A stretch of 64,000 bases of DNA from Bacteroidia bacterium (GTDB lineage Bacteria > Bacteroidota > Bacteroidia > SpSt-205): positions 399,570-463,569 of the forward strand of contig BPGV01000001.1 in NCBI GenBank assembly GCA_026003215.1, in the 5' to 3' direction. A program made the translations under genes and the position numbers. The notes under the pieces are model-generated. The model was not told the origin of the DNA, did no database searches, and was given only the letters and a program-made list of their open reading frames with translations. Positions 1-64,000 of the stretch are shown here, in pieces (position 1 is the stretch's first letter; each line of letters opens with the position of its first letter).

Positions 1-56
1 CCTGGGGCATATATATCCTCATGGGAGGTGCACACGTATGGAAGCTCTTCCTCCAT
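1..56 (-). CDS. possible 5' end of a gene cut by the left edge
   Basis: A minus-strand frame opens with ATG at 56 and stays open to base 1, giving about 18 codons that begin MEEELPYVCT. It lies 19 bases downstream of the CHAT gene stop and would follow it on the same strand. No TAnnTTTG box precedes it, and 18 codons are too few to recognise a family. It may be chance. Confidence 0.2.
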   Translation of the reverse strand, partial: MEEELPYVCTSHEDIYAP

Positions 57-75
57 CCGTGAAAGAAGGGCTGTA

Positions 76-3075
76 TCACCGCATCAGCACAAAAGCCCCC
101 CAATAGTACGGCTCCCTATACCGCTCTCTAAACTCCCGCACTACCGCCTCGTATGCTTGGTCTATCCTCTCGGCTTTCCAGCCAGCTTCACCCCAGCGCT
201 GGTAAAAACGCTCCATAAATGCCCGTGTCGCCGCATCATCCACTTGCCATAACGCCGCCATCACCCGAGACGCTCCCGCTTCCAAAAACGCCCGCTGCAA
301 ACCATACAAACCCTCCCCCTTTATCTCCCCGAGACCTGTCTCACACGCCGACAATACCACCAAGTCCGTGCCGAGGAGGTTCATCCCGCTGGCCTCCTTG
401 GCCGTCAGGCGGCCGTCCTCTACCCCCGCCGGCGGATACACACTATCCCACACCGCCGCCTGCGCAAATAACAAACCCGATCCCAACAAGCCACTCTCCA
501 CAGTAGGATCATAATACCCATGCGTCGCTATATGTAGTACGCGCGGGGATACTGTCCCTTTCACCACCTCCTCCTGGGCTCCGGCCCCTGTCACCGCCTC
601 CACGCCTAAAAGTGCTGCCACCCTCTGTGCCTCGGCCTCTGCCCCGGGAAGTGGCGGTATCCCATAGGCAAAAAAACGACTACCACGCACCGGCTGTCCC
701 GACGGCACCTGCCCACCAAAATCCGGACCCCCTACCACCACGGACCTTTTGCCTTCAAGCCGTCGCTTATTCCCTATTAGACGACGACTGCTTGCCACAT
801 AGCTCACCCCATACCGCTCTATCACATACCGCCGCCCATCATACAGCGTACCTACATTCACTCGATAATACACCCCGTCCGACGACACATACACCCGCTT
901 GACTCCCCTCGGAAGGAGGCTATCCACCGGCGCCCACAGCGCCTCGTACGCCTTCCCACTCACCTGTGCGCCCGGCGAGCGCAGTAACTCATACACTCTC
1001 TCCCACCGTTCCTCTTCCGCCTCCTCCATCCGTCGTACCAACAGCCGCACATCTACCCCCCGCCGCCCCGGCGTCAAAATATAGTACAGGTACCACACCG
1101 TGTCCTTCTGGGCCAAGCGCACTACCTCCACCACCGCCTCTCCCCGCCGCAGCGCAGGCTCCCCTTCCCGCTCTACATCCGGCAAAAAGCTCCGCACCTC
1201 CGGCAAACGCCGGGCCAGCTCCCCCTCTACTGCCTCTGACTCCCGCTGCACGCTGCTGGCCTGCTCGTAGTCTTCCCGTAGCATCAGCGCCGCATACTGC
1301 TGCGTGAGCCGTAGCCACCGTCTATACAAACCCTGCGTAACGCTATCTCCACTCTGCTCCGCCAAGTACCTAAGTCCCTCCGTAGAACTGAGCACCAGGC
1401 CTTTCACGCTCCGAGCTGTACGATACCCCAGCCGCAAGAGCACAGGATTAGCTACGCCTCGTGACGCCACATATCGCTGAAACACCCCAAAATGCCACAT
1501 AAGCTCATTCTCTAAGAAAGTTAGCTGATGAGCTCCAGCCAGCCCTACAAACTCTCGCCGGATAAGACGAAATACACTCATTATCACCTGATACCACAAA
1601 TCATCCGCAAGCTCATACTTCCCCAACAAAGCATATGTCTCCGCCGCATTATGAAGGTACCGCAGATAGTCTGAATGATCTTTGCCTAAAACTCCATAAG
1701 AGATATCTAAGACTATTTTGTATAAACTCTCCGCTTCTACATATCTACCCTGACTTTTATATACATTTGCCAAATTAAATAGAGAACCTAAATAATCTGG
1801 ATGTTTAGGTCCAAGAGAGCGGTATCTTATCTGAACTACCATCTTCTGCAAACTCTCAGCTTCTTCATACCGACCTTGAGCACGATATCCTGTGGCTAAG
1901 TTATTGAGAGAGTTCAAGTAATCTGGATGCTCTCCACCCAGCAGAACATATCTTTTAGCTACTATGTGTTTATTTAAGCTTTCAGCCTCTGCATATTTAC
2001 CTTGCTTGTCATATAGATTGGCAAGGTTATTAAGCAGACTTAAGTAAATAGGATGGCTTGGACCTAAGTTACGATACTGTATATTCGTCACATACTTATA
2101 TAAGCTTTCTGCTTCAGCATATCGCCCTTGCTCATAATATACATTAGCCAAGTTTGTAAACGGAAATATATATAACGGATGTTCTGTACCTACTATACGC
2201 TCATATATCGTGAGTATTATTTTATAGAGACTTTCTGCCTTTATGTAATAACTCTGCATAAAGTATACTTTAGCAAGATTATTTAGAGACCATAAATAAT
2301 CTGGATGCTCCGGACCTAATACCTTATACCTCTGTGCAGCTATCGCTTTATGGAGGCTTTCCGCTTCTGGATATCGTCCTTCACTCGTATAAACCAGGGC
2401 TAAGTTATTACAAGCTCCTAAATAAAATGGATGTTCTGGACCTAATATAAAAAAGCTTGTCTGCACCACCTTGCTATACAAGCTTTCTGCTTCGGTATAA
2501 CGGCCTCTATCTAAATATACATTGGCTAAGTTATTTAGCGACCACAAATAATCCGGATGGTCCACACCTAACAGGCGATATCGGATTCCAATAATAGCTT
2601 TATATAAGCTTTCTGCTTCTGTGTATCGCCCCTGAGTGTTATATACCATCGCCAAAAAATGCCCTGTGAGGGCATAAACAGCCGAGTCCATACGGCTATA
2701 TTGCCCTAAGAGCTGGAGAAGGGAGTCAAAAAGCGCTTCTGCTCGGGCAAGCCGGCCTGTAAGCAGATACGCTCTCCCTAACCATACATGTACCGCCGCC
2801 CAACTATTCGTATCCTTTTGCCGAAGAGCCAGTTGAGCACCTGCTGCTGCCCAAGGCTCCAGCTCCGACCTCTTTCTTTGCTGTGCCAAGCATTCCGCTC
2901 CATGAATATACACATAGAGCCTTGCAGTATCTATAATATCGGGCCTTCTTAAGAGAGAGTCGTACAGCGAGAAAGCCAAATCATACTTCCATGCTCGACG
3001 AAAACTATCCGCCTGCTGAAGAAGAGCTACTTGGGCATAAAAATACCCACCCAGGCTTAGAAGGACTACACGCAT
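76..3075 (-). CDS. exported TPR-CHAT caspase-like protein (copy 1)
   Basis: A 999-residue protein. Residues 1-15 look like a signal peptide ending in FYAQ, so the protein probably leaves the cytoplasm. Eight consecutive 42-residue kinesin-light-chain-like TPRs (consensus YxEAESLYK...LG.EHPDYL.SLNNLA..Y..QGR) are followed by a helical linker and a C-terminal CHAT domain. The caspase-type dyad is visible: His about 852 in HIATHGYYD and Cys about 911 in LSACETG. CHAT domains are clan CD cysteine peptidases; some act in Craspase and gasdermin defence, and many others are uncharacterised. There is no T9SS sorting domain. I start at ATG 3075 rather than the upstream TTG at 3081, because TACATTTG lies 3 bases before this ATG and the TTG would fall inside the box. 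The gene follows a longer paralog on the same strand by 19 bases. The substrate is unknown. Confidence 0.93.
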   Translation of the reverse strand: MRVVLLSLGGYFYAQVALLQQADSFRRAWKYDLAFSLYDSLLRRPDIIDTARLYVYIHGAECLAQQRKRSELEPWAAAGAQLALRQKDTNSWAAVHVWLGRAYLLTGRLARAEALFDSLLQLLGQYSRMDSAVYALTGHFLAMVYNTQGRYTEAESLYKAIIGIRYRLLGVDHPDYLWSLNNLANVYLDRGRYTEAESLYSKVVQTSFFILGPEHPFYLGACNNLALVYTSEGRYPEAESLHKAIAAQRYKVLGPEHPDYLWSLNNLAKVYFMQSYYIKAESLYKIILTIYERIVGTEHPLYIFPFTNLANVYYEQGRYAEAESLYKYVTNIQYRNLGPSHPIYLSLLNNLANLYDKQGKYAEAESLNKHIVAKRYVLLGGEHPDYLNSLNNLATGYRAQGRYEEAESLQKMVVQIRYRSLGPKHPDYLGSLFNLANVYKSQGRYVEAESLYKIVLDISYGVLGKDHSDYLRYLHNAAETYALLGKYELADDLWYQVIMSVFRLIRREFVGLAGAHQLTFLENELMWHFGVFQRYVASRGVANPVLLRLGYRTARSVKGLVLSSTEGLRYLAEQSGDSVTQGLYRRWLRLTQQYAALMLREDYEQASSVQRESEAVEGELARRLPEVRSFLPDVEREGEPALRRGEAVVEVVRLAQKDTVWYLYYILTPGRRGVDVRLLVRRMEEAEEERWERVYELLRSPGAQVSGKAYEALWAPVDSLLPRGVKRVYVSSDGVYYRVNVGTLYDGRRYVIERYGVSYVASSRRLIGNKRRLEGKRSVVVGGPDFGGQVPSGQPVRGSRFFAYGIPPLPGAEAEAQRVAALLGVEAVTGAGAQEEVVKGTVSPRVLHIATHGYYDPTVESGLLGSGLLFAQAAVWDSVYPPAGVEDGRLTAKEASGMNLLGTDLVVLSACETGLGEIKGEGLYGLQRAFLEAGASRVMAALWQVDDAATRAFMERFYQRWGEAGWKAERIDQAYEAVVREFRERYREPYYWGAFVLMR
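1618..2625 (-). repeat. eight 126-bp TPR-coding tandem repeats
   Basis: The DNA repeats with a 126-base period because each TPR is exactly 42 codons. Units share the segment encoding (Y)xEAESLYK and the segment encoding LG.EHPDYL. The copies are more diverged from one another than those of the neighbouring paralog. Confidence 0.85.
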
Positions 3076-3078
3076 CAG

Positions 3079-3086
3079 CAAATGTA
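3079..3086 (-). promoter_or_regulatory. -7 box TACATTTG of CHAT copy 1
   Basis: It ends 3 bases before ATG 3075, so this copy probably has its own promoter in the 19-base gap after copy 2, and a near-leaderless mRNA. Confidence 0.6.
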
Positions 3087-3094
3087 GTGAATTT

Positions 3095-6000
3095 TTACCG
3101 CATCAGCACAAACGCCCCCCAGTGGTACGGCTGCGGATACTGCTGCCTAAATGCTCGCACCGTAGCCTCATATACCGCATCTATCGCCTCGGCCTTCCAC
3201 CCAGCCTCGCCCCAGCCCCGATAAAACGCCTCCATAAACGCACGCGTCGCCGCATCATCCACCTGCCATAACGCCGCCATCACCCGAGACGCCCCCGCCT
3301 CTAAAAATGCCCGCTGCAAACCATACAAACCCTCCCCCTTTATCTCCCCGAGACCTGTCTCACACGCCGACAATACCACCAAGTCCGTCCCAAGAAGGTT
3401 CATCCCACTCGCTTCCTTCGCCGTCAATCGGCCATCCTCTACCCCCGCCGGCGGATACACACTATCCCACACCGCCGCACCCGCAAATAACAAACCCGAA
3501 CCCAATAAACCACTCCTCGCCCCAGCATCATAGTACCCATGCGTCGCTATATGTACCACCCTCGGCGATACCGCACCCTTCACCACTTCCTCCCGCGCAG
3601 CGGCACCCGTCACCGCCTCCACACCCAATAGCTGGGCCACCGCCCGCGCCTCCGCTTCCGCCTCGGGCAACGGGGGTATCCCATACGGGAAAAAACGACT
3701 GCCCCGCGCCGGCTGCCCAGCTGGCGCCTCCCCTCCAAAATCAGGACCACCTACCACCACCGGCCTTCTCCCCTCTCCCCGCCGCTTGGTCACGACCAGC
3801 CGTCGGCTGGTCGCTACATAGCTCACCCCATACCGCTCTATCACATACCGACACCCATCATACAAAGTCGCTACATTCACCCGATAATACACCCCATCCG
3901 GCGACACATAGACCCGCCTAATGCCTCTCGGAAGCACGCTATCCACCGGTGCCCACAGTAGCTCGTACGCCTTCCCAGTCACCTGCACCCCCGGCGAACG
4001 CAACAGCTCATACACGCGCTCCCACCGCTCCTCCTCTGCCAGCCCTATCCGCCGCACCAAAAGCCGTATATCCACCCCCCGCCGCCCCGGAATCAAGACG
4101 TAGTACAGATACCCTACCGTATCCTTATCCGCTATGCGCACTATCTCTACTACGGCCTCCCCCCGCCGCAGCGCAGGATCCCCCTCCCGCTCTATGTCCG
4201 GCAAAAAGCTACGCACCTCCGGCAGGCGCCGCGCCAGCTCCGCCTCCGCGGCCTCTGCCTCCTTCTGCACCCGCCCCGCCTGCTCGTAGTCCTCTCGTAG
4301 CATCAGCGCCGCATACTGCTGCGTCAGCCGCAGCCACCGCTGATACAACGCCTGCGTCACACTATCCCCACTCTGCTCCGCCAAATACCGAAGCCCCTCC
4401 ACCGAACTCAGCACCAGTCCCTTCACACTCCGAGCTGTACGATACCCCAGCCGTAAAAGCTCAGGATTGGCTAACCCGCGCTCCCCCACATAGCGCTGAA
4501 AATCCACAAAACGTCCCATGAGATTATTCTCCAAAAACGCCAGCTGGTGCGCCCCCGCAAGCCCTACAAACTCCCGCCGTATCAGCCCAAAGGTGCCCCG
4601 TATCACCTCGCCCCATAAACTATCCGCTACACCGTATTTACCCTGCGGCGCACAGACCAAGGCTAAGCCATTAACAAATATCAGGTAATCCGGATGCTCC
4701 CCACCCAACGCACGATACCATGCCCCAGTTACTACCCTAAACAAACTCTCCGCTGCTGCATAACGCCCTTGATGGTGATATACATTCGCCAAGTTATTCA
4801 ACGAATGTAGATATGCCGCGTGCTCTCTACCCAACATGCGATAACGGACTTCAGCAACCAGCTTATGCAGACTCTCTGCCTGTACATACCGCCCTTGGGC
4901 ATTATATAAACTTGCCAAGTTGTGCAGCGAACGCAAATAATCAGGATGCTCCATACCCAACACACGATGTTGTACCCCAGTTATTACCTTGAACAAACTC
5001 TCTGCCTCCACATACCGCCCTTGATTGTAATACACAAGCGCCAGGTTATTTAGCGAACGCAGATAATCAGGATGCTCCCCGCCCAACATGCGATAACAGG
5101 CTCCGGCCACCACCTTATGCAAACTCTCCGCCTCTACATACCGCCCTTGGGCGTCGTATAAACTTGCCAGGTTATTCAGCGAACTCAGATACGCCGGATG
5201 CTCCCCACCTAACACACGGTACTGTATTACGGTCACCGCTTTATACAAACTTTCCGCCTCTATATACCGTCCTTGTTCATAATACATACTCGCTATGCTA
5301 TTTAGCGAAATCAGATACATAGGATGCTCCCCGCCTAGCACACGATACTGTACTCCGGCCACTACCCTATGCAAACTCTCCGCCTCTATATACCGTCCTT
5401 GATTTCCATACACAATCGCTAAGTTATGCAGCGAACCCAAATAGTCCGGATGCTCTCCCCCTAACACACGGTACTGTACTCCGTCCACCACCTTATACAA
5501 ACTCTCCGCCTCTACATACCGCCCTTGATTGTCATATAAAACCGCCAAGTTATTCAGTGAACTCAGATAATCCGGATGCTCTCCCCCTAACACACGATGC
5601 TGTACTCCGGCCACCACCTTATACAAGCTCTCCGCCTCCACATACCGCCCTTGATCACTATACGCATTCGCCAAGTTATTCAGCGAAGCTAAATAGTGCG
5701 GGTGCTCCGGGCCTAACTTACGCCGACGTATCTGTATCACCTTCTTGAAAAGACTCTCTGCAGCTTCGTAAGAACCCTGGTAATACCATGCCGTCGCCAA
5801 AAGATGCCCTACACCTGCATACACCACCGAGTCCATCCGCCCCAGCCGACCCAAAACCCCCATAAGAGTATCCCAAAGACCCTCAGCAGCAGAATACCTT
5901 CCCATTATGAAATAAGCCCCTCCTACCCATGCCTGTACCGCTACCCAACTATTCGTATCCCGCAGCTTGAGCGATAGCTCAGCGCCTTTGGCGGCCCATG

Positions 6001-6217
6001 CCTCGAGTTCCCCTACCTTCCGCTGCTGGGCTAAACACTCCGCCCCCCCTATGTACGCTCGTAAGCGCACACTATCTGACCCTCCCCCCTGCCGCACCAA
6101 AGAGTCATATAGGACAAAAGCCTCGGCATACTTGCTTGCTTGGCGCAGGCTATCCGCCTGCTGCATTAGATTCTGAGCCCCTAACAAAGCAACCAAGCCC
6201 CCCATAGCCCATCGCAT
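3095..6217 (-). CDS. exported TPR-CHAT caspase-like protein (copy 2)
   Basis: A 1040-residue paralog of the next gene downstream. It has a signal peptide at residues 1-15 (ending LLGAQ), nine full 42-residue TPRs, a linker and a CHAT domain with His about 893 (HIATHGYYD) and Cys about 952 (SACETG). The C-terminal domains of the two copies are nearly identical, while the TPRs differ in number and sequence. This pattern fits a recent duplication or gene conversion of the enzyme part with divergence of the recognition part (inference). The start is ATG 6217, because TACCTTTG lies 4 bases upstream; an in-frame start nine codons earlier lies beyond that box. The gene diverges from the SIS isomerase gene across a 56-base gap. 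Confidence 0.93.
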   Translation of the reverse strand: MRWAMGGLVALLGAQNLMQQADSLRQASKYAEAFVLYDSLVRQGGGSDSVRLRAYIGGAECLAQQRKVGELEAWAAKGAELSLKLRDTNSWVAVQAWVGGAYFIMGRYSAAEGLWDTLMGVLGRLGRMDSVVYAGVGHLLATAWYYQGSYEAAESLFKKVIQIRRRKLGPEHPHYLASLNNLANAYSDQGRYVEAESLYKVVAGVQHRVLGGEHPDYLSSLNNLAVLYDNQGRYVEAESLYKVVDGVQYRVLGGEHPDYLGSLHNLAIVYGNQGRYIEAESLHRVVAGVQYRVLGGEHPMYLISLNSIASMYYEQGRYIEAESLYKAVTVIQYRVLGGEHPAYLSSLNNLASLYDAQGRYVEAESLHKVVAGACYRMLGGEHPDYLRSLNNLALVYYNQGRYVEAESLFKVITGVQHRVLGMEHPDYLRSLHNLASLYNAQGRYVQAESLHKLVAEVRYRMLGREHAAYLHSLNNLANVYHHQGRYAAAESLFRVVTGAWYRALGGEHPDYLIFVNGLALVCAPQGKYGVADSLWGEVIRGTFGLIRREFVGLAGAHQLAFLENNLMGRFVDFQRYVGERGLANPELLRLGYRTARSVKGLVLSSVEGLRYLAEQSGDSVTQALYQRWLRLTQQYAALMLREDYEQAGRVQKEAEAAEAELARRLPEVRSFLPDIEREGDPALRRGEAVVEIVRIADKDTVGYLYYVLIPGRRGVDIRLLVRRIGLAEEERWERVYELLRSPGVQVTGKAYELLWAPVDSVLPRGIRRVYVSPDGVYYRVNVATLYDGCRYVIERYGVSYVATSRRLVVTKRRGEGRRPVVVGGPDFGGEAPAGQPARGSRFFPYGIPPLPEAEAEARAVAQLLGVEAVTGAAAREEVVKGAVSPRVVHIATHGYYDAGARSGLLGSGLLFAGAAVWDSVYPPAGVEDGRLTAKEASGMNLLGTDLVVLSACETGLGEIKGEGLYGLQRAFLEAGASRVMAALWQVDDAATRAFMEAFYRGWGEAGWKAEAIDAVYEATVRAFRQQYPQPYHWGAFVLMR
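4637..5770 (-). repeat. nine 126-bp TPR-coding tandem repeats
   Basis: Repeats of 126 bases. On the plus strand the marker CATACCGCCCTTG recurs at this period, for example at 4885 and 5011. Neighbouring units are very similar, as expected for expansion by unequal crossing-over. This is coding DNA, not a CRISPR array. Confidence 0.9.
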
Positions 6218-6221
6218 GGGA

Positions 6222-6229
6222 CAAAGGTA
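6222..6229 (-). promoter_or_regulatory. -7 box TACCTTTG of CHAT copy 2
   Basis: It ends 4 bases before ATG 6217. Confidence 0.6.
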
Positions 6230-6261
6230 GACCTTCCCGCACAAGGCACTGAAAAAATCTC

Positions 6262-6269
6262 TACCTTCG
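6262..6269 (+). promoter_or_regulatory. -7 box variant TACCTTCG of the SIS isomerase gene
   Basis: It sits 4 bases before ATG 6274. The variant has C in place of the third T. A related TACTTTCG precedes the nuclease gene at 52428. Confidence 0.4.
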
Positions 6270-6273
6270 GGGA

Positions 6274-7263
6274 ATGTGGGAGTGGGTAAAGGCGCTACCC
6301 TCAGATTGGCAAGCGGGCATGGAAGCGCCTGCTATTCCCCTCAAAGGCGGCCCCTGGCAAGCTATCTTGACGCTGGGCATGGGCGGCTCCGCCTTCGGCG
6401 CAGAAGTCGTACGCAGTTGGTGCGAACCTCACCTGGAGCTGCCCTGGATTATTCTGCGGGATTATAGGCTGCCGCGGTGGGTGGGGCCTTCTACCTTAGT
6501 GCTGGCAGCCTCGTACTCTGGCACCACAGAGGAGACTTTGGAAGCCACCGAAGAGGCCCTTCGCCGCGGCGCCACCGTCGTAGGGATAGCCAGCGGCGGT
6601 ACCCTACGCGCCTGGGGCGAAAGCGGACGCCTCGCAGCCTTCATACCTTTACCCGCCGGCCGGGCGCCACGCGCTGCCGTTCCCTTTTCCATCACCGCCC
6701 AGCTCCGCCTCTTGGAGGGTGCCGGACTCATCCCGGACACCTGGCGCACCGAAAGCCAAGCCCTCCTCAAGCTCCTCCTCAGCAAAGACCACCCCAGCCT
6801 CCCCGCCCTCAAAACGCTGGCCCAAAGCTGGCAAAATCGTTGCATTTTTATTTACGCGCCAACGGGTTATGAAGCCATTGCCTTGCGTGCTCGCCAGCAG
6901 ATACAAGAAAATGCCAAGCACCTCGCCAGCCACCATACCATCCCGGAAATGAACCACAACGAGATTGTGGGGTGGGACTTCCCGGCGCCGCTTGGGGAAA
7001 AAGCAGCCTTTTGGATCCTCTCGGGCAGTCACACCCACCCCCGCAACCTCCTGCGCATCCGCTTCATGGAAAAGGTCCTACAAGAAAAAGGCCTCCCTTA
7101 TGCCCACTGGCAAGCCCCCCAAGCCCCCCTCCTCGCCGAACTCATGTGGCTTTTTCATGCGGTGGATATTTTCTCTGTGTATTTAGCCGAGCTGCGGGGT
7201 GTAGACCCTACGCCAGTGCCGATTATTGACCGCCTCAAAAAATACCTTGCTGAGACGCCCTGA
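6274..7263 (+). CDS. SIS-domain phosphoglucose/phosphomannose isomerase-like protein
   Basis: A 329-residue soluble protein. The N-terminal SIS fold carries the sugar-phosphate loop GMGGSAFGAE near residue 37 and the second motif ASYSGTTEETLEA near residues 74-86. The C-terminal half has the MNHNEIVGW motif of the bifunctional PGI/PMI family, which interconverts fructose-6-P with glucose-6-P or mannose-6-P. Length is normal for that family. The CDF transporter gene begins inside its last codons, so the two are probably co-transcribed. Fold and family are clear; which sugar it prefers cannot be read from the sequence. Confidence 0.88.
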   Translation: MWEWVKALPSDWQAGMEAPAIPLKGGPWQAILTLGMGGSAFGAEVVRSWCEPHLELPWIILRDYRLPRWVGPSTLVLAASYSGTTEETLEATEEALRRGATVVGIASGGTLRAWGESGRLAAFIPLPAGRAPRAAVPFSITAQLRLLEGAGLIPDTWRTESQALLKLLLSKDHPSLPALKTLAQSWQNRCIFIYAPTGYEAIALRARQQIQENAKHLASHHTIPEMNHNEIVGWDFPAPLGEKAAFWILSGSHTHPRNLLRIRFMEKVLQEKGLPYAHWQAPQAPLLAELMWLFHAVDIFSVYLAELRGVDPTPVPIIDRLKKYLAETP

Positions 7264-8242
7264 GGATTACTTTCGGCTGGCATTAGGGGTAGCGCTCCTG
7301 GTGCTCCTCCTCAAGGCCTTAGCGTATGAAGCTGGGGGCGGGGCCGGGCTCCTCTCCGATGCCGCCGAAAGCCTCGTGAATGCCCTCACCGCTATTCTCG
7401 GGCTGTACGGCACCCTTTTAGCCCATCAACCCCGAGACCCCGAACATCCCTACGGCCATGGGAAGGTAGACTCCCTCCTTTCTGGCCTACAAGCCCTCCT
7501 TATTGCAGGAGCAACTGGCTTTCTGGCCTACGCTATCCTGCACGGGAACTTTCGGCCGCTCGCGGTGGAGGGTTTCTACCAAGCTTACCTATACGAGGCA
7601 GCAGCCATAGCGCTAAATGCCAGCCTATCCTTTACCTTCTGGCGGGCAGCTAAACGGTTTCATTCGCAATTGCTCAAAGCGGAGAGTCTCCACCTCTTAG
7701 GGGATGGGCTTACATCACTCTTGGTGGTAGCGGGCCTGGGCGCCGTACAGCTGGGCCTTCCCCCTGTGATAGACAAAGGCATCGGCTTGGTATTGGTGAG
7801 CTTCATGGGCTATGGGGCCTTCCAACTGCTGCGGGAAACCGGCCAAACCCTCTTAGATGCCCAAGACCCACGCCTCCTCGCCCGATTGGTGGAAATCCTC
7901 CAAAAACACAGACGCCCCGAATGGATAGATATCCACAACGTGCGCATCCAGCGCTATGGGGTAAGCTTACACATAGATGGGCATATCACCTTCCCGTGGT
8001 ATTGGAGCCTCCAAGAAGCGCATACCGCCCTCAAAGGAGTAGAGGAAGTGCTGCGACGGGAGCTGCATCGGCCGGTGGAGTTTTTCTGGCACATGGACCC
8101 CTGCGAACCCTCCTGCTGCACGTACTGCCTAATAGCCGAATGCCCTCACCGCCAAAGGCCGTTTGAACAGGAAATCCCTTTCACCCCTGAAAAGCTCTTC
8201 CTCAACCAAAAAGGCCTCCCTCAAGAAACCCGCCGCAGATGA
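7226..8242 (+). CDS. cation diffusion facilitator (CDF) efflux transporter
   Basis: A 338-residue membrane protein exporting divalent metal by proton antiport (family knowledge). It shows the CDF signatures LLSDAAESLVN in an early membrane helix, HPYGHGKVDSL in the following loop, and a second acidic site in ESLHLLGDGLTS. Beyond the usual cytoplasmic ferredoxin-like domain is a Cys-rich stretch from residue 293 (CEPSCCTYCLIAECPH) that could bind metal. No ATG is available, so it starts at TTG 7226 or TTG 7247, overlapping the SIS gene by up to 38 bases. Its 3' end overlaps the convergent methyltransferase gene by 22 bases. The metal is not evident. Confidence 0.9.
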   Translation: MTASKNTLLRRPEDYFRLALGVALLVLLLKALAYEAGGGAGLLSDAAESLVNALTAILGLYGTLLAHQPRDPEHPYGHGKVDSLLSGLQALLIAGATGFLAYAILHGNFRPLAVEGFYQAYLYEAAAIALNASLSFTFWRAAKRFHSQLLKAESLHLLGDGLTSLLVVAGLGAVQLGLPPVIDKGIGLVLVSFMGYGAFQLLRETGQTLLDAQDPRLLARLVEILQKHRRPEWIDIHNVRIQRYGVSLHIDGHITFPWYWSLQEAHTALKGVEEVLRRELHRPVEFFWHMDPCEPSCCTYCLIAECPHRQRPFEQEIPFTPEKLFLNQKGLPQETRRR

Positions 8243-9477
8243 ACTAAGTACTCGTACCGCATAGTCGTATCCCGCTGGCCAACAACATTCGAAGGGCTAT
8301 TTTGGGCAGGCATGCGTTTATTGGAGATTCTTCTTACATAGGTGGCTTCATGCACATAACCCATGGCCTCAAAAAAGTCGGCTACAATCTTATCGGTAGG
8401 GAGTTCTACGCCCTTGACTCGGCGGTTACCTACTAACACGAAGGCGAAAGCTCCTTTCTTTAAGAGCGGCGCCATATCTTGGATTACTTCCCACAGGTCG
8501 CTATAGAAGCTGAAAACTTCTTCAGCTCTTTTGCGGTTTTTATCGGCTATCTTCTGAAGGGCTTCATACAGTACAGGCGAGGGCAGATCGGGGTGAAGGG
8601 GCCGGCGGTGACCACCCAGCAAACGGCTATCTAAGTTTCCTGCTTCGGGATAGCCTAACCACCATAAGGAAAGGCGAGAAAACTGTCCATATGCTACCGT
8701 CGTGCGCGAATCCCCATACGGCGGAGAAGTAACTATCATATCAAATGACTCTTCGGGAAGCGTTTTTAGCACATGCAGGGCATTGGCACATTCCAGAGAG
8801 AGATGCACCTTAGGATGAGAAGGAATAGTAAAAGTATGAAAAGCTTCCACATTTTTCTTAACTATGCGAACAAACATAGACCATACTTCGCTGGAAGGGC
8901 GAGATTTTCTCCGGATAAGCTTAAACTCCTTAGCATCAGCCAGTGAAGTTTCTCGGACAGTCTCAGAAAAAGCCACCCAAAAGAACCGAGCCATAGCTCT
9001 ATCTGGTATCTGCTGAATGGCAGTATGGAGGCGAGCAAGCCCTCGTATCGTCTCTGGCGCAAACCAATAGGTAAGATTAGGAACCGACGGAATGTAGCCC
9101 TCCGAAGCCTCAGGATAAACTTCAGCCAGAAAAGCCAGGGTCTTTTCCACTTGGGCTACCTCTAAGGGAGTGGTGCGCACCCGAGCAATCTCTACGGCAA
9201 GCGGATTGAGATCATACCCTACAAAGTTTCTACCCAAAAGAAGGGCTTCGGTAGCAGCTACGCCGGAGCCCATAAATGGGTCTAAAACCCAAGCCCCTTT
9301 CCTGGAATATTCTTTCAAGATACGGCGAACTACCAAAAAATGAAACATCGCCGGATACGGGTGTATCCGATAAATCCCCTCACTGGCAGGTATCCCCCTA
9401 AAATCCCACGAAATATCTCGAATACGCTTGTAAGGGAGGGTTTCCTCGGAAGGATAGAATAAGCTTGGCTGATTCAT
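8221..9477 (-). CDS. SPPY-type DNA methyltransferase of a decayed restriction-modification system
   Basis: A 418-residue SAM-dependent DNA amino-methyltransferase. The SAM-binding motif DPFMGSG is at 66-72, followed by an acidic strand end at VGYDLNP. The catalytic motif TSPPYG is at 250-255; the S-P-P-Y form is commonest in N4-cytosine enzymes. SAM motif before catalytic motif, with a long insert between them, gives an alpha-like order. All motifs are intact, so the enzyme is probably active. Its ATG overlaps by 4 bases the end of a frameshifted restriction-enzyme remnant. It may now be an orphan methylase. The recognition site is unknown. Confidence 0.9.
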   Translation of the reverse strand: MNQPSLFYPSEETLPYKRIRDISWDFRGIPASEGIYRIHPYPAMFHFLVVRRILKEYSRKGAWVLDPFMGSGVAATEALLLGRNFVGYDLNPLAVEIARVRTTPLEVAQVEKTLAFLAEVYPEASEGYIPSVPNLTYWFAPETIRGLARLHTAIQQIPDRAMARFFWVAFSETVRETSLADAKEFKLIRRKSRPSSEVWSMFVRIVKKNVEAFHTFTIPSHPKVHLSLECANALHVLKTLPEESFDMIVTSPPYGDSRTTVAYGQFSRLSLWWLGYPEAGNLDSRLLGGHRRPLHPDLPSPVLYEALQKIADKNRKRAEEVFSFYSDLWEVIQDMAPLLKKGAFAFVLVGNRRVKGVELPTDKIVADFFEAMGYVHEATYVRRISNKRMPAQNSPSNVVGQRDTTMRYEYLVHLRRVS

Positions 9478-9795
9478 ATTTTAGAACGGAGATTATCGGG
9501 TAACTCCTCCAGTGACCTAACCCAAGGTTTATCCGGATGCTTGTTCTTCACTTCAGGCAAAACAAAAACTATCATATGCATCTTCTGAATTTCCTGCGCT
9601 TTCTGCTCGGAAAGATCCGCATTCAAGGTAATCCAGTAGAACAATCTATTGGCTTTCCCCACTTTTGGCGGTGTTCCAAAGCCTATACGGCATTTTATCT
9701 ACGGAGGGAATACGAGCCTCCAAGAGTAAGCCTCCTGCAGAAGTCATACAGCAACTATAAGGTCTATATCAAAGCCCTGAAGCACCACCAGCTGG
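9474..9795 (-). pseudogene. remnant of a type II restriction endonuclease, C-terminal part
   Basis: An open segment runs from GTG 9662 to 9474 (62 codons, with NRLFYWITLNADLS near its start). Its frame extends upstream through GFGTPPKVGK to a TAG. Further upstream the two other frames give compatible fragments: GFDIDLIVAV (ending at TGA about 9744) and then TSAGGLLLEARIPSVDK. Read together they look like one continuous protein broken by two frameshifts, near 9745 and 9685. The rest of the 5' end is missing, cut off by the TonB receptor gene, which stops at 9796. Being directly upstream of, and coupled to, the methyltransferase makes a restriction enzyme the best guess. The family is not identified. 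Confidence 0.55.
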
Positions 9796-11985
9796 CTACT
9801 CCTCTTTTTTTGCTGAGAAGCTATACGCCATTACTACGCGGATTTGCCTGCCAGGGTTATCGGCAAAGAATCGCATGAGGTTAGGGTAAGGCCTGTACCT
9901 ACGATTGAGGAGGTTGTCTCCGCTCAGGGTGAGGGTCCACTCCTTGTGGCGATACTGGAGGAAGGCGGAAAGGAGGCCATAGCCGGGAGGCGGAGGGAGG
10001 TACTCAGCCGGCTGGGCATAGCGCACCTGCCGGAAAACTTGACTCCAACTAAGCTTGCAGAGCCAAGGACCTTTCTCCCACCGAAGGGCTGAAGTAACAG
10101 TGGGGCCCGGCAAAAGTGGCATAGGATACCCTCGCAGGAGGCGTACCTCTCCCCAAAGCCCCTGTCCCTGCACTTCGCCGAAAAAGTCCCCCCAAAGTCG
10201 GCGCTCCCAGCGAACACTCCAACTGCTCCACAGGGCTGCTCCCTGCACATACCGCAGCGTGAGAGCCGCTCCCCGCAGCGAAAGCATCGGTTCGCCCAGC
10301 TGCCCCCAAATCCACGCAGGACTATAATATACCGCCCCCTGTAAGGCTATGGAAGGGCCGGCAAGCGTTCCTCGCAAAGAGAAGGTAGGTTCAGGGGTGA
10401 GGGTATTTGCGCCTATATCCAAGGTAGCTTGGGCTTGGTGGTAGCCGTAGGCGTAGAGTTCAGCGGGATTGGGGGCCCGAGAGGTAAAAACCCCTTGCAG
10501 TTGGAGGCGGTAGTTATGGGAAACCGCAAAACTTCGGGTTAGCTCTGCCGCGGCGGGTAGGAAGAAATGGCGCCGGCTGCCAGCTGAGCGGCCCTCCCGC
10601 AGGATGACCCCCTCGTAAAAATCGTATAAAAGCGGTTCTATGCGAAGGCCCCCTTCCCAAAGTGCGTGGCGGTAGAGCAAGAAGGCCCCTCCCTGCCATC
10701 GCACGTAGCCCGGGATAAAGTACGCATATTGGCGGTAGTTTCGCTGATACTGAGCGAAAACTCCGCACAAGAGCGGGCTCTTTTCGTACGAGAGTTGGAC
10801 AAAATGCGAGGTAAGCTGAAGGTCTAAAGCCAAACCGCTAAGGGCATACAGCCCTTGGGCGTCTTTTTCTTGGCGACGGTTGTATTGGCGGCCATAGGTG
10901 AGGGTAAGGAGTGCTTCATTAGGGAGAACATGCCCTACGGAGAGAGTCCAAAGTTCGTGCACTACCTGCTGAAAAGGCGGCTGTATCTGGTACGAAAATT
11001 GGGAGGTCACGAGGGGCACTGGGGAAGCCACCGCCCGTTCTAAGTCGGAGAGATTCCCTACATGCATGCCTTGGAATATGCCTAAGTCGGCGTTGTATTG
11101 CGCGTAGAAGGTACGGAGCTGCCAGCGCGACCATAACCGCATGAGGGTGAAGCTCCCGTGAAGCTGACGGGAAGCGGTGCCTGTAAGGAAATAAGACGGT
11201 GTGCGCCAGGTGCCTCCCCGACTCAAAGTACCTTGGAAGCGATAGCCCCATCCCCGAAGCGTACCTTGAAGGCGACCGGAAAAAAGCCCGCCTTGGCCAT
11301 TCCAAAAGCCGCTGGCTAAGAAACGCCCCTCTATCGGAGCTAAACAGCACAGCGAAGGGAAAGGCAAGAGGACACTGCCTCCGATGGCTTCTGTGCCGTG
11401 GCGCACCGGAGAAGGGCCTACATGGACTTCTATTTCTTCGGCGCTGAAGGGGTCTATCTCTGGGGCGTGGTCTTCGCCCCACTGCTGGGAAGCCAGCGGC
11501 TGGCCCGCTTGCCAATACGCTATACGCGTGCCCCTGAGACCTTCTATGACAGGCTTCTGAAGAAGCGGACCTGCCCAAGAAAGTGTCACCCCCGGCACCT
11601 GGCTAAGCCAAGTAGCCAGGCTGGCCTCTGGTACAGAAAGCTGAGCTAACCTCGGTACGTGTTCTGCGCGCGGCAGGTGCTCCGCTATCACTACTTCATG
11701 CAGCCGATGTGCCTCTCCAAGGAAAAACGCCCCTGCAACAGGCACCGTAATGAGCGTCTCTGCTACCGTATGCTCGCCTGCATATACTCGCAAGAGATAT
11801 TGCCCGGGGCATACGGCCCGGAAACGAAAAAAGCCCGTACTATCTATGGGTTCTCGCAAGCCCGAAGGCTTCAGCTCGACCACGCCCCCAGGCCAATCGG
11901 CATACCCCCTCACCTCATACCACGCTGTACAGGGGGCTTGCGTCCAAAGCCAACCCCACCCTAAGAGGAGCCACCATTTTGCCAC
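9796..11985 (-). CDS. TonB-dependent outer-membrane receptor, possibly BtuB-like
   Basis: A 729-residue receptor. A short signal peptide is followed by a carboxypeptidase-regulatory-like domain (about residues 20-100), a plug domain (about 105-210, with IEGLRGTRIAYW and the GPSPVRHGTEAIGG region), and a 22-strand barrel ending in an aromatic strand (VVMAYSFSAKKEE). It starts at GTG 11985, with the -7 box TATTTTTG 7 bases upstream. It diverges from a DUF6580 membrane protein and a BtuG-like beta-propeller lipoprotein. That arrangement suggests uptake of cobalamin or another corrinoid; other metal chelates remain possible. The gap is too short for a cobalamin riboswitch. Confidence 0.88.
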   Translation of the reverse strand: MAKWWLLLGWGWLWTQAPCTAWYEVRGYADWPGGVVELKPSGLREPIDSTGFFRFRAVCPGQYLLRVYAGEHTVAETLITVPVAGAFFLGEAHRLHEVVIAEHLPRAEHVPRLAQLSVPEASLATWLSQVPGVTLSWAGPLLQKPVIEGLRGTRIAYWQAGQPLASQQWGEDHAPEIDPFSAEEIEVHVGPSPVRHGTEAIGGSVLLPFPSLCCLAPIEGRFLASGFWNGQGGLFSGRLQGTLRGWGYRFQGTLSRGGTWRTPSYFLTGTASRQLHGSFTLMRLWSRWQLRTFYAQYNADLGIFQGMHVGNLSDLERAVASPVPLVTSQFSYQIQPPFQQVVHELWTLSVGHVLPNEALLTLTYGRQYNRRQEKDAQGLYALSGLALDLQLTSHFVQLSYEKSPLLCGVFAQYQRNYRQYAYFIPGYVRWQGGAFLLYRHALWEGGLRIEPLLYDFYEGVILREGRSAGSRRHFFLPAAAELTRSFAVSHNYRLQLQGVFTSRAPNPAELYAYGYHQAQATLDIGANTLTPEPTFSLRGTLAGPSIALQGAVYYSPAWIWGQLGEPMLSLRGAALTLRYVQGAALWSSWSVRWERRLWGDFFGEVQGQGLWGEVRLLRGYPMPLLPGPTVTSALRWEKGPWLCKLSWSQVFRQVRYAQPAEYLPPPPGYGLLSAFLQYRHKEWTLTLSGDNLLNRRYRPYPNLMRFFADNPGRQIRVVMAYSFSAKKEE

Positions 11986-11992
11986 AAGGTGG

Positions 11993-12000
11993 CAAAAATA
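11993..12000 (-). promoter_or_regulatory. -7 box TATTTTTG of the TonB receptor gene
   Basis: It ends 7 bases before GTG 11985 and shares the 45-base gap with the divergent promoter at 12019. Confidence 0.5.
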
Positions 12001-12018
12001 CAGAAACCCTGAGCTGCG

Positions 12019-12026
12019 TACCTTTG
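12019..12026 (+). promoter_or_regulatory. -7 box TACCTTTG of the B12/purH/mre operon
   Basis: It ends 4 bases before GTG 12031. No internal gap in the following genes up to 21826 is large enough to be obviously another promoter region, except perhaps the 16655-16762 stretch. Confidence 0.6.
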
Positions 12027-12030
12027 CACA

Positions 12031-12552
12031 GTGCGAAACACGGTACTCGTAGTGAGCCTCCTTTTTCTCTTAGGTATAGCGGGGCGCCTGCTTCCCCACC
12101 CCCCGAACTTCACCCCCATGGAAGCGGTAGCGCTCTTTAGTGGTGCCTGGCTGGGGGGGAGAATAGGAGCCTTTTTGGTACCCATCGCCATTTTAGGGAT
12201 TACAGATTGGGTTTTAGGCTGGCATGGCTTATGGCCTTTTACTTGGGGGGCCACTCTTATAGGGGTCGTTTTGGGAAGGTACCTCCTTTCTAAGCGTAGG
12301 CTTCTTTCCGTCCTTGGGGTAAGCCTACTCCAAGCGTGTATATTTTTCGGGGTGACCAACTTTGGGGTGTGGCTGCAAGGCTATTACGGGTACACTTGGA
12401 CGGGGCTTTGGGCTTGCTATACAGCGGCTATACCTTTTTTCCACTACCAAGTATTTGGCGCATGGACCTATGGGTTGGTACTGTGGGGCATAGAGTGGGC
12501 AGTGCGGCGTAGGGTGCAGGCAGCCGTGGTACCCTCGTCTCCCCATGCGTAA
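12031..12552 (+). CDS. DUF6580-family membrane protein
   Basis: A 173-residue protein with about five hydrophobic segments. Family hallmarks are the early RLLPHPPNFTPMEAVALF segment and FGVTNFGVWL in the fourth helix. Its GTG start is 4 bases after TACCTTTG. The 3' end overlaps the lipoprotein gene by 8 bases. The family is uncharacterised but looks like a small substrate-binding membrane component. Here it lies between a TonB receptor and a BtuG-like lipoprotein, so I infer a role in the same uptake route, perhaps inner-membrane passage of a corrinoid. Confidence 0.75.
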   Translation: MRNTVLVVSLLFLLGIAGRLLPHPPNFTPMEAVALFSGAWLGGRIGAFLVPIAILGITDWVLGWHGLWPFTWGATLIGVVLGRYLLSKRRLLSVLGVSLLQACIFFGVTNFGVWLQGYYGYTWTGLWACYTAAIPFFHYQVFGAWTYGLVLWGIEWAVRRRVQAAVVPSSPHA

Positions 12553-13597
12553 GTGGGCTTTTGTCGTAAGTGTGCTGGTCTTTCTCATCGCTTGCGTCCG
12601 TAAGCCGAAAGCCGAGGCAGAGACACCGCAGCCCGCTTACCAAGGGCTTTTCGTTCTAAATGAAGGCCAATGGACCCTCAGTAATGCCTCGCTGGACGTA
12701 ATAAGCCCTGAGGGGAGGTACTATGAAAATGCGTATCAGAGCGTAAATCACAAGCCCTTAGGGGATGTAGCTAACCATTGGCTGCGGCTGGGTGATACCC
12801 TCTGGATAGTGCTCAATGGCTCCCGGCTGCTGCGTTGTGTGAGTCTCCCTTCTCTCCGAGAGGTATATACGCTCACCTTTCCACCAAGTGCCAGTCCGCG
12901 GGAGTTTTTATGGCTTAGTTCGGACAAGGCGTATGTGAGTTCGCTCACGGATGGCACGCTGTATCGGGTCAATCCTCGCACAGGAGTGCTCCTACCCCCA
13001 CATATTCCCGTAGAAAATTACAGCGAAGGCCTGCTTTTGGCCGGAGGGAAAGTTTGGCTTACCTGTGGCAACTACGCCTATCCCGCCCGCAATAATAAAG
13101 TAGCCTGCATAGACCCTGTGCGTGACAGCGTGCTGTACTATATTACCCTTCCGCGGGAAAACCCCGGGCCACTAACCCTCCTACCCAACGGAAAACTCTT
13201 AGTGGGCTGCCGAGGCAACTACGCCGACCTCAAAGGCCTCCTGGTGCACATAGACCCTGCCAATGGCACTATCACACGCACCACAGAGCTTCTCACCAGT
13301 GTGTATCACCTGCAGCGGTACGGCGATGAAGTGTATATGCTCACCGACTCGGGAGTAAGCCGCTACCTCTGGCAAAACGGCGTGGTGGAATACGGGTTTT
13401 TGTCCCGCAGCCAGTTAGGGTTACGGCCCGAGGAACTTTTGTACGGATTTTCGTATGACTCGGTAAGCCAGAGTTGGATTGTAGCCAACGCCCGCGCAGG
13501 CGGCGTTCGAGGCGAACTCATTTTTATCAGAAATGGTTCGCCTTATGCTCGGCAAGAAGTAGGTGTTTTTCCTTCCCGTACTTTGCGCTACCCATGA
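12545..13597 (+). CDS. BtuG-like (YncE/DUF5074) beta-propeller surface lipoprotein
   Basis: A 350-residue protein. A lipoprotein signal has the lipobox FLIAC with Cys 17. The rest is a run of about seven blade-like repeats typical of YncE/DUF5074 propellers (VLNEGQW, a PLGDVANHW segment, IDPANGTITRTTEL). BtuG lipoproteins of Bacteroides cap BtuB and capture vitamin B12 at very high affinity (known). The match to BtuG is by fold, lipidation and neighbourhood, not proven. The stop overlaps the next ATG by 4 bases. Confidence 0.75.
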   Translation: MRKWAFVVSVLVFLIACVRKPKAEAETPQPAYQGLFVLNEGQWTLSNASLDVISPEGRYYENAYQSVNHKPLGDVANHWLRLGDTLWIVLNGSRLLRCVSLPSLREVYTLTFPPSASPREFLWLSSDKAYVSSLTDGTLYRVNPRTGVLLPPHIPVENYSEGLLLAGGKVWLTCGNYAYPARNNKVACIDPVRDSVLYYITLPRENPGPLTLLPNGKLLVGCRGNYADLKGLLVHIDPANGTITRTTELLTSVYHLQRYGDEVYMLTDSGVSRYLWQNGVVEYGFLSRSQLGLRPEELLYGFSYDSVSQSWIVANARAGGVRGELIFIRNGSPYARQEVGVFPSRTLRYP

Positions 13598-14223
13598 AAG
13601 AAGAACTCCCCAAGAACGGTATCCTCGTAGTAGGAACAGGTACCTTAGCCCGCTGGGCCGCTCAGCTCTTAGAGGCCGCCGGCGAACTGGTGTATGGCTT
13701 CGTGCCAACACGGGAGCACCCCGAGAAAGAACAAGACAATCTCTCTATTCTCCCCCCCATCACGCGCGCCCGCATGTGGAAGCTCATCAAGCAGCATCAG
13801 GCCGATTATGTGATTGCCCTGGTAGACCCCGTAGCTCGGGAACGTATGGCCACCGCTCTTTTTGAAAAGACCCAGCGGGTCGCCCGTCCTGTCATCCATG
13901 ACTCGGTTTATGTAGCCCCTACGGCCAGGCTCGGCGGCGGCGTACTCCTTTTCCCGCATGTAGTGATAGGGATTTCTTGCGACATAGGGGGCTATGTGCT
14001 CATAGAAAGCCTCACCGCGGTCGGCGCAGGTACAAAGGTTGACGATTTCGTCAATATCGGCAGCGGCTGCCAGATTGGAGAAAACTGCGAGATTGCTTCC
14101 TACGCATGGATTGGCCGAGGATGTGTGATTTATGAAGGCGTGCGTATCGGAAAAGGAGCCCAAATCCGCCCCGGCAGCATCGTACGCGACCATGTCAAAC
14201 CCGGAGAGATTTATGGCGAGTGA
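13594..14223 (+). CDS. PglD-like sugar/nucleotide acyltransferase with left-handed beta-helix
   Basis: A 209-residue protein. The N-terminal Rossmann-like part has GILVVGTGTLARWAAQLL (PglD/NeuD type). From about residue 95, hexapeptide repeats (VLLFPHVVIGI, VNIGSGCQIGEN, AWIGRGCVIYEG, GAQIRPGSIV) build an LbH domain. Relatives acetylate amino groups of UDP-sugars or sialic acid using acetyl-CoA. The start at ATG 13594 overlaps the upstream stop; a longer in-frame start at 13474 would lie inside the lipoprotein gene. It overlaps purH by 11 bases. The substrate is unknown. Confidence 0.8.
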   Translation: MKEELPKNGILVVGTGTLARWAAQLLEAAGELVYGFVPTREHPEKEQDNLSILPPITRARMWKLIKQHQADYVIALVDPVARERMATALFEKTQRVARPVIHDSVYVAPTARLGGGVLLFPHVVIGISCDIGGYVLIESLTAVGAGTKVDDFVNIGSGCQIGENCEIASYAWIGRGCVIYEGVRIGKGAQIRPGSIVRDHVKPGEIYGE

Positions 14224-15625
14224 ACCGATTCAGGCGCTTCTCTCGGTGTGGCATAAAGAAGAGGCCCTTCCCTTAGCGAAAACTATCCTTGAGGTAGGCG
14301 GAACGCTATGGGCCTCGGCAGGCACAGCCCGATTTTTGCAGGAAAAAGGCCTACCCGCCCAAAGCATAGAGGGACTCACGGGATTTGCCGAGCTGTTGGG
14401 AGGGCGCGTCAAGACCCTTCATCCGGCGATTTTCTCCGGCATCTTAGCTCGTCCTGGCGAGCCACTCCCCGAGGGCTTCCCCCAATGGAACCTCGTCGCC
14501 GTGGAACTTTACCCCTTCACCCCCGAAGCCCCAGACTGGATAGAACTCATAGACATCGGGGGCGTAAGCCTCTTGCGTGCCGCCGCAAAGAACTTCGCGC
14601 GCGTCTGGGCCATAGCCGGGGTAGCCCACTTCCCGCAAGCTATACAAGATCTACAAATCTATAAAGGACTCCCACCCCAAATGGTGCGTTATAGGTATGC
14701 AGCTGAAACTTTTGCCCATTGTGCGCGCTATGATGCACATATAAGCGCGGCTTTCTTGGGAAAAACCCCAACGGAAAGCGCCACATACCTACGCTATGGA
14801 GAAAATCCTCATCAAAAGGCCTACTTCTTGGGCAAGCTTCCAGAAGTGGTTGGGCAAAAACAGCCTTCTTACAATAATCTTTTGGACATAGAGACGGGGC
14901 TTCGGATTGTACGGGGCTGGCCTAAGCCGGCCTGCGTGATCCTCAAGCATACCCAGCCCTGTGGTGCTGCCTTTGCAGAGGATCCCGTAGAAGCGTATCA
15001 GCATGCTCTGGCGGCTGACCCCGTGGCAGCATACGGCGGCGTGGTCGTGTGTAACTTTCCTGTGGATGTGCAGTGGGCCCAAGCTACCAAAGGCCACTTT
15101 ATAGAAGTCATAGCAGCTCCTCACTTTACCCGCGAGGCCAAAGAATGGCTTCAAGCCCATAAAAGCGCCCTACTCGTAGAGACAGAAGGGGTATCCTCTC
15201 CAGGGTGGGAAGTGCGCTCGGCCGTGGGCGGCCTCTTGTGGCAGGAAAGTCACCTGGCTGAGGAACCCTCCTTGGATGAGACCCTACGGTGGGCGGCTCG
15301 CCTCCTGCGGAGCTTATATTCCAACGCTATTGTGGTCGTTCATGAAGGCGAGCTTGTAGCAGCGGCCAGCGGCCAAACTTCCCGCATAGAAGCGGTACGA
15401 TTAGCCCTTGCCCGCGCCCAGCAGCGGCCCTTTCCGCCAGAAAAGCTCCTCTTGGCCAGTGATGGATTTTTTCCTTTCACGGACAGCCTGGAGGCCATTT
15501 ATCAAGCAGGTATTCGCCAGGTGGCCGTACCCCCCGGCGGGAAACGCCAAGCCGAGATAGAACATTTCGCCCGTACTCACGATATTTGCTTGACTTTTCT
15601 CACTTACCGACATTTTAGACACTGA
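14213..15625 (+). CDS. purH: bifunctional AICAR transformylase/IMP cyclohydrolase
   Basis: A 470-residue cytoplasmic enzyme for the last two steps of IMP synthesis. The N-terminal MGS-like IMP cyclohydrolase domain has ILEVGGTLWASAGTARFL. The AICAR transformylase domain has the catalytic LKHTQPCG segment, DPVAAYGGVV, DGFFPFTDS and the C-terminal YRHFRH. It is a little shorter than the usual 505-530 residues, with both domains complete in motif content. The ATG at 14213 lies inside the end of the PglD-like gene. Being upstream of mreB is usual in Bacteroidota. Confidence 0.95.
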   Translation: MASEPIQALLSVWHKEEALPLAKTILEVGGTLWASAGTARFLQEKGLPAQSIEGLTGFAELLGGRVKTLHPAIFSGILARPGEPLPEGFPQWNLVAVELYPFTPEAPDWIELIDIGGVSLLRAAAKNFARVWAIAGVAHFPQAIQDLQIYKGLPPQMVRYRYAAETFAHCARYDAHISAAFLGKTPTESATYLRYGENPHQKAYFLGKLPEVVGQKQPSYNNLLDIETGLRIVRGWPKPACVILKHTQPCGAAFAEDPVEAYQHALAADPVAAYGGVVVCNFPVDVQWAQATKGHFIEVIAAPHFTREAKEWLQAHKSALLVETEGVSSPGWEVRSAVGGLLWQESHLAEEPSLDETLRWAARLLRSLYSNAIVVVHEGELVAAASGQTSRIEAVRLALARAQQRPFPPEKLLLASDGFFPFTDSLEAIYQAGIRQVAVPPGGKRQAEIEHFARTHDICLTFLTYRHFRH

Positions 15626-15628
15626 GCT

Positions 15629-16654
15629 ATGTTTGGGATACTTCTTCGGCAAGACATTGCCATAGACTTAGGTACCGCCAATACCGTCATCATGATTGAC
15701 GGAGAGGTAGTCATAGATGAGCCTTCTATCGTGGCGATAGACCAGACCAAGAATCGAGTTATAGCGGTGGGACAAGAAGCCCTCTACATGCATGAAAAGG
15801 CGCATAAGAACATTCGTACGGTTAGGCCTTTGCGCGGCGGGGTGATTGCCGACTTTGCGATGGCAGAAGCCATGATACGCGGTTTCTTGGCCAAGATCCC
15901 CGGCAGTCGCCGCCTCCTCAAGCCTAATCTACGGCTGATGGTATGTATCCCCAGCGGCATCACCGAGGTAGAGGAACGAGCCGTACGCGATTCAGCCGAG
16001 CGCGCCGGTGCCCGAGAAGTATATCTCATTCATGAACCGATGGCGGCCGCACTCGGCATGGACCTGGATGTCGAAGCCCCCGAGGGAAACATGGTGATTG
16101 ATATCGGCGGGGGTACCACAGAAATAGCGGTGATTACCTTAGGCGGTATCGTCTGCGACCGAAGCATCCGCATCGCCGGCGATGAACTCAATGCCGATAT
16201 CGTAGAGTACATCCGCCGACAACACAACCTCCAGATTGGCGAACGCACCGCCGAACGCATCAAAATAGAGATTGGCGCGGCGACCGTAGATATTCCGGAC
16301 CCACCGCCTACCCAGCAAGTGCGGGGTAAAGACATCATGACCGGCACGCCTCGCACCCAATCTATCTCGTACAGAGAGATTGTGAATGCCCTGGATAAAT
16401 CCATCTCCAAGATCATAGAAGCAGTGATGCAAGCCTTAGGGGCTACCCCCCCTGAGATAGCCGCCGACCTCGTAGAAAGGGGCATTCACATGGCAGGAGG
16501 CGGAGCCCTCTTGCGGGGCTTAGATAAACGAATCTCCAGCCAGACTCACCTCCCCGTACGCGTCGCTGAAGACCCTCTGCGTGCCGTAGCCAAAGGAACC
16601 AGCTATGCTTTGCAGAACCTTCACAAGTTTCACTTCCTCCTCGTCAAAAGCTAA
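15629..16654 (+). CDS. mreB: rod-shape actin homolog MreB
   Basis: A 341-residue actin-fold ATPase that organises cell-wall elongation under the inner membrane. Nucleotide-binding motifs are visible: IDLGTANT (phosphate 1), VIDIGGGTTEIAV (phosphate 2) and GGGALLRGLD (adenosine). A hydrophobic N-terminus (MFGILL) suggests membrane attachment. The start is 3 bases after the purH stop. Its TAA overlaps the ATG of a 38-codon ORF. Confidence 0.97.
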   Translation: MFGILLRQDIAIDLGTANTVIMIDGEVVIDEPSIVAIDQTKNRVIAVGQEALYMHEKAHKNIRTVRPLRGGVIADFAMAEAMIRGFLAKIPGSRRLLKPNLRLMVCIPSGITEVEERAVRDSAERAGAREVYLIHEPMAAALGMDLDVEAPEGNMVIDIGGGTTEIAVITLGGIVCDRSIRIAGDELNADIVEYIRRQHNLQIGERTAERIKIEIGAATVDIPDPPPTQQVRGKDIMTGTPRTQSISYREIVNALDKSISKIIEAVMQALGATPPEIAADLVERGIHMAGGGALLRGLDKRISSQTHLPVRVAEDPLRAVAKGTSYALQNLHKFHFLLVKS

Positions 16655-16770
16655 TGGCGCCTTTCCTTCTTGCTCTTTTCCCTCTCCCCGACTTAGCATT
16701 GGCTGACCCAGCCGAAGCTATGCGGGAGAAGACAAAGTCTGTACGAGTATCCGATAAAATCCATGCGTGA
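16654..16770 (+). CDS. 38-codon ORF bridging mreB and mreC
   Basis: Its ATG overlaps the last base of the mreB stop (TAATG) and its TGA lies 8 bases inside mreC. Both junctions are of the translationally coupled kind. The product starts MAPFLLALFPLPDLALA, which resembles a signal sequence, followed by about 20 polar residues. No family is recognised. It could be a real micro-protein of the elongation machinery, or simply an open spacer that lets ribosomes cross to mreC. Confidence 0.35.
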   Translation: MAPFLLALFPLPDLALADPAEAMREKTKSVRVSDKIHA

Positions 16771-17557
16771 ATGGCTAACGTTACTGATTCATCCCACTTT
16801 TTTATGGGTTTTAATACAAACTATAGCGTTTTCTTTGTATATACGCTACACTCCGGCAGTAAATACGGCCATAGATCGGGTTGTGTTAAGCGCCAGAGCG
16901 GCTTTTCACAGGGCATTCTTATGGGTTCGACGGCCTTGGATAGCAATGCAGCAGGTAGAGGAGATGACTCAGCTCACCACGCAGCTAAACGAAGCCTTTA
17001 CCACTTTACAGACTGCCACAGGCCCTGTATCCTATCCTTTGGCCGCCTGGGGAGATTTTTCTCTCCTGAAAACTTATCGCCTTCTTCCCGCTGAGGCTCT
17101 TTATAAAACTTTTCACCTACGAGCTAACTTTGCTTTACTGAATAAAGGGGCTAAGGACAGCTTATACCCAGGCTTAGCGGTCGTCTCACCGAGAGGGATC
17201 ATCGGGATTATAGCAGATACGACGGCCCATACCAGCATTATGTATGCGCTTTTTCATAAAGATATACATGTCACCGCTATCTTGACTTCCCAGCAAGTAT
17301 TTGGGCTGACCTCGTGGAAAAAGCCTGTTTTGAACCGTTTGCAGTTAGAATACATCCCGTTGTATGTGTCGGTGCAGCCTGGCGATGAAGTATGGACAGC
17401 CCCCAACAGTGCCCTTTTCCCGAGTGGATTAAGGATTGGACGAGTGACACGCGTAGAAACTGACTTTACCCAGGGGTTCCACGCAATAGAAATAGCTACT
17501 TTCAGTGATTGGCAGCGGAATGAACCCCTCTTTGTTCTCGTGCCCCGACACCCATGA
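16763..17557 (+). CDS. mreC: rod-shape determining protein MreC
   Basis: A 264-residue bitopic membrane protein. One N-terminal transmembrane segment (about 10-28) is followed by a periplasmic region and the MreC beta-barrel domain, with LLNKGAKDSLYPGLAVVSPRGIIGII near 125-150 and a second barrel near 190-260. It links MreB filaments to PBP2. It overlaps mreD by 4 bases. Confidence 0.93.
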   Translation: MREWLTLLIHPTFLWVLIQTIAFSLYIRYTPAVNTAIDRVVLSARAAFHRAFLWVRRPWIAMQQVEEMTQLTTQLNEAFTTLQTATGPVSYPLAAWGDFSLLKTYRLLPAEALYKTFHLRANFALLNKGAKDSLYPGLAVVSPRGIIGIIADTTAHTSIMYALFHKDIHVTAILTSQQVFGLTSWKKPVLNRLQLEYIPLYVSVQPGDEVWTAPNSALFPSGLRIGRVTRVETDFTQGFHAIEIATFSDWQRNEPLFVLVPRHP

Positions 17558-18069
17558 AGGTAAGTAACCTGACCTTAAGCCTTATAGCGGGCTTTCTCCT
17601 CCTCTTCCAGGCAAGCCTGACCCCTCTCTTAGCTCTACCAGAACTCGCATGGCCTATGCCTTATGTGTTTTTTTGGCTCCTTCTGCCTTTTTCCTGGCCC
17701 ACCCGTTTATCCTTACTCCTTGCCACTGCGTATGGGCTTTTATTGGATATAGTTTTCCCCCCTCCGGGCTTACATACCTTTTGCGGGCTATGGCTATGGG
17801 CTTTACGTAAAACCTGGCTTCAGACCCTCCATCCCAACCTCCCGGCCGAATGGCAAGCCTCCTTTTCCATAGACCAGTTATCTTCGGGAGAGTTTCTGGC
17901 CTATGCCCTCCCGCTAACCTTTATACATCACCTCTTATATTTCACGCTGGGCCGATGGAGCCTGCATGGAACCATCCTCCTACAAGCACTCCTCAGCACG
18001 ATTTACACTTTCCTGTGGGAATGGCTTATTTTTGAGCTCTTCCTTCGCCAGAAGTATGCCCGGCGATAG
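17554..18069 (+). CDS. mreD: rod-shape determining protein MreD
   Basis: A 171-residue, very hydrophobic protein with about five membrane segments, including the PYVFFWLLLPF and GLLLDIVFPPPGLHTF regions typical of MreD. Position between mreC and the PBP2 gene supports the call. It overlaps mreC by 4 bases and mrdA by 14. Confidence 0.9.
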   Translation: MKVSNLTLSLIAGFLLLFQASLTPLLALPELAWPMPYVFFWLLLPFSWPTRLSLLLATAYGLLLDIVFPPPGLHTFCGLWLWALRKTWLQTLHPNLPAEWQASFSIDQLSSGEFLAYALPLTFIHHLLYFTLGRWSLHGTILLQALLSTIYTFLWEWLIFELFLRQKYARR

Positions 18070-19876
18070 ATACAGCCACCGGAAAAGCTATTGGCTTACA
18101 GTGATAGCGCTAACGACTATACTCCTTATTGTACGCTTATCACAGCTCCAACTCTTTGCCGGCGAAGACCGCAAACAAGCAGAACTCAATACCGTACGCC
18201 GAATAGAAGTCATCCCGCCCCGGGGCGTGCTCCGAGACCGAAAAGAACGACTCTGGGTATCTAATGTGCCGTTTTTTAACTTATTTTTCACCCCCAAAGA
18301 AGCGTCAGGAATAGACACCGTCACTATCGCCCAGATTCTTAACTTTTCGCCTACCTGGCTTCGCCAACGCATAGAACAAGCCAGACAGTTTAGCCTAACC
18401 AAACCCACGCTCCTGGCACGGTATGTATCCTTTTCTCGGTACGCAGCCCTAATGGAGAGAAGCTGGCATCAAACAGGATTTTCGGGGCAAGTACTCCACA
18501 GCCGACGCTATTTATACCCAGCTGGAGCCCATATTCTGGGATACCTAAACGAAGTCACCCCCGCCGAAATCGCTGCTTCCGAAGGGCGTTATACCCTGGG
18601 CAATCTGGTCGGACGCTCCGGGATAGAAAAACAATATGAAAATCTTCTCGCTGGCCGAAAAGGCTATCGGTTTATCGTAGTAGATGCTATGGGACGCGAG
18701 CTGTATCCCTACCAAAATGGCGCGCAAGATATCCCCCCTGTACGAGGCACAGACCTCGTTCTCACAGTAGATGCTGAACTGCAACAGTTTGCGGAGTCCC
18801 TTTTTTATGGCAAAGTCGGAGCCTTGGTAGCAATAGAGCCAGCCACAGGGGAGGTCCTCTGTGCCGTGAGTGCGCCTTCCTATGACCCTAACCTGCTTTC
18901 GGGGGAAGAGGTCACCTTCCAGTGGCATAAGCTTCATAACGCCCCTCACCTTCCCCTCTACAATCGGGTGATTCAAGGGATGTACCCGCCGGGTTCTACC
19001 TTCAAGCTGCTGAATGCCCTTATTGCCCTCCAAGAAAGTACGCTAAGCGCTGCTACCCTCTACCCTTGTGCCATGGGGTTCCTCCGAAACAACGGCAAAC
19101 CGGCCTGCCATGCCCATCCTACCCCGCTCTCGCTCATCGGCGCGATACAGCATTCTTGTAATGCCTACTTTGCTTCCGCTTATGCGGATCTGCTTCACCA
19201 CCCTAAATATGAAAAAGTAGAGCTTGCTTATGAACAATGGCGAGACTACATGTTGTATTTCGGCGTAGGACGCCGCATCGGTATAGACATCCCCTCCGAA
19301 AAACCCGGCAACCTTCCCTCTAAAAACTATTATGACCGCATCTACAAGCGAAACCGCTGGAATGCCTATACCATCATTAGCAACAGCATTGGTCAAGGAG
19401 AAGTCCTTATGACTCCCCTTCAGATGGCGAATGTCATGTGCATTATCGCTAATAAGGGGTATTATGTACAACCCCATTTTTTGCGCTACATTTACGGGCA
19501 ACCCCATAAACAAGTGGTCTATTTTGATACTATCCGCGTGCCCATAGACTCCCGCCACTTTGAGACGGTGATAGAAGGCATGCGGTTGGCCGTAGAGGCA
19601 GGAACAGGCTATTCGGCTTATGTACCCGGTTTAGGCCTATGCGGCAAGACCGGCACGGCACAAAACCCCCACGGCGCCGACCACTCGGTCTTTGTAGGCT
19701 TTGCCCCCGCAGAATCGCCCAAAATCGCCATAGCCGTAATCGTAGAAAACGGCGGATGGGGAGCTACCTGGGCCGCTCCTATCGCCAGCCTCGTCGTAGA
19801 AAAATACCTCACGGGCCGTATCTCCCGCCCAGAGCTTCTTAGGTACATCCAGGAAACCCCTATATCCTATCAATAA
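18056..19876 (+). CDS. mrdA: penicillin-binding protein 2 (elongation transpeptidase)
   Basis: A 606-residue class B PBP. One N-terminal membrane helix (about 12-32) is followed by a dimerisation domain with the class B RxGxxxDR-like start PPRGVLRDR. The transpeptidase domain has S314-TFK, the SCN triad at 367-369 and the KTGT motif at 531. All active-site motifs are intact. I start at ATG 18056, which gives a short cytoplasmic tail before the membrane helix; upstream in-frame codons lie within mreD. The usual downstream neighbour rodA is absent and rimO follows after 2 bases. Confidence 0.95.
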   Translation: MPGDRYSHRKSYWLTVIALTTILLIVRLSQLQLFAGEDRKQAELNTVRRIEVIPPRGVLRDRKERLWVSNVPFFNLFFTPKEASGIDTVTIAQILNFSPTWLRQRIEQARQFSLTKPTLLARYVSFSRYAALMERSWHQTGFSGQVLHSRRYLYPAGAHILGYLNEVTPAEIAASEGRYTLGNLVGRSGIEKQYENLLAGRKGYRFIVVDAMGRELYPYQNGAQDIPPVRGTDLVLTVDAELQQFAESLFYGKVGALVAIEPATGEVLCAVSAPSYDPNLLSGEEVTFQWHKLHNAPHLPLYNRVIQGMYPPGSTFKLLNALIALQESTLSAATLYPCAMGFLRNNGKPACHAHPTPLSLIGAIQHSCNAYFASAYADLLHHPKYEKVELAYEQWRDYMLYFGVGRRIGIDIPSEKPGNLPSKNYYDRIYKRNRWNAYTIISNSIGQGEVLMTPLQMANVMCIIANKGYYVQPHFLRYIYGQPHKQVVYFDTIRVPIDSRHFETVIEGMRLAVEAGTGYSAYVPGLGLCGKTGTAQNPHGADHSVFVGFAPAESPKIAIAVIVENGGWGATWAAPIASLVVEKYLTGRISRPELLRYIQETPISYQ

Positions 19877-19878
19877 CC

Positions 19879-21177
19879 ATGCAGACGAAACCTTTACGCT
19901 TACACATTGCTACCCTCGGCTGCAGCAAAAACATATTTGACTCGGAAAGGCTGGCCGCCGCCCTCTCCGACAAGTATGTACTGTCTCACTCCACTGAGCT
20001 GGAAAAAGCCGATATCGTCATTCTCAATACTTGTGGCTTCATAGACCGCGCCAAAAAAGAGTCCGTAGAAGCTATCCTACAGTATGCCCAGGCTCGGCAA
20101 GCAGGCCGCATTCAGCGTTTGTATGTAGTGGGTTGTCTGGTAGGACGCGACCGCACCACCTTAGAGACCGAGCTCCCGGAAGTAGATGGATTTTATACCC
20201 AAGCGGAGTTTGACGAGCTCATCGTAGAACTGCAAGGAGACCTCCGACGCTATCTCTTGGGCGAACGCAAACGCATAGGCTATCCCCACCACGCTTACCT
20301 CAAAATCTCTGAGGGCTGTACCCGCAAGTGCAGCTTTTGCGCCATACCCCTTATGCGCGGACCACACCAATCCCGCCCCATAGAAGATATCCTCCATGAA
20401 GCTCGCCGCCTGATTGATGAAGGAGTCAAAGAAATCAGCTTGATTGCCCAAGACCTTACCTATTACGGCATAGACCTCTACGGAAAAAGGCGCTTAGCCG
20501 CTCTTTTAGAAGCACTCGCTGGCCTGCCAGGCTTAGGCTGGCTACGCTTACATTATGCCTATCCCGCAGGCTTCCCTACCGAAATACTGCCGATTATCCG
20601 AGATGCCCCCACCATCTGTAAATACTTGGATATGCCCCTCCAGCATAGCGCAGACCCTATCCTCCGACGCATGCGTAGGGGCCTTACGCGCGCCCGCACC
20701 GAAGCTTTACTTAATGCTATCCGTGAAACAGTGCCTTCTATCGTCTTGCGGAGTACCTTCATCGTAGGTTTCCCCGGCGAAACAGAAGAGGACTTCCAAG
20801 AACTCCTGGATTTCTTACAAAAGTATAAAATAGAACGTGTCGGAGCTTTCCTATACTCCCACGAAGAAGGTACCGCCAGCTATAACTTACCAGATGACGT
20901 ACCTAAACGCGTGAAAAAACAGCGGTATCACCGCCTCATGGCCCTCCAACAAGAGATTTCTCATGCATGGAACCAAAAACTTATTGGCCAAACCTTAAAA
21001 GTCTTAATAGATGAGCACCAAGGAAATGTAGCCATAGCGCGTACCGAATACGACGCCTTAGAGGTAGATAATCTCGTATATGTCTCTGACCCAACGCATA
21101 CACTTTCGGTGGGGGATTTTCATTGGGTTCGGGTGGTGGATGCTACCGAATATGACCTTTTCGCAGAACCCCTTTGA
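19879..21177 (+). CDS. rimO: ribosomal protein S12 methylthiotransferase RimO
   Basis: A 432-residue radical SAM enzyme that methylthiolates Asp88 of ribosomal protein S12 (known for the family). The N-terminal UPF0004 domain supplies cluster cysteines C15 (TLGCSKN, the RimO signature), C52 and C86. The radical SAM CxxxCxxC is C147/C151/C154 in EGCTRKCSFC. A C-terminal TRAM domain follows. TLGCSKN distinguishes it from MiaB. Confidence 0.96.
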   Translation: MQTKPLRLHIATLGCSKNIFDSERLAAALSDKYVLSHSTELEKADIVILNTCGFIDRAKKESVEAILQYAQARQAGRIQRLYVVGCLVGRDRTTLETELPEVDGFYTQAEFDELIVELQGDLRRYLLGERKRIGYPHHAYLKISEGCTRKCSFCAIPLMRGPHQSRPIEDILHEARRLIDEGVKEISLIAQDLTYYGIDLYGKRRLAALLEALAGLPGLGWLRLHYAYPAGFPTEILPIIRDAPTICKYLDMPLQHSADPILRRMRRGLTRARTEALLNAIRETVPSIVLRSTFIVGFPGETEEDFQELLDFLQKYKIERVGAFLYSHEEGTASYNLPDDVPKRVKKQRYHRLMALQQEISHAWNQKLIGQTLKVLIDEHQGNVAIARTEYDALEVDNLVYVSDPTHTLSVGDFHWVRVVDATEYDLFAEPL

Positions 21178-21826
21178 AGTACGGTGGCTCCGCACCGACT
21201 CAGTTATACAAGGCTGGCTCCTCTTTTCTCCGGCCTCTTTCCTCCAAGGACAAGGTATATGTTTTGCCCGATACGAAGTCACCATCATCCTAAGGGACTC
21301 TCTACGAGTATTTGCCCAATATAACAAAAAACTTTCATTCACCAGCACGATATACGAAGAGTTGCTACAATCCAATATACTCTCTTTCCCCACTCGCTTA
21401 CCTTTTAGCGATACGGCCCTCCGCTGGGAAATATACGTATATGATGAAGAGCGCTACAAGGTATATTATGAAACGGGCACTTTACCCCCTCCTACTGTGG
21501 CTTGGGAAGTAAGTTTCTTTCAAGAAGGGTTAGGCTGGAGTATAAACGCTTTATCAGATAAGCAAGTCTGGTACTATAGCGTGCCCGCAGGTACCTATTT
21601 AGGCATGGCTGCCTTATATGTAGCAGAGCGTTCCGTCCCGGAGCTTACCCGCTACCTCTCTATTGAAGAAAAGCGCTTCACTGTCCGAGCCACGGGGGGA
21701 ATAGACACCCTTTGGTTAGAGTGGCTTACCAAAGAGCTCCCGCCGGGAAGGTATCTTATTGGGCTGTACCTGTATGCTGGCGAAAAGCCGCTCTTTCAAG
21801 CTTTTTATCCTGTACGCCGTAAGTAA
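21080..21826 (+). CDS. unknown exported protein overlapping the end of rimO
   Basis: A protein of 248 residues if it starts at ATG 21080. That start gives a plausible signal peptide (a hydrophobic run near residues 11-28 ending TFSQ) but overlaps rimO by 98 bases in another frame. Starts at 21140 or 21152 avoid most of the overlap but lose the signal. The rest is a beta-rich, Tyr/Trp-rich domain with no motif I recognise. It is the last gene of the long plus operon and overlaps the convergent sixA-like gene by 22 bases. Confidence 0.7.
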   Translation: MSLTQRIHFRWGIFIGFGWWMLPNMTFSQNPFEVRWLRTDSVIQGWLLFSPASFLQGQGICFARYEVTIILRDSLRVFAQYNKKLSFTSTIYEELLQSNILSFPTRLPFSDTALRWEIYVYDEERYKVYYETGTLPPPTVAWEVSFFQEGLGWSINALSDKQVWYYSVPAGTYLGMAALYVAERSVPELTRYLSIEEKRFTVRATGGIDTLWLEWLTKELPPGRYLIGLYLYAGEKPLFQAFYPVRRK

Positions 21827-22290
21827 AGAACTTTTTCTAATCTCCTTACACTTCCAATTCTTTCCCACAATCCTTGCCATCGAAAGCCTATTATCTCTGC
21901 GGTACTTAGCTCTATACTTTCGCCGGCCCACTCGCTGGCCAAAACACTCCATAAAGGATTGTGTCCTACCAGCGCTACGGTATCTATGTTCTCTGGAAGC
22001 TGCTGGAGAGCTGTTTCCACGGCGATGCGGTCTTCTCGATAAAAGCCCATTTCTGGCAGGACTGCTTCATGCGGCAAGGAAGTCACTTGAGCAAGGAGGT
22101 GTGCCGTATGCCAAGCTCGTATGGCTGGACTGCTCAATATCCTATCTGGGCGATACCCTTCTTTTAAGAGCGCTGTAGCTTGTATCAAAGAGTCGCGAAT
22201 ACCCCGTTCGCTGAGGGGCCGATTGAAGTCCGAGACCCCCACGGGGTCCCAGTCGGACTTCCCATGCCGCATAAGTAAGAGTACCTTCAT
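21805..22290 (-). CDS. sixA: SixA-type phosphohistidine phosphatase
   Basis: A 161-residue histidine-phosphatase-superfamily protein. It has the catalytic LMRHGKSDW (His 9), the second arginine region LSSPAIRAWHTA, and the C-terminal LVGHNPLW histidine. Length matches SixA, which dephosphorylates histidine phosphotransfer proteins. The ATG at 22290 overlaps the stop of the upstream metalloprotease gene by 4 bases. No HPt or sensor kinase is nearby, so its target is unclear. Confidence 0.87.
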   Translation of the reverse strand: MKVLLLMRHGKSDWDPVGVSDFNRPLSERGIRDSLIQATALLKEGYRPDRILSSPAIRAWHTAHLLAQVTSLPHEAVLPEMGFYREDRIAVETALQQLPENIDTVALVGHNPLWSVLASEWAGESIELSTAEIIGFRWQGLWERIGSVRRLEKVLYLRRTG

Positions 22291-23450
22291 GGCCATAAAA
22301 AGCGCATATATCGGGGGGCTGTGTGCGGTCCGACCTGCAAAAGGTATATCCCCGCCGGCAGTCCTTCCATAGGCACTTCGCAGCTTGAACTCCAGTGGCA
22401 CAAGCGCCCCCATACATCATAAAGCCTATACCCACAGTTTTGTTCTCCTTCTATGGCTATACCCCAAGGGAAGCGCCGTACCCTAAACCCCGAAGGCTCA
22501 GGCGACGGTGATAAAGCCGTTATAGCAGCGCAATCCTCACTGACCAACGCCTGCCGGCCGCGAGCCTGCGCATTTTCAGGGCTTATAAGGGCAGCTCCAA
22601 AAGTAGAGAGGAAAGCACGCATCCGATCTATTTGAAGGGAGGTAAACTCGTACATGCAGCTATCATCCACATAGCCCATGAGGTTATGGATAGGGTCAGG
22701 AAGGTCTTGAGGCGTTTCTGTGCAGGTATTAGGAATGGGGGTAGGACAGCCATAAGTGGGATTTCGTTGAGGGGGGGTATCGCAAATCTCGTCGCCTTCG
22801 GAAGCGCAGGTTTGGGGGGTAGTACCTACGCAGCCGCCTTCAAAGGGATGATATAAGCTAAATACATGGCCCATTTCATGGACGGCTGTACGTCCCCAAT
22901 CAAAAGGGGCTTGCATGTCTCGCTGGTCACCCACTACGCTGGTCACGAGCACCATACCTGGCATACCCACCGTATCTCCCAAAGCCCGGGCATAGCCAAT
23001 CGTATTGAGGGTCATGCTTTCTACCACCCAAATGTTGAGAAAGCTATCTGTGGGCCAGTATAGGAGCTTCTTGAGGGTGTCTTCTTGATAGGTCCAGTCA
23101 TGTTGAGCCAAGGGCGAAAGGGTCCAAGTAACCCCACAGGTAGGCCCTCCCCCTGGACCAAACCGAGGCAAGTAAAACTGGATTCGCGCCGGCCGAAAAT
23201 CCCGATTCAGCGCCCGAAGCTGGTCTCCTATACGGTAGGCCGGCAACCAGCCGGCGGAATCCGACGCTATCAGATGAAAGACCACCGGCACCCATAGGGT
23301 ATCTAAGGTATCCTTTGCCTTAGCCTGCGTTTGCATAGGAGACAAAGGTCCCCGCAGAAAAGCTTTATCCACCGGGCAAACCTTCTGGGCCCAAAGGCTT
23401 AGGAGACTCCCCCCTACAAGCCACCTTATCCAGGCTATCCTCCGGCTCAT
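22287..23450 (-). CDS. secreted zinc metalloprotease (M43-like) with T9SS sorting domain
   Basis: A 387-residue protein. A signal peptide (to about residue 22, LWAQ) precedes a metzincin catalytic domain with zinc ligands HEMGHVFSLYH at 191-201 and Met-turn NLMGY at 256-260. Many cysteines nearby (for example CDTPP, CTETP) fit the M43 pappalysin/cytophagalysin family. A C-terminal type A sorting domain ends in MRFLWP (GYRLYDVWGRL, GLPAGIYLL). ATG 23450 overlaps the corA stop by 4 bases. It is probably released or surface-bound through T9SS. Confidence 0.9.
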   Translation of the reverse strand: MSRRIAWIRWLVGGSLLSLWAQKVCPVDKAFLRGPLSPMQTQAKAKDTLDTLWVPVVFHLIASDSAGWLPAYRIGDQLRALNRDFRPARIQFYLPRFGPGGGPTCGVTWTLSPLAQHDWTYQEDTLKKLLYWPTDSFLNIWVVESMTLNTIGYARALGDTVGMPGMVLVTSVVGDQRDMQAPFDWGRTAVHEMGHVFSLYHPFEGGCVGTTPQTCASEGDEICDTPPQRNPTYGCPTPIPNTCTETPQDLPDPIHNLMGYVDDSCMYEFTSLQIDRMRAFLSTFGAALISPENAQARGRQALVSEDCAAITALSPSPEPSGFRVRRFPWGIAIEGEQNCGYRLYDVWGRLCHWSSSCEVPMEGLPAGIYLLQVGPHTAPRYMRFLWP

Positions 23451-24409
23451 AACCACCTCTTCCAACGAAAATACCAAAGTGTCACCACAGACGAAGCCAC
23501 AATCCAGAACCACGCAAAAGCATAGCCCCACTGCCATTCCAGCTCCGGCATGTACCGAAAGTTCATCCCATAAATGCTTGCTATCAGCGTGGGCGGCATA
23601 AACGCCACCGTGATAACGGTAAATATTTTGATGATACGGTTCTGTTCCAAGTTTATTAAGCTTAGGATTGTATTTTGTAAAGACTCCAAGCGTTGAAAGC
23701 CAAAGTTAGTGTGATCAATAAGCGAAGAAATATCTTTGAGCAAAGTACGGACAATCTCTCTGGGCGAGTCAGTCAGGCGCTCCGAACGGATCATTAGAGA
23801 GAGTACCCTTTGAATGTCAAAAAGCCCTTCACGCAGCCGAATGAGAAACTCTTGTAGGGTCTGTATTTGCAAGATATTACGCTGCTGCTCCTCAAAATCA
23901 GCGGTTTTTAGCTCAGAAGAAAGCCTATATATGTGCTGTGATATAAGCTCTATGTTATCAGCATCTACATCTACAATCTGCCCTAAAATCGCTAAAAGGA
24001 GTTTGAGAGGATTATCCGCTACGTCCGGATTATATTTGAGTTTGCGAATAAGCTCTTGAAATACTTTGCTTTCATGCTCCCGATAGGTAAATAGCCTTTC
24101 CTTCAGCCAAATAATGCTCAAATCTTGTTCCTGCAAGACAAGCCCTTCTTCGGCAGGTCGTATCTCTATCAGACGTACTATAAGCCGGGTTTGCCCATTT
24201 TCCTCATGGTAGCGGGAAGTAGCCTCAATCTCTACAACCTCTTGCTTAGAAGGAAACCGTATAGAAAAATAGCGCTCTATTTTTTCTAACTTTTCGCGTG
24301 GAATGCTGCAGACATCTATCCATACATAGGCGTCCAAAGCCTCTTTTTCAGGGATGTCCTCTTCCCAGCGCTGCTGTATATAAGGGACAAGTTGATAAGC
24401 CCGCAGCAT
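23447..24409 (-). CDS. corA: CorA-type magnesium/cobalt channel
   Basis: A 320-residue protein. A large cytoplasmic alpha/beta domain and long stalk helices precede two C-terminal membrane helices. The GMN selectivity motif is near residue 281 (YGMNF). I start at ATG 24409 because TAACTTTG lies 6 bases upstream; a TTG three codons earlier is possible. This promoter overlaps the coaE stop, so corA can be transcribed on its own. It overlaps the metalloprotease gene by 4 bases. Confidence 0.93.
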   Translation of the reverse strand: MLRAYQLVPYIQQRWEEDIPEKEALDAYVWIDVCSIPREKLEKIERYFSIRFPSKQEVVEIEATSRYHEENGQTRLIVRLIEIRPAEEGLVLQEQDLSIIWLKERLFTYREHESKVFQELIRKLKYNPDVADNPLKLLLAILGQIVDVDADNIELISQHIYRLSSELKTADFEEQQRNILQIQTLQEFLIRLREGLFDIQRVLSLMIRSERLTDSPREIVRTLLKDISSLIDHTNFGFQRLESLQNTILSLINLEQNRIIKIFTVITVAFMPPTLIASIYGMNFRYMPELEWQWGYAFAWFWIVASSVVTLWYFRWKRWL

Positions 24410-24415
24410 TTTGCG

Positions 24416-24423
24416 CAAAGTTA
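24416..24423 (-). promoter_or_regulatory. -7 box TAACTTTG of corA
   Basis: It ends 6 bases before ATG 24409 and overlaps the stop codon of coaE. Confidence 0.45.
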
Positions 24424-25023
24424 GGGGGAAGGGTGCGGCTGAAAATGCGCCAAGAGATTTTCCAACTGAGGTTCTATCGGGAGGTGGCCATCATTGACTA
24501 TGAGGAAGTCCGCGTAAGCTATTTTTTTCCATTCAGGCCACTGACCTTGGATGCGAGCCAGCGCGGCCGTGGGAGAGAGACCATCTCGCTGACAGAGCCG
24601 TTCTATCCGCACTTTCACGGGAGCATATACTACGACCAGGTGCGTAAGCCCATGATAGGCCCCTGCTTCTAAGGTAAGGGCTGCCTCCTTGAAAATAACC
24701 GTACATCCTTTGGCTTTTTGTGCAGAAACCCAAGCTAAAAAATCCTGTATAGTACGCGGATGCACCAAGGCATTGAGTTTTTCTCTAAGAAAAGGCTCAC
24801 GAAATATCCTTTCTGCAATATAAGAGCGGTTCAGGGTACCGTCGGGCAAGTAGGCCTCTGGACCCAAAAGTGCTATGATTCCCTCTCGCAAAAAGGGATC
24901 TTCTTGCATGAGGACTTTAGCTCGGGAGTCAGCCATATAAATAGGATAGCCCTGCATTTGGATTTTTTGCAAGATATAACTTTTTCCGACTCCTATCCCT
25001 CCTGTCAAGCCGACAATATACAT
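24421..25023 (-). CDS. coaE: dephospho-CoA kinase
   Basis: A 200-residue cytoplasmic P-loop kinase for the last step of CoA synthesis. The Walker A is GLTGGIGVGKS at the N-terminus; the DSRAKVLM region, an LVHPRTI segment and the LVVVYAPVKVRIERL segment are typical. Its ATG overlaps the stop of the YbbR-like gene by 1 base. The order yajC-ybbR-coaE is common in Bacteroidota. Confidence 0.94.
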   Translation of the reverse strand: MYIVGLTGGIGVGKSYILQKIQMQGYPIYMADSRAKVLMQEDPFLREGIIALLGPEAYLPDGTLNRSYIAERIFREPFLREKLNALVHPRTIQDFLAWVSAQKAKGCTVIFKEAALTLEAGAYHGLTHLVVVYAPVKVRIERLCQRDGLSPTAALARIQGQWPEWKKIAYADFLIVNDGHLPIEPQLENLLAHFQPHPSP

Positions 25024-25817
25024 CAGTAGATGCGGGTAAAAGCCAAAGCGGACGGTATGAGTTGTACCTGCCGTGCATACGACGGCTTACGCACCAGCTC
25101 GGGAAAAACTACTGTATCCCCTGGCAAGAGCTTATCCATGGGCACCACTATGGCGAAATCTTCGGGGTGCCATTTGTCTTGATAGGCTTCCGGTATCCAA
25201 AACCGCAGGGAGACCTTATCCGGGCGAAAACGGACCCGATACCCTTTAGCGCCTTGTACCTGGGGCGCAAGGGCTACAGTAGCCAGTACAAAGCGATCTA
25301 CTTCGGCTGCTACCCACAAGGTCTCAGGATACACATACCAACTTTTAGGCAGCACAACGGGATATACATGCTTGCCCTTCTGGGCTACCAGTTCAAACTC
25401 ATACGGAGGCAGAGCCTCTCCCTTCCCTATCCAAACGCTATCTTGCACCCAGTACGGCCTCGCCACAAAATCCGCTCCTTCCGGTAATATCCACCGGAGG
25501 GACGGACGATAAGCCACTTTATGGAGCCGATCGCAGAGTTCCCGCGTAACCTCTTTATTTTCCTCCCACCTAACCTCCCCTTTGTCAGGAAAAGGCAGTA
25601 CGCCCAAGCACAAACGCGCCAGGGGAAGAGTATCTCCCACCCTCCACGAAAGTAGGTCATAGCCTACCGCTGCTACTTGGACCGGGAAGGCCACCGGCTT
25701 TATGCCCGGGGCACTTACTACGATGTGGAAGGCAACCTCATACTTCTGGTCCAGCTTCACGATAAGCCACAATAGCCCTCCGGCCAAAGCCGCTACCCCC
25801 AAGAGGACCCACCTCAT
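25023..25817 (-). CDS. YbbR-like domain protein
   Basis: A 264-residue protein with one N-terminal membrane helix (about 4-20) and a periplasmic beta-rich region that resembles degenerate YbbR repeats. The call rests mainly on the conserved position between yajC and coaE and on the topology; the sequence is diverged. It overlaps yajC by 4 bases (GTGA/ATGA type). Confidence 0.65.
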   Translation of the reverse strand: MRWVLLGVAALAGGLLWLIVKLDQKYEVAFHIVVSAPGIKPVAFPVQVAAVGYDLLSWRVGDTLPLARLCLGVLPFPDKGEVRWEENKEVTRELCDRLHKVAYRPSLRWILPEGADFVARPYWVQDSVWIGKGEALPPYEFELVAQKGKHVYPVVLPKSWYVYPETLWVAAEVDRFVLATVALAPQVQGAKGYRVRFRPDKVSLRFWIPEAYQDKWHPEDFAIVVPMDKLLPGDTVVFPELVRKPSYARQVQLIPSALAFTRIY

Positions 25818-26143
25818 GAAGAAGCAGAGGCCGCCGAAGGAGCGTACGTCCGGATGGCTGCCTTCTCTATTCGGAGTTTCACATTCTTATCCACCTCTAA
25901 GAGCACGGTATCCCCCTCTATCGCCGCGATCTCTCCGTATATGCCGGAGGCAGTGACCACCTTATCGCCTTTCTTAAGAGAATCCCTAAACTGCTGCTCA
26001 CGCTTTTGCTGCCGGCGCTGAGGTAGGATGAGAAAAAAATAAAAAACTACAAATATACCTATCAAAAAGATGAGCTGGATAAGCATAGGGGCCGCTCCAG
26101 GCCCTTGTGGGGCCGATCCTTGCAACCAAAGTAGAATATGCAT
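25814..26143 (-). CDS. yajC: preprotein translocase accessory subunit YajC
   Basis: A 109-residue protein. One membrane helix (about 20-42) ends in the YajC signature FYFFLILPQRRQQK, followed by a small cytoplasmic domain (LKKGDKVVTASGIYGEI). It associates with SecDF. It has normal length and lies 8 bases downstream of the DUF1573 gene. Confidence 0.93.
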   Translation of the reverse strand: MHILLWLQGSAPQGPGAAPMLIQLIFLIGIFVVFYFFLILPQRRQQKREQQFRDSLKKGDKVVTASGIYGEIAAIEGDTVLLEVDKNVKLRIEKAAIRTYAPSAASASS

Positions 26144-26151
26144 ACGCTTTT

Positions 26152-26628
26152 TTATTGCTTAGCGGGGATGACTTCACCGCGAAAACGCAACAGGTGCGAA
26201 GGCGGATCCGTATTAGCAAAGACTGTGACTGTCTTCATCTGCTCTCCAGAGCGTCCCTGGGAGTCAAACACCACTTCTACAAACCCTTCTCCCCCCGGCG
26301 GGATAGGTTCTTTGGTCCAGGCTGGAGCCGTGCAGCCACAGCTCGGTTTGACATCTATGATTCGGAGTGGCACCGTACCGGGATTGGTCACCTTGAAGCG
26401 ATAAGAAACTTTCTCACCTTCTCGGATCCGCCCAAAGTCATGTTCCATCTTGTCAAACCGAATCTGTGCCGTTGGTTCCGCGGAAGCAGGCTTGCCAGCA
26501 GTATCCCCGGAAGATGCGCCGGAAGCAGAAGTAGTAGGTATGCTTTGGGAACTATCCGAGCCTTCCTTACTCACAGGGGCACAAGCTACTCCAAGCCCCA
26601 ATAAGGCTATGCGCACAAGTCGCCACAT
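26152..26628 (-). CDS. DUF1573 lipoprotein
   Basis: A 158-residue protein. A lipobox GVAC within MWRLVRIALLGLGVAC gives a lipidated N-terminus, a Ser/Thr/Ala-rich linker follows, and then a DUF1573 domain with the hallmark FGRIREGEKVSYRFKVTN and SCGCTAPAW. The function of the family is unknown; it commonly sits near yajC in this phylum. ATG 26628 is 7 bases after TACTTTTG. Confidence 0.88.
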   Translation of the reverse strand: MWRLVRIALLGLGVACAPVSKEGSDSSQSIPTTSASGASSGDTAGKPASAEPTAQIRFDKMEHDFGRIREGEKVSYRFKVTNPGTVPLRIIDVKPSCGCTAPAWTKEPIPPGGEGFVEVVFDSQGRSGEQMKTVTVFANTDPPSHLLRFRGEVIPAKQ

Positions 26629-26635
26629 ATCAGGG

Positions 26636-26643
26636 CAAAAGTA
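26636..26643 (-). promoter_or_regulatory. -7 box TACTTTTG of the DUF1573-yajC-ybbR-coaE genes
   Basis: It ends 7 bases before ATG 26628, in the 43-base gap after the YtxH gene. Confidence 0.5.
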
Positions 26644-26671
26644 CGAAGCGCGCTCCGATACTACGCCCATA

Positions 26672-26983
26672 CTAAGCGGAAGTAGAGCGCACCTCCCCTA
26701 AAAGGCCCTCTATCTCTAAGAGCAGCTGTTCAGCTCTTTTGTATTCGTCGGGGCGGAGGCCACTTTCCATAAAAGCTTTTTGGCGAGCTTCCTCATAGCT
26801 GGAAGTACCACCAGCGTTGGATACACGCTGACGGAGGCTATTCCAATAATCGCTCAGCTTCTGCCGGAGTCGTCTCCGGGTATTGACTCCGCTATCTGGG
26901 GCTATAAGTATGCCTACCACGGCTCCTACAGCGACACCCGCTAAAAATGCCCAAAAAGCACCGCTCCCGCGCGACTCGCTCAT
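26672..26983 (-). CDS. YtxH-like small membrane protein
   Basis: A 103-residue protein. One membrane helix (about 10-29, [20 protein letters not shown]) ends in the YtxH pattern [13 protein letters not shown], followed by a charged helical tail. The family is linked to envelope or general stress, without a defined activity. ATG 26983 overlaps the rlpA stop by 4 bases and also has its own TACATTTG box. Confidence 0.82.
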
Positions 26984-27633
26984 GGGGACAAATGTACAAC
27001 AAAAGCTTGCCACCCTTCACTCTTGAGGCGGTCACGGAACCTTTCGGCTTCCGCCCGCTTAGAAAAATCCCCCACGACGACACGATACAAAGAGGTCTTT
27101 CCTCGTTGAGTTCGCCAAAAAAAGACGGGCTCCTTGCCTTCCTTTTGAACATTCTGGGCTAATACTCGTGCATTAGCTATTTCCGAAAAAGCACCTACCT
27201 GGACAGCAAATCCTTTTGGCTGGACAGGACGCCCTTGCATATCAAAAAATACTTTGGAAGGGCCTGGGAAAGGGGATACCTCGGCGGCGGGTTGCGTCAC
27301 TTCTACACGCACCAGCGCTACTCCTTTTTGTAGGATACCCAGTTCTTGAGCGGCCCTTTCTGACAGATCTATGACCCGAGAAAGTTTGAGCGGTCCCCTA
27401 TCGTTTATACGCACGACGACAGAGCGTCCGGTGGTTTTATCGGTCACCCGCACATAAGTTCCAAACGGCAAGGTCCGGTGTGCAGCGGTAAGTGCGTGCC
27501 TGTCGTATTTCTCTCCAGAAGCAGTCCTCCGCCCATGGAAGCTCGGCGCATAGTAGGAGGCTTCGCCCTCTTCTATATAGCCCAGCTGGGCAAAAAGCCC
27601 TGATATCGCTATGAGAAGGGGTAGCCCCTTCAT
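26980..27633 (-). CDS. rlpA: RlpA-like lytic transglycosylase/septal protein with SPOR domain
   Basis: A 217-residue protein. A signal peptide (to about residue 16, ISGLFAQ) precedes a double-psi beta-barrel with the RlpA hallmark [23 protein letters not shown] and VRINDRGP with its catalytic-type Asp. A C-terminal SPOR domain (about 140-215, [10 protein letters not shown]) should bind denuded septal glycan. It probably acts in daughter-cell separation. ATG 27633 overlaps the paaN stop by 4 bases. Confidence 0.92.
26989..26996 (-). promoter_or_regulatory. -7 box TACATTTG of the YtxH gene, inside rlpA
   Basis: It lies within the last codons of rlpA and 5 bases before ATG 26983, so YtxH may be made both from the operon and from an internal start. 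Confidence 0.45.
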
Positions 27634-29312
27634 CCCGCTAAGCAATCCCGCACTTCTATCCAGTGAAAGCGCTTTGTGAGGAAGCTACTATCCGTGAAAG
27701 AAGCATTACTGGCGGGGTTAGCCCCCGTTCCATGAAAGTCAGAAAAAGCTACACTCTGATTGATAAACACTTGCCCTCGGAAGTTGAAGCTCACTATTAC
27801 ACCCGCTTCTATCAAAAGGCGTGCAGCCTCTTGCCGAAAAGCTCGATCGGTAGAATAGATAGCACAAGAAAGCATACCTTTTTCTCGGGCATCTTGATAG
27901 AGGCGGAGGAGACCTTCTCGGGCATCGTCTACGGGCACAAAGAGGAGCCGGGGCCCAAAGTGTTCTATGCGGGCTATGGTTTCCTCTACGACTTCGGCTA
28001 CTACGGGCGTGAGCGTTCGCGCAGCGGCATACTGGGGATGCACATAAGCCGTAGCCGGCCGAAGCACCTGTACTTGAGCCGAAAGGCGCTCAATCCGCTC
28101 TATGACGGTATCATTTTGCAGGGCGCCCAATATCGCTGGCGCTGCCTTCGGATGAGCGGCCAAATCCTCTATGGCTCTTTGCAGGGCTGCTACCACCTCT
28201 TTGTAGGACAGAGTCCCCATAGCCGTCTTGATACCCTCGCGGGGGATATATACATTTTGCGGAGCAGTGCACATCTGCCCACTGTATAAACTTGCTGAGA
28301 AAGCCAGGTTCTTGGCTACTGCCTCTATATCTTCTACGCTTTCTATCAAAACGCCATTTACTCCGGCTTTTTCTAAGAAAGTCACCTTACCTGGCAAGGC
28401 TTCTAAATAGGTGCCAAACTCATTTCCACCCGTATAATCAATGAGCTTTATCAGAGGATGCTCAGCTAACTCACGGGTGACAGGCTGCGCCACCGTATCT
28501 ACAGCTAACTGAACAATCGAAGACGGAAGCCGGTATTCTTCAAAAAGTTCTTGTAAGATGGCGACAACGATGGCAATGGGATAAATAGCGCGAGGGTGCG
28601 GCTTAAGGATGACAGGGCTCCCTACCGCTAAGCTGGCGTATAAGCCCGGAAGGACATTCCACACGGGGAAGGTAGAAACGCCAATATGCAACGAAATTCC
28701 CACCGGTTGCGGGGAGAAGTACTTATCTATGACGGCTTTGGACCGCCCGAAGTCGCGTTCCCAGTGGGCTGCCTCGGGGATATGAGAAAGTTCGCCGTAG
28801 GCTACGGCCAGCGCTTCTACGGCTCGGTCAGCGGCATGAGGTCCCGAGGCTTGGAAGGCCATCATCCACGCTTGGCCCGTGGTATGCATGGTCGCATGCG
28901 CTATCTCAAAGAACCGCTTGGCCATGCGCGCCACCGACTCCATGAGGAGGCCTAAGCGTTCGGTCCAGGGAACCCACCGCCATACCCGAAGGGCCTCTTC
29001 TGCGGCCCCTATCCATTCGCCCACATCCGCCTGGGGATAAGAAATACCCAGAGCCTCTCGTGTATAGGGGGAGACCTCATCGGAGACGACCCAGCGGCGC
29101 CCCCCTTGGCGTAGCCTATCAAAGGGGCGCCCCAGCTGAGCTTTGAAATCCGCTTCCCCGGCAGAAGCTTCCGCCTCCGGGTAAGCCTTGGTATCTTCAG
29201 GATAGGCAAACCAGTAAGTACGCTGTTGCCAAGCCCGCAGGGCCTCTTCTATGCGCGGCTTATGCTGCTCCCAAAGGACTGCTCTCCGGTCATCCCGCTG
29301 ATAGAGTTCCAT
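27630..29312 (-). CDS. paaN: PaaN-type aldehyde dehydrogenase
   Basis: A 560-residue NAD(P)-dependent aldehyde dehydrogenase of the long PaaN type. The N-terminal extension (about 1-95) includes FKAQLGRPF and [15 protein letters not shown], typical of that family. Catalytic residues are Cys 348 (GQMCTAPQN) and Glu 314 (FLEKAG), with the cofactor lysine at 237 (ILKPHP). PaaN/PaaZ proteins oxidise an open-ring intermediate of phenylacetyl-CoA breakdown. No other paa gene is in this window, so the substrate here is uncertain. The ATG is 5 bases after TACCTTTG. Confidence 0.85.
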
Positions 29313-29317
29313 CTGAG

Positions 29318-29325
29318 CAAAGGTA
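29318..29325 (-). promoter_or_regulatory. -7 box TACCTTTG of paaN, with TTTG at about -33
   Basis: It ends 5 bases before ATG 29312. A TTTG lies 20 bases upstream of the box, matching the Bacteroidota -33 element. Confidence 0.6.
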
Positions 29326-29336
29326 CTCCAAAAATG

Positions 29337-32300
29337 TCATCGCACCAAAGTCACCGTACCCGCCCGAGTGATACCCCGTAGCCGTATCACATATACATAA
29401 GCGCCTTCGCTGGCCATGTCCCCACCCTTCACCCGCCCGTCCCAGACAAACGGCGCTACCCGGGTCACATACAGCTCTCGCCCCCACCGGTCATAAATAG
29501 CAAGCTCTTGCACGCACTCCACCGAACCGACTATCCGAAATACATCGTTAATTCCATCGGCATTTGGCGTAAATACATTCGGAATGAATAGGGCTTTGCT
29601 TATCACTGCATCCGAACTAACCTCATACCTTAGCGTATCTAAACAACCCATGTTGTCCAGATAAAACACTTGTACCTGATAGGTATGCGGCGAGTACAGC
29701 GGCACCCGAATCTCTTGAGTGCCCGCAGGGAAAAGAATACCTTCTGCCAAGATACCCAAGATAGCGCTTTTCTCCCAAGGCACCCGAAAAATTACCCACC
29801 CTCCACAAATATCCCCTTCCCAAAGTAGCGAGTCTAACCCCATGCGAGCGGGGATACTAACCACCCCCTCAAGGGTATCCCGGCAAATAGGCTGGGCCTG
29901 CGGATTGGTAATCAGCAGGTAAGAATAGCTACCCGGACCAGGAGCAGCCCATACGATAGTATCTCCGCGAAAAACTTGTCCATCCACATGCCATTCCACA
30001 GCGTTGGCAAAACGGCTGCGGGAAATAAACCTTATAACTTGGCTACACGTATCTACACGCACTTCGGCTACGGCCTGTGAAGAAAAATCTATCTCTACGG
30101 AGCGGCTTAGGGTATCGGCGCATAAACTATCTGCTGACAAAGCGATTAGCTGCACAACATAAGTGCCAGGTTGGGCATATACATGCACAGGATTGGGAGC
30201 ATGACTGGTATCGCCATCGCCAAACTCCCAGAAGTAGTACCCAGCCCCATTGCTACTATCATGAAATTGCACCGTAAGCGCACAGTAATCTATCTCCATC
30301 CCAAAAGCAGCCCGGACCACTCGAGACACAGCTACGGACTTTCTCAGGGTATCTGTACAGCCTAAACTATCATATCCCACGAGTGTCACCTGATAAACGC
30401 CCCCAGCAGGAAACTGATAGGCCGGATTAGTACCTACGAGTGTATCTCCTGTGCTAAAAATCCATACAAAAGAAGAGGCACCCACCGATTGATTAGAAAA
30501 AGTATAAACCCCACGGCAACTATCGCCCGTCCAAGAGAAATCCACTTGGACAGCGGAGGAAAGCGCTTCTATGGAGGCGGTAAAAGTATCCCTGCACCCC
30601 TGCCGATTCACTACGATGAGCTGCACGGAATACGTACCCGGAGCAGCATAAGTATGTGTAGGGGTAGAGGCCGTGCTACTTTGGCCGTCGCCAAAATCCC
30701 AAAAGTATTGTAGGCCTGGGGTGGTATCCTGCGGGGTAAAATACACCTCTAACCGGCACCCTGGGCGTGCTCTAAAAGCCGCTGAAGGGCGCGAAGCCAC
30801 CACTACGAGCCGCCGAATAGTGTCCCTTTGATTGCAAGTGGCAAGGTTTTGCGCTACCAAAGTAACCACATAGGTTCCTGGCTGTGTGTAGGTAACCGGC
30901 CCTGGGGCCGCTGCTGTGGAAGTCTGTCCATTCCCAAAATCCCAGTAGTAAGAAACACCGTTCTGGCTCAGGTTAGGGAAGGACGCCGTAAGGGGGGCAC
31001 ACCCTTGCGCGCCGGTAGTCTGCGCAACCACCGGATCCCCTAACTGAAAGTCTATCTTGAATAGGGCGTTATTGCAGTTAGGGCTATTGTTGGTTTGGGA
31101 GATACTACCTGTCGTAGTAGGAAAATCGGAGTTTCCCCCACAGCCGCCACATACCGATTGGTAGATAACCCCCCGATTGTCAAAGCGGCTTGTACCCCCA
31201 TCCACATGCTCTTGGGACACCGGCCCCCCCCAAAAAGAAGCATAAGCCAGGCCCGTGAGATTCGGGCTAAAAGCCGCCACGTAAAAATCAGACCCATCGG
31301 TAGTAGCTTGCGTGGCATTGGCCGTGACAGGAAGGCCCACCGTAGAACCCTCAAATAACCCACCCCACCCAGACACATACACGTATCCACACCTATCAGC
31401 AGCAAAAGCGCTGATGGTGATATTGGGGGTAGTGCGTCCCGGCGAGCCCCATACCGAGAGGCGTGTCACCTGCGAGAGGGAGTCGTTCATAGAAAAGACA
31501 AACTGCTTGCCGCCGGGCGCGGCATACGCCCCCGGCGTAGGCGTAAGCGTACCCTCGGTATGCCCAGCCCCCCACAAAAACCCCTGCCTATCCAAGTCTA
31601 TCATAAAAACCTGGTCGTACGCCGGCGTACCCCAGTAAGTACCTATGAGGAGCTGACTTAGGTCAGGGGCCAAAATAGCTAACCATCCATCTGCCCTGCC
31701 TCCCTGATAGGAGGCCTGATAACTCCCAGGAGTAGTGGGAAAGTCGGTACTGTTAGTTCCTCCTGCCCCATAAACTATCCCTCCAAATCCAACGCGGATA
31801 GAATAGCCCGCCTCTGCGCCACTTCCCCCCAAATAAGTGCTGGCATAGAGCTGGCGCAAATCCAAAGAGAGCTTACATACCACCGCATCCATCCCCCCCG
31901 AGAGCGTAGAACGAAAAGCATTAGCCGTGACGGGAAAGTTGGCCGAGCGCGTGGAGGAAATGATATAACAGGCTGTATCCGAGAGCACTATCTCCCCCCG
32001 TCCATCATCGGCATAGAAGTAATAAAGCGGGTAGGCGCGGCTATTGAGGCCATCTTCCCCACTCCCCCCCAAATAAGTGCTACCTAAGAGCTGATTACCC
32101 GCTGCGCTGATACAGGCCACCACTATGTCTATCCCTCCGCCCGAGGCCGGCTGATACGCCCCCACCGTGGTGGGAAAGTTTATAGAGCGGGTAGCGCCCA
32201 AAAGGTAGAGGTTACCTTGGGGGTCGGTTACAAGGCTATGAGGTTGTTCATTATTAGAGCCACCCAAGTAGGTAGCCCACAAGCGCGTGGTACCCGTGGG

Positions 32301-33224
32301 ATTGGCCTTCCATAAAGCGATATCCGTGCTCCAAAAGATTGGCTGATTACTGGCATACGAGACGCCGCCGCCAAAGGTCCCCTGCACCACACCGGGCGTG
32401 ACAGGAAAGTATATCCCCCCTGGGTTAGAATTCCATGAAGCGTCATTCACATTTCCGCCAGCAAAAGCGTTCCCTTGTAGGTCATAAGTAGCTGTGAATC
32501 CCCAGTTATCCGAATACGACCCGGAATAGGTAGAAAAAACCACCACGGGATCCACCACCAGCGGCTCCAATGGTGCAGGTTCCAAGAGCTCATACCGCAC
32601 CTCTGGGCCTTCTATCCGATACCGAAGGGCGAGGGGCTTGCGCGTAGATTGCAGATAGACCCGCGGTACATACTCGGTAAAAGTCCCAACGCTGGTTTCC
32701 ATGTACAAGCTGTCGCCTTTCACCCATACAGAGGCCCCCTCGTATCTCAATCGGATATACCTCAGGGCGGCTGGCGAAGCCACATACCAATCCCACTTAA
32801 GGCCCTGTGGTGTAAGGCGAAAGCATACATCCACCCCGGGATAAACCCCTTTATACCACACCTCTCTGAAACCACGCACATCGGTGGCTTGCCAAGGCCC
32901 TTGGAAAAAGTTATAGCGGGTTAGCTCCTCTTGTGCGCCTGTGGGTTCTACGGAATGACTACCTATCCACCGCACCCGCACAAAGTGCGCTCGCACCGGC
33001 AGCGGTGGACCCCAGCGGTCCCAATGCGCCTTTTCAAAAGGGGCTTCTTCCACTAAAAGCAACGCCGGGCCCTCTGGGGTGAGGTATATGCGATGCACGC
33101 CCCATACTGCTTCATACCGAGCCTCGGCATAGACTTGGCCTTTATTTTCCACAAAGGTGCCCCCATGTCGTGCAAACAGCAAGCCCCCTACCGCCACAAG
33201 CCCCTTAGCTATCCACCGCTGCAT
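29337..33224 (-). CDS. giant SBBP/PKD-repeat T9SS type B cell-surface protein
   Basis: A 1295-residue protein. A signal peptide is followed by the N-terminal domain beginning TFVENKGQ (DUF7948-like). A long SBBP-type beta-propeller region (about 230-720) has repeats such as STYLGGSGEDG and DFPTTTG. Four or more PKD domains follow (YYWDFGNGQTS, YFWDFGDGQSS, YFWEFGDGDTS). The C-terminal type B T9SS/gliding-associated sorting domain has NVFTPNADGINDVF and WDGRVKGG. It is probably surface-anchored and adhesive (inference). It is the largest gene in the window. ATG 33224 is 4 bases after TATCTTTG. Confidence 0.92.
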   Translation of the reverse strand: MQRWIAKGLVAVGGLLFARHGGTFVENKGQVYAEARYEAVWGVHRIYLTPEGPALLLVEEAPFEKAHWDRWGPPLPVRAHFVRVRWIGSHSVEPTGAQEELTRYNFFQGPWQATDVRGFREVWYKGVYPGVDVCFRLTPQGLKWDWYVASPAALRYIRLRYEGASVWVKGDSLYMETSVGTFTEYVPRVYLQSTRKPLALRYRIEGPEVRYELLEPAPLEPLVVDPVVVFSTYSGSYSDNWGFTATYDLQGNAFAGGNVNDASWNSNPGGIYFPVTPGVVQGTFGGGVSYASNQPIFWSTDIALWKANPTGTTRLWATYLGGSNNEQPHSLVTDPQGNLYLLGATRSINFPTTVGAYQPASGGGIDIVVACISAAGNQLLGSTYLGGSGEDGLNSRAYPLYYFYADDGRGEIVLSDTACYIISSTRSANFPVTANAFRSTLSGGMDAVVCKLSLDLRQLYASTYLGGSGAEAGYSIRVGFGGIVYGAGGTNSTDFPTTPGSYQASYQGGRADGWLAILAPDLSQLLIGTYWGTPAYDQVFMIDLDRQGFLWGAGHTEGTLTPTPGAYAAPGGKQFVFSMNDSLSQVTRLSVWGSPGRTTPNITISAFAADRCGYVYVSGWGGLFEGSTVGLPVTANATQATTDGSDFYVAAFSPNLTGLAYASFWGGPVSQEHVDGGTSRFDNRGVIYQSVCGGCGGNSDFPTTTGSISQTNNSPNCNNALFKIDFQLGDPVVAQTTGAQGCAPLTASFPNLSQNGVSYYWDFGNGQTSTAAAPGPVTYTQPGTYVVTLVAQNLATCNQRDTIRRLVVVASRPSAAFRARPGCRLEVYFTPQDTTPGLQYFWDFGDGQSSTASTPTHTYAAPGTYSVQLIVVNRQGCRDTFTASIEALSSAVQVDFSWTGDSCRGVYTFSNQSVGASSFVWIFSTGDTLVGTNPAYQFPAGGVYQVTLVGYDSLGCTDTLRKSVAVSRVVRAAFGMEIDYCALTVQFHDSSNGAGYYFWEFGDGDTSHAPNPVHVYAQPGTYVVQLIALSADSLCADTLSRSVEIDFSSQAVAEVRVDTCSQVIRFISRSRFANAVEWHVDGQVFRGDTIVWAAPGPGSYSYLLITNPQAQPICRDTLEGVVSIPARMGLDSLLWEGDICGGWVIFRVPWEKSAILGILAEGILFPAGTQEIRVPLYSPHTYQVQVFYLDNMGCLDTLRYEVSSDAVISKALFIPNVFTPNADGINDVFRIVGSVECVQELAIYDRWGRELYVTRVAPFVWDGRVKGGDMASEGAYVYVIRLRGITRAGTVTLVR

Positions 33225-33228
33225 GCCT

Positions 33229-33236
33229 CAAAGATA
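33229..33236 (-). promoter_or_regulatory. -7 box TATCTTTG of the PKD-protein gene
   Basis: It ends 4 bases before ATG 33224. Confidence 0.6.
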
Positions 33237-33279
33237 AAGTTTATCAGGCTAACCCTCTCAAACAAAAGGGCAAAGTTTT

Positions 33280-33287
33280 TACATTTG
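33280..33287 (+). promoter_or_regulatory. -7 box TACATTTG of acs
   Basis: It ends 4 bases before ATG 33292, in the same 67-base gap as the divergent PKD-gene promoter. Confidence 0.6.
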
Positions 33288-33291
33288 ACCC

Positions 33292-35148
33292 ATGGAGTCC
33301 TACTGGCTTGAACAAGCCCGCCTGTTGGAGTGGGCTACCTTTCCTACAGTGGGGGGAAAATGGAGTTTTCAGCCACCAGATGTATTCATCCGCTGGTATG
33401 AGGACGGCACGCTCAATGCCGCCTATAACTGTGTAGACCGCCATGCTGCCCGGCACCCGGAGAAAGTAGCCCTTTACTGGGAGCCCGATGACCCCGGGGA
33501 GCTAAGCCGTAGCCTCCCATATGCCGAACTGCGCTTGGAGGTGTACAAGCTATCTGGGGTGCTGCGTCAGCTGGGGATTACGGCTGGGGACCGGGTGGCC
33601 ATCTACCTACCGATGATACCTGAGGCAGTAATAGCCATGCTGGCCTGTGCACGCCTCGGAGCGGTGCATACGGTAGTATTTGGAGGCTTTTCGGCAGAGG
33701 CACTGCGAGGCCGTCTTTTAGACTCGGGGGCTAAACTCCTCATTACAGCTGACGAGGGTCGCCGCGGGGGCAAAACTATCCCGCTTAAAGTCCAAACCGA
33801 CCAAGCCCTGGCTGCGGGTTCCTCGGTAGAAAAAGTCCTGGTGGTGCGCCGCACCGGCCAGCCCATCCCCTGGACAGAAGGGCGCGACCTGTGGTACCAC
33901 GAAGCCATAGCCCAGACCTCTCCCTACACCGAAGCACCTCCCTTCCCCGCCGAGCATCCGCTCTTCATCCTCTACACTTCCGGCTCCACCGGCAAACCCA
34001 AAGGACTCCTTCACACCACCGGCGGCTACCTCACGTATGCTACCTACACCTTCCGAAAAGTCTTTGGCTACCAACCCAGCGATATACACTTTTGCACAGC
34101 GGATGTCGGCTGGATAACAGGGCACAGCTATATGGTGTATGGGCCGCTGGCCGCAGGCGCTACCGTAGTCCTCTTTGAAGGGGTACCCACCTATCCCACA
34201 CCTGCCCGCTACTGGGAAATCGTAGATAAATACCAAGCCACGATTTTTTACACAGCTCCCACCGCTATACGTGCCCTCATGCGAGAAGGCGACTCCTGGG
34301 TCAAACAAACCCGACGCACTTCCCTCCGCGTCTTAGGCAGTGTGGGCGAACCCATCAATCCCGAGGCTTGGCGCTGGTACTACGAAGTGGTAGGCGAAGG
34401 CCGCTGCCCTATCGTAGATACTTGGTGGCAAACCGAAACCGGCGGTATCCTTATTAGCCCGATTGCTGGGGAAACGCATCCCCTCAAGCCCGGCTCCGCC
34501 ACACGCCCCCTTCCCCATATTGAAGCAGCTCTCTTAGCTACCGAAGGGAAGGAAATACAGGGCCCAGGGGAAGGTATTTTGGTCCTCAAAAAAAGCTGGC
34601 CGGGCCAAGCCCGTACCTTGTGGGGCGACCACAAGCGCTTTGTAGAGACTTACTTCACACCGTATCCCGGGTATTACTTCACTGGGGATGGCGCCCGCCG
34701 AGATGAAGACGGCTATTACTGGATCACAGGACGGATAGACGATGTGCTGAATGTGTCCGGCCATCGCTTAGGCACCGCCGAGATAGAAAGCGCCTTAGTC
34801 GCTCATCCGGCCGTCGCCGAAGCCGCTGTGGTAGGCTTTCCCCACCCTATCAAAGGCGAAGGTATCTATGCTTTCGTGGTCTTGCGTGAGGGCTTTTCTG
34901 CCTCTGACACCCTCCGCCAAGAACTCATAGAGACTTTGCGCCAGACTATCGGCCCTATTGCCAGACCCGACCTACTGCAGTTTGCCCCAGACCTACCTAA
35001 GACCCGCTCCGGCAAAATCATGCGCCGCCTCCTCCGACAGATTGCCCGAGGCGCCCAAGACTTTGGCGACATCTCCACCTTAGCTGATCCTGCTATTGTA
35101 GAAACGCTGTGGAAAACACGCATCTCCCTTCCTCTCGGAGATATGTAA
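33292..35148 (+). CDS. acs: acetyl-CoA synthetase (AMP-forming)
   Basis: A 618-residue ANL-superfamily enzyme making acetyl-CoA from acetate, ATP and CoA through acetyl-AMP. The N-terminal segment [20 protein letters not shown], the P-loop [11 protein letters not shown], the [10 protein letters not shown] acetate-pocket motif, [21 protein letters not shown] and the C-terminal SGKIMRR lysine (about 575, the usual acetylation site) are all present. It is slightly shorter than the usual 650. It is a single gene; a SiaC-like gene follows with its own promoter. Confidence 0.95.
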
Positions 35149-35157
35149 AAACAAAGC

Positions 35158-35165
35158 TACATTTG
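35158..35165 (+). promoter_or_regulatory. -7 box TACATTTG of the SiaC-like gene
   Basis: It ends 7 bases before ATG 35173 and 10 bases after the acs stop begins the gap. Confidence 0.5.
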
Positions 35166-35172
35166 CCGCGGA

Positions 35173-35541
35173 ATGCGTCTCTTTATTGGTCGTTCCTCTT
35201 TACAACCCCTGGTGGTATTTGACCTTACACAATCGTTCTTATACATAGAGGGCATGAGTAATCTCACAAGTGCCGCAGACTTTTATAGATCTATTGGAAA
35301 GTGGCTTATAGACCATAAATCATTCATTCAGCCTGGTACCTCCTTGCATTTAAATCTCTACTACCTCAACAGCAGCTCCCAGAAAGCCCTCTATGAACTC
35401 TTACAAACTATTCAGCAGCAGGCCTTGCCGCTCTCTATCACTATCATCCAAAGAGCTAATGGAGATAACGAAGATGTCGTAGCTTTCTTAGGACAAATAT
35501 GCCGTCTTCTGGGTTTACCCTACACCATAGAGGAAAAATAA
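35173..35541 (+). CDS. SiaC-family (DUF1987) regulatory phosphoprotein
   Basis: A 122-residue protein with the DUF1987/SiaC layout: a beta strand FDLTQSFLYIEGMS, then FYRSIGKWL, then the phospho-site region LYYLNSSSQKAL. SiaC is phosphorylated by SiaB and dephosphorylated by the PP2C phosphatase SiaA, controlling c-di-GMP and aggregation in Pseudomonas (known). No SiaA or SiaB gene is nearby. It converges on the aminotransferase gene with a 14-base gap. Confidence 0.8.
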   Translation: MRLFIGRSSLQPLVVFDLTQSFLYIEGMSNLTSAADFYRSIGKWLIDHKSFIQPGTSLHLNLYYLNSSSQKALYELLQTIQQQALPLSITIIQRANGDNEDVVAFLGQICRLLGLPYTIEEK

Positions 35542-35555
35542 CCCCTCCTATCTCC

Positions 35556-36785
35556 TTACAGCTTTTGCAGCGCCTCCAAAAGCCTATCCAGCTCAGAGAA
35601 GCTGGTATAGACATGCGGGGTGATGCGTACGCCCTTTAGGCCGTTCCAATCAATCGCTGCGGTGAGTATGCGGTGCTTTTCTAAAAGGTGGTCGGCTAAC
35701 TTGGCGGGTTCCCACCCTTCCACTTGGATAGTAGCCAATCCTGCCGAAAGCCGCTGGGAGGTAAGGGGTTTTATCTTCGGGAGCTTGAGGGCTGCTTCCA
35801 GCCAGTAGTTTTTGAGGGCAATCAGCCGGTCCCGCTTGCGCACCGCCCCTATCTGCTCGTGAAAGTCAATAGCTGCAGAGATAGCTTGTTCCGTGGGGAT
35901 AGAACGTGTGCCTAAATGTTCAAACTTGCGGATATCGTCGGCTTTTCGTTCCGGCGGTGCAGCAAACAAGGGCCATATTGAAGCTATTTTTTCCTTTCTC
36001 ACATAGAGGAGTCCTGTACCAAAAGGCGCGCAGAGCCACTTATGTAGGCTTACGCCGGCAGCATCGCAGCCCATCGCACGAAAATCCACCAATATATGCG
36101 CAAAACTGTGCGCAGCATCTACAATAGTGAAAATATTGCGTTTGCGGGCTTCGGCGGTGAGGCGTTCTACGGGAACGATTTGGCCGGTCCAGTTGATAAG
36201 GTGGGTAAGGTGTAGGACGCGGGTACGGGGCGTAATAGCCTCCAGGTAGGGGGCGATAAGCGCCTCTGGGTCGTCTGAAGGCAGGGGTAAGCGTACCCAC
36301 CGTAGTTGGATACCCTCGCGCGCCTCCCGCTGCTTCCAAGCAGCGACCATGCTCGGATAATCGCTCTCTGCCAGGATAACCTCATCCCCTCGGCGCAGGT
36401 CCAAGCCGAAGATGACCGTTTCTAAGGCCTCCGTCGAGTTGCGTACGAGGGCTATTTCTTCGGGGTCGGCGCCGCACAACCGCGCCAATCGCTGCCGAAT
36501 AGGCTCTTTCTGGTCTTGCTGACGCCACATAACATAGGCCGGGGCTTCGTTGGCCGCCAGCTCTAAACGGAAGAAAGCTTCCAACACCGGGCGCGGATGA
36601 GGCGAGACACCGCCATTATTGAGGTTGATAAGCGAGGAGTGACGCGGAAATTCGGAACGCACCCACGCCCAAAAGTCTTCCCCTTCGTCTGGCGGCATGG
36701 GGCGGGGACGCTCCCAATGCCGCACGGCCTCAAAAGGTAGCCCTAACCATACGGCGAGCGCTTGAAGAAAAGTACGCCGTTCCAC
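35556..36785 (-). CDS. PLP-dependent class V aminotransferase (isopenicillin-N-epimerase-like)
   Basis: A 409-residue fold-type I PLP enzyme related to cysteine desulfurases and isopenicillin N epimerases. The PLP lysine is in SLHKWLCAPFGTGLLYV, with the preceding VDAAHSF aspartate. The N-terminus MERRTFLQALAVWLG has a twin-arginine consensus (RRTFLQ), suggesting Tat export after PLP loading. It starts at GTG 36785, 4 bases after TAGCTTTG. The substrate is unknown. Confidence 0.87.
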   Translation of the reverse strand: MERRTFLQALAVWLGLPFEAVRHWERPRPMPPDEGEDFWAWVRSEFPRHSSLINLNNGGVSPHPRPVLEAFFRLELAANEAPAYVMWRQQDQKEPIRQRLARLCGADPEEIALVRNSTEALETVIFGLDLRRGDEVILAESDYPSMVAAWKQREAREGIQLRWVRLPLPSDDPEALIAPYLEAITPRTRVLHLTHLINWTGQIVPVERLTAEARKRNIFTIVDAAHSFAHILVDFRAMGCDAAGVSLHKWLCAPFGTGLLYVRKEKIASIWPLFAAPPERKADDIRKFEHLGTRSIPTEQAISAAIDFHEQIGAVRKRDRLIALKNYWLEAALKLPKIKPLTSQRLSAGLATIQVEGWEPAKLADHLLEKHRILTAAIDWNGLKGVRITPHVYTSFSELDRLLEALQKL

Positions 36786-36789
36786 CCCC

Positions 36790-36797
36790 CAAAGCTA
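36790..36797 (-). promoter_or_regulatory. -7 box TAGCTTTG of the aminotransferase gene
   Basis: It ends 4 bases before GTG 36785, just downstream of the BatA-like gene's stop. Confidence 0.5.
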
Positions 36798-36801
36798 CAC
36801 A

Positions 36802-37677
36802 TTAGGCCGTAAGCACCGAAAACCACCCCCCTATGGCCATACCCGCCAGCATACCTATTCCCACACCCAACGCACCCAACAAAAACCACTCGTCTAAGGG
36901 ATAAGGAGCTATGACCCTTTCTTTTCTGGCTAAGAAGTCTTTTACCCGTAAGTCCGACTCATAGAACCTTCCCCCAGAAAGCGCACTGATTTTCTGCAGA
37001 GCCTCTGGCTGAATCTGAGGCCCCTCTTTCCCCACGAGCCAGGTATGGATAGGGAGCGCTTTATGGCGGGCTTCCTCAGCGAGAGCCAGCAAGGAAGCGC
37101 TTTCGGGGTAGTTGTGGGCGCCGTCGCTGATGAGCAGAGCTTCCTCCCCCGGGCGCGCTACACTGAGAAGCCCCACCAACGCATCCGCCATATCCGTGCC
37201 CTCCCCTAAGTGTAACCGAGTGCCCTCCCGCAAAGCAAACCGCACGGCCTCCCAATCACGCGTAGGAGGTAAAGCTATGTAAGCTTTGTGCGCAAAAAAT
37301 ATTATACCTATGGCTGTACGTGCCTGGTTTTTTTCTAAGGAGTCCAGCCACTTTAAGAAACTTTCCATAGCATAGGTACGTCTGTCAGGCAAAACATCCT
37401 GCACAAACATACTTTCGGAGACATCCCATACCAGCCAGAGGGTAGAGAGAGCGGGCCTTTCTTGCGGGAAGTACCCCACCGGCCGAGAAAGCGAGAGCGT
37501 GGCCAGAGAGAGCATAAGGGCGGTGCCCCACCGGGGCACATGAGCCAAGAAATCGCCGCCCTTGATGCCTTTTCCGCTGTAGCTGATGCGCAATCGGATA
37601 CGAGCGGCTAACCACGCCCCTATCCACCACACAGGCAGGAGCAAAAGCCAGTAAGGAGCTTCCATGGCGAGCTTCAT
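36802..37677 (-). CDS. BatA/BatB-like von Willebrand A membrane protein
   Basis: A 291-residue protein. Membrane helices lie near 8-25 and 48-64, then a vWA domain with the MIDAS motif DVSES at 85-89 and the threonine/aspartate loops (EGTDMADAL, LISDGAHN), and a C-terminal helix near 262-286. Bat proteins are metal-ion-dependent adhesion-type regulators of the aerotolerance locus. Here the usual MoxR and DUF58 genes are missing. It overlaps the BatD-like gene by 4 bases and is the last gene of the sugar operon. Confidence 0.82.
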   Translation of the reverse strand: MKLAMEAPYWLLLLPVWWIGAWLAARIRLRISYSGKGIKGGDFLAHVPRWGTALMLSLATLSLSRPVGYFPQERPALSTLWLVWDVSESMFVQDVLPDRRTYAMESFLKWLDSLEKNQARTAIGIIFFAHKAYIALPPTRDWEAVRFALREGTRLHLGEGTDMADALVGLLSVARPGEEALLISDGAHNYPESASLLALAEEARHKALPIHTWLVGKEGPQIQPEALQKISALSGGRFYESDLRVKDFLARKERVIAPYPLDEWFLLGALGVGIGMLAGMAIGGWFSVLTA

Positions 37678-38483
37678 ACCCAGAGGAGGAAGTGCGCCTT
37701 TTCAGAAAAGGCGGGAATGCCTGCTCGAAGCTTTGCCCACAGGGCTTGCCAGTAGTGGTAGCGCTCTTCCGGAGTGAGGGCCCCCCCTCCGAAAAGCTGC
37801 TGATAACGCACTTGGACCCACAGCTGCAGCGCCTCGCGCAGAACAGGGACGCCTTGTACCTCCCCTACCTCGGCGGGTAGTAGCGCCGCCGGATGGAAGT
37901 TTGCCGAAGCCCAAAAGAGCTTTTGCACCGCATGGAGAAAGGCCTCGAAGTCGCCGTGAGGCTTAGGCCGGTGGCGCCAGAGCGTCCATCCCCACCACAG
38001 CCGCCTTTTTATCCGATACACTCGCTCGCCGAAATACCGCGCTATCAGCGACCCCACAGCAAGCAAGGCCAGCACCCCTGCGACTACGCCCCACAGCCAT
38101 GCCCAAGAACGAGGCTCCTCCGGCACAAGCGGCGTGGAAACAGCAGGCATCCCAAAATCCCCCTGCGGCATCACCGAGTCCGGGGGCAGGCCCCCCACAC
38201 TTACCACCGTCGTAAAAGTATCCTTTCCCCAGCTCCAGCGTACCTTCCCCGGCCCCTCCCAAAAACGCAACCGCACAAAAAGGGTTTCTCCCCGCTGCAC
38301 TTTCTCTACTACTTCTGGCCCGCTGGGTAGGTCCTGCTTCCCCACCTTGTATGCCCAATACGGCTCAGCTAAAAGAACCGTATCCCAGCGCATTCCTTGG
38401 GCCCTCAGACCTATACCTCCTCCCCCGACACTTACGAGAAGGCAAAGCCACGAGGCTTTGGACCAGGGGCTGACGAGAGTCAT
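37674..38483 (-). CDS. BatD-like membrane protein
   Basis: A 269-residue protein. A signal peptide (to about residue 29), a beta-rich periplasmic part, one membrane helix near 126-146 (WLWGVVAGVLALLAVGSLI) and a helical cytoplasmic tail rich in Arg and Trp. This topology and the following vWA gene fit the small BatD-like partner found in Bat loci. There is no diagnostic motif, so the name rests on context. It overlaps rfbA and the BatA-like gene by 4 bases each. Confidence 0.55.
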   Translation of the reverse strand: MTLVSPWSKASWLCLLVSVGGGGIGLRAQGMRWDTVLLAEPYWAYKVGKQDLPSGPEVVEKVQRGETLFVRLRFWEGPGKVRWSWGKDTFTTVVSVGGLPPDSVMPQGDFGMPAVSTPLVPEEPRSWAWLWGVVAGVLALLAVGSLIARYFGERVYRIKRRLWWGWTLWRHRPKPHGDFEAFLHAVQKLFWASANFHPAALLPAEVGEVQGVPVLREALQLWVQVRYQQLFGGGALTPEERYHYWQALWAKLRAGIPAFSEKAHFLLWV

Positions 38484-39355
38484 TTTGCTTGCGATTCCTG
38501 TACGACCCGCAGGAGATACTGGCCATACGGAACCTTAGCATGCCTCTGAGCAATCTGGCGTAGTTGCGCCAGCGAGATAAAGCCTTTTCGGAAGGCTACT
38601 TCTTCAATGCACCCAATTTTGAGGCCTTGTCGCTCTTCAATCACTTGTACAAAGAGGCTGGCTTCCAAGAGGCTGCGGGGCGTCCCCGTGTCTAACCACG
38701 CAAAGCCCCGCGGCATCACCCGCACCCGCAACTGCCCCCGTTCTAAGTAGAGCCTGTTGAGGTCCGTAATCTCCAGCTCGCCCCGTGCCGAAGGGCGCAG
38801 CTGTTTAGCCAGCAGCGGTGCCTGCCCATCGTAAAAATACAACCCAGGTACGGCATACTGGGACTTAGGCTGGGCGGGCTTCTCTTCTAAGCTAAGCACC
38901 CGTCCCTCCACATCAAACTCCACCACCCCATACCGCTGGGGATCCTGCACCGGATACGCAAAAATCAACGCGCCCTCCGAAATCTTACAACTTTCTAAAA
39001 AAGCCTGCATCCCGCTTCCATAAAAGAGGTTATCGCCCAAAATGAGCGCACAAGGATCGCCCGCCAAAAACTCTTCGGCTAAGATAAGCGCTTGCGCTAT
39101 CCCCTCCGGACGGGGTTGTACTTTGTAGCGAAGCTGAAGCCCCAGCTCTGCCCCATCGCCTAAAAGCCGTTCAAAATGCCCAATATCCTGGGGTGTGCTG
39201 AGGATGAGGATTTCACGGATCCCCGCCAGCATGAGGGTACTCAGGGGATAATACACCATGGGCTTGTCATACACGGGCAAAAGCTGCTTGGTAATGACCT
39301 GGGTCATGGGATAGAGGCGCGTACCGGCCCCACCAGCTAAGAGTATGCCTTTCAT
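38480..39355 (-). CDS. rfbA: glucose-1-phosphate thymidylyltransferase
   Basis: A 291-residue nucleotidyltransferase making dTDP-glucose. The N-terminal LLAGGAGTRLYPMT pyrophosphorylase signature and KQLLPVYDKPMVYYPL are intact, as are ILGDNLFYG and FAWLDTGT. It lies between rfbC and the BatD-like gene with 4-base overlaps on both sides. rfbB and rfbD are not in the window. Confidence 0.96.
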   Translation of the reverse strand: MKGILLAGGAGTRLYPMTQVITKQLLPVYDKPMVYYPLSTLMLAGIREILILSTPQDIGHFERLLGDGAELGLQLRYKVQPRPEGIAQALILAEEFLAGDPCALILGDNLFYGSGMQAFLESCKISEGALIFAYPVQDPQRYGVVEFDVEGRVLSLEEKPAQPKSQYAVPGLYFYDGQAPLLAKQLRPSARGELEITDLNRLYLERGQLRVRVMPRGFAWLDTGTPRSLLEASLFVQVIEERQGLKIGCIEEVAFRKGFISLAQLRQIAQRHAKVPYGQYLLRVVQESQAK

Positions 39356-39912
39356 GAAGCAAAGGGATTTTCTATCTCAGAGAGAAAGGGCAAGGCAGCA
39401 TCCTTAGGGGAGAGGATAGGCTTTTCGCCCGAAGGCAACGCCCAAGCAATCGTCAGCTCGGGGTCATCCCACCGAATGCCGCCATCAGCGTGTGGCGCAT
39501 AATACGCCGAACACCGATACACGACCACCGCTTCCGAAGAAAGCACCAAAAACCCATGCGCAAACCCCACCGGCACATACACCCACGTAAGCCGCTCGGA
39601 GTCGCCGCTTAGCTGCACATCTACCCACTGCTTATACGTGGGGGAAGTAGGCCGCAAATCCACTACTACATCTTGGATAGTGCCATATACCGCTGTGATG
39701 AGCTTGGCCTGAGCCTGGGGCGGCCGCTGGAAGTGTAACCCCCGCAAAACGCCCTTACGGGAAAAAGAAAGGTTATCTTGCAGAAAAGGTGGTAGGCCTA
39801 ATACTTCTCTTTCGCTCTCCCGAAAAAGCTCTGCAAAATAGCCCCTATTATCTCTATGCCGAGGCAAATGCACAAGAAAAGCTCCTTCTAAGGGCAGCGG
39901 TTCTTTTATCAT
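39352..39912 (-). CDS. rfbC: dTDP-4-dehydrorhamnose 3,5-epimerase
   Basis: A 186-residue cupin-fold enzyme. It has the family motifs [13 protein letters not shown] (catalytic His), [12 protein letters not shown] and [13 protein letters not shown], and the catalytic Tyr region YRCSAYYAP. It acts third in dTDP-rhamnose synthesis. It overlaps the UXS gene and rfbA by 4 bases. Confidence 0.95.
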
Positions 39913-40859
39913 GCGGGTTGAAGTTTCGCACGGAAATAGGCGATACTTCTTTTGAGGCCTTCCTCCCGAGGAATGCGCGGCTCCCAGCCCAAGAGTTCCC
40001 GAGCTAAAGAGATATCCGGTCGTCGCACCTTGGGGTCATCTTCGGGTAACGGCTTGAAAACGATGGTACTGCGCGATTCGGGGAGAAGGGCCAGTATCTC
40101 TCGGGCAAAGTCTAAAATAGATACTTCACCGGGATTACCGAGATTGACGGGCAAAGGATAATCCGAATAGAGAAGCAGCCGGAAAATTCCTTCGACGAGG
40201 TCATCTACATAGCAAAAACTACGCGTTTGGCTACCATCCCCATAGACGGTGAGGGGTTCGTTACGGAGGGCTTGACCGATGAAGTTAGGCAGCACGCGCC
40301 CATCATCTAAACGCATACGCGGTCCGTAGGTATTGAATATGCGCACAATCCGTATAGAGACGCCATGGGTGCGGTGATAGGCCATAGCCATGGCTTCCAT
40401 GAAGCGCTTAGCTTCGTCATAGACGCCCCGCACGCCGATAGGATTGACATGCCCCCAATAGGTCTCTTTCTGGGGATGTTCTAAGGGGTCACCATACACT
40501 TCCGAAGTAGAGGCCAATAGAATAGTAGCGCCTTTGGCCCGAGCCAGCCCTAAACACTTATGGGTACCTAAGGCCCCCACTTTTAGGGTTTGTATAGGCA
40601 TACGCAGATAATCCACTGGACTGGCTGGTGAAGCAAAATGTAAAATATAATGCAGCTCACCGGGCACATGTACGAAGTTTGTCACATCATAGTGCAAAAA
40701 AGTGAAGCGATCTTTTCCAAAAAGATGCTCTATATTTTCCAAGCTACCGGTGGAAAGATTGTCCATGCCTATCACTTCGAAGCCTTCTTGCCAGAAACGA
40801 TCGCAGAGGTGGGACCCAATAAAGCCGGCTGCCCCCGTGATAAGTATCCGTTTGGACAT
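39909..40859 (-). CDS. UDP-glucuronate decarboxylase-like SDR (UXS)
   Basis: A 316-residue extended SDR with [12 protein letters not shown] at the N-terminus, the catalytic STSEVYGDP and YDEAKRF, and the UXS features [21 protein letters not shown] and [10 protein letters not shown]. These fit conversion of UDP-glucuronate to UDP-xylose. It heads the five-gene minus operon down to 36802. I start at ATG 40859, 4 bases after TACCTTTG; an in-frame upstream codon at 40892 would include the promoter box. Confidence 0.88.
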
Positions 40860-40863
40860 CGGA

Positions 40864-40881
40864 CAAAGGTATGTACCTTTG
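40864..40881. promoter_or_regulatory. palindromic divergent promoter pair for UXS and rpmH
   Basis: The sequence CAAAGGTATGTACCTTTG is a perfect inverted repeat made of two -7 boxes, the minus one at 40864-40871 and the plus one at 40874-40881, separated by TG. Each is 4 bases before its start codon. A TTTG -33 element lies 19 bases upstream of the plus box (40851-40854, inside UXS codons) and 18 bases upstream of the minus box (CAAA at 40890-40893 on the plus strand, inside rpmH). Two polymerases could not occupy both at once. Confidence 0.75.
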
Positions 40882-40885
40882 CCGC

Positions 40886-41050
40886 ATGCCAAAGCGAACC
40901 TACCAACCCAGCCGCATAAAGAGGCTACACACGCATGGATTTCGGGCGCGTATGCGCACGCGCTGGGGCCGAGCAGTGCTGGCCCGGCGTCGAGCCAAAG
41001 GCCGTCATCGCCTCACGGTCAGCGACACTATCGCCGGTAAGCCGTATTAA
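40886..41050 (+). CDS. rpmH: ribosomal protein L34
   Basis: A 54-residue basic protein reading [20 protein letters not shown], then [24 protein letters not shown] in two parts, which is diagnostic of L34. The ATG is 4 bases after TACCTTTG. It is slightly longer than the usual 44-52 residues because of a C-terminal tail (SDTIAGKPY). The frame of rnpA runs open through most of this gene. Confidence 0.96.
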
Positions 41051-41438
41051 GAGACCTTATAGGCTCACTCGGGCAGAACGCCTGAGAGGCGCTAAGGTTT
41101 TGGCTATCCTACGGCGCTGGGGAAAATCCATAGAAAAAAATGGGGTACAGCTTATTTTTTTACTGCTGCCTATTCATCTGGGCGGCCCTCCAATAAGGGC
41201 GGCTTTTTGGGTACCTAAAAAGAAAGTCCGCCGGGCTACGCAGCGTAACCACATAAAGCGCCTCTTGCGCGAAGCTTATCGCCTGCAAAAACCTGTCTTT
41301 TACAGCCTACTACCCGACGGGAAAGCGCTATGGCTTTTATGGCGATGGCAGGCCGCCTCTCCTCCTTGCTGGCCTTCTTTGAAGGAAGATATGCTGGCCT
41401 TATACCAAAAAGCCCTTAGGCAGTGCGATCCGTCCTAA
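41046..41438 (+). CDS. rnpA: ribonuclease P protein component, unusual start
   Basis: A protein of 130 residues if it starts at ATT 41046, which overlaps the rpmH TAA. The fold signature is clear: [11 protein letters not shown] at the start, [26 protein letters not shown] with the basic RNR-type helix, and the final [10 protein letters not shown]. It binds RNase P RNA. No ATG, GTG or TTG exists near this point in frame. The only normal start is ATG 40935, deep inside rpmH in another frame, which adds 37 unrelated residues. Thermus rnpA also overlaps rpmH (known). The real start needs protein evidence. Confidence 0.9.
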
Positions 41439-41635
41439 TAGGGTTTATTCGGTTGTATCAAGGACTTTTATCGCCCTATTTGCCTCCTTCCTGCCGGTAT
41501 ACGCCTACCTGCTCCGAATATGCCATAGAAGCTCTGCGTAAGCATGGACTGTGGAAAGGGCTTGGGCTCACCCTAAGGCGGCTCAGCCGATGCCATCCTT
41601 GGGGCAGGTCCGGATACGACCCCGTACCTGACTGA
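41423..41635 (+). CDS. yidD: membrane protein insertion efficiency factor YidD
   Basis: A 70-residue protein with the full YidD pattern: [34 protein letters not shown] and [19 protein letters not shown]. It starts at GTG 41423, overlapping rnpA by 16 bases. rpmH-rnpA-yidD order is widespread. Its stop is 1 base from the convergent J/LRR gene. Confidence 0.95.
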
Positions 41636-41636
41636 G

Positions 41637-42470
41637 TTACCAGTACACCTGAATGTGCGGATTTTCGGCTTGCCACTTCGCTAAAAAAGCCCGTACCTCC
41701 GGCCGAAGGGGATTACCCCGCACATCCAAGTAGTGCAGATTAGGCAAAGAAAAAATTTCGAACGGAAGCGTCTTAAGTTGATTCTCCCGTAAATCTAACC
41801 GCCTGAGCCGAGAAAGTTCACCTATACCCAAAGGCACGGCTCGAATCCCATTTCCTGCGAGCAGTAGCTCTTCTAACTGCTGATGGCGTACAAGCGTACC
41901 CGGCAGAACCTCCATGCGATTGTACGAGAGATTGAGGCCCTTAAGCGCCGGCAGTTGCACTACTTCCGCAGGAATAGCCGAAAAACGATTGTGGGCAAGA
42001 TTAACCCACTCTATGCTCTTGGGTAGGTGCAGATACGCCGGCCAAGAAATCCAGCCATACCCTGAAAAATCCACCTTAGCTGGCGAAAAAGGATGATACA
42101 CATGATACACCACCGCAGAAAGCACCACAAGCCCCAATAATCCCCCCAAGATCCATCCTAAGGGGAAAGCATAGGTCGGCGCAGCCGAAACAGGCGTAGG
42201 AGCGGCTACCCGCTTAGTGGAAGGGTTAGCCCGCTGCCGCATCACATACGCCGCGAGCCGCAAATGATACGCTAACCTGCGCCGCGGATCGCTCAGGACA
42301 TGGTACGCTTCATTTAGCTCTTGCATGCGGGCCGCCGCCTCCGGCGAAGGGTTAACATCCGGATGGTACCGCTTAGCTAACTCCCTATACCGCATCCGTA
42401 TCACCTCCTCCGACGCCCCAAAAGGCACCCCTAACACATCATAATAAGTACGCATACGCCGGCGGCTCAT
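41637..42470 (-). CDS. J-domain / transmembrane / leucine-rich-repeat fusion protein
   Basis: A 277-residue protein. Residues 8-68 form a J domain with YYDVLGVPFGAS and HPD at 36-38, the motif that stimulates Hsp70 ATPase. A Pro/Ala-rich linker, one membrane helix at about 103-124 and five leucine-rich repeats (about 150-255, for example LKGLNLSYNRMEVLP) follow. Positive residues before the helix predict J domain inside and LRRs in the periplasm. ATG starts at 42470 or 42455 both keep the J domain. I know no characterised protein with this layout; the role is open. Confidence 0.88.
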   Translation of the reverse strand: MSRRRMRTYYDVLGVPFGASEEVIRMRYRELAKRYHPDVNPSPEAAARMQELNEAYHVLSDPRRRLAYHLRLAAYVMRQRANPSTKRVAAPTPVSAAPTYAFPLGWILGGLLGLVVLSAVVYHVYHPFSPAKVDFSGYGWISWPAYLHLPKSIEWVNLAHNRFSAIPAEVVQLPALKGLNLSYNRMEVLPGTLVRHQQLEELLLAGNGIRAVPLGIGELSRLRRLDLRENQLKTLPFEIFSLPNLHYLDVRGNPLRPEVRAFLAKWQAENPHIQVYW

Positions 42471-42525
42471 CCCCCACAAAAGAAACATTTTTCCCCAATA
42501 ACTAAAATACTCATCTTTGCCCTCG

Positions 42526-44142
42526 GTGCGTATCACGTGGCTGGTCGTGGGCCTGCCCCTCCTTTTCTGGGGCCAAGACGCCGATATCTTCCTCGGGAGC
42601 GAACTCTACCCCTACTTTGAACGATGGGATGTGCTCGGCTACATAGACACCTTTGTTCCCATAGAGACGCGACCCTGGGGACGAGAAGAAGCCCTCCACC
42701 TCCTAAGCCATACCAACTTCTCTGCGCTACACCGCTTAGACCAGGCGCGCTATGTGCGAGCAGCGTTTCAGGTCAGCGACTCTTTATCTCCGCGAGAAAA
42801 ACCGCGCTGGCTCCCCCAAGCGCTCTTCCCCGAAGGACGAGACCTCCTAAGGTACCGAAGCCGATGGGGTAGCCTGTATATTGGCCCTTTACTCCATCTC
42901 TCAGCCGGCCGCGACTCGAGCGGAACCCTCTACCAAAATACCCGCGGCGCTTATCTACGCGCCCAGATCGGGCAAAAAGTAGGCCTGTACGCCGACATTT
43001 TAGAAACGCAGGCCCGCCCCCCCTTCTTCATCACCCAAAGGTACTCGCAATACCTCACCCTCTGGGGAGAAACCTTTGTAAAACCCTTCCGCCAAAATGC
43101 TTTTGATTATGCGAATGCCCGCGGCTACCTAACTTACTCCCCCACCCCGGCCGTCCGCATCAAGTTTGGCCGAGATAAGGGATTTTGGGGGCCGGGCTTC
43201 CAAAGCCTGTTTTTATCCGACTACTCGCCAGAATACCTATACCTCCATATACGCACCCGGCTGGGTCGATGGGAATACCACAACTTTTTTGCCCAGCTTA
43301 TAGACTTTATTCCAAATAAACCGGATAGCTGGGGCGACCAGCCCCGTAAGTACTTGGCACTTCATCAGCTTATATGGCGTCCGTTGCGGGGCGTAAGTCT
43401 CGGCTTATGGGAAGGGGTAATGTATAACCCTTGGACTCCTCGCGGACGCCGAGGCTTAGAACTTACGTACTTTATCCCTGTCATCTTCTACCGCACAGTG
43501 GAACAAGCCCTGGGGAGTCCCGATAACGCTTTTTTAGGAATATTCGGTCGGGCCAACCTTCTGCGGCGCTTCCAAGTGTATGGGCAGCTGGCCATAGATG
43601 ACTATAACTTCGGTAAGCGTCGGGAAGGGGCCGGCTGGTGGGGCAATAAATACGCTTTTCAAGTGGGGCTCAAAGGCTTCAATCTGGGGCTGCCTACCCT
43701 GGATGCCCAAGTAGAGCTAAACCAAGTTCAGCCTTACACCTACAGCCACAGCAGCTTAGGGGCGGCTTGGACGCACCATGGGCAGTTTTTAGCACATCCC
43801 TACGGCGCAAATCTGCGGGAGCTTACGACGCTCGTGCGGTACCAGCCCCTGCCCGGTCTCACCCTGGAAGGGCGCATCAGCCTCATCCAGCAAGGTCAAA
43901 ACACCGCTACCCAAAACTGGGGCGCCAGTCCTTTCCTCAGCGACATCACCCATGTGCAAGACTTCGGAAACCGCTTACTCCAAGGCACACGGACCGAATA
44001 TCGCCTCCTCCATGGACGACTTACCTACCAGCCCAGCCGCTTGCCCTTATACATAGAAGGCGAAGGCTTCTGGCGGGCGGGTATCGCCGGGGCCCTCCTG
44101 AGCCTGCGCTGGATGACCCCCGTAAAACCCTTGCGCTTCTGA
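42526..44142 (+). CDS. Wzi/RemB-like outer-membrane beta-barrel protein
   Basis: A 538-residue protein. A signal peptide (VRITWLVVGLPLLFWGQ) precedes a long beta-barrel. Features shared with the capsule-assembly Wzi family and Flavobacterium RemB include FGRDKGFWGPGFQSLFLSDYS, HIRTRLGRWEYHNFFAQL and the even spacing of aromatic beta strands. Wzi anchors surface polysaccharide; RemB is linked to gliding. It starts at GTG 42526, 6 bases after CATCTTTG, a weak -7 variant. It converges on the glycine-rich gene with a 4-base gap. Confidence 0.78.
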   Translation: MRITWLVVGLPLLFWGQDADIFLGSELYPYFERWDVLGYIDTFVPIETRPWGREEALHLLSHTNFSALHRLDQARYVRAAFQVSDSLSPREKPRWLPQALFPEGRDLLRYRSRWGSLYIGPLLHLSAGRDSSGTLYQNTRGAYLRAQIGQKVGLYADILETQARPPFFITQRYSQYLTLWGETFVKPFRQNAFDYANARGYLTYSPTPAVRIKFGRDKGFWGPGFQSLFLSDYSPEYLYLHIRTRLGRWEYHNFFAQLIDFIPNKPDSWGDQPRKYLALHQLIWRPLRGVSLGLWEGVMYNPWTPRGRRGLELTYFIPVIFYRTVEQALGSPDNAFLGIFGRANLLRRFQVYGQLAIDDYNFGKRREGAGWWGNKYAFQVGLKGFNLGLPTLDAQVELNQVQPYTYSHSSLGAAWTHHGQFLAHPYGANLRELTTLVRYQPLPGLTLEGRISLIQQGQNTATQNWGASPFLSDITHVQDFGNRLLQGTRTEYRLLHGRLTYQPSRLPLYIEGEGFWRAGIAGALLSLRWMTPVKPLRF

Positions 44143-44146
44143 ACGG

Positions 44147-46054
44147 CTAAGGACTGACAGGGAGCCGATATACACGCTCCCCTACACGAAGGAGATACAG
44201 CCCCGCTGGCAAGCCCCGCAGCGAGAGGGGTTGCCCTACTCCCCCAACCAGCACCCCCGCAAAAAGCACCCGTCCCTGCCCGTCATACAGCGCATAAGAC
44301 ACATCCTCAGGCGCGTACAAAAGCACCTCCCCTTCTCCTTGCCGATAGAAGGGCTGCTCCCAAGCCACTTCTTTCCGACCTAAGAGGAGCGTCCGTTCCC
44401 CTATCTGCGCATAGAGTGAGGCGGTATACCGCCCAGGCATGCGCGCGTGGGAGGCTTCCCCTTCGGCATGCGGAGGAAGGGGATATACAGCTACCTCCTG
44501 GGCCTTAGAGACAAACTGCACATATAGCCCCTCTAAGGGCATGGGCGTGGTAAGCACCCATCTATGATACACTTGGCCTGTGGGAGAAAAAACTATATCC
44601 CACCGATGAAGCTGCACCTCAGCGGTCGGACAAGGCGCATACGGCGTCCAGGAAAGGTCATACAGCGCTCCACCCGCTTGGCCTGGCGTAGCTCCGCGAT
44701 TGTATCTATCGGAGCCAGCAGGGATACAGTTCCCTGTAGCTGAGCAACCGTATTGATTTTCATTAAGGGGCGTAAGTTCTATGCCGTTTTGGCCGCCGGC
44801 GGTGAGTAAAGAGACACCGGCTGGGGTAGTGCCGGTGGAAAAGGCCACGTATCCCCCACCGCCCCCGCCGCCAGGGCCATGGTCCGGCGAACAAGAACAG
44901 AGATGAGAACTACAGTTTTGTCCGTTAGCGCCCCGCACATCTATCGTGAGGGTACCCGAGTAGCTATTACAGAAGAGGGCCACGGCTCCACCGGCCCCGC
45001 CCCCCCCTGCGCCATCGTTCCCTGCGAAGGAGACATTGGTTTGGCCACAACCGCTGCCAAGGTTTTGCACGCCTTGGGCGCCGCGGGCGATAATCTGACG
45101 CCCGCCGCCACTGATAGCCGCCGCCCGAATAAGTACGATGCCGCCGCCCGGACCTCCATTGCCTCCCTGGTCGTTATTGTGATGGCCACCACCGCCCCCA
45201 CCCCCAAAAAAGAGCCGTAGATTGCTTGCACTCAGGTAGGACGCTAAAGAGGCCCCGCCTAAGCCATAACCCGAGTTAGCCACATTAGTCCCAGAACACC
45301 ACCAGCGTGAGCCGCACGTGGTCCAGCCGCCTTGGCCGCCTGTGCCGTAGTTACCGCCCCCAGCGCCCCCTGTATTATGGTTATTTCCGCCGCCGCCACC
45401 GTTAGCCAGCTTACCCCGATAAGCGTAGTGGCTCATAGAAGGCCAGTTGGCTATGCCTTCCCCTTTTCGGCCGGCTTGGTCATCCGCAGCCCCGTAGTAG
45501 GTACCCGCATCACAAGCAGAGGAACTCCCCCCGTTTATAGAACGGAGACCGCCCCGAAAGCCTTGACCCGTAACATCAATATCTGCGGAAAAGGTGAGGG
45601 TACCGTCTGTCTCTATCACTACCAAGCCTCCTTTGGTGCCATTCCATGGCATAGCCGTTACCGGGCCCGTTATCGTCACATCCCCGGGGGAGTAGGCTAC
45701 CTTCACTACTTGTGTGGCGGCCCCGGTGGGATTGCTGAGGTCAAAAGGCCGAGTAAGCGGGCAGTTTAGCGTGAGGGTATTGCCACTGATAGCCGCTATG
45801 TTAGCCAACTCAAATAGACCGGCTCCCCCTATGCTGGTGATATCCCCATACGTAGGGGAGTTGGATTGGTCTATTTGAGCGCCTTTGGCTTGATAGACGA
45901 GGATGCGATCACCCACCGCAAAGGGCGTGGCGTCATCCACTTGCAGGGTAGAGGGGTCTAAGAAGGCTGTTACCGCAGCATACTGGTTGACTACTCCAGA
46001 GAGTTGTGCGAAAGCCCAGCCGAGAGCAAGCCCTAAATAAGCTCTCGGTTGCAT
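44147..46054 (-). CDS. glycine-rich secreted protein with T9SS type A domain
   Basis: A 635-residue protein. A signal peptide (to about residue 17, WAFAQ) precedes a beta-helical region (about 20-170) and a glycine-rich core (about 205-410) with runs such as GGAGGGNYGTGGQGG and GPGGGGGGGY. The C-terminal sorting domain (about 480-635) ends in YLLRVGERVYRLPVSP with GLPAGLYLL. The cysteines scattered in the Gly-rich core could form disulfides. It is probably a surface or matrix protein; function unknown. The TACCTTTG box lies 11 bases before the ATG. Confidence 0.85.
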   Translation of the reverse strand: MQPRAYLGLALGWAFAQLSGVVNQYAAVTAFLDPSTLQVDDATPFAVGDRILVYQAKGAQIDQSNSPTYGDITSIGGAGLFELANIAAISGNTLTLNCPLTRPFDLSNPTGAATQVVKVAYSPGDVTITGPVTAMPWNGTKGGLVVIETDGTLTFSADIDVTGQGFRGGLRSINGGSSSACDAGTYYGAADDQAGRKGEGIANWPSMSHYAYRGKLANGGGGGNNHNTGGAGGGNYGTGGQGGWTTCGSRWWCSGTNVANSGYGLGGASLASYLSASNLRLFFGGGGGGGHHNNDQGGNGGPGGGIVLIRAAAISGGGRQIIARGAQGVQNLGSGCGQTNVSFAGNDGAGGGGAGGAVALFCNSYSGTLTIDVRGANGQNCSSHLCSCSPDHGPGGGGGGGYVAFSTGTTPAGVSLLTAGGQNGIELTPLNENQYGCSATGNCIPAGSDRYNRGATPGQAGGALYDLSWTPYAPCPTAEVQLHRWDIVFSPTGQVYHRWVLTTPMPLEGLYVQFVSKAQEVAVYPLPPHAEGEASHARMPGRYTASLYAQIGERTLLLGRKEVAWEQPFYRQGEGEVLLYAPEDVSYALYDGQGRVLFAGVLVGGVGQPLSLRGLPAGLYLLRVGERVYRLPVSP

Positions 46055-46065
46055 ACTTCTTCACA

Positions 46066-46073
46066 CAAAGGTA
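46066..46073 (-). promoter_or_regulatory. -7 box TACCTTTG of the glycine-rich protein gene
   Basis: It ends 11 bases before ATG 46054, the longest leader among the boxes listed. The leader includes GAAGAAG. Confidence 0.5.
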
Positions 46074-46118
46074 GCAAAAATCGTACCTCACCGAAGTCCC
46101 CCTTGCGCGGGTAGCTTT

Positions 46119-46769
46119 TTAGTCCTTTCCAGTCTCCGTACTTTCTCCTTTTTCTTCTACATATCCCTCAGGGATGCGGAAGAGCGCTTCATCGGGGGAA
46201 GTTTGGGAGATTTGGGTAGCCAAAAAGACGATTTTGAGGTCTACGCCGGGCACATCCATGACGATGCGCAAGGGGAGGCCTTCTACTTTAGCGCCGCGCG
46301 TAAGGGCGTTGGCTTGACCTATCCGTTCGGGAAGCTTGAGGCTGGGCGCTGCCCATACTTCCATTTTGACGGGCCCTTGCTCAGTAGCTACCTCCACGAC
46401 GTACTTCTCCGCCGCATGGCCAAGGATTTTCGTTTTTTCTTTGGTTTTTGTCACCTTAGGTTGAGGCTCCTCTTCTTTAGGCGATTGAATGGGGGCTTTC
46501 TGGTAAGTCTGAAGAGCCGGATTAAGCACATACACATAGCCTGCCTCCGCATCCGTAATCAACGCAAACTCGCCCATGTCGGTGCGAGCTCGGCTACCCT
46601 TGTAGTAGGCGACCATCTTCTCGGGAAGCTGGCCCTTGAGCATATCGGCCATTTGCTGGGCCATAGCTCCTTCAAACTTCGTCGTGTAGGTCACAGATCC
46701 TTCAAAGGTCTTCTGCGCAAAGCCTAAAACTCCAAAAAGGAGTACGGATACGATTATACTGCGTATCAT
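46119..46769 (-). CDS. DUF4412-like secreted protein
   Basis: A 216-residue protein with a signal peptide ending GFAQ (about residue 19). It resembles DUF4412/GLPGLI-type proteins: FEGSVTYTTKF at the start, YVLNPALQTYQKAP, then TKILGHAAEKYVVE and GLPLRIVMDV. There is no lipobox. It is the second of two paralogs, overlapping the first by 4 bases. No function is known. Confidence 0.8.
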   Translation of the reverse strand: MIRSIIVSVLLFGVLGFAQKTFEGSVTYTTKFEGAMAQQMADMLKGQLPEKMVAYYKGSRARTDMGEFALITDAEAGYVYVLNPALQTYQKAPIQSPKEEEPQPKVTKTKEKTKILGHAAEKYVVEVATEQGPVKMEVWAAPSLKLPERIGQANALTRGAKVEGLPLRIVMDVPGVDLKIVFLATQISQTSPDEALFRIPEGYVEEKGESTETGKD

Positions 46770-47419
46770 AAGTTTTGAGAAATTCGTTTGTAGGAAGGTG
46801 GGATTTGGAAAAGGGTATCCTGCAAGTTTTCTTCTTCTATCTCCGTAGCTTCATAGATAAGCCTGAGGGGGAGGGTGGGCAGGGTATATTCTATGCGCAG
46901 GGGAAGGCCTTGCACTTCGGCGCCCCGAAACACAATAGGATAGGCTTTTCGCGCAGCGGCTGGAACAGTTATATCCGTGGCTTCCCAGAATATTTGCGTA
47001 TCCTGCGGCATTTCTACGCGCTTCCCCATGCAGGTGTGCCCTAAGATAGTGCGTTTTTCCGTAAGGGCTTGGACCACGGGCAGAAGGGTGTCTTCTTTAC
47101 CCCTATGCAGCGGTAAAGCTACATATTCTTTTAGCTCTGGCTGAAGCACATAAAAGCTATCCTTGGCATAGTCCACAATCATACTCTCCCGCAGTCGATC
47201 GATGCGCACTTTATCGCCCTTGTGATACAGCGAAAAAGACAAATCCTGCATTTTGAGTAGAGGTTCTATCTGCTCTTTTCCTTCTCCCTCTATGGAAGGC
47301 TTATAATAAACTTTCCCCTCAAAAGAGCCAGAAAACGGGGAACACGAGAGACTTACAAGGACGCTCAGAAGCCATAAGGCCCCACGACTGCGCCTAAGAA
47401 GAAGAATGCGAGGTAACAT
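46766..47419 (-). CDS. DUF4412-like lipoprotein
   Basis: A 217-residue paralog of the next gene. The N-terminus carries a lipobox (LVSLSC, Cys about 26), then FEGKVYYKPSIEG, YVLQPELKEYVALP, RTILGHTCMGKRVE and GLPLRIEYTL. One copy is lipid-anchored and the other released into the periplasm. I prefer ATG 47419; it overlaps the end of the epimerase gene by 26 bases. Confidence 0.78.
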   Translation of the reverse strand: MLPRILLLRRSRGALWLLSVLVSLSCSPFSGSFEGKVYYKPSIEGEGKEQIEPLLKMQDLSFSLYHKGDKVRIDRLRESMIVDYAKDSFYVLQPELKEYVALPLHRGKEDTLLPVVQALTEKRTILGHTCMGKRVEMPQDTQIFWEATDITVPAAARKAYPIVFRGAEVQGLPLRIEYTLPTLPLRLIYEATEIEEENLQDTLFQIPPSYKRISQNL

Positions 47420-48389
47420 AAGAGATAACTTCTTGTAAAATGTCATCTAAGGAATACTGGGGTTTCCATCCCAGCCAGTTTTGGATTTTTTGGATGTCTG
47501 GGGTGCGTCGCTGCATGTCTTCAAAGCCCGGCCCATAAGACACTTCATACGGTATAAGTTCTATGGGGGAAGAAGACCCGGTGAGGGTGCGTATGCGTTC
47601 AGCCAAGGCTAAGATGGAGATTTCGTGGGGATTGCCGACGTTGAAGATTTCTCCCCACGGCTCAGCGGTAAAGAGCAAGCCATAGATAGCTTCTACGGCG
47701 TCCTTTACGTGGAGGAAGGAGCGCTTTTGCTGGCCTGTGCCATAGACAGGGAGAGGGTGGCCTTCTAAGGCTGCCCGCACAAGGTTAGGGATAACCATGC
47801 CATACGAAGGGGACTGACGGGGTCCCACTGTATTAAAGAAGCGCACCACCACAAAAGGTGCCCCCCGCTGCTTGTAGTAAGCAATGGCCAGGGCTTCTTT
47901 GGCCAGCTTAGTAATAGCATAGATCCATCGATGTCGGGCAGGGGACCCCAGTAAAAGGAGCGAATCTTCGGAGAGACGCCCTTGCCCCGTAGGGTCTAAG
48001 TACTCTAAGGCCCGGCCATATACCTCACTGGTAGAAGCCACAAGGGTAGGTATGCCTGCGGCTTCCGCCGCTTCTAATACATGGTCTGTGCCACGCAGCC
48101 CTTCCAGAATAGTAGTGAGGGGTTCCGCCAATACGCGCTTCACCCCCACCACCGACGCTAAGTGATAAACCCGCTCATGCTGGCTTACCAGCTCCTGTAC
48201 CAGCGCCTTATCTTCTACACTTCCCCGTACAAACTGGCAGCGCCCCTCGTACTGAAAGGCCCTCGTCAAGTTATCCAGCGACCCCGTGGAGAGGTCATCC
48301 AAAATAGTGACGCTGTGTCCTTCTGCCAGGCACTTTTCCGCCAGATGGGAGCCGATAAATCCAGCTCCCCCCGTAATGAGTACTTTCAT
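47394..48389 (-). CDS. NAD-dependent nucleotide-sugar epimerase/dehydratase
   Basis: A 331-residue extended SDR. It has [24 protein letters not shown], the catalytic STSEVYG and YAITKLAKE (Tyr-x-x-x-Lys), and VRFFNTVGPRQSP. It resembles UDP-glucose 4-epimerases and UDP-glucuronate decarboxylases but differs from the UXS copy at 39909. Its ATG overlaps the pnp stop by 4 bases. The exact substrate is uncertain. Confidence 0.87.
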   Translation of the reverse strand: MKVLITGGAGFIGSHLAEKCLAEGHSVTILDDLSTGSLDNLTRAFQYEGRCQFVRGSVEDKALVQELVSQHERVYHLASVVGVKRVLAEPLTTILEGLRGTDHVLEAAEAAGIPTLVASTSEVYGRALEYLDPTGQGRLSEDSLLLLGSPARHRWIYAITKLAKEALAIAYYKQRGAPFVVVRFFNTVGPRQSPSYGMVIPNLVRAALEGHPLPVYGTGQQKRSFLHVKDAVEAIYGLLFTAEPWGEIFNVGNPHEISILALAERIRTLTGSSSPIELIPYEVSYGPGFEDMQRRTPDIQKIQNWLGWKPQYSLDDILQEVISYVTSHSSS

Positions 48390-50605
48390 GGACGACGGCG
48401 GGAATGAGGGGCCCGTCGTCCAGTAGGGGAACCCGAAGGGCGACGATGTGATTCTGTTCCTCTATGGGTACGCTCAGAGGCCGCCGACTCGCCATTTACC
48501 GCCGCTTTGTGGCTGACCCGATATTTGCCTGTTCGGTTATCTACGCCCACATATTTCACCAAAAGCTCCTGTCCTACTTTCAGCACATCTTCAATCTTCT
48601 CTACCCGGTAAGGGACAATCTCAGAAATATGCAAGAAACCTTCCTTGCCGCGCATAAACTCCACCACAGCACCTGCTTCTTTAAGCATTTTGACCTTGGC
48701 GGGGTAAATCTGTCCGACTTCTGGCTCAGAAATAATCTCTTGGATGATAGCTGCGGCTTTTTCTAAGGCAGCCTTATCTTGGGCATAAATAACCGCTATC
48801 CCCCCCTTTTCGTCCTGTTCTATGGTGATGGTTGTACCTGTCGTGCGTTGAATCTCTTGGATAACCTTACCTCCGGTACCAATAACTGCGCCTATTAGGT
48901 CATGGGGTATAGGGATACGATGGATACGCGGCGCATAGGGGGAAAGTTCGGGTCGAGGAGCCGGCAAAGCCTCCCGCATTTTTTGGAGGATAAAGAGCCG
49001 AGCCTCTCGGGCTTGGAGGAGGGCTTTTTCTAAAATCTCATACGGCATGTGCTGGATTTTGATATCCATCTGGCACGCCGTAAGCCCTCGTTCAGTCCCC
49101 GCTACCTTGAAATCCATATCCCCCAGCGCATCTTCATCGCCCAAAATGTCGGTAAGCACCGCATAACGTTCGGAGCTTTCCCAAATAAGCCCCATGGCAA
49201 TCCCCGCTACCGGTGCCTTGATAGGCACCCCGCCATCCATCAAAGCCAAACAGCCTGCACACACCGTAGCCATAGAGGAGGAGCCGTTGGACTCCAGAAT
49301 ATCTGACACCACCCGAATAGTATAATCTGCAAAATCGCCTTCTTGAGGTAGGACTTGCTTGAGGGCCCTTTCGGCCAGATGACTATGCCCTACCTCCCGA
49401 CGCGAAGGCGCCCGCAAAGGCTTTACCTCTCCCGTAGAAAAAGGCGGAAAGTTATACTGCAAAATAAACTTCTTGGTGCCCTGCTGGGTAGCATAATCTA
49501 TAATCTGTTCATCTTCCTTAGTACCGAGGGTAAGGGTCGCAAGGGCTTGGGTTTCGCCACGGGTGAAGAGCGCCGACCCATGGGTGCGCGGTAAGACCCC
49601 TACTTCACAGGTGATAGGGCGTATATCGTGCGGTTTGCGCCCATCTAAACGAACCCCTTCTGTAAGGACCACTTCACGCATTACCCGCCGCTTGAGGTCA
49701 GCAAAATAACTAAGAGCAAACTTTTGTACTTCAGGCAAGGCCCACTCAGGATTTTCCGCTACTAAGGCTTCACTCACCTGCTGAAAAGCCTCTTCAAAGG
49801 CAGCCCGCCGCTCCTGCTTAGCCGAAGAGGCACGTACGATGGCTAAAAGCTTTTCTCTCAGGGCCCCCTCTAAAAAAGCGGCCACCTCCGGGTACGGAGG
49901 GGGAGGGTCTATCACTTGCTTAGGCTTGCCATAGTTCTCCCGAATCTGTTCTATAAAACGCACCAAAGACTGGATATATGCATGGGCATGGCGGAGCGCT
50001 TCTACTAAGCGGGATTCTTCTATTTCCAACATTTCGCCCTCTACCATGACGATAGAATCAGCGGTGCCCGAGACGACTAAGTTTAGGTCGGCTCCCTCTA
50101 TCTGTTCGGCCGGCGGGTTGAGGAAAAACTCGCCCCCTCGCTGAATAACTCGGGCCATCGCCACAATCTGCTCCGTAGGAATACTGGAAAGAGCTACGGC
50201 CGCCGACAGCCCCAAGCCGGCAATCACATCCGGCGGGTATTGGGGATCGTAGGACTCCAAGATAGCGATAAGTTGGGTTTCTCTCCGCCAGCCCTTAGGA
50301 AAGAAAGGCCGCAAAGAACGGTCTATAAGCCGAGAAGTAAGAATCTCACTTTCATTCGGACGGCCATCGCGCTTAAAAAATCCTCCGGGAATACGCCCAC
50401 TGCTGGAAAAGTTCTCTCGGTAATCTACAGTAAGCGGAACAAAGTCAGTATCTGTGCCACGCTCACTGGCACAGGCTGTACAGATTACGATAGTACCTCC
50501 TTGTTGAACCCATACCGACCCGTCGGCTTGACGAGCAATATGCCCAAAAGCAATCTCAATCGGCGCTGACCCCGCAATCTCAAAGACCTCTACTCGCCGC
50601 TCCAT
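48386..50605 (-). CDS. pnp: polyribonucleotide nucleotidyltransferase
   Basis: A 739-residue phosphorolytic 3'-5' exoribonuclease. It has two RNase PH domains with an alpha-helical linker, the first starting at residue 1 (GSAPIEIAFG, FKRDGRPNESEILTSRLIDR) and the second near 320-520 (GVRLDGRKPHDIRPI, GSALFTRGETQ). A KH domain (IPHDLIGAVIGTGGKVIQEI) and an S1 domain (GFLHISEIV) follow. After S1 comes an Arg/Ser/His-rich tail of about 30 residues. It lies 3 bases after rpsO, the classic rpsO-pnp pair. Confidence 0.97.
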   Translation of the reverse strand: MERRVEVFEIAGSAPIEIAFGHIARQADGSVWVQQGGTIVICTACASERGTDTDFVPLTVDYRENFSSSGRIPGGFFKRDGRPNESEILTSRLIDRSLRPFFPKGWRRETQLIAILESYDPQYPPDVIAGLGLSAAVALSSIPTEQIVAMARVIQRGGEFFLNPPAEQIEGADLNLVVSGTADSIVMVEGEMLEIEESRLVEALRHAHAYIQSLVRFIEQIRENYGKPKQVIDPPPPYPEVAAFLEGALREKLLAIVRASSAKQERRAAFEEAFQQVSEALVAENPEWALPEVQKFALSYFADLKRRVMREVVLTEGVRLDGRKPHDIRPITCEVGVLPRTHGSALFTRGETQALATLTLGTKEDEQIIDYATQQGTKKFILQYNFPPFSTGEVKPLRAPSRREVGHSHLAERALKQVLPQEGDFADYTIRVVSDILESNGSSSMATVCAGCLALMDGGVPIKAPVAGIAMGLIWESSERYAVLTDILGDEDALGDMDFKVAGTERGLTACQMDIKIQHMPYEILEKALLQAREARLFILQKMREALPAPRPELSPYAPRIHRIPIPHDLIGAVIGTGGKVIQEIQRTTGTTITIEQDEKGGIAVIYAQDKAALEKAAAIIQEIISEPEVGQIYPAKVKMLKEAGAVVEFMRGKEGFLHISEIVPYRVEKIEDVLKVGQELLVKYVGVDNRTGKYRVSHKAAVNGESAASERTHRGTESHRRPSGSPTGRRAPHSRRRP

Positions 50606-50608
50606 ACA

Positions 50609-50884
50609 TTAGCCCCGCAAGTTAAGCTTCTCCACAATCGCCCGATACCGGTTTATATCTTTTTCCTTGAGGTACCGAAGGAGGCGTTTGCGTTGCCCCA
50701 CAAGGCGTAAGAGCCCTCGCTGCGTGGAAAAATCCTTTCTGTGCTCCCGCAAATGCCGGGATATCTCTTGAATCCGATAGGTCAAAAGCGCTATCTGCAC
50801 TTCAGGTGAGCCGGTGTCTTGGGCCTCTCCCCGGGGACTGTGCTCAGCGACGAGTTGCGCCTTGATGCTTTTATCCCAGTACAT
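50609..50884 (-). CDS. rpsO: ribosomal protein S15
   Basis: A 91-residue protein with [44 protein letters not shown] and [12 protein letters not shown], diagnostic for S15. The ATG is 4 bases after TACCTTTG. It heads the operon with pnp, the epimerase gene and two DUF4412 genes. Confidence 0.97.
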
Positions 50885-50888
50885 GCGG

Positions 50889-50896
50889 CAAAGGTA
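50889..50896 (-). promoter_or_regulatory. -7 box TACCTTTG of rpsO-pnp
   Basis: It ends 4 bases before ATG 50884. The predicted leader is too short for the structured S15-binding site used to autoregulate rpsO in E. coli. Confidence 0.6.
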
Positions 50897-50922
50897 CAAA
50901 ATAAAATCCGCAACTTCGGGGC

Positions 50923-51222
50923 ATGTGGAACTTCCTTAAAGTAGTGGAAAAGATGCAAGCTTTGGCCCAAGAGCTTGCGCAGACCACCGTCACTGGCGAA
51001 GGCGCCGCAGGCAAGGTCCGAATCGTGCTCTCTGGCCACCAACAAGTACAAGCAGTCCACATAGACCCTGCCCTCCTCCAAGAACCCCAAAAACTGGAGG
51101 AAGGTATAGCTCAGGCTTTCCATGATGCCCGAGATAAACTGCAGAACCTTGTGATGGAGAAACTTGGCGGAGAACTGCCTCCTTTCCTGCCGGGCCTACC
51201 CGGCAATATCGGCTTAGGGTAA
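50923..51222 (+). CDS. YbaB/EbfC-family nucleoid-associated protein
   Basis: A 99-residue protein. A helical start ([18 protein letters not shown]) leads into [30 protein letters not shown], the central beta hairpin of the YbaB fold, with a short C-terminal helix. YbaB proteins are small dimers that bind DNA. It is upstream of no recR here. The start is 4 bases after CAACTTCG, a poor -7 match. It overlaps the convergent nuclease gene by 9 bases. Confidence 0.85.
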
Positions 51223-52428
51223 TACCCCTACCGTGCCACTAAATGAATAAAGCCCTATCCCTTGAATCCGATACACCCCCGCCGGTAGAGAAACCTTAAC
51301 TTGCTCATTTGGCCCGAGCTGTCCTCTAAAATATTCTCGGCCTAAGGCATCTATTACACGCAGGATAAGCCCCTCACACGCAGAAAGGATAAGGGTATTC
51401 CCTTCTACGCTCCATTTTACCGGCAAGGAAGCTTGGCCCACAGTAAGGCTTACCACCGCAGGAGAAGCCGCCACAGCAAACTCCCCTACCACTGGCAGAT
51501 GGTCAGACATCGCATACAACGCATTAATAACTCCCTGCGAATACCCTGCAGGTGTCGGAGAGTCCGTAAGCGACCTACCAAAATGCAGGCCATCTTGTCC
51601 TATCACCTTAAAAGAAGCTGGCACATAGCGCACTTTCGCTGTGGATACCGTGCAAGAAGGCGCGAAAAAAATAAAATCAAACCTATCGTTGAGCCCACCA
51701 CCGCTCCCCCCATCGGCTAAACTTTGTACGCGTGTGGATTGGCTGTGGAAAAAGGCATAGGTAGCATTCCCACTCCAAGGTCCCGCCGGAGCTGGATCTA
51801 CCAGCACCTGGGTAAGCGTTTGATAGGCTGCCTCCGAGTCTCCGTACAGGTTATGGTCCCCCATCTCTATCACGAAACGCTGTCGCTGCGAGGGTAGGTT
51901 CTGGATATACTGCCGAATAGCTTGGGCCGCTTGCGCGCGCGTCTGTGCATCGGAGGACGCATTTCCTGCTTTGAGGTGAGACACTATCGCCACTACAAAA
52001 ATCGTATCCTGCGTCTGGGCTAAATCCGCCGCCTTGTAATACAAGTGATACGCAAAAATATCCCGTAGCCCTCCCTGGGTAGTGATGAGCTCCTGCCCCA
52101 GCCACCCAAACCGTCGACTGTCATAAAAAAGCGCAGAAACGATATCGCTACTCACTGTGTTTTGATAGAGGCTACTACGCCAATAAGTCACTCCATTTAC
52201 ATTGAGCACTGAGTCTAAAATCCGCCGTACGAGAGCGGCGGAGGGGCCTACTTCATTTACGCCGATGAGGTGCGGCCGCACAAACCCCACAATCGTGCGC
52301 AGCTGCTGGTCCTTACAACGCGTATCGCAATAGCCGGGGGTAGCTCCGTAGTGTAAGAGATTGTAGGCCATCACCCGGATAGTGTCCTGTGCAGCTACTA
52401 CGAGGGGCAAAAGGAGGAAAAAGCGCAT
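51214..52428 (-). CDS. secreted endonuclease/exonuclease/phosphatase with T9SS domain
   Basis: A 404-residue protein. A signal peptide (MRFFLLLPLVVAAQ) precedes an EEP (DNase I-like) domain with VMAYNLLHYG, GVNEVGP, MGDHNLYGDSEA and the final SDHLPVVGEF catalytic His, so the active site looks complete. The C-terminal type A sorting domain has VIDALGREYFRG and SLPAGVYRI. It may cut extracellular DNA (inference). A longer upstream frame reaching back to 52701 lacks a signal and overlaps the divergent gene, so I reject it. The -7 variant TACTTTCG is 4 bases upstream. Confidence 0.87.
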   Translation of the reverse strand: MRFFLLLPLVVAAQDTIRVMAYNLLHYGATPGYCDTRCKDQQLRTIVGFVRPHLIGVNEVGPSAALVRRILDSVLNVNGVTYWRSSLYQNTVSSDIVSALFYDSRRFGWLGQELITTQGGLRDIFAYHLYYKAADLAQTQDTIFVVAIVSHLKAGNASSDAQTRAQAAQAIRQYIQNLPSQRQRFVIEMGDHNLYGDSEAAYQTLTQVLVDPAPAGPWSGNATYAFFHSQSTRVQSLADGGSGGGLNDRFDFIFFAPSCTVSTAKVRYVPASFKVIGQDGLHFGRSLTDSPTPAGYSQGVINALYAMSDHLPVVGEFAVAASPAVVSLTVGQASLPVKWSVEGNTLILSACEGLILRVIDALGREYFRGQLGPNEQVKVSLPAGVYRIQGIGLYSFSGTVGVLP

Positions 52429-52432
52429 GGAA

Positions 52433-52440
52433 CGAAAGTA
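52433..52440 (-). promoter_or_regulatory. -7 box variant TACTTTCG of the secreted nuclease gene
   Basis: It ends 4 bases before ATG 52428. Confidence 0.4.
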
Positions 52441-52462
52441 CTGCCCTTTTGTGAAACCCGAG

Positions 52463-52470
52463 TATATTTG
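52463..52470 (+). promoter_or_regulatory. -7 box TATATTTG of the secreted esterase gene
   Basis: It ends 5 bases before GTG 52476 and shares the 47-base gap with the divergent nuclease promoter. Confidence 0.55.
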
Positions 52471-52475
52471 CTGGT

Positions 52476-53570
52476 GTGAGGCAGCTCCTGTGGCTTCTGA
52501 GCTTGGCTTTCGCCCAAGGGGGGCGCTATTGGGATAGTCTTTTCGCCTGGCGCATAGATACGGTCGCCTACGGACAAGCGCTTTCTGTATGGGGTACCCC
52601 CCAAACCTTGAATGCAAACCTATTTTTACCGGAGCTGGACCCGGAGCCGGCTCGGCCGGTGGTTGTGTTTCTCTTCGGCGGGGCGTATATCTCGGGCTCA
52701 AGGGGTGACTCGGATATCACGCATCTGGCGCGCTACTTTGCTGCTCGGGGCTATGTAACGGCTACCATAGACTACCGCATCGGCCTTAGCGGCCCCACAG
52801 CTACAGACTGGATAAACGGCAGCCTACGCGCCATGCATGATCTCAAAGCTTTTATTCGTTTCTTGAAAAAAAGTGTCATCCAGGACGGAAATCCTTTTCG
52901 CATAGACACCAGCCGCATTTATGTGGGAGGCTCTTCCGCGGGTGCTGGCACGGCACTTCATGCGGCTTTTCTCACCTCCGCGGCAGAACTGGCCCAAGTA
53001 CCCCAAGCCGATACCGCCTACTTAGCCAGCCAGGGGGGGATAGAAGGAAACTCCGGACACCCCGGCTACAGCAGCCGGTTTTATGGCGTTTTTTCTTTAT
53101 CGGGGGCTATACTCAAGGCCGATTGGATTGCCTCCTCCAAAGTCCCGGCCGTCCTCGCGATGCACGGCACAGGGGATAATGTAGTTCCTTACAAAAAGGG
53201 CGTCTTCCCTTTTATTTACTTAGAAGCCGAAGGCGGCTACAACATAGATTCTGTCGCTGCAGAGAGGGGACTCTATCATGCGCTCTTCACCTGGGTGGGG
53301 GCTGGCCATGTGCCCTATGGCACCCAGAATAGTATCAATCCCCCCTACATGGCCGATGTAGAAAACTTTTTGCGCTATCACTTCTACCAGTGGAATAGCC
53401 GAGCTACCAGCAGCCTAAACGCCCCCTCTCTCCTCTCTCCAGATAACCCTGTGGAAGTATGGAGCATAGAGGGGTGCTACGTGGGTGCGTACTCCATAGA
53501 AACTCTACCTTCGGGCGTATGGCTCCTACGCTCTCCCGGCGGCCACACCCGAAAAGTCTATCGCCCCTAA
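52476..53570 (+). CDS. secreted alpha/beta-hydrolase esterase with T9SS domain
   Basis: A 364-residue protein. A signal peptide (LLWLLSLAFAQ) precedes a carboxylesterase-like alpha/beta-hydrolase domain: oxyanion loop LFGGAYISG, nucleophile elbow GGSSAGAG and catalytic His in GAGHVPYG. The C-terminal sorting domain has VEVWSIEGCYVG and LPSGVWLLRS. It starts at GTG 52476. It is divergent from the secreted nuclease gene. Confidence 0.88.
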   Translation: MRQLLWLLSLAFAQGGRYWDSLFAWRIDTVAYGQALSVWGTPQTLNANLFLPELDPEPARPVVVFLFGGAYISGSRGDSDITHLARYFAARGYVTATIDYRIGLSGPTATDWINGSLRAMHDLKAFIRFLKKSVIQDGNPFRIDTSRIYVGGSSAGAGTALHAAFLTSAAELAQVPQADTAYLASQGGIEGNSGHPGYSSRFYGVFSLSGAILKADWIASSKVPAVLAMHGTGDNVVPYKKGVFPFIYLEAEGGYNIDSVAAERGLYHALFTWVGAGHVPYGTQNSINPPYMADVENFLRYHFYQWNSRATSSLNAPSLLSPDNPVEVWSIEGCYVGAYSIETLPSGVWLLRSPGGHTRKVYRP

Positions 53571-54424
53571 GGCGCCAAAGCCGATATCTTTTTGCCCTTT
53601 TTTCCTTAGCTCGTCCTACCAATCTAATGCTTATTTTCAGTACAAGCCTCATAGCCTATGCGTTGATATACAAGGAATATCCTCAAAGTATAGCCTATTT
53701 CCCAGAATGGGTTTTTATGGTACTTAGCACGCTGGCAATCGCCGCTGGAGGCTATTGGCTAAATGACCTGTACGATGAGCCTATAGACCGCATAAATCGT
53801 CCGATGCGGGCCCGTAAAGTAGCGTGGCTGAGTCGCCGTACCCTTGTCTCCGCAGTGGTAGGGCTATGGCTACTGGCTGCTTTGCTGGCCCTGAGGCTGC
53901 CGTGGCGGATTTTCTTTTTGCATATCGGGGCTATATGCGCCTTAGCTTGGTATGCTCGCTGGGGCAAAAAAACGGGCCTCCCTGGCAATACCGTGGTCTC
54001 TGCCCTGACTGGCCTCGTTGTTTGGGAAGTGCTTCTCCTTGTGCGTTACACCACGTATGCTGCTGATTGGATGATACCCTTAGCTATCGGCTTTAACTTC
54101 GTACGTGAGCTGGTCAAAGACGCTGAAGACCTTGTAGGAGACCGGCTGTACGGTGTGCGCTCTCTCCCCACCCACTTGGCTCCAGCCACGTGGGACCGCC
54201 TCCTGAAAGGCTTACTTATGGGCCTTATGGGGCTAACCCTTTTACCTGCCCTTGTAAAAGGTATCCTTTGGCAGAGTTGGCCTTGGACCTACATGGTTAC
54301 CGCAAGTTTGCTGGTCCTTCTCCCTCTGACCTATGCGATAGGCACCCTACCCTCTTACCCCCGAATAAGCCAAGCCCTCAAAATCGCCATGGCCGGGGGC
54401 TTGATAGCGCTATTTTTTCTCTGA
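53519..54424 (+). CDS. UbiA-family prenyltransferase
   Basis: A 301-residue membrane protein with about eight helices. It has the two Asp-rich prenyl-diphosphate sites: NDLYDEPIDRINRP and DAEDLVGDRLYGVRSLP. ARPTN at the N-terminus is typical of UbiA members. ATG 53519 lies 52 bases inside the esterase gene and keeps the ARPTN segment; the next ATG would remove it. It resembles geranylgeranylglyceryl-phosphate synthase-type and menaquinone-type enzymes; the acceptor is unknown. Confidence 0.85.
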   Translation: MAPTLSRRPHPKSLSPLRRQSRYLFALFSLARPTNLMLIFSTSLIAYALIYKEYPQSIAYFPEWVFMVLSTLAIAAGGYWLNDLYDEPIDRINRPMRARKVAWLSRRTLVSAVVGLWLLAALLALRLPWRIFFLHIGAICALAWYARWGKKTGLPGNTVVSALTGLVVWEVLLLVRYTTYAADWMIPLAIGFNFVRELVKDAEDLVGDRLYGVRSLPTHLAPATWDRLLKGLLMGLMGLTLLPALVKGILWQSWPWTYMVTASLLVLLPLTYAIGTLPSYPRISQALKIAMAGGLIALFFL

Positions 54425-54440
54425 CTCTACCAGACTACGC

Positions 54441-54448
54441 TACTTTTG
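54441..54448 (+). promoter_or_regulatory. -7 box TACTTTTG of the nucleotidyltransferase gene
   Basis: It ends 5 bases before ATG 54454 and supports that start over longer in-frame options inside the UbiA gene. Confidence 0.55.
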
Positions 54449-54453
54449 CTACG

Positions 54454-55443
54454 ATGCAGGTCATCCTTCCTGTGGCAGGTGCGGGCCTTCACTTGCGTCC
54501 CCATACCTATACCCACCCCAAGCCCCTCATCCCCATCGCTGGCAAACCCCTCCTGGGGCATATCGTGGATGAGCTTATCCAAGCCGGTTTTCAGCGTTTT
54601 ATTTTCATATTGGGCTACCTCAGCGAAAAAATACGGCACTTTCTCCTCTCTACCTATGAAGGTCAGATAGAAATGCACTTTGTGCATCAAGAGCCGCGAC
54701 TGGGATTAGCCCATGCTATCTCCCTCGCAGAGCCACTCTGTCCGCCCGAAGAACCCCTCCTCATCCGCTTAGGCGATACGTTAGTACAAGTAGATTGGCA
54801 AGCGGTACGCACCTCCACCCGGAGCTTAGTCGGCGTTGCGCGCGTAGAACGCCCTTCGGAGTTTGGCATCGCCGAAGTAGATGAAGCCAGCCGCATTCTA
54901 CGCCTGGCCGAAAAACCCCTCATACCTCGTAGCAACCTCGCCCTGGTCGGCTTGTACCTCATTCGCGAAACCCAAGCCCTCTTCCATGCCATACGCTACA
55001 TCCTGGACCAGCACATCACCTCTCATGGGGAATACCAACTCACCGACGCCTTAGACCACATGGTGAAACAAGGTACCCCTATCTATGCCCTTTCGGTACC
55101 CTACTGGCTGGACTGCGAGAAAAAAGAAACCCTCTTAGAAGCCAATCGCGTCCTCTTGGAACAAGGACCCACCCTTTCCCTACCCGAATATCCCCACTCA
55201 GTGATTATTCCTCCGGTGTATATCCCCCCTTCGTGTAAAATCTATCGGTCTATTGTGGGTCCCTATGTGAGCTTAGGCGAGGGGGTCGAAATACAGCACT
55301 CAGTGATTCAAGACAGCCTGATAGGCGACCGAAGCCGGGTATATCAAATGCTTTTACGGGGTTCGGTGATTGGCGGGGATGCCAGCCTTACCGGCCGAGA
55401 AAGCAGCCTGAACCTCGGCGAAAATACCGTCATAGAGTTATAA
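54454..55443 (+). CDS. sugar-phosphate nucleotidyltransferase with LbH tail
   Basis: A 329-residue protein. An N-terminal nucleotidyltransferase domain (about 1-230) has MQVILPVAGAGLHLRPHTY with KPLIPIAGKPLLGHIV and IRLGDTLVQVDW, close to glucose-1-phosphate or N-acetylglucosamine-1-phosphate transferases. A short left-handed beta-helix tail (VGPYVSLGEGVEIQHSVIQDSLIGDRS) suggests a GlmU-like or archaeal-type layout. Substrate not assignable. Confidence 0.85.
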   Translation: MQVILPVAGAGLHLRPHTYTHPKPLIPIAGKPLLGHIVDELIQAGFQRFIFILGYLSEKIRHFLLSTYEGQIEMHFVHQEPRLGLAHAISLAEPLCPPEEPLLIRLGDTLVQVDWQAVRTSTRSLVGVARVERPSEFGIAEVDEASRILRLAEKPLIPRSNLALVGLYLIRETQALFHAIRYILDQHITSHGEYQLTDALDHMVKQGTPIYALSVPYWLDCEKKETLLEANRVLLEQGPTLSLPEYPHSVIIPPVYIPPSCKIYRSIVGPYVSLGEGVEIQHSVIQDSLIGDRSRVYQMLLRGSVIGGDASLTGRESSLNLGENTVIEL

Positions 55444-55447
55444 AACT

Positions 55448-56698
55448 TTATTCATCTGCACAGGAAGACAAAATATCTTCCGGCAAAAGGTGTCCTAAAC
55501 GCGTCTTTTTTGCCAGTAAGTATTTTTTGTTGTAGGGCGTAGGTTCGGTGAGGAGGGGAACCGTCTCTACGATTTCCAGGCCGTAGCCGGCCAGGCCGGC
55601 GCGTTTGCGGGGGTTATTGGTAAGAAGGCGCATTTTACGCACGCCTAAGTCCCGCAAGATCTGCGCGCCCGTCCCGTAGTCGCGTTCGTCGGGCTTGTAG
55701 CCCAAGGCTACATTGGCCTCCACGGTGTCCAGTCCCTCTTCTTGTAGCTTGTAGGCATGCATTTTAGGGAGAAACCCTATGCCGCGACCCTCCTGGTTGA
55801 TATAGACCAAGACCCCTTTACCCTCAGCTTCTATTTTTTGTAGCGCTAAGGCCAGTTGGTTGCCACAATCACACCTTAGCGACCCTAAAATATCGCCGGT
55901 GAAACAAGAGGAATGCACCCGCACCAGTAGGGGTTCGTCTGGGGACCAAGTGCCTTTTACCAGGGCTATGTGGGGTTCGCCGGTGATTTTATGCCTGTAT
56001 GCGTGCAGTTGGAAGTGTCCGTACTTGGTGGGCATATCCACTATCACCTCTTTGATAATGGTAGTTTCGGAGCGGAGGCGGTAGGCGATGAGGTCTTTTA
56101 TGGTAATGAGGGGGAGTCCCCAGTGGTCTGCGAGCTTGCGCAGTTGGGGTAGGCGAGCCATGGAGCCGTCTTCGTTCATGATTTCTACAATCACGGCTAC
56201 GGGCGTGAGGCGAGCCAAGCGCATAAGGTCCACAGCAGCTTCGGTATGGCCGGCTCGGCGAAGCACTCCTTCTGGCCGAGCAATCAAGGGGAAAATATGC
56301 CCCGGCCGGGCAAAGTCTTCGGGTTTTGCCGCAGGGTCAGCCAAAGCCCGGATAGTGCGCGCCCTATCCTGGGCCGAGATACCTGTGACGGGTCCCTCTC
56401 CAATATAATCCACCGAGACGGTAAAAGCCGTATGATGGGGTGCGGTGTTTTCTGCCACCATTAGCGGCAGGTGCAAGGCTCGCGCCCGCTCTTCTGTAAG
56501 CGGTACGCATATTAGGCCGCGCGCCTCCCGCGCCATGAAGTTCACCGCCTCCGGCGTGACAAACTGGGCTGCCATCAGGAGGTCCCCTTCATTCTCCCGG
56601 TCTTCATCATCCACCACGATGACCATCCGTCCTGCCCGCAGCGCCTCTATCGCCGCTTCTATGCTGTCTATGCGAATAGAAGGTTCGGCCTCGGTCAT
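55448..56698 (-). CDS. ribBA: bifunctional DHBP synthase/GTP cyclohydrolase II (riboflavin)
   Basis: A 416-residue enzyme for both entry reactions of riboflavin synthesis. The RibB half (1-205) has [17 protein letters not shown] and [13 protein letters not shown]. The RibA half (210-416) has [21 protein letters not shown], whose Cys residues bind zinc, then GRGIGF and [11 protein letters not shown]. It overlaps adk by 4 bases. There is no FMN riboswitch, because transcription starts at adk. Confidence 0.96.
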
Positions 56699-57267
56699 GC
56701 TGTCCTTAACAAAACCCCCACGGCTTCTTCTATCCGTTGCGCCACCTCTTCTACAGAACCCACCCCATTTATGGGGTAAAGCTTACCTTGCGCTTTATAG
56801 TACGCCACCACGGGCGCAGTCTTAGACGCATACTCTTGGAGACGTATGCGGATAGTTTCTGGAGTATCATCGGCTCGGCCTTCTACCTGGGCCCGTTGGT
56901 GTATGCGTTGGACAAGTTCCTCTTCGGGTACCTCTAAGAAGAAAACGCCGGCCACTTCCCCTTTTTGGGCTTGGACCAAGTTATCCAAGGCTTCTGCTTG
57001 GGCGACCGTACGCGGAAACCCATCTAAGAGATAGGTATCTGTCTCATCTAAGTGCGCCGCTACCAACTGTATAATGGTCTCATCAGGCACGAGCTTACCC
57101 CCCTCTACCAAGGCTTGGATTTTGCGTCCTAAAGGGGTCTGTTTGCGAATCTCTTCGCGCAAGAGGTCGCCGGTGGCGAGGTATTTCCAACCGTAATTTT
57201 CTACGAGGCGGCGGGCCTGTGTGCCCTTCCCTGCGCCGGGCGGCCCCATCAGCACAAAAAGGCGCAT
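56695..57267 (-). CDS. adk: adenylate kinase
   Basis: A 190-residue short-lid adenylate kinase. It has the P-loop [21 protein letters not shown], the [10 protein letters not shown] motif and a short lid ([13 protein letters not shown]) without the zinc fingers of the long form. The ATG is 4 bases after TACCTTTG. It heads an operon with ribBA. Confidence 0.96.
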
Positions 57268-57271
57268 AGAA

Positions 57272-57279
57272 CAAAGGTA
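57272..57279 (-). promoter_or_regulatory. -7 box TACCTTTG of adk-ribBA
   Basis: It ends 4 bases before ATG 57267, in the 24-base gap after the TPR gene's stop. Confidence 0.6.
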
Positions 57280-57291
57280 GGGGCTTTCCTT

Positions 57292-58998
57292 TTACCGGGC
57301 CAGCTCTCTTAGCTTTGCCTGCGCTATACGAGCATACAGACTTTCTGGGGTTTCTCGGAGGATCCGTTCATAATAGCGGGCCGCCTCCGCAGGCGTGCGC
57401 GCAAGTCGGGCCAAAATATACAATGCATCATCCCGATATAAACTCTCCGAGTCCGGATAGTCTGCCAGCAGCTCTATGTACTTTTTAGCAGAGGTAGTAT
57501 CCCCTCGCTCAAAATAATATTGTGCCTTTTGCCATAAAACATCATCGGTGATGGGGTGCCCCCGATAGCGTTTTTCTATGGTATCTAAGAGTTGGGAAGC
57601 TTTTTCCAGCTGGTTTTGGAGACGGTATAGCTCCGCGCGGGCAAAAAGCTGGAGCGGTTCCAGGAGCGTGTCCGGCTTGAGGTTATCCTCAATAAGCCAG
57701 AAAAGCTGGATAGCATCGTTGGAGAGGTCATCTTGGGTGTTGTTTTTGAGGAGGCGGAGGCGCGTTTTAGCGAGCTCAAACTCGCCTTGGAAGTACGCCA
57801 GACGCGCCAGGTGGAAGTACACTTCACCCATCCAGCTGGATTGGGGGAGGCGGCTCTCAATCTCCAAGAGATAGAGGCGCGCCTGGGCAAAATCGCCTTT
57901 CTGCAGGGCTGCTTGGGAGAGCAAGAGATACTTCTGCGCTAAAAAAGAACCCGAAGGCGGTTCAAACTGCTGGAGAAAAGAGCGTACCGAATCCGCCTGG
58001 CTCAATCGGAGGAGCCAATAGGCTTTTTCTACGACAAGGGCGGGATTTGTGGGATTGAGCCTCCAGAGGGAGTCCACCATCGCCGCTGCCCGGTGCGGAT
58101 GTCGCATGAAGGCTTCTATGGAGAGATAACGAGGCAAGATGCTGGCATAGTACGGGCAGGCCTCTCCTTGCTTTAAAATAAGGCTATAAGCTTCTTGGGC
58201 TACAGACAAAAGCCCCTTTTCCTGGGCGTTCCATCCTATCTCATAAAAAGGCTGACAATCCCCTTCATACCGCTGCAAAAGCCGGGCATAGCGTAGGGCT
58301 TCCCCATAATCGGCTGTTTGCTGATACAGCCGCGTAAGCACGCGGGCGATATCCGGGTGCGGGTGGTCTTGCCAGAAAAGAAGTAAAATAAACTCAGCAC
58401 TGTCAAGGGGAAGTCCCTCCTGCAGGTAGCGGCCTAAAACAGCCATAAGGGTGTCTCGGGAGATGCGTTGGGCTTGCCACAGCCTGAGCCATTCCTGCCA
58501 CGCAGGCCCGAGCTGGTTATCGCGCTCGTAAGAGAGGATAAGTAGCTCCGCGTAAGCCGCTGGGTTAGGATGCTGCTGGCGAGCTATCTGGAGCGCAGCC
58601 CGCTGCCACTCGGTTTGTCCCCATACGCGAAAGGCCGCTTCAGCGAAGGATTCTATTTGGGCAAGGGGGAGATTGCCCCGTTTGAGGAAGGTTTCCCACT
58701 CGCGGGTAGCGGTGGAGTCGCCTCGGAGGAATCGACGGCGCAGCTCCCAGGCCATGCCCCACGGGGAAAGGCGATTTCGGGTGCGTTCGCTTTGGAGCCA
58801 ACGCTGGTAATCGCCCTCGCGTCCAGCTTGTAAGAGGCATTCCACCGCATAGGTGCCCCACAGATAATCCTGCTGCCGCTCAAAGAGTTTCTTGAAGAGG
58901 GGATACGCCTCTTCATACTTACCCATGCGGAAAAGCTCTATGGCTTCTCCTGGGTCTTGGGCAAAGAGCACCGCACAAGCCAGAAGTAGCCCCCTCAT
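57292..58998 (-). CDS. exported TPR-repeat protein
   Basis: A 568-residue helical repeat protein. A signal peptide (MRGLLLACAVLFAQ) precedes about 12 TPR-like helix pairs, starting IELFRMGKYEEAYPLFKKLF and ending in ALYILARLARTPAEAARYYERIL with AQAKLREL. It probably scaffolds envelope complexes in the periplasm. ATG 58998 overlaps the rseP stop by 4 bases; this coupling suggests a link to RseP, not demonstrated. Confidence 0.82.
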   Translation of the reverse strand: MRGLLLACAVLFAQDPGEAIELFRMGKYEEAYPLFKKLFERQQDYLWGTYAVECLLQAGREGDYQRWLQSERTRNRLSPWGMAWELRRRFLRGDSTATREWETFLKRGNLPLAQIESFAEAAFRVWGQTEWQRAALQIARQQHPNPAAYAELLILSYERDNQLGPAWQEWLRLWQAQRISRDTLMAVLGRYLQEGLPLDSAEFILLLFWQDHPHPDIARVLTRLYQQTADYGEALRYARLLQRYEGDCQPFYEIGWNAQEKGLLSVAQEAYSLILKQGEACPYYASILPRYLSIEAFMRHPHRAAAMVDSLWRLNPTNPALVVEKAYWLLRLSQADSVRSFLQQFEPPSGSFLAQKYLLLSQAALQKGDFAQARLYLLEIESRLPQSSWMGEVYFHLARLAYFQGEFELAKTRLRLLKNNTQDDLSNDAIQLFWLIEDNLKPDTLLEPLQLFARAELYRLQNQLEKASQLLDTIEKRYRGHPITDDVLWQKAQYYFERGDTTSAKKYIELLADYPDSESLYRDDALYILARLARTPAEAARYYERILRETPESLYARIAQAKLRELAR

Positions 58999-60302
58999 AA
59001 CCGCCGAAGGTCGTTCCAAAAGGCAAAAAGCATAAGCGCCAAGATAAGCGCTAAACCGACATATTGCGCTACCTCACGCATGCGATAAGAAGGCTCGCGC
59101 CGCAGTACCGCTTCCAGCCCTAAGAAAAGCAGGTGTCCCCCATCTAAGAGGGGTATGGGAAGGAGGTTCATCACGGCCAGGATGAGGCTCAGCGCCGCAG
59201 TGAAAGCCCAAAAACTCTGCCACCCGCCTGTCTCATACGAACGCCCCGCCACCTTCGCAATCCCAATAGGCCCAGAAACATTTTCCGAGAGGCGCATCTT
59301 GCCCGTGAGGAGATAAAAAAGCGCTTTGAGATTCCCCACAGTAAGGCGATACGATTGACGAAAACTCTCTACAAAAGCCTCCTCCACAGACAGCTTACGA
59401 ACCTCCTGGGGCAGCTCTGCCACAGGAAACACTTGTATGCGCCCCGCCGTATCCCTGCCTACCGAAAAAGCCAGCGTATCCCTCGCCCGCTGCACCAAAA
59501 CCCTAAGCGAATCCCCACCTGCAGCCGAAATAACCGCACGCATCTCGGAAAAACTTTGTACAGGTGTATCGTTTATAGCGAGCACTTTATCGCCTTTTTT
59601 GAGGCCCGCTTTATCCGCCGGCCCCCCTGGGAGCGGTTCTATAATCGGCGGGAGACGCAGGGTAAAGATTTCTTTTCCTTGGGCGTACCCGTGTAAAAGG
59701 CTATCCCTTTGGGCTTCGTTGAGTATTACTTGCACGGTATCGGTCCCGCGCAGGAGGGTAAGGGTAGGCTGGCTGGCGAGAAGCCAATCTGGGGCCATCA
59801 CTCGGTCCAAATAGGCTGGGGCGCCATTCACGGCGAGGAGCCTATCCCCAGCTTGTATGCCCAAAAGCGGTACGGCTTCTACCCCCAGCTCCCACCGAAA
59901 GAGCGGCACCCGCTGCACCCCATTTATAGAAAAGAGCACCGTCAGAACCCCTATCGCATAAAGTATATTCATGAGCGGGCCGCCGGCAATCACCAGCGCT
60001 CGCTGACCTAAGGGTTTTGCTCGAAACTCATCTGGCGCCGGCTCGCTGGGGAGCACCGCCTTCTTCCCGAGAGAACTCTCATCTACCATCCCCGCTATCT
60101 TGACATAGCCCCCTAACGGCAGTACCCCAATCCCATATTCCGTCCCGCCGCGCTTCCAGCTCCAGAGCTTCATAGGCCAGTCAAAAAACAAGTAAAACTT
60201 TTCCACGCGCATCCCGAAGAGCTTAGCGGGGAGGAAGTGTCCGAGTTCATGCACGAGAATAAGGAGACTCAGGGCTAAGAGGAAAAGGCCGAGGGTCAGC
60301 AC
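58995..60302 (-). CDS. rseP: site-2 intramembrane metalloprotease RseP
   Basis: A 435-residue S2P protease. The first membrane helix has HELGHF with zinc ligands, followed by a PDZ domain (about 200-290, GGPADKAGLKKGDKVLAIND). The later membrane helix has NLLPIPLLDGGH with the third ligand. It cleaves anti-sigma factors or signal peptide remnants within the membrane. It starts at GTG 60302, 4 bases after TATCTTTG. It is the first gene of a two-gene operon. Confidence 0.95.
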   Translation of the reverse strand: MLTLGLFLLALSLLILVHELGHFLPAKLFGMRVEKFYLFFDWPMKLWSWKRGGTEYGIGVLPLGGYVKIAGMVDESSLGKKAVLPSEPAPDEFRAKPLGQRALVIAGGPLMNILYAIGVLTVLFSINGVQRVPLFRWELGVEAVPLLGIQAGDRLLAVNGAPAYLDRVMAPDWLLASQPTLTLLRGTDTVQVILNEAQRDSLLHGYAQGKEIFTLRLPPIIEPLPGGPADKAGLKKGDKVLAINDTPVQSFSEMRAVISAAGGDSLRVLVQRARDTLAFSVGRDTAGRIQVFPVAELPQEVRKLSVEEAFVESFRQSYRLTVGNLKALFYLLTGKMRLSENVSGPIGIAKVAGRSYETGGWQSFWAFTAALSLILAVMNLLPIPLLDGGHLLFLGLEAVLRREPSYRMREVAQYVGLALILALMLFAFWNDLRRL

Positions 60303-60482
60303 CAGTCAAAGATACGAAAGAGGGGGCACCCGTAGGCACCCTAACTACTTGCTGGGAAAAGACTCCACCTTATGCGTGTATAGCCGCTATAGCCACACAC
60401 CCGCTGTCTGTCTCACCTTTTTCGAGAAGTTTTGAAAAGAAGGGCACTAATCGCCGCAGATATCCTATTCTCCCAATAGACC
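60303..60482. other. 180-bp intergenic region, largest gap in the window
   Basis: It lies between the hmuS stop and the rseP start, both on the minus strand. It holds the rseP -7 box near 60307-60314, a direct repeat GGCACCC-GTA-GGCACCC near 60318-60335, and an inverted repeat TATAG-CCG-CTATA at about 60377. No T-run follows the hairpin, so it is a weak terminator at best. I see no tRNA or convincing ORF. Confidence 0.4.
60307..60314 (-). promoter_or_regulatory. -7 box TATCTTTG of rseP
   Basis: It ends 4 bases before GTG 60302. Confidence 0.6.
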
Positions 60483-61517
60483 TCACGCCGAAGCTTGGAG
60501 AATTTTTATATACTCCAACCACGCCTTGGGCACAGGCAGGCCGGGCTTGCGCGCCCCAAATATCCACAAAACTTCCTCACCCTGAGGACCAAAAATCTCC
60601 ACCGAATAAATCGGTCCTTCTCGCGTGGGCTTTTCCACCAGATACACGCTGCCGATACCTGCAGGATTCAAGTGCAGGGTGAAAACCTCATCTAAGATGT
60701 TGAGCCAGCCCCGCGCCGGCGAAAGCGTATGGATAGTGCCCGTAAAAATGTGGTGCATGCCGGCATTCCCCACAAAAAACATGATGGGGGTCTGGGTATC
60801 TCTGGCCCAAGTGAGGAGATTTTCTACGGCATTTGTGGGGAGCTTCCAGGTATAGCGGCCTTCGGCCAGCTGGAGGGCCTGCTGCCGAGAGAGCCCAAAT
60901 CGCCGCAACAGCTGGAAGAAATCGTGGGTATCTTGGAGCTGGGCCCAAGCTTTTAGAAAGGCCTCTGTATCCACGGGTAGAGGCTCTGGCGAATGGCCAT
61001 TAGTCTGGGCCGGCGGCACTGGCGCAGGCGCCTGCTCTGCCTTATGGGCCGCAATCAAAGCCTCCCACTGCGGTAGATAAGCCGCATCCTGGAGATACAC
61101 TTTGTGGATGGCTTCGCCTTGGGGCGTAAAAAACTGAAGGCTATACAACGGCCGGCCATCCTTACCGAAAGAACGCACCGCATAGGCATGGCCCCAGTGC
61201 ATAAGGTACAAGCGCAGGTCTATGATAGGGCTATTGAGCACGCCGATAGGTCCTTCAAAGGTGGGTGTGGGATAGGGGCCGGTGGTTTCAATCACGGCCC
61301 ATTCGTTGCGGCTGAGGGCCATAAGGGGCCCACACGCCGCCAGCCCCGCAAATAGCTCGCGAAAGGCCGGCCGCAGCGGCACCGCATCTTCTCCATACGC
61401 AATAGGCAAAAGCGCCATCTCCGAAACCCCGAGCTGCACCGCCGCATCCCGCAAATACATATGCGGATTTTGGGCTTTGAGTGCTGTGTAAGCTTCCCTA
61501 AGGACTTGGGTGGTCAT
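60483..61517 (-). CDS. hmuS: haem-degrading/haem-carrier protein HmuS/HemS family
   Basis: A 344-residue cytoplasmic protein made of two related halves, the family's usual layout and length. The N-terminal helix region has YLRDAAVQLGVSEMALL, and both halves end in an aromatic core (YSLQFFTPQGEAIHKVYL; YSVEIFGPQGEEVLWIF). The NAGMHHIFTG segment carries likely haem-ligand His residues. Relatives take haem from the inner-membrane transporter and open or pass it on. No hmuTUV is beside it. ATG 61517 is 3 bases after TACCTTTG. Confidence 0.88.
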   Translation of the reverse strand: MTTQVLREAYTALKAQNPHMYLRDAAVQLGVSEMALLPIAYGEDAVPLRPAFRELFAGLAACGPLMALSRNEWAVIETTGPYPTPTFEGPIGVLNSPIIDLRLYLMHWGHAYAVRSFGKDGRPLYSLQFFTPQGEAIHKVYLQDAAYLPQWEALIAAHKAEQAPAPVPPAQTNGHSPEPLPVDTEAFLKAWAQLQDTHDFFQLLRRFGLSRQQALQLAEGRYTWKLPTNAVENLLTWARDTQTPIMFFVGNAGMHHIFTGTIHTLSPARGWLNILDEVFTLHLNPAGIGSVYLVEKPTREGPIYSVEIFGPQGEEVLWIFGARKPGLPVPKAWLEYIKILQASA

Positions 61518-61520
61518 GCC

Positions 61521-61528
61521 CAAAGGTA
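61521..61528 (-). promoter_or_regulatory. -7 box TACCTTTG of hmuS
   Basis: It ends 3 bases before ATG 61517. Confidence 0.55.
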
Positions 61529-61584
61529 CGCTATTTGGACTGAATATAAGCAAGAGGATGGACGGGGTTTCTTTCCTTTGGGTC

Positions 61585-62763
61585 ATGCTACCGTGGCATA
61601 TACCCCTTATTTTGGCTGTAACCACTTTTGTCCATTACTTGGACCGAAACATGCTGGCCCTGGCCTTACCCCAGATAGCCCAGGAGCAGGGGTGGACCAA
61701 CGCCCAGCTGGGTTCTTACGGCCAATACCTCTTAGGAGCTTTTTACTTTTCTTTCGGCTTAGTGCAAATCTTTCTCAGTCCCTTAGCCGAAAGGTGGCAT
61801 ATAAAAGGCAGCTTGCTGGCATCTGTTGCCGGTTTTTCTGTAGTGACTTTTCTCTTTTATCCGTTTGGTGGGTCGGTGCTGGGACTAATAGCGCTACGGC
61901 TTCTCTTGGGCGCGGCAGAAAGCCTACACATGCCTATGAATAGCGCCATAATCGCGCGTACTTTTCCAGAAAAGGCGCGCAGCCGCGCCAACTCCGTGTA
62001 TGTAGCGGGTATTTTACTAGCGCTTATGGTGGGGCCGCTTGTGCTTATTCCGCTGATGACGGAGGTAGGCTGGCGAAAAGCCTTTGCGGTACTCGGCCTT
62101 ACGGGCATGGGGCTGAGCCTGCCCTTGGTAGCTTGGGGCATACCGGCCTTGCCCCCTTCCCCCAGAACCGCCGGACCTGCATGGGTATGGCCAGACCGCA
62201 CCCTGCGGTGGTATCTCTTGGCGGGAAGCGCAAACGCTTTTTGCATTTTTGGCCTGCTCAACTGGCTGCCCAGCTATTTGGCGCGGGAACGAGGCATTCC
62301 GTTTGGGGAGCTTTCCGGGCCGCTCTTTGGGATATTTGCCGCAGGGATTGGGGGCCTTTTTCTATGGGCATGGGTAGGCGACCGCTACCAAAACCGCTTG
62401 CGTTTGGCCCAAGTAGGCTTAGCTATCGCAGGGGTGAGCGTGCTTCTTACGGCAGCCCCCCTCTCTAACTTCCTGCTGGTAGCCCTCCTCATGGTGGGGA
62501 CCTTCTTTCAGAGCAGTTACAACGCGCAGGAGTTTGCCACGCTTCAGAGCCTGTACCCCCCCGAACGAAGCGGCGCCCTCACGGGCTTGTATAATGGCTT
62601 CACCGTATTGATGGGCGGCGTTGGCGGTTCGTTCATCCCTGGGCTGCTGGTGGCGTGGACGGGGGAGCTGCACAGCGGCATCCTCAGCATCGCCGCTGCA
62701 GCGATAGGGGTGTCCTTGGCTCTCCGGCGTGTAGAACGCCTACGCCGATCCATAACGCCCTGA
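61585..62763 (+). CDS. major facilitator superfamily transporter
   Basis: A 392-residue protein with about 12 membrane helices. It has HYLDRNMLALALPQI after helix 1 (typical of the anion/cation symporter group) and the loop 2-3 region LAERWHIKG. The start could be ATG 61585, 4 bases after TTCCTTTG, or ATG 61558; in-frame codons reach back to GTG 61510. It is divergent from hmuS, so a haem- or porphyrin-related substrate is a guess. Confidence 0.85.
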   Translation: MLPWHIPLILAVTTFVHYLDRNMLALALPQIAQEQGWTNAQLGSYGQYLLGAFYFSFGLVQIFLSPLAERWHIKGSLLASVAGFSVVTFLFYPFGGSVLGLIALRLLLGAAESLHMPMNSAIIARTFPEKARSRANSVYVAGILLALMVGPLVLIPLMTEVGWRKAFAVLGLTGMGLSLPLVAWGIPALPPSPRTAGPAWVWPDRTLRWYLLAGSANAFCIFGLLNWLPSYLARERGIPFGELSGPLFGIFAAGIGGLFLWAWVGDRYQNRLRLAQVGLAIAGVSVLLTAAPLSNFLLVALLMVGTFFQSSYNAQEFATLQSLYPPERSGALTGLYNGFTVLMGGVGGSFIPGLLVAWTGELHSGILSIAAAAIGVSLALRRVERLRRSITP

Positions 62764-62765
62764 TG

Positions 62766-62773
62766 TATCTTTG
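62766..62773 (+). promoter_or_regulatory. -7 box TATCTTTG of the BamA-like gene
   Basis: It ends 6 bases before GTG 62780, immediately after the MFS stop. Confidence 0.55.
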
Positions 62774-62779
62774 GGAGAC

Positions 62780-64000
62780 GTGTGGGGGCTTTGGCTGCAA
62801 GTAGGCCTTATCGGGCTTACAGCGGCGGAAAAGAAAGCGCTTAGGGCGGTAGGAGCCGATACGGTGCGGCGAGATAGTCTTTTGCGCAGTTGGGGCTATT
62901 GGGGCTCTGCGGGGGCGCGCTTTCGCTTAGAAGGGCTCACTTGGGAAGGAGATAGTGCCGCACAGGCAGGCTTGCGGCGCTATAGGTGGCGACGGTGGCG
63001 TAAGGCTCCCCTCACGCCTGCGCTCTTTCAGGCTATCCTGCTGGATATGCAGAACCAGCTTACCGCCCAAGGCTACCTCTATGCCACGGTAGCGTGGGAC
63101 CGCTTCACTTGCAACGAAAAAGGCGCCTGCTTTGGGCAGCTCCGAGTACAGGCCGGAGAACAGATTCGGCTGGATACGGTACTCCTGCGAGGTCGTTGGC
63201 CGGCTCCAAAGAGCGCCTTTTACCAGATAACGGGCCTCACGCCTGGCCGGCCCCTCTCGGCGGCCCGCTGGGAAGCCCTCCCCCGTCGCCTGCGCAATAA
63301 CCCCTATGCTACCCTCGTAGATACGCCTAAGCTGTGGCTTTTCCCCGGGCTGGCGTGGATAGAGCTTACCCTCCGCCCCAAAAACAACAACCGCATAGAT
63401 GGGGCCTTATCGCTTTTGCCCAGTGGCAGCGGACCTAACCCCAAGCCGCAAGTGATTGGAAACCTTGAGGTGAGCCTCATCAGCCCCCTGCGGCTGGGGG
63501 AAAAGATAGAGGCGCGCTTTGCCCAGCTCCCTGGGGGTTCGCAGCGCCTTAATCTCGCGCTGGCGCTTCCCTACCTCTTGCGGGGCTTTGTGGAGCTACG
63601 GGGAAGCTTCCTGCTCTGGCGGCAGGATACCTCTTTCCTGACCCGTGAAGGCGAGGCCGAGGTACGCTACCGGCTCGCCGCCAACCTGCTCCTCAAAGGC
63701 AGTTTCTTTTCCACCACCTCAAACCTACTGAATACCCGCCCCTATGAGCAGCGTACTTGGCCCCCTCCGCCTGTATTGGATTTTCGGAGGCGCGGCGTGC
63801 GCTTAGGCTGGGAGTTGGATAATACCGACCTGCGCACAGCGCCTACCACGGGTTGGCGCGTAACCCTCACGGGTACCCAAGGCCAGCGAGGATACCTCCG
63901 CAATCCCGCCTTACAAAAGTTAGAATACCAGCGTCTGCCAGCCGTAGGCGCCTTTCAAGAAGCTTTCGCCCATATAGAAAAGTACTTTTCCCTCAGTCGC
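62780..64000 (+). CDS. BamA/TamA-like outer-membrane assembly protein, 5' part
   Basis: Open from GTG 62780 to the right edge, 407 codons, with no stop. A signal-like N-terminus (VWGLWLQVGLIGLTAA) is followed by POTRA-like segments (about 50-150: MQNQLTAQGYLYATVAW; LRVQAGEQIRLDTVLLRG; then LRNNPYATLVDTP). The start of an Omp85-type barrel follows from about 215 (IGNLEVSLISPLRLGEKIEARF; VRLGWELDNTDLRTAPTTGW). It may be TamA-like rather than the main BamA. It runs beyond the window. Confidence 0.78.
   Translation, partial: MWGLWLQVGLIGLTAAEKKALRAVGADTVRRDSLLRSWGYWGSAGARFRLEGLTWEGDSAAQAGLRRYRWRRWRKAPLTPALFQAILLDMQNQLTAQGYLYATVAWDRFTCNEKGACFGQLRVQAGEQIRLDTVLLRGRWPAPKSAFYQITGLTPGRPLSAARWEALPRRLRNNPYATLVDTPKLWLFPGLAWIELTLRPKNNNRIDGALSLLPSGSGPNPKPQVIGNLEVSLISPLRLGEKIEARFAQLPGGSQRLNLALALPYLLRGFVELRGSFLLWRQDTSFLTREGEAEVRYRLAANLLLKGSFFSTTSNLLNTRPYEQRTWPPPPVLDFRRRGVRLGWELDNTDLRTAPTTGWRVTLTGTQGQRGYLRNPALQKLEYQRLPAVGAFQEAFAHIEKYFSLSR

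What the first reader, a model, noticed from the sequence alone, without database searches (positions are those of the whole stretch)
9796..13597. Probable minimal B12 uptake module tied to purH-mre
A TonB receptor is divergent from DUF6580 and from a YncE-type propeller lipoprotein resembling BtuG. In Bacteroides, BtuB and BtuG form a capture complex for B12. Here the DUF6580 protein could be the missing inner-membrane partner, since no btuCDF is present. No riboswitch fits in the 45-base gap, so any control would be different.
Basis: partly seen in the sequence, partly recalled or inferred. Interest (0 to 1): 0.5.

Follow-up and report, generated by a model that had tools for sequence, protein, structure and literature searches.

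The report
Small membrane protein importing vitamin B12
A small membrane protein of unknown function, found here beside a vitamin B12-catching surface protein, is very probably the part that brings vitamin B12 through the inner membrane in many bacteria that lack the usual pump.

Summary
Window 12031-12552 (+) is DUF6580; 12545-13597 (+) is a lipoprotein that matches BtuG by sequence (1e-19) and predicted fold (Z 38); 9796-11985 (-) is a divergent TonB receptor. The genome has B12 enzymes (MCM, IcmF), no corrin-ring marker, no FecCD/BtuC permease, no EcfT and no cobalamin riboswitch. Four lines say DUF6580 is the inner-membrane B12 importer. (1) DUF6580 and full-length FecCD nearly exclude each other: of 392 genomes, 136 DUF6580 only, 228 FecCD only, 25 both, 3 neither. 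(2) 10 of 83 DUF6580 places in relatives lie within 7 kb downstream, same strand, of a cobalamin riboswitch (0.09 expected). (3) In several phyla the order is riboswitch > BtuB > (BtuG) > DUF6580. (4) The AlphaFold model is an S-component whose best PDB match is the B12 transporter BtuM (Z 15.0). DUF6580 lacks BtuM's invariant cysteine and shows no detectable sequence relation, so it works like BtuM but is not filed as BtuM. Weakest part: the window's receptor is not BtuB-like by sequence; adjacency alone suggests its role. No experiment exists.

The parts
9796..11985 (-). TonB-dependent receptor, 729 aa, Plug domain after an N-terminal stretch weakly like carboxypeptidase-regulatory/fn3 domains; presumed outer-membrane partner of the BtuG-like lipoprotein
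   Evidence: divergent to DUF6580 also in 5 of 11 other family-f1 loci; not BtuB-like by sequence
11986..12030 (.). 45-nt divergent promoter region; Bacteroidota-type -7 boxes TATTTTTG (12000-11993, - strand, for the receptor) and TACCTTTG (12019-12026, + strand, for DUF6580)
   Evidence: a TAnCTTTG box 3-5 nt before the DUF6580 start codon in 12 of 12 family-f1 loci read (one, L120, reads TAACTTCG), so the mRNA is near-leaderless; the -7 consensus itself is recalled
12031..12552 (+). DUF6580 (PF20221), 173 aa, six transmembrane helices, S-component fold; proposed inner-membrane vitamin B12 importer
12545..13597 (+). BtuG-like seven-bladed propeller surface lipoprotein, 350 aa, lipobox LIAC; proposed corrinoid capture
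13594..14223 (+). NeuD/PglD-type sugar acyltransferase, overlapping neighbour, presumably not part of uptake
14150..15625 (+). PurH (AICARFT/IMPCHase), syntenic neighbour in the genus, presumably not part of uptake

Best explanation
This is a short vitamin B12 scavenging locus. The BtuG-like lipoprotein captures corrinoids at the cell surface and hands them to a TonB-dependent receptor, probably the divergent one. DUF6580 then takes the corrinoid across the inner membrane as a solitary S-component, as BtuM does, without BtuCDF and without an ECF module. In this auxotrophic genome the B12 serves methylmalonyl-CoA mutase and IcmF. Shown by computation: gene identities, absence of FecCD, EcfT and CbiC, mutual exclusion with FecCD, riboswitch co-location, folds. 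Inferred: transport itself, substrate binding by this copy, the receptor pairing, and the energy source (perhaps equilibrium passage pulled by adenosylation and enzyme binding inside the cell).
For: Mutual exclusion: relatives 78 DUF6580 only, 31 FecCD only, 3 both, 7 neither of 119; phylum 136, 228, 25, 3 of 392 (Fisher 1e-74, not corrected for kinship). Riboswitch co-location 10 of 83 places against 0.09 expected. In loci from a second collection, 21 of the 37 scanned (80 held) have a same-strand cobalamin riboswitch upstream of DUF6580, at 110 nt in L181 and 263 nt in L173. The three receptors from such loci that I tested (L130, L198, L125) have TIGR01779 TonB-B12 as best model. Fold: pLDDT 91.7, pTM 0.84; best PDB matches are BtuM with hydroxy- and cyanocobalamin, Z 15.0/14.9, rmsd 2.7, 156 aligned, next S-component 13.5, non-S-components 8.8 or less. 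BtuG: 1.3e-19, Z 38.2 against 29.5 for the best non-BtuG propeller. Need for B12: MCM and IcmF present, CbiC absent.
Against: Most DUF6580 genes stand alone: 73 of 83 places have no cobalamin riboswitch found within 7 kb upstream on the same strand. 25 of 392 genomes carry both DUF6580 and FecCD. FecCD is not BtuC-specific. Genomes are related, so the Fisher value overstates. Foldseek alone gave no match below E 0.33, and the BtuM result is a re-alignment of Foldseek's list. The DUF6580 profile finds no PDB sequence. BtuM's invariant cysteine is missing. The window's receptor is not BtuB-like. Three family-f1 genomes (L116, L117, L209) keep DUF6580 without the BtuG-like gene beside it. No transport or binding was measured.
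Confidence: 0.82

Rival explanations
1. DUF6580 is a B12-regulon membrane protein with another job (corrinoid sensor, remodelling helper or membrane anchor), and B12 crosses the inner membrane by an unrecognised system.
For: In some operons it sits with a PP-loop ATPase (PF01902) and a BtuF-like PF01497 protein, so it could serve processing. S-component folds are shared with receptors (PMC11109136, passages).
Against: Near-perfect mutual exclusion with FecCD is what a replacement permease predicts, and the best structural match is a protein shown by others to support B12-dependent growth (PMC6072759, passages).
Confidence: 0.1
2. DUF6580 carries another substrate of the cobalamin regulon: cobalt, a lower-ligand base, or a corrinoid precursor only.
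For: CbiM, the cobalt S-component, shares the fold (Z 9.4); cobalamin riboswitches also control cobalt transporters (recalled).
Against: Carriers cannot build the ring: CbiC is in 3 of 119 relatives and none of these has DUF6580, so cobalt import would not help. The operon partners BtuB and BtuG take whole corrinoids. BtuM scores far above CbiM.
Confidence: 0.06
3. In this genome the cluster is not one B12 module: the receptor takes another ligand and only DUF6580 (and perhaps the lipoprotein) concern B12.
For: Receptor best hits are hemin/ZnuD models; it scores 11.6 bits with the B12-receptor profile; in 6 of 11 family-f1 relatives the receptor is not seen beside DUF6580.
Against: The receptor is kept divergent to DUF6580 in 5 of 11 relatives. 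BtuG proteins act as lids on TonB receptors (PMC10404256, passages). The best-scoring other receptor (L034) is followed by a lipoprotein gene that, by eye, looks like a heme-uptake partner (HmuY likeness recalled).
Confidence: 0.3

Closest known systems
BtuM (solitary S-component B12 transporter, Thiobacillus denitrificans; PDB 8ovv, 8c7p)
   Same: About 20 kDa, six helices, S-component fold, best PDB match (Z 15.0), no EcfT in the genome, linked to BtuB genes in other lineages, stands in for BtuCDF
   Different: No detectable sequence relation, no invariant cysteine; conserved R19, N26, D59, W114 and mostly H23 instead; mainly Bacteroidota and neighbours, where BtuM is mainly proteobacterial
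BtuCDF ABC transporter (FecCD permease)
   Same: Same place in the uptake pathway; the two are alternatives across genomes
   Different: No FecCD permease here; a single small membrane protein
BtuB-BtuG surface complex of Bacteroides
   Same: BtuG-like lipoprotein with propeller fold (Z 38.2) next to a TonB receptor gene
   Different: Receptor not BtuB-like by sequence, no cobalamin riboswitch, genes divergent rather than in one operon
ECF-type B12 transporter ECF-CbrT
   Same: S-component fold
   Different: No EcfT found in this genome

Membership tests
DUF6580 (PF20221) | Profile match above Pfam's cut-off | tested here: met
   144.2 bits against 27
BtuG | Sequence homology to characterised BtuG | tested here: met
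   1.3e-19 to BtuG3 (8p97), 4.7e-15 to 3dsm; alignment covers roughly the first two thirds only
BtuG | Propeller of the BtuG type | tested here: met
   Model pLDDT 86.4; Z 38.2, rmsd 1.9, 302 aligned to BtuG2; best non-BtuG propeller 29.5
BtuG | Surface lipoprotein: lipobox cysteine | tested here: met
   Sequence FLIAC, cysteine 17
BtuG | Corrinoid binding and complex with BtuB | not testable with these tools
   Needs purified protein
BtuB | TonB-dependent receptor with Plug | tested here: met
   PF07715 34.4 bits
BtuB | Best model is the B12-receptor model TIGR01779 | tested here: not met
   Not among matches to E 1, while receptors of L130, L198, L125 have it as top hit
BtuB | Cobalamin riboswitch upstream (usual, not strict) | tested here: not met
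   None in window or genome
BtuM | Six-helix S-component fold | tested here: met
   the top 20 rows are all S-components (CbiM included), BtuM first
BtuM | Invariant cysteine as cobalt ligand (Cys80) | tested here: not met
   No invariant cysteine; C129 in 45 of 78 and 37 of 65; feature taken from PMC6072759 section 7
BtuM | Detectable sequence relation to BtuM | tested here: inconclusive
   Profile of 65 DUF6580 finds no PDB sequence to E 10; the BtuM sequence itself was not at hand
BtuM | No ECF module in the genome | tested here: met
   EcfT family in 1 of 119 genomes, not in G000
BtuM | Supports B12-dependent growth | not testable with these tools
   Needs the complementation assay
BtuCDF | FecCD-family permease gene | tested here: not met
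   0 matches in G000

The most novel reading that the evidence does not exclude
DUF6580 is a second family of ECF-module-free, single-protein vitamin B12 importers, using a ligand other than BtuM's cysteine (candidates H23 or H65). It is the main inner-membrane B12 route in roughly two fifths of this phylum and, by record titles, also occurs in Ignavibacteria, Verrucomicrobia, SAR324, Neomarinimicrobiota and some proteobacterial bins.
Probability: 0.78. Interest if true: 0.82.

Novelty: new variant of a known kind. Interest (0 to 1): 0.75.

Why it matters
Many B12-dependent Gram-negative bacteria have BtuB but no BtuCDF, and how B12 enters their cytoplasm is stated as largely open in the BtuM paper (PMC6072759, passages). 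A conserved family with no known function would fill that gap for a large share of Bacteroidota, making B12 auxotrophy and exchange in communities more predictable from genomes. It would also show that single-protein S-component transport is more widespread than BtuM and some BioY proteins, and it offers a second system for asking how such a protein moves a large cofactor without an ATPase.

Tried and rejected
I used family searches on the genome and one extra 12.3 kb stretch of it (L211).

The palindrome TTTTGCCACAAGGTGGCAAAA (11977-11997; 1 match in the window against 0.22 expected) was considered as an operator. It is not conserved as a palindrome in the relatives and is explained by the receptor's promoter and start codon; rejected.

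L034, the own-genome receptor that best fits the B12-receptor profile (156 bits), was considered as the true BtuB. The next gene encodes a lipoprotein that by eye looks like a heme-uptake partner, so this was not adopted, but it is not excluded.

Invariance of H23 in alignment A3 (65 of 65) is not evidence: the search that gathered those loci used a pattern containing that residue. The unbiased figure is 61 of 78.

Weak FecCD matches were dropped before counting (30 of 283 genomes; 9 of 43): low scores, partial coverage, frames that fit another ABC permease family. One DUF6580 match under Pfam's cut-off (G171) was also dropped. Two loci with a stop inside (L152, L176) and several near-duplicates were left out of A3 (64 of 80 loci used). 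My ORF caller missed DUF6580 in three of 80 loci (L072, L121, L128); two of these were recovered by tblastn.

Foldseek against viral structures gave nothing useful. Nothing unlisted by VIA-align is used as negative evidence.

In-print check: 'DUF6580' and 'PF20221' are in 0 of the 5.39 million held papers; wider searches (listings read) showed no paper naming such a family. Most subscription papers and preprints are not held.
Full report
What is there. The window lies in a one-contig 2.27 Mb genome (99.04% complete) at positions 399570-463569. Its name is withheld; I infer Bacteroidota from the named relatives and from promoter boxes. At 12031-12552 (+) is DUF6580 (PF20221, 5.6e-42), at 12545-13597 (+) a lipoprotein with lipobox LIAC, at 9796-11985 (-) a TonB-dependent receptor, then NeuD, PurH and MreB on the + strand. 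The start codons of receptor and DUF6580 are 45 nt apart. In 12 of 12 family-f1 loci read, a TAnCTTTG box (TAACTTCG in L120) ends 3-5 nt before the DUF6580 start codon, so the message is probably near-leaderless, with no room for a 5' riboswitch. Indeed no cobalamin riboswitch was found in this genome or in any of the 12 genomes of its family, while 98 of 119 relatives have one.

The lipoprotein is BtuG-like. phmmer gives 1.3e-19 to BtuG3 (8p97) and 4.7e-15 to 3dsm; PMC10404256 (passages) identifies these entries. The predicted model (pLDDT 86.4, pTM 0.81, from 5 sequences) matches BtuG1-3 at Z 36.9-38.2, rmsd 1.9-2.1 for all but one chain, against 29.5 for the best non-BtuG propeller. Corrinoid-contact residues were not checked one by one.

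The genome needs B12 but seems unable to make it. The two B12-binding domains belong to methylmalonyl-CoA mutase (equivalog, 1083 bits) and IcmF (795 bits on a part cut by the locus end). CbiC, a corrin-ring marker, is absent; 3 of 119 relatives have it (G044, G084, G117) and none of the three has DUF6580. The BtuC family FecCD has 0 matches here, and the ECF transmembrane partner EcfT is in 1 of 119 genomes, not this one.

DUF6580 and FecCD are alternatives. Among 119 relatives, 81 have DUF6580 and 34 a full-length FecCD: 78 DUF6580 only, 31 FecCD only, 3 both, 7 neither. Of the 7, one is a 0.5 Mb genome without B12-binding domains (G037) and three are under 85% complete. Among 392 genomes of the phylum at 90% completeness or more: 136 DUF6580 only, 228 FecCD only, 25 both, 3 neither. 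Thirty genomes whose FecCD match was weak (E above 1e-30) were counted as without FecCD, and one DUF6580 match under cut-off was not counted. Of 58 families with either gene, 15 have only DUF6580-only genomes, 29 only FecCD-only genomes, 14 are mixed. In the five families seen with both DUF6580-positive and DUF6580-negative members, all 18 negatives have FecCD, while 16 of 67 positives do (summed; the families of the 3 'neither' genomes are not told). Kinship inflates the Fisher value (1e-74), but the within-family pattern argues for repeated replacement. B12-binding domains occur in 117 of 119 relatives.

DUF6580 belongs to the B12 regulon elsewhere. In the relatives, 10 of 83 DUF6580 places lie 1.5-5.5 kb downstream of a cobalamin riboswitch on the same strand; 0.09 would be expected by chance (genome size set at 3.3 Mb for the estimate). 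Neighbours there include BtuB-type receptors, BtuG (L054, L061, L086, L125) and a PP-loop ATPase. A second collection gave 80 loci from named records. Of the 37 I scanned, 11 and 11 were mostly picked because of their neighbours and 15 mostly from the rest: same-strand riboswitch upstream in 11 of 11, 8 of 11 and 2 of 15. In L181 and L173 the riboswitch ends 110 and 263 nt before DUF6580. Verrucomicrobial L198 and L202 read riboswitch > BtuB > PP-loop > DUF6580 > PF01497; L190 (Ignavibacterium) riboswitch > receptor > BtuG > DUF6580; L189 (Neomarinimicrobiota) receptor > BtuG > PP-loop > DUF6580, no riboswitch found. Against this: most DUF6580 genes have unrelated neighbours; in L160 the riboswitch belongs to the divergent receptor gene, and in L152 it lies downstream of DUF6580 before a receptor.

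Fold. AlphaFold2 on the window protein with 64 relatives gives pLDDT 91.7, pTM 0.84, six membrane-length helical stretches. Foldseek alone is weak (best 4hzu_S, E 0.33). Re-alignment of Foldseek's list by VIA-align ranks BtuM with hydroxycobalamin first (8ovv, Z 15.0, rmsd 2.7, 156 aligned, 17% identity), then 8c7p (14.9), then other S-components from 13.5 down; MreD scores 8.8 and unrelated rows 7 or less. The tool warns that Z up to about 13 can be chance for helical bundles. BtuM is a solitary S-component that supports B12-dependent growth without an ECF module (PMC6072759, passages and section 7). Its invariant cysteine has no invariant counterpart here: C129 is in 45 of 78 sequences of the relatives, while R19 is in 78, N26 77, D59 77, W114 77, H23 61 and H65 36 of 78. 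I therefore say 'works like BtuM' and not 'is BtuM'.

The receptor. Its best curated models are hemin, hemoglobin and ZnuD receptors, far below cut-off, with a weak hit to ZnuD in the PDB. A profile of 24 receptors from DUF6580/B12 loci gives it 11.6 bits, against 156.5 for L034, whose neighbourhood looks like heme uptake (by eye). It stays divergent to DUF6580 in 5 of 11 other family-f1 genomes. Its role in B12 uptake is thus a guess from position.

Verdict. What is not shown is transport, the ligand residue, the energy source, and the receptor's part.

Noticed in passing
L053, L054, L061, L075, L152, L168, L189, L198, L202: A PP-loop ATPase of the diphthamide-synthase family (PF01902) recurs next to DUF6580 in B12-type operons of several phyla; bacteria make no diphthamide (recalled), so it may act in corrinoid salvage, for instance as an amide-forming enzyme.
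   Followed up: partly
L198:8556-9485, L202:5418-6344, L089:6620-7585: BtuF-like PF01497 proteins that, judged by eye, seem to lack a signal peptide follow DUF6580; possibly a cytoplasmic corrinoid receiver for the importer.
   Followed up: no
L053:2620-3939, L059:960-2258, L065:629-1948 (also L201:2507-3823): BtuG-like proteins with a C-terminal sorting domain of the type-9 secretion system (PF18962 found for L053) stand upstream of DUF6580 behind a cobalamin riboswitch; weak similarity to BtuG (L201, about 1e-3). A secreted or differently anchored B12 catcher.
   Followed up: partly
window 3095-6244 (-): CHAT-domain protein with many TPR repeats (PF12770, PF13374/PF13424), 1049 aa.
   Followed up: no
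L173, L208: SAR324 loci with a cobalamin riboswitch just upstream of DUF6580; in L173 an unannotated 389-aa protein, a TonB protein and a TonB receptor follow.
   Followed up: partly
G000:C1:555718-556020 (L034, L211): Own-genome TonB receptor that fits the B12-receptor profile best, followed by a lipoprotein that looks like a heme-uptake partner; candidate alternative receptor.
   Followed up: partly
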